From: Globomyces pollinis-pini
Lineage: Eukaryota; Chytridiomycota; Chytridiomycetes; Rhizophydiales; Globomycetaceae
DNA: 11,845 bases
Reading direction: 5' to 3'
NCBI GenBank assembly: GCA_025399215.1
Contig: MU621529.1
Location: 1 to 11,845 of the forward strand
The notes beneath the pieces are model-generated. The model saw only the letters and a program-made list of their open reading frames with translations, ran no database searches and was not told the origin of the DNA. The position numbers and the translations under genes are program-made. Position 1 is the first letter of the stretch, and every line of letters begins with the position of its first letter. Positions 1-11,845 of the stretch are shown here, piece after piece.

Positions 1-50
1 CGTGTCGATTTGACCAAAGCATATTAAATTTCTATTTCATATTTCTATAG

Positions 51-115
51 TTGGCATGTGTGACAACCATTTCCATGAATGGCACCAATGTCTCGATCGT
101 ATTCATCTGATTTGA
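51..115 (+). other. Possible exon fragment with a CX9C motif
   Basis: After a TATAG acceptor-like site at 46-50, a short open frame encodes MCDNHFHEWHQCLDRIHLI and ends at the TGA at 113-115. It has two cysteines separated by nine residues, the spacing of CX9C proteins of the mitochondrial intermembrane space, and it is rich in His and Trp. A potential 29-nt intron (98 or 99 to 128) follows the codon for Leu-Asp. Only one CX9C half is visible, so family membership is a guess; this may equally be chance. If real, it is the 3' end of a gene entering from the left edge. Confidence 0.18.
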
Positions 116-135
116 ATTGATTTATAGATATTTAA

Positions 136-285
136 TTGCCAAGTAATTCTGATTCTTTTCAAACTGAAGATGATGATTATGCCATTCCAGCTTCTCGTTT
201 TAGCCCCCAACAATCCGATTATGACTCACGTTTCCAACAAACAAAATTGATGTGTACTATACCGCACATAGTATACAACAAATGA
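136..285 (+). other. Possible terminal exon of an unidentified gene
   Basis: A 49-codon open frame without its own early start runs from just after an in-frame TAA to the TGA at 283-285. It encodes an acidic, Ser/Gln/Asp-rich segment (for example TEDDDYAIPASRF and QQSDYDSRFQQ) with coding-like composition. A CCAAG acceptor-like site at 138-142 could start it. No family is recognisable and I could not join it to an upstream exon in a consistent phase. It may be the disordered tail of a gene off the left edge, or a relic. Confidence 0.25.
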
Positions 286-292
286 TACACCA

Positions 293-585
293 GTGACTCT
301 AGGGGGTTTTTGGTTTGGGATTCGGCGAGGCCTTTTACTTGGGACTACAATCAATTACAGACGAACAATTATGGGTGAACAAAACACTTTAACTTGAATA
401 TACTGATTGGGGGAATGAAACACGCTCCGTGAAACTTTTGAAATACTGCTTCAGCCATTACACTTCAAAACTCTCACCTAGTGTATTTCGTTCTACGAGG
501 CTTTTAACTTTGGACAATAATCAATTACAATTTAACAGTTATGTTGTAGTTATTCATTGGGGTGAATCATATACGTGTTATGGAA
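293..585 (+). repeat. Diverged tandem duplication, period about 170 bp
   Basis: The block around 321-373 recurs at 491-543: by eye 41 of 53 positions agree without gaps, sharing CGAGGC, CTTTxGGAC and the run AATCAATTACA. Weaker similarity continues on the right (TTGGGGGAATGAA at 408-420 against TTGGGGTGAATCA at 558-570). In one shared frame the copies read SARPFTWDYNQLQ and STRLLTLDNNQLQ, so coding sequence may have been duplicated and then decayed; copy 1 hits a stop at once. The 62-codon open frame at 429-617 covers copy 2 but gives no family and I do not call it a gene. Confidence 0.5.
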
Positions 586-676
586 GGATGGTGGGTCTGT
601 CTGTAAAAATGACGTGAAGGCAAACGATGTTACAAGTTGACAAACATTATGGTTGGAATCCTAACAGTATATAATT

Positions 677-1087
677 ATGTTATTAGTAAGCAAGATTGAT
701 TGCCGAGAAAAATCCAAGTCATATCAGTACCAATCGGATGACTTGTACAAGATTAAAATTGCGATGTCCGAAGAAGTTGCAAACAAATTGGAGTACTTCA
801 CCAAAGGATGGTTTAAACATGAGTTGGAAGATGCAGCAAGAGATATCAAAGTAGACAGATTTTGGGTTTCATCGTGTTATGGTCTATTTTTGCCAATGCA
901 TATAAATGCATATAAATGCATATTATGCATTCATTCTCAAAGTTATAGCGAAAATAAACAAAAGGAACATGCATATACTTTTTATCCTTTTAGGTATTCA
1001 GATTCTAAAATGGAAGAATTTAACATATATCACATAGAATGGGGATCCATTCAGCTACATATCCCCATACTATATGATAAATGTTAA
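677..1087 (+). CDS. Hypothetical protein, 136 aa
   Basis: This intact open frame runs from ATG 677 to TAA 1085-1087 with credible codon usage (mostly A/T third positions). I do not recognise the family. The N-terminal half is charged and probably helical (SEEVANKLEYFTKGWF, then ELEDAARDIKVDRFW); the C-terminal half is rich in Tyr, His and Cys and ends in EFNIYHIEWGSIQLHI. No signal peptide or membrane segment is seen. The Trp-Gly near the C-terminus resembles translations of the duplicated blocks at 320-585, so it may be the surviving member of a local decayed family. A 10-bp tandem repeat at 896-925 lies inside it and encodes MHINAYKCIL. The start is uncertain: an AT-rich TATATAATT sits immediately upstream, so an upstream exon is possible. 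Confidence 0.42.
   Translation: MLLVSKIDCREKSKSYQYQSDDLYKIKIAMSEEVANKLEYFTKGWFKHELEDAARDIKVDRFWVSSCYGLFLPMHINAYKCILCIHSQSYSENKQKEHAYTFYPFRYSDSKMEEFNIYHIEWGSIQLHIPILYDKC
896..931 (+). repeat. Short tandem repeat, 10-bp unit ATGCATATAA
   Basis: There are two perfect units (896-905, 906-915), a third with one change (916-925) and a partial fourth. The repeat lies within the 677-1087 frame. Three 10-bp units keep the reading frame, whereas gain or loss of one unit would shift it. Confidence 0.75.
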
Positions 1088-1595
1088 ATTTCTCGGAGGA
1101 TTAATAAATTAATGGGTTGAATGGGTTTTGTATTCCTAGTTTATGAAACTTTCACAGTTGGTTCTTATGAAGATAACTTAGTTGTATGTGTTAAAGTAAA
1201 GAGTCCAAGACTTCAAATGACGGAAATAACAGGTAGGGTTGTAAAGTAGGTTGGAATAATTTTTGAGGGAAATAAAAAAAGTAGGGTCGAATAACTAGGG
1301 TTGAATAGTTAAACCCTTAAATTAATATTTGGATAGAATTCTACATACTTTTTTAGTAAACCATTTAAACCATCTACTAATAGCTTTGAGTTTTGTCAGT
1401 TAATAAACAAATTTCTCGCAATAACATATTGAAATCAGAATCGAATGGACTGCTACATGACCACTGTCTTTCAAGTGAAGTTAAGTTGTAGAATCAAATG
1501 CTTGGATTTTATTCTAAATTTAAAACAATAACTGGAAAAGATCATTCAACTGTATACAAATATTTAAAAAGAAAGAGGAAAACGTCATGAAGAAT
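1088..1595. other. Intergenic spacer with degenerate TAGGGTTGAAT-like repeats
   Basis: There is no credible open frame on either strand. The notable content is a cluster at 1232-1308 of four degenerate units: GGTAGGGTTGTAA, AGTAGGTTGGAATAA, AGTAGGGTCGAATAAC and TAGGGTTGAATAG. A related GGGTTGAATGGG lies at 1114-1125. The units are irregularly spaced and imperfect, so this is not a telomeric array. The right part should hold the 3' UTR of the minus-strand Sel1 gene. Confidence 0.45.
1508..1513 (-). promoter_or_regulatory. Candidate polyadenylation signal AATAAA for the Sel1 gene
   Basis: TTTATT on the plus strand reads AATAAA on the minus strand, about 83 nt downstream of the Sel1 gene stop. 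The hexamer is common in AT-rich DNA, so only its position supports it. Confidence 0.3.
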
Positions 1596-2423
1596 TTAGT
1601 TGGTCTTGGTAAGTCGTTCCAAGCGTTTGATTGAAGGTTTGTCCATCAGTTTCACACCACGTTCATACCAAAAAATAGCCAAATCTCGATCGTTTAACTC
1701 ATCTCCTTCATAGAGTATACCCAAATTGTAAGCCGAAGTGCCATTACCAAGTTTCCAAGCTTTCTCATATAGGTCCTTTGCATAATGGACATCTTTCTCC
1801 ACACCGAAACCCATTTCGTAACAGAATGCCAAATTGTTCAAAGCTGGATGATAGTCTTGATCGGCAGATTGCTCGTACCAGTAGATAGCCATATTTAAAT
1901 CAACGCTACATCCAATTCCATTGTGGTAACATTGAGCAAAATGGTTTTGACCAGGTGCATAATTATTTGCTGCACTCTCAGCAAATAATTGGAATGCTTT
2001 GGTATAATTCTTTTCTACGACGATTCCAAATTGGTATAGAAACCCAAGATGATTTTGAGCTGAAGGGCATAATTGGTCCACCGCTTGTTGGTAGAAGTCA
2101 ACAGCACGTTCCAGGTTTTGGGTTACTCCTAAGCCATGCTCCAACATAAACCCACACAAGCTCTGAGCTTCAGCATGATCGTTCACGGCGGCCATTTCAA
2201 GAAGGTTGAAAGCCAATGGTAAATCTTTCTCGAGACCATTTGTACCTTCATAGTACATCATACCGATTTTGTACAGCTCCAAAGGATCTTCTACTGACAG
2301 TTGACTGGATAGAATATGGATATCGATCATGTTTAAATTTGAATAGCATAAGTTTGGTAGGATGTTTTGCACCCATTGGTTGCATTTAGAAAGAGTCAGA
2401 TTATCACACTCGTAGTTGTCCAT
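1596..2423 (-). CDS. Sel1-like repeat (SLR) protein, 275 aa
   Basis: This is a single-exon gene encoding about six tandem Sel1-like repeats: roughly residues 48-83, 84-119, 120-155, 156-192, 193-228 and 229-264. Each shows the family signature of two short helices, with A-x-x-x-L/F-G-x-x-Y/M-E-x-G-x-G-V in the first and A-x-x-x-Y/F-x-x-A in the second (for example LCGFMLEHGLGV; LAFCYEMGFGVEKD; AIYWYEQSA). The N-terminal 45 residues are not repeat and are weakly hydrophobic. No signal peptide, membrane segment or C-terminal prenylation motif is visible, so it is probably a cytosolic or nuclear scaffold. SLR proteins act as adaptors (for example Hrd3/SEL1L in ERAD, Chs4/Skt5 for chitin synthase); nothing here assigns it to either. 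A TATA-like box lies 38-47 bp before the ATG. The repeat class is secure; the role is unknown. Confidence 0.9.
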   Translation of the reverse strand: MDNYECDNLTLSKCNQWVQNILPNLCYSNLNMIDIHILSSQLSVEDPLELYKIGMMYYEGTNGLEKDLPLAFNLLEMAAVNDHAEAQSLCGFMLEHGLGVTQNLERAVDFYQQAVDQLCPSAQNHLGFLYQFGIVVEKNYTKAFQLFAESAANNYAPGQNHFAQCYHNGIGCSVDLNMAIYWYEQSADQDYHPALNNLAFCYEMGFGVEKDVHYAKDLYEKAWKLGNGTSAYNLGILYEGDELNDRDLAIFWYERGVKLMDKPSIKRLERLTKTN

Positions 2424-2460
2424 TACAGTTTGAATTGGTGAAATCCAAGTGGGAATTCTC

Positions 2461-2470
2461 TCTTTTTATA
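2461..2470 (-). promoter_or_regulatory. TATA-like box of the Sel1-repeat gene
   Basis: The minus strand reads GGCTATAAAAAGAGAG here, a good TATAAAAA-type element 38 bp or more upstream of the ATG at 2423. That spacing would give a short 5' UTR. This is inferred from sequence only. Confidence 0.4.
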
Positions 2471-3303
2471 GCCATTTCCCATAAAAACCATGACGATTTC
2501 GATGCAAGTAATCGTGACCATCTCATGGTGATACAAACTTCCACGTTCGGGATCATCCAAAAGAGATTGTCTGCAAGGCAAAGAGCATGACACAGCCAGC
2601 AAAGAAGAACGTTCTGTTTGAAAGAAATGTCAATGTATTTGATATACTGAGTTAAGATTTAACCGTATTACTAAAGGTGTGTGAATTCAATTGGAGGGCA
2701 AGTGAAACTGAAACCACCCTTTTAGATAATCATAAACCCATACCCCGATTCACCAACCAACCTGAATGGAATATGGCTGTTATTTAAGACTAATGGTACT
2801 TCTAAATTAGGCATGTACAATACACAACACCCCTTTGGCCAATTGATTTATTGGCTTAATACAGTATTTCCTGAATAGCCTCGCAAACACTTCTTTCATA
2901 GCTGACCTCATACAAACTACTAATAAAGTCATATATCAACTTGAACCAAGTAGATATGAGCATGAAGCATGAAATCAGGTGTTCAAAATGGTGACATTCT
3001 GATGTTAATCTGTAATCAAATGATAAATACCATAAGATTATCTGGTGCTCATTGCACACCATATCTGTGTCGTATTTTCATGACTCATAATCAGCCTGCT
3101 CATAATTCATCCATTGATAAAGAATTGATATGATAAAGCCTTGATCAGTTTAGATAATCCGTATGAAATTATTTGGAAACTGGTAGAACAGAAACGTTCA
3201 TTGACCCTGAGAAATCTTTTACTGATTGGTAATACATGATATCGTTTTAAGGATACGTTAAACTAGGTATTTACCTCAATGCAAACAGTTATGCATTTAT
3301 CAC

Positions 3304-3324
3304 GCCAAGAGACTCTTTCTTGGC
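3304..3324. repeat. Perfect 7-bp inverted repeat (hairpin) upstream of PIG-M
   Basis: GCCAAGA (3304-3310) and TCTTGGC (3318-3324) pair perfectly across a 7-nt spacer, 121 bp before the PIG-M ATG. It could be a dyad binding site in the promoter or a chance hairpin. Confidence 0.4.
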
Positions 3325-3444
3325 AAGAGTAAGCTAGTTAAAGATCGTGCACGTTGAATCATCAGTATTGTAAATCAATTCTCGTAAATTGATACTACCT
3401 CTGTCCAGAATTCCATTTGAATTTGTGAAAATTTTCATAGTTTG

Positions 3445-4843
3445 ATGTCATTGAAATCACTGTTGATATTGGGAATTGGATTACGAATATCACTATTACT
3501 GTATGGGTATATCCAAGATATGCATCCAGTATTGAAATATACCGATATAGACTATGAAGTGTTCACAGATGGGGCAAGATTCATTGCTTTGGGACAGAGT
3601 CCTTACTATCGATCCACATATCGATATTCTCCTGTATTAGCTTGGCTACTAGTACCAAACTTGACTTGGAAACTATTTGGAAAGATTTTATTTGCAACTT
3701 CAGATATTGTGGTTGGATGTCTGCTATATTGGATATTGGAAATGAAAGGAATGACAACTAATAGGAGGTTTGGTTAATTTGTATTGATGTTAGGTACTGA
3801 TGAGTTGAATTAATAGTAGATGGAATTTCACGGCCCTTTGGATGTTAAACCCATTCGTTGCAGTATGCAATCAAAAAATTTATTTATAATAGGGAATATC
3901 AACGAGAGGAAACGCAGAATCTCTTGTATCATTATTGGTGATCTCATCGCTCTATTTGATGATGAAGAATCAATTAATTCTCAGTGCAGTTATTTATGGA
4001 GTATCTGTACATTTTAAAATCTATCCGATTATTTATTGCGTACCTATTTGGTTTGGAATTGATCACTTGATGGATTTCCCAAATTCAACAACATCTACTA
4101 GGTTCAAATTTGCTTTATTTTCCAAGCGACGAATAGTTTTCGGAATCATATCTGCTAGCGTCTTTATGGGGTTAAACTATCTCATGTATATAAAGTATAC
4201 AATTATTATGGATTGATTGTACTAGTTATGGAGATGAATTCTTGAATGAAACGTTTTTCTATCATATTACAAGAAAAGATGTATTGGAGATTTGGATACT
4301 CATTCTTTTAGCATCGACACAATTTTTCTCTATACTTTTATCATATGTATTTATCGACTGACACTTCAACAATTGGATCTTTATTGTCATTTGCACCACA
4401 ATTAACGTTGACTGTATTTTTAGGCGCTTTATTTAGTCATGACTTGCCATTTGCTTGGTTTCTACAAACGTTTGCGTTTGTGGCATTGAATAAAGTGTGT
4501 ACATCTCAGGTAACTCCGTTTTCTTTTATGATATTTTAGTATTTTATGGTTTAGAGATTATTCTTAACTTCTAGTGGTATTTGAATTTCTTGCCTTTAGT
4601 TTTACCTCAAACCACTTTGACGTCCAAATCATATAAATTGGGTATCATTCTCCTCATCTGCTGGATAGCGGGCCAAGTAAAGCAGTTTTATGTTAAAGTT
4701 AGGGATTATGGTTATATAATGCATTCCAGTTGGAGCATATGGGTCAGAATACATTCTTTAATCTATGGGTTGCAGGAATTGTTTTCTTTTTCAGTCAAAT
4801 TGCCATTATCTGTGGGTTTATACAAACGTATGTGAATGTCTAA
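3445..4843 (+). CDS. GPI14: GPI mannosyltransferase I catalytic subunit (PIG-M/Gpi14), 8 exons
   Basis: This is the ER multi-span enzyme that adds the first alpha-1,4-mannose from dolichol-phosphate-mannose to the GPI precursor. Exons by frame and motif: 3445-3767, 3820-3862, 3893-4194, 4226-4280, 4312-4509, 4540-4548, 4575-4676, 4703-4843; total 390 aa, against about 400-425 in the family. Diagnostic motifs in order: luminal DxD-type TDIDYEVFTDGARF (Asp34, Asp36), SPYYRSTYRYSPVLAWLL, WMLNPFV joined across an intron to ISTRGNAES, YGDEFLNETFFYHITRKD joined to HRHNFSLYFYHMYL, NKVCTSQ-YFM-WYL rebuilt across two introns, and GLWLYNAF...NTFFNLWVAG near the C-terminus. Introns are 52, 30, 31, 31, 30, 26 and 26 nt, all GT...TAG. 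Intron 3 could start at 4186 (40 nt) instead of 4195, and intron 2 at 3857 (36 nt). The preceding in-frame TTG at 3442 is not the start. The rest rests on strong family conservation. Confidence 0.93.
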
Positions 4844-5111
4844 AGTATCAAATAATATATTAATGATTGGATATCCTAACTGGTTTGAATCAACAGGTTG
4901 TTGTATGCTGTCTATATTTTTGTTGACTAAGAGGAGATCTAAATATGAACGCCATTTATTGAATGGGATGTCCAAGAACTTCAGAATTAATGATCCGCCA
5001 ACATAAAATCTAATTATACTGTTATTTTATTGAAACATATCAAATATTAAACCTTAAGAATCTTTCTGGAAAAGAAACTCACTCTAGACGGTTATGGCAT
5101 TATTTACCAAA

Positions 5112-5652
5112 TCTTCCTGATTCATTTTAAGAATTATCCAACAGGAATTCGGTTCATTTAATGGCTATTGTTTGTCCTGCTGTAAATCATCCAACATGTA
5201 CAGTATATGCCTTGCGAACAACATCTGGATGATCCAAGTTTTGCTTTGATCTACCAAAGAAAAGTGCATCGATTTTACAAAAAACGGGATTATTGCAGCA
5301 TCTTAAAATGATTCGAGTGGCTACTGTATATGTCGTACCTGCATCAATGGTTTTCGATGCTTTGGTAGCGTCACGTTTGAAAGCCAAAAATACCTGAAAC
5401 AGGTAACGATAGCTGTGTACCTCTCTGTTCAAGAGAACTATGTCTGCTCGGCCTGTAATGCACTTTGGAAGAATTTGATAAAATTCAAGTATCATTGTAA
5501 CTTGGCTACACTTTTCTTTTGTAGCAAAACTGGTATCGTGCATCAAGTTGTTGTTTGCAAGGACATACATTGTAAATGTTCGATGGTTTACAACAGGGCC
5601 ATTAAATGAACCCGATTCCTGCTGGATAATTCTTCAAATGGATCAGGAAGAG
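5112..5652. repeat. Long, decayed inverted repeat (about 540 bp end to end)
   Basis: The outer 55 bp of the two arms (about 5111-5165 and 5598-5652, the latter inverted) agree at about 49 of 55 positions by eye, including AAGAATTATCCA, CAGGAAT and GGTTCATTTAATGGC. Similarity continues inwards at a lower level (CTGCTGTAAATCATCC against CTGTTGTAAACCATCG; CCTTGCGAACAACA against CCTTGCAAACAACA; AGTTTTGCT; AAAGAAAAGTG) to roughly 5320 and 5440. The central 100 bp are not clearly related, and near the centre is the small hairpin ACCTGAAACAGGT (5392-5404). It could be two copies of a dispersed repeat in head-to-head insertion, or a non-autonomous DNA element with long terminal inverted repeats. I could not find a clear target-site duplication. 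Confidence 0.72.
5207..5320 (+). pseudogene. Relic of a C2H2-like zinc-finger coding segment (left arm)
   Basis: Read from 5207, the arm gives EQHLDDPSF, then YQRKVHRFYKKRDYCS, and after a one-base slip near 5297 HLKMIRV. The spacing resembles the D-P-x-F-x-C-x-x-C-x(n)-K-x-x-Y-x-x-H-L-x-x-x-H pattern of fungal C2H2 fingers, but the first cysteine pair and the final histidine are missing and the frame is broken. The inverted right arm (about 5450-5570, minus strand) has the matching stretch EFYQILPKC in place of DYCSHLKMI, with its own frame break. The zinc-finger origin is an inference from pattern only. Confidence 0.35.
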
Positions 5653-5820
5653 GTTGAGGTAAAAAATTGTCAGATGTAAATAATTAAACTACATACAAAA
5701 CCTTAAAAGTTAGGGGCTTGGTTTTATATTCAGGTGTCAAGTATCAAACGTCAGTCAAATAGTCCTTGAATGTACAGACTGTCCAAGAAACAATGTAACT
5801 AGCAAACTCTATGGATTGGT

Positions 5821-5838
5821 CAATTACAGATGTAATTG
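5821..5838. repeat. 18-bp palindrome CAATTACA-GA-TGTAATTG
   Basis: Two perfect 8-bp inverted halves are separated by 2 bp. This could be a binding site for a dimeric factor or a small cruciform. It does not sit clearly at the promoter of any secure gene. Confidence 0.6.
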
Positions 5839-6191
5839 CACCTTCGATAGTCTGTCTTGAGGAATCAAAATCATGTCACAAAGCCCAAATCTGGTTAAAA
5901 TAGGTGCTTAAAATTAAATGCATTAGTTAATAGTAATATCATCTAGGGTAAAAAGAAAACTCAATGGTTTGTTAGTGAAGTGGTTGTTATCACGGCAGAC
6001 AGTCTCGAATACGAATCTTGGATATACCATTTGTTATCATCTGTTTTGTTGGCCCTAATCTCCATATTTCTTTGGACAGACCGTTGGTCTCTGTGACAAA
6101 GGCTAAAGGAAGTAGCAAGGAATTGAAACTTTTGGTAACCAGCAACAATTTATATTTGTTTTGAATATCATATCAGACGTGTTCTAAAATG

Positions 6192-6222
6192 CATTGTCTT
6201 TTGGTCTTGTGTGAAGACAATG
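6192..6222. repeat. Perfect 9-bp inverted repeat upstream of the 7TM gene
   Basis: CATTGTCTT (6192-6200) and AAGACAATG (6214-6222) pair perfectly with a 13-nt spacer. It lies 55-85 bp upstream of the chosen 7TM start, in the probable promoter or 5' UTR. The right half contains the alternative in-frame ATG at 6220, which a hairpin in the mRNA would bury. Confidence 0.55.
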
Positions 6223-6276
6223 TTCATTATTGACAAACGTGATTCAATACAGTGTTTTCTTTATATTTTTATAAAC

Positions 6277-7215
6277 ATGCTACAAATAGCTACACCAAAA
6301 TACAAAGATCCACTTGATTATTTTGCAATTGTATGCGCTGGTATCAATTTTGCTATCAGTCTGACAAGCTTTTTGATGGTAATCACCAATTACATCAAGA
6401 TTACACAAACTCACACCAGAAAATTCATGATAATATTAACAATTGTGTATTTGATCTGGCAAATTGTGGCATTCCCCAGCTATTTCTTTGGTGGGACATT
6501 GTACATGACTGCAACTTCTGCAACAATTGGATTGGTTGTAACTTTATTAACAGTCTTGGGACAAATGGAAATCTTCAAGGCAGTTTGTTTTATTCATAAA
6601 ACTAAAAAGAGAATGATATATTTACAATATTGTGTCATCGGATTGTTTGGAATAGCTCTAATTGGACAAATTATTCAGTTCTTTTATATAGCAGATGGAA
6701 TTCCACAATGGGCAACTACAGTAAGAATTAATATTTATTGACACTTTACCAGTTGCAAGCATTTACTTACATAGGGTTTATGATCCCAAATGTGATTTAT
6801 GAAAACATTCATTGTGTGTTTGTAACTTATCGATTATACACGATTGCAAAATCTTACTTTGCAGTATCAGATTTGAATCCCGAAGTATGGAAGTCACAAT
6901 ATCAAGCCTATAAGAAGCTTTTTATATTAGTTGGAGCTACATTATTGTTTACTTGGATAGGATTAACATTATGGTTAAGTTCTTATTATCAAGAACAATA
7001 TTTAACATTTCCTAATTTATATGTTAGTAGTTTACATGTAGGATTATTTCATGTTAACTTTGGTAAAATTAATTATTTAATTAATTATTATAATAGTTGT
7101 ATTAATATTTGGACAAATGACTAAAGTACCATTAGAACGACACATTAACAAAGTGAATAAGAGTGGTAATACTCAAGATGGTGAACAAAAGACAAATCAT
7201 AAATCTATTGAATAA
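6277..7215 (+). CDS. Seven-transmembrane protein, possible GPCR-like receptor, 3 exons
   Basis: Exons 6277-6720, 6753-7062 and 7097-7215 give 290 aa. The introns are 32 nt (GTAAGA...CCAG, phase 0) and 34 nt (GTAAAA...ATAG, phase 1). The second intron restores an uninterrupted last helix, NFVVLIFGQM, where the unspliced frame would run into a run of Asn, Ile and Tyr. Hydrophobic segments lie at about 15-40, 49-71, 78-106, 116-138, 150-178, 203-224 and 237-258, with a short N-terminus and a polar, Lys/Asn-rich tail of about 32 residues. Basic residues in loops after TM1, TM3 and TM5 fit an N-out, C-in topology. The helix count suggests a receptor, but no DRY, NPxxY or other class motif is clear, so the family is unassigned. 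The start is chosen just before TM1 (A at -3); ATG 6220 is in frame and would add 19 residues. Confidence 0.75.
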
Positions 7216-7240
7216 AAACTTCAAATCTATTAAATAAAAA
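7201..7240 (+). repeat. 22-bp-period direct duplication at the 7TM stop codon
   Basis: AAATCTATTGAATAAAAA (7201-7218) and AAATCTATTAAATAAAAA (7223-7240) differ at one base. The first copy contains the stop codon TAA (7213-7215) inside an AATAAA. The second supplies another AATAAA at 7233-7238, a likely polyadenylation signal for the 7TM gene. Confidence 0.7.
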
Positions 7241-7311
7241 GTTAAAGAAATCATGAATTAATTAAAAGTGTTTGTTAGGGTTACTTTGGGTTTTCTGACT
7301 ATTTTTTCTAC

Positions 7312-9395
7312 ATGTCAAACAACCAAAATCCAAATCCTGATTATGCTTTGGATAATCAACTTCATGCCGTTATCCTAAATTCTATAATCAGGAACGATCA
7401 AAATATTAATCAAAATAATATACCCAGAAAATCAAACAAATCTATTGCCGCTTTCATAAACAAATTATACAAGTATTCTGAAATTTATCTCATTATAGTA
7501 TGGTTAGTGATCAACAATCAGATCAATTCATTCGTTGGGCTGATAATGGAAAGTCTTTTGTTGTCCCAAATCATGCGGAATTCTCAAAAGTCGTCTTACC
7601 AAAATTCTTTAAACATAATAACTTTAATTCCTTCATAAGGCAATTAAATATTTATGGTTTTCATAAAGTTCCAAATATTCAAAATGGTAAGTCGCTTGCA
7701 GATCTGTATTTCATTGAAAATTATCACAACAAAAACTTTTATTCATTTGTGTTAACATCAAATAGGATTGTTGTCTTGTAATGAACCGGAAATGATGGAA
7801 TTCATGCATCCAAATTTTATGAAAGATGCTCCCCATTTACTAATATCGGTAACAAGAAAAGTGAAAGATGAAACGCCTGTAAAGAGAGAAACTCAAGTTG
7901 ACTTATCAAATGTTTTGTTAGAATTGACTCAAATTAAAAAACATCAAGCGGAATTGACTTCTGAAATTTCAAAGATCCAAAAAGATAATCAATCAATGTG
8001 GTCACAATCGTTGCAGCTACAGGATCAATTTACTAGACAAAAGGATACCATTGATAAAATTTTATCTTTCTTGGCTTCTGTATTTTCCAAAAAGAAGAAT
8101 TTAGCAGAGGCTTCAAAGCGAAAACGTTTCTTTCTTGAAGAAACTTCTGATCCAGAAACTGAAGATGAAGATCGAAATGGTAAGTCTGCCTGTAACTGCA
8201 TATATTTTCTATTGATCAAAGATCAGTTTACACACTTAATTTCAAAAGCTGTTTGAACTATAGTTGAAACTCATGTTTTTCCTCCAATCAATGTTAACTC
8301 TAAATTTTTGCATAAATTTGGTTGCATTAACCTTTTTCAATCGAAATATTAATATTTATAGATCTATTTGAAGAACTGAACTCGCAGAACAATTTTCTTT
8401 CGCAATTGAATAGTGGTAACAACATTCAACCACAGCAATTAGCATCCATTCTACCAAATATGCAAGGCTCTAATCCACTATTGACTGAATCCTCAGCGTC
8501 GAATTTAAAAATCCCACAAGCAAGATTGACACAAATGAACCCGACATCTCAAACAACTTCGCAAGCTATACTTACACAGATGAATAATAACCCACAAGTT
8601 GCTCAAGCAATTGTTGCAGCATTAAACTCTCAAAACAATCAGAATATTACATCTCAGACCCAAAATCTTTTATCGCAAATGAACGCAAACCCACAAGTAG
8701 CACAGTCGCTCCTTGCAGCGTTAAACGCCAATTCCAATAATGTAAATTCAAACAATGCCCAAGCCCAAGCATTTTTAGCGCAATTAATGAATTCTTCATT
8801 TAACAATAATACTCAACCCAATCAAGACTTCTTATCATTTCCAAATACCTTTCCTACCAATTCCAGTTCTCAATTAAATGTTTTATCAGATACCAATTCT
8901 CCAATTAAGAACAATAATGATTGGAAAATCAACATGGAACCTGCTCCAACACATCCTGTAGAGCCTACTCTAGCAGCATTGTTTTCTGATGCACCTGAAC
9001 CGATCAATCCACTGGAAGTATCGAATGCAAATGAGAAGGTTAATGATGTTGCAGATCAGATAGATATGTTGGAAGATCGAATTTATGACTTAGGAGATGA
9101 TATCTCTACTTGGGGTATGTCTCAATTAAACAAGGATAATATCCAAAGTACCGATAAAGACCATGATGCACTATTGGCTCTCATAGAAACAAACAATAGC
9201 AACAATGAATTAGATTCTCAATCAATTGAAAGTACACCTCAAACACAATCACATAAAAGAAAAAAGAGTCGACTTAGCAATGTGTCCAATGATTCCTATT
9301 CACACCAATCTGATCGAATTCCATCACCGAAACCGGATTTGTTTTTGGCAGAGAATAATACAGAATTGGATTTTGATGAATTTTTCAATAGTTGA
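7312..9395 (+). CDS. HSF1: Heat shock transcription factor (HSF family), 4 exons
   Basis: Exons 7312-7472, 7499-7686, 7766-8179 and 8362-9395 give 598 aa; the introns are 26, 79 and 182 nt. Residues about 45-149 form the winged-helix DNA-binding domain: AAFINKLYNMVSD joined across the 26-nt intron, IRWADNGKSFVVPN, recognition helix FKHNNFNSFIRQLNIYGFHK, then EFMHPNFMKDAPHLL and TRK. Residues 163-223 are a heptad coiled coil (HR-A/B trimerisation) ending IDKILSFLASVF, followed by basic patches KKK and KRKR likely to be nuclear localisation signals. The C-terminal half is Asn/Gln-rich with two near-identical units (QMNNNPQVAQ and QMNANPQVAQ) and acidic/aromatic patches, the last being LDFDEFFNS, typical of activation domains. 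It should activate chaperone genes from nTTCnnGAAn elements. It could be the sole HSF1 or a paralogue; Skn7 is excluded by the absence of a receiver domain. Whether the 182-nt intron hides a small exon is untested. Confidence 0.93.
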
Positions 9396-9428
9396 GTTGA
9401 TAGCATTACATTATTATTTTTTGCCTGC

Positions 9429-9434
9429 AATAAA
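9429..9434 (+). promoter_or_regulatory. Candidate polyadenylation signal AATAAA of the HSF gene
   Basis: A perfect AATAAA lies 34 nt after the HSF stop, in the 98-bp gap to the convergent protease gene. Position and perfect match support it; the 3' UTRs of the two genes may overlap. Confidence 0.5.
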
Positions 9435-9493
9435 TTATACGTTTTTTCACATTATATCACTTGCTTATAAAATGAATTATAGTATCCAATATA

Positions 9494-10811
9494 TTACAAG
9501 TTAAAGGCAAAAATTAACCCCCAAGCTAGCGAAGAATAGAAATACGGCATCGTTAACGCATTATTTTCATTCCCATCGGTCCAATCCAATAATACTGAAT
9601 CATTCACAACAGATTTTCCAGCATGTATAGCTCTAGCAAATCCAACGCGACGATTGAATTTATCATAAATAGTATAAAATTGACGATGAAAAACCATTCC
9701 AAAAATCATATAATCACCACCACCACCATGAAATCTTGAAGTACATACCAAAGATTTATTATCCAATGACATCTTTTGTATATATATTCTAGAATCAAAT
9801 TGAATTTGAATCCCATTAATTAAAAAACTAATAATGGGTAATGAATTTAATTTAGAACAATCAATTTGATAAATAGTGGAATGATTTTGTAATAAAATAG
9901 CACCCAACTTTTCATTAATAGATTTTGCCATTATATCATTCAAAATAATGTTTGTAGTACCTGAATCTAATACAATAGTAGTAGTATTGAAATTAAATTT
10001 CATTGATTGAATCATCATTTTAAATTGATTGATTTTGAATTGCCAATGTGTAGCATTCTGGATTGGGAAATAAGTGATAGGGCCAATAAATTTAGATGGT
10101 TCAATACCACCTAGTGTTATACATCCACAAATATTGTCTTCTTCTTGACTAAAGTAGATTCCAAAGATGTTTTCATATGTTGTGAAATTAAATGAATCAA
10201 ATACGTTGGATGATATTCCACTTTGTTTGGTTATTATAGATTGATTGTCTAATCCTAAACCTAATATCCCATCTCCGATAGGAAATCCAACTTGCTCGGT
10301 ACTAACTCCAATGGGTATAACTGATTTTGAAGTTCCGATTGCAATTGGTACTTTGTATATATCCAGTTTGGTTGTGGATTCATCCAAATACTTTATCACC
10401 ACTTGCTTACCCAAATCTTTTACACTTGAATCAGATGTATTTAATTTGGCACCTTCACATGAATTATCAAATCTCTGGTTATTCGATCCACTATTTTCTA
10501 ATTCATGTGGTTTACATTTCGGACCACGAACCCAGGTATCTGATGAACCTGTATCCAACACTAAACTGAATTTTTGTTGTTGTCCCTACAAAGTTAACTT
10601 TCAATTGTTTAATTACAATCCAAGCATCTATTAAATATATATTGTTTCGATAATTAATCAAATCCAATGAATTTGTCATTCCAATCTTATTCATTCGTAA
10701 TTCTTTTTTTGGTTGTATAACGTTTTTTCCAGTAAATGAGATAGTAATTGATTTAGAATAAATTAAATTGAATAAGAATAGGATTCGTACATACATCCCA
10801 TACCATTTCAT
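9494..10811 (-). CDS. Pepsin-type aspartyl protease, secreted and probably GPI-anchored, 2 exons
   Basis: Exon 1 is 10811-10617 and exon 2 is 10585-9494 (minus strand), joined over a 31-nt intron (GTAATT...TTGTAG, with TTAAC as likely branch site); the product is 428 aa. The start at 10811 gives a signal peptide (MKWYGMYVRILFLFNLIYS). A short pro-region follows, and the junction yields AWIGQQQKFSLVLDTGSSDTWV, split here as AWIG / QQQKFSLV / LDTGSSDTW. Catalytic residues are Asp76 in DTGSS and Asp272 in VLDSGTT. Other A1-family landmarks are DGILGLG, a flap-region Tyr131 in IKYLDES, a cysteine pair C308/C346, and IYDKFNRRVGFARA near the end. The flap lacks the usual Gly after Tyr. The C-terminus has a polar stretch (GNENNA) followed by a hydrophobic tail ending WGLIFAFNL, as in GPI-anchored yapsins, so it probably works at the cell surface. 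The in-frame extension upstream to 10910 is thought to be untranslated. Confidence 0.92.
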
Positions 10812-10865
10812 CTTTTCTTTGGTAGTTTGGAATGGTTCTGTTTTATATATTTTGTAAAAGAATTT

Positions 10866-10884
10866 TGAAACACCAACTGTTTCA
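10866..10884. promoter_or_regulatory. Perfect dyad TGAAACA-N5-TGTTTCA between divergent genes
   Basis: Two 7-bp halves are perfectly inverted with a 5-bp spacer, 55 bp upstream of the protease ATG and 160 bp before the divergent membrane-protein gene. TGAAACA is the core pheromone response element bound by Ste12 in budding yeast. Whether that applies in this organism is inference; single copies of TGAAACA also occur elsewhere in the window (near 415, 5033 and 5395), so only the paired arrangement is notable. Confidence 0.35.
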
Positions 10885-11043
10885 ATTATTCTATTGATGA
10901 TGAATAACAATCATTCTCATTGCTTTCACTCGGTTCTTTGTTTTTAATAAGCTTTTTTTCGTGTTTCTAAAGCTTCGACAATTTTAAGTCATTTCACAGT
11001 CTATTGATAGAAGTTCAAAATAATTGATCGTGATACAGCAGTT

Positions 11044-11845
11044 ATGAAAGATGCGATAAAATCATTTTACGTAGCTGGAATAGTTATAGCAACTTTAGTA
11101 ATCTCAATCACGTATATCTTCATTCCACTACGAACAACTGCCACTTATTACAACCATTTTGTTGGATTCAGCACCAATGCATCTCCATTATATATTGGTA
11201 AATTCATTTCATACATCAACACAGTCCAAGGATTACTGTTAACTGCAACGGTACCTACTGTACTTGGAAACTACGCCTAGATTCAATTACGGGCTGGTAA
11301 AGGATAAGTGGGCATACTGGATACATCACAAGGCAAATTGATACAAGCCTTAAAAAGTTTACCCTCCTCTATTGGAAACAATCTGTTATTCTCTTTCAAT
11401 ATTTTGATACTTGTGCTCTTTGGTGGATTAAAAGCTTCAGAAATCGGCATGCACCAACAATGGTTGATCCTGTGGTACTGTTGGATCATTTTAGTACCAG
11501 TGACAGTGTGTTACTCTATGATACTCGACGATTACGATCAGAAGATATTAAAGGATTTTTTCTACATGCCCATAATGATCAAGAACCAGAATATTTCGTA
11601 AGAAAGTCTTATAAAGAAGTCCGATCTGCGTATTTTGATGTGATTGGATCAGTATCAAATACCACTGGATTGCCAATAAACAAAGAAGATGAACCAGCTC
11701 CATTAGTGAAATGTTTGCCAAAACCTGGAGTAGTTCGCTGCTCATATACAGTTCCAATGAAGTTTGCTTACGAAGCAACTTGTGAAAAGAACCCATATCG
11801 AGACAAGAAGATTGGAACTTCAGATGAATTGAAGGTAGATACCGA
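11044..11845 (+). CDS. Membrane protein of unknown family, spliced, cut by the window edge
   Basis: The gene starts at ATG 11044 and runs past the right edge. Exon 1 (at least to 11237) has an N-terminal membrane helix (SFYVAGIVIATLVISITYIFI) followed by PLRTTATYYNHFVGF and GFSTNASPLYIGKF. Its frame stops at 11278, so an intron must begin before that. The downstream frame, open from 11301 to 11845, is hydrophilic with A/T-rich third positions: LYWKQSVILFQYFDTCALWW, SFRNRHAPTMVDP, SEDIKGFFLHAHNDQEP, then a segment with Cys spacing KCLPKPGVVRCSY. The junction is unresolved. One option is an intron 11238-11280, a short exon reading FNYGLVKDK, and a second intron from 11308 to 11332 or 11347; a 30-nt GTACCT...CCTAG (11251-11280) is another donor-acceptor pair. 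I do not recognise the family. It is divergent from the protease gene with a 232-bp shared promoter region. Confidence 0.6.

Follow-up and report, generated by a model that had tools for sequence, protein, structure and literature searches.

Tiny introns as the main size class sampled in the chytrid Globomyces pollinis-pini, some of them joined head to tail

Genes and introns of the window

The window, the whole 11,845-nucleotide stretch of contig MU621529.1 of Globomyces pollinis-pini analyzed here, carries on its forward strand a gene for PIG-M, the GPI mannosyltransferase I (3445..4843; C-terminal end approximate), whose spliced product matches Pfam PF05007 with an E-value of 5.6e-80. The gene is interrupted by seven introns. 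One, of 52 nt (3768..3819; best of 35 alternatives), consists of two abutting GT..AG units of 26 nt each, 3768-3793 and 3794-3819. The other six are tiny: 30 nt at 3863..3892 (best of 13), 31 nt at 4195..4225 (best of 22; branch site TTGAT in the branch scan), 31 nt at 4281..4311 (best of 5; branch site CTCAT), 30 nt at 4510..4539 (best of 18), 26 nt at 4549..4574 (best of 4; branch site TTAAC) and 26 nt at 4677..4702 (best of 37). Scored with a profile for which 70 homologues were taken out of the 120 listed, all seven junctions rank first among 4–37 alternative GT..AG pairs, and keeping any single intron reduces the profile score. PIG-M was missed by the ab initio gene finder, both with and without a length prior. 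A homologue tree was built from 40 of the 120 listed. In the alignment with metagenomic relatives, the PIG-M of P0015 apparently runs into an intron at the same position as 4510..4539, and those of P0007 and P0105 diverge as if entering an intron at or beside 4677..4702.

Downstream on the same strand lies a predicted multi-pass membrane protein (7TM) gene (6277..7215; gene finder with length prior) with two tiny introns: one of 32 nt (6721..6752; branch site TTGAC), called with and without the length prior, and one of 34 nt (7063..7096; branch site TTAAT), called with the prior only. Because the protein matched no Pfam family, both are gene-finder predictions; run without the length prior, the finder fused this gene to its neighbor through another intron. 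That neighbor, also on the forward strand, encodes a heat shock factor (HSF; 7312..9395; PF00447) with introns of 26, 79 and 182 nt, all three called with and without the prior. The 26-nt intron (7473..7498) falls within the DNA-binding domain, which is complete once it is removed (PF00447 profile positions 1-100 of 100, E-value 5.5e-34), and the introns of 79 nt (7687..7765) and 182 nt (8180..8361) are simple ones that do not split into tiny units. On the reverse strand, a gene for an A1 aspartic protease (9494..10796; PF00026, E-value 1.3e-47 on the long exon) contains a 31-nt phase-0 intron (10586..10616; branch site TTAAC), again called with and without the prior. Its position is that of a tiny intron in four paralogues: 5 of the 10 protease models listed (the window, L004, L005, L006 and L008) have a phase-0 intron of 27–31 nt placed 9–10 residues before the DTG motif. 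An Rfam scan of the window gave no match.

The ten tiny introns that a sequence-only reading had placed in these genes are all found at the same coordinates, with the same lengths and GT...AG ends, and its proposed comparison with the PIG-M, HSF and A1 protease families has its answer in the matches given above, PF05007 and a complete PF00447 for spliced products and PF00026 for the long protease exon. Its statement that longer introns of 52, 79 and 182 nt coexist with them holds, with the correction that the 52-nt intron is a pair of 26-nt units, and some longer introns elsewhere are likewise concatenated.

A narrow intron size class

The reading had further claimed that such introns form a class extending over several genes. 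This is confirmed by the 212 kb sampled, in which a gene finder with no length preference placed 174 of 261 GT-AG introns at or below 40 nt, with a mode of 28 nt; for the introns of 24–36 nt (n = 165) the median is 29 nt, with 25–34 nt as the 5–95% range. The sampled introns are therefore, in the main, of the ultrashort kind, with a narrow distribution below about 35 nt. Under a matched protocol, introns of 25–34 nt numbered 109 for GT-AG versus 3–14 for eight decoy dinucleotide pairs; as a caveat to both runs, the starting splice-site matrices were drawn from introns no longer than 60 nt, equally in GT-AG and in the decoys. Homology alone points the same way: among the frame-changing gaps between exons in family matches, 24 of 32 measure 22–34 nt (median 28) and the other 8 lie outside this range. 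Only rows of contigs matched twice or more within a single table entered this count; in the U2AF table the C22 and C59 rows were omitted (opposite strands; gap above the 400-nt limit), with no pair lost. Since both the decoy pairs and homology exclude a chance origin, the evidence supports tiny spliceosomal introns as a real class, dominant among the introns sampled from this genome. With a length prior, 73 of 93 predicted genes carry introns. The 70 of 261 introns longer than 80 nt that were called without the prior are probably mostly false joins, because in the matched runs decoy pairs yield more of these (76–106 versus 61 for GT-AG).

Selection against stop-less introns of 3n length has been described in Paramecium. 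In our set 35 of 38 detected 3n introns have an in-frame stop; the finder is blind to stop-less 3n introns, and this count was set aside as no evidence for such avoidance.

Several housekeeping genes display the same architecture. The SMU1 model has ten predicted units of 25–33 nt, including one abutting pair; its alignment with human SMU1 covers 371 residues and contains a single gap, of two residues, although the model ends short of the end of the human protein. For the proteasome alpha-3 model, which has six introns of 29–30 nt, the alignment spans 249 residues and is broken by a single one-residue gap. A public phosphoglucose isomerase (PGI) is identical to the spliced model across seven tiny introns (the finder got its C-terminus wrong, using a 20-nt intron), and a public CSTF64 protein contains the spliced model exactly. 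It is from reading frames, homology and such public gene models that we infer in vivo RNA splicing at these junctions.

Public annotation itself appears affected. In a second Globomyces annotation, that of JEL0801, PGI is without residues 323-352, which correspond precisely to an exon flanked by two tiny introns, and also without residues 226-235 around a third, and CSTF64 is missing 26 residues starting exactly at a tiny intron. No Globomyces PIG-M occurs among the best 120 PIG-M matches. Taken together, these gaps suggest that gene callers with minimum intron lengths harm the proteomes of such fungi.

Splice signals and splicing factors

The introns share a constrained GT-AG donor and YAG acceptor: in the trained matrices A occupies donor position +3 at 0.88 and T or C acceptor position -3 at 0.89. 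The donor is GTA or GTAWKT-like, and a YTNAY branch site lies mostly 6–10 nt 5′ of the acceptor, at a donor-to-branch distance of mostly about 16–23 nt. The YTNAY-like sites near the acceptor that had first been read from the letters were recovered by a branch motif search, with a likelihood gain of 76.7 against a maximum of 27.0 in 20 shuffles; the real data were given more starts and more iterations than the shuffles.

Of the homologues proposed for inspection, U2, SF1 and, for U2AF, the U2AF65 subunit are present. A single U2 snRNA gene (135.4 bits) carries GTAGTA, to which the branch site is complementary; SF1 was found, as was U2AF65 (TIGR01642, above cut-off), and loss of either as the enabling change is thereby ruled out. 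An SMU1 gene and two proteins of the Saf4/Yju2 family are also encoded. The Saf4/Yju2-family protein on contig C109, representing one of three branching factors, matches its profile from position 1 and keeps the N-terminus MSERKVLNKYF. Searches for U1, U6 and U12 snRNAs gave no match, which does not imply absence, the U12 control being also without a match; two family searches for RED found none here or in the control genomes. By their sequence, the tiny introns look like ordinary U2-type GT-AG introns.

Head-to-tail intron trains

We also uncovered seven trains in which tiny introns are joined head to tail at AG/GT with zero exon between them, the abutment of two complete introns on which recursive splicing relies. 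Their units measure 26+26 nt in PIG-M, 25+29 in SMU1, 28+27 in Exo70 and 40+29+29+35 in CSTF64 (L032); further trains are those of L001, L023 and L025. The CSTF64 train lies on the minus strand of L032 at 1683-1815, that of SMU1 at 2306-2359 of L044 and that of Exo70 at 5844-5898 of L024. A candidate in L004 was left off this list, its ABC transporter model appearing wrong, as were those of L007 and L009, whose models are ambiguous. None of the seven has, in the sequences read, the GGT start needed for the stwintron [D1,2] form, and we found no report of head-to-tail intron trains in a chytrid among the open-licence papers searched. Tentatively, we propose that splicing may work in units of about 28 nt, with trains of two to four units excised singly via zero-length exons, intron gain by unit duplication and intron length partly quantised. 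Since whatever donor and acceptor are chosen within a train, what remains is again a valid train with fewer units, removal would be possible in any order.

The trains might instead be viewed as single longer introns with chance AG/GT, spliced solely from the first donor to the last acceptor, a reading that we hold at slightly below even chances. Against it, 5 of 29 introns of 44–140 nt split into units against 0.36–0.47 in shuffles (maximum 3 in 300); leaving out L004, whose model is doubtful, the count is 4 of 28, the shuffle means being for the full set. The PIG-M, SMU1 and L023 trains stand outside these 29, that model not having called them. That the finder without length prior does not call the Exo70 and SMU1 trains as one intron was counted on the side of single introns, as was the failure of 24 of the 29, and of the 182-nt HSF intron, to split. 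A second count gave 4 of 21 against a shuffle mean of 0.44 (2 of 19 without the ambiguous L007 and L009, the mean again being that of the full set). High-scoring units also abut at gap 0 more often than at gaps 1–40, with 9 versus a mean of 1.8 (maximum 6) at the loosest of three thresholds, and 4 versus 0.5 (maximum 3) and 3 versus 0.1 (maximum 1) at the stricter ones, where the excess is due to two trains only, L023 and L032. Unit scores divide the trains: the four units of CSTF64 (44th–100th percentile), like the three of L023 (38th–99th), all lie in the normal range of known tiny introns, which favors composite introns, those of PIG-M lie at the 27th and 18th percentiles, and the low scores of Exo70, L001 and L025 (1st–13th) suit the single-intron reading, as does the public CSTF64 protein, which shows only removal of the whole train.

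For the tiny introns at large, recent mobile insertion of introner-like elements, rather than shrinkage of old introns, is unlikely. Insertion beside an existing intron would produce head-to-tail trains, and in 3 of 15 pairs the similarity of neighboring units is unusual, being equalled by a fraction of 0.016 or less of random pairs (L023, 0.001 and 0.016; L001, 0.016); within the other trains the units resemble one another no more than tiny introns drawn at random do. Moreover, two PIG-M intron positions are common to relatives 50–61% identical, and the protease position to diverged paralogues, so that these introns, at least, are old. Far less probable still is that the 26–34-nt breaks are sequencing errors, pseudogenes or ribosomal frameshifts, for which there is nothing beyond the general risk of a draft assembly. 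Fixed donor, branch and acceptor motifs, GT-AG specificity against the decoys, homology, the spread over most predicted genes and the nearly gap-free alignment of spliced housekeeping products lead us to reject it. What we favor with high confidence is that U2-type introns have shrunk to a tight lower limit near 24–34 nt in most sampled genes of a chytrid that is still intron-rich.

Comparison with known systems and implications

On this reading of compressed introns, the major spliceosome would take each tiny intron as one unit (intron definition), with U1 and U6 engaging the GTAWKT-like donor, and SF1, then U2, the YTNAY branch site; because of the short distances from this site to donor and YAG, there is almost no space for a polypyrimidine tract of its own. 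The introns may have been shrunk, and their lengths may be held in a tight band, by a bias toward deletion that works against a floor imposed by splicing, and part of the longer introns would have formed by head-to-tail joining, either when a unit was duplicated or when one was inserted next to an intron already there. Stepwise removal of train units would likewise be allowed by their sequences.

A size of about 28 letters is otherwise known mainly in ciliates and a few other protists. PMC9505925, PMC10245619 and PMC5014332 give about 25 nt for Paramecium and Nyctotherus, 15–16 nt for Stentor, 18–21 nt for chlorarachniophyte nucleomorphs and 16–17 nt for mikrocytids, all, like Globomyces, with a narrow band close to the splicing minimum. 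The likeness to ciliate and nucleomorph introns drawn in the sequence-only reading holds (PMC10245619 and PMC9505925). Stentor introns (PMC9505925) are similarly AT-rich, GTA..AG-bounded and with a branch A near the acceptor; there the active-site regions of branching factors are reported as not conserved, whereas the Globomyces Yju2-family protein, the one factor compared, keeps its N-terminus. Globomyces differs from these protists in being a true fungus; its genome measures 18.5 Mb, its YTNAY is recognizable, and longer and tandem introns occur as well. Cryptococcus neoformans is likewise an intron-rich fungus with many short introns and the major spliceosome; according to PMC11913375 its introns average 56 nt and those below 40 nt are a small population, whereas 24–34 nt is the main class in Globomyces. 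Human spliceosomes, according to PMC6692369, require about 50 nt from donor to branch, against mostly about 16–23 nt in Globomyces; short human introns dependent on Smu1/RED pose the same problem of a short donor-branch distance, and SMU1 is also present in Globomyces. As to the trains, recursive splicing via zero-length exons (see PMC5126111 and PMC2773006), best known in animals from introns of great length, shares the AG/GT abutment that permits stepwise removal. Stwintrons, also fungal composite U2 introns, are nested, one intron lying inside another and breaking up one of its splice signals (PMC8469720), whereas the Globomyces trains run end to end.

This chytrid may offer a fungal model for how a megadalton spliceosome handles a tiny substrate, a matter now studied mostly in ciliates and in human short introns, and its trains would let nature's own constructs show whether splicing proceeds stepwise and whether introns are born by duplication.

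Size class of introns in the Globomyces genome

Intron lengths in gene predictions across 211,845 bases (the window plus 20 stretches of 10 kb from the 20 longest contigs) bear out, at the scale of the genome, the tiny-intron class that a sequence-only reading had proposed from several genes. Our small coding/intron model, trained on this sample, permitted introns of 15-300 nt with no length preference, its initial splice-site matrices being seeded with introns of ≤60 nt. It recovers 261 GT-AG introns, spread over 85 genes. Their lengths peak at 25-34 nt (mode 28): 174 are ≤40 nt, 17 measure 41-80 nt and 70 exceed 80 nt. Under a matched protocol, in which the coding model was not retrained, GT-AG gives 109 introns of 25-34 nt, and each of eight decoy dinucleotide pairs between 3 and 14; before splice-site matrices came into use, the figures are 58 and 5-16. 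In the bins above 44 nt, every decoy pair exceeds the GT-AG count; hence, most long intron calls are probably noise. Adding a length prior yields 344 introns in 93 genes (at least one in 73 of them), or 2.73 per kb of coding sequence, a count that leans on the prior. Independently of the gene finder, we estimated gaps from exon-by-exon matches to kinase, aspartic protease, U2AF, SF1 and Saf4/Yju2 proteins: the frame changes in 32 of 49 neighboring pairs, for which the estimated gap has a median of 28 nt. Among these frame-changing gaps, 24 span 22 to 34 nt and the other eight are -13, 13, 41, 43, 44, 46, 68 and 392 nt.

Homology support for individual introns

All ten tiny introns proposed in the window, in the genes for PIG-M, a predicted 7TM membrane protein, HSF and an A1 protease, are found at their positions. 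The most stringent test of any gene was applied to PIG-M: using a profile of 70 of the 120 listed homologues, we scored all nearby GT..AG pairs for each intron with the remaining introns unchanged. The proposed pair is best in 7/7 introns, against 4 to 37 alternatives each, and the score falls when any one of the seven is kept in the product. Removal of the 26-nt HSF intron yields a complete HSF DNA-binding domain, and introns of 27-31 nt corresponding to the 31-nt protease intron occur in four paralogues, in phase 0 and 9-10 residues ahead of the DTG. For the 7TM gene, the support for both predicted introns comes from the gene finder, the 34-nt one being called solely with the length prior.

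The A1 aspartic proteases form a large family in this genome (35 PF00026 matches), and 5/10 models examined have a phase-0 tiny intron right before the catalytic DTG. Elsewhere in the window, an intronless gene model (1596-2423, minus strand) codes for a Sel1-repeat protein with PF08238 in five stretches. An additional open region at the right end (11011-11845, plus strand) changes frame near 11280-11310 and 11550-11600; on reading, no clean tiny intron explains these changes, and it may be a pseudogene or a gene with other introns.

Whole genes tell the same story. Removing the ten units predicted in SMU1 (25-33 nt each) leaves a protein that aligns with residues 1-371 of human SMU1 with a single two-residue gap; for proteasome alpha-3, whose six introns measure 29-30 nt, the alignment spans 249 residues with a single one-residue gap. 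All of ten chosen spliced models match Pfam families, including SF1, U2AF65, phosphoglucose isomerase (PGI), a DHX29-like helicase and pyruvate dehydrogenase beta, and U2AF65 and a tRNA methylthiotransferase pass NCBIfam cut-offs. For the PGI model (contig C14), a public Globomyces pollinis-pini protein covers 97% of the query at 100% identity, and 7/8 of the introns predicted in our model agree with the public gene model; the eighth, of 20 nt at the C-terminus, disagrees with the public PGI and was rejected as a prediction error. A public protein of the same species includes the CSTF64 model (contig C45) in full and unchanged.

Trains of abutting introns

The longer introns said to coexist with the tiny ones are of two kinds. 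Those of 79 and 182 nt in HSF are simple long introns; the 52-nt PIG-M intron (3768-3819, plus strand) reads as GT...AG followed by GT...AG, 26 nt per half. Comparable trains occur in SMU1 (25+29), Exo70 (28+27), CSTF64 (40+29+29+35 = 133 nt; stretch L032, 1683-1815, minus strand) and the sampled stretches L001 (31+31), L025 (37+31) and L023 (29+29+28). Homology anchors both flanks of the PIG-M, SMU1, Exo70 and CSTF64 trains; the Exo70 junction shows a two-residue gap in one of two alignments, and the entire 133 nt is absent from the public CSTF64 protein.

Each train might instead be one longer intron that divides by chance. The gene model forbade zero-length exons and was thus unable to favor splits, and 5/29 introns of 44-140 nt divide fully into units of 22-40 nt, versus means of 0.36 and 0.47 for two kinds of shuffles (never above 3 in 300); one of the five, in L004, is not trusted. 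Without the length prior, the figure at 44-76 nt is 4/21 versus 0.44 (no more than 3 in any of 200 shuffles), and half of these four are doubtful. Across 278 kb, without gene models, high-scoring units abut at gap 0 nine times versus a mean of 1.8 over gaps 1-40; stricter thresholds give 4 versus 0.5 and 3 versus 0.1, both solely from the L023 and L032 trains. The finder without the length prior calls the CSTF64, L001 and L025 trains each as one intron, and does not so call those of Exo70 and SMU1. Units resemble each other above random pairs in two of three pairs in L023 and the single pair in L001, and no more than random in the remaining 12/15 within-train pairs. Removal of the units in any order would give the correct mRNA, which makes stepwise removal of trains plausible.

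Age and prior visibility of the introns

The nearest PIG-M homologues, among the matches listed, are from chytrids, and a one-gene tree built from 40 selected homologues places PIG-M together with Gorgonomyces and uncultured relatives (98/89), adjoined by the Batrachochytrium/Polyrhizophydium group. The reading frames of two uncultured relatives enter apparent introns exactly at the 30-nt intron 4510-4539 (P0015) and the 26-nt intron 4677-4702 (P0007), and a further homologue (P0105) diverges at or beside the latter; this comparison is one of intron positions. The protease position is likewise common to diverged paralogues. Thus, at least these introns predate their present sequence, and the comparison favors shrinkage over recent insertion.

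Narrow ultrashort introns are known from ciliates, nucleomorphs and mikrocytids (PMC10245619; PMC9505925). In a survey covering 644 fungal genomes, introns average 63 bp in Cryptococcus and >400 bp in two other fungi (PMC8476143), and a 2025 paper has C. neoformans as the richest in short introns among the fungi compared, averaging 56 nt (PMC11913375). Among the listed matches in open-licence literature, we found no report of tiny or tandem introns in chytrids. Introns of this kind already figure in public gene models; they are thus in open view yet, as far as could be seen, not discussed. Conserved segments are missing at tiny-intron positions from P0123 and P0242 (Globomyces sp. JEL0801), and the PGI of Terramyces sp. 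JEL0728 (P0182) lacks 211-226, about eight residues ahead of a tiny-intron position; these are probably annotation artefacts.

Intron anatomy and the splicing machinery

The YTNAY-like site noticed near the acceptors emerges as WYTNAY (T 0.93, branch A 0.96) when 165 introns of 24-36 nt are searched with no position given; the likelihood gain is 76.7, and 20 shuffles average 15.1 and reach 27.0 at most. Of the 162 confident cases, 116 have the branch A 6-10 nt before the end of the intron, and 127 have it 16-23 nt from the donor. The donor is GTA, weak at +4 to +6, and the acceptor chiefly TAG. Among the components singled out for inspection, the genome has a U2 snRNA with a normal GTAGTA, and SF1 and U2AF65, both of whose genes themselves contain tiny introns. 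The U2AF65 homologue has, beside five tiny introns, one of 126 nt (stretch L030, 1378-1503), a simple long intron with no split into tiny units, which could be a regulatory site.

Human spliceosomes are described as needing a donor-to-branch-site distance of ~50 nt, with Smu1 and RED easing short distances (PMC6692369). SMU1 is present in this genome; family searches found no match for RED, here or in control genomes. In Stentor, branching-factor regions at the active site are reported to lack conservation (PMC9505925), whereas the one Saf4/Yju2-family protein compared here keeps its N-terminus. Conventional machinery may thus suffice for introns of 24-34 nt.
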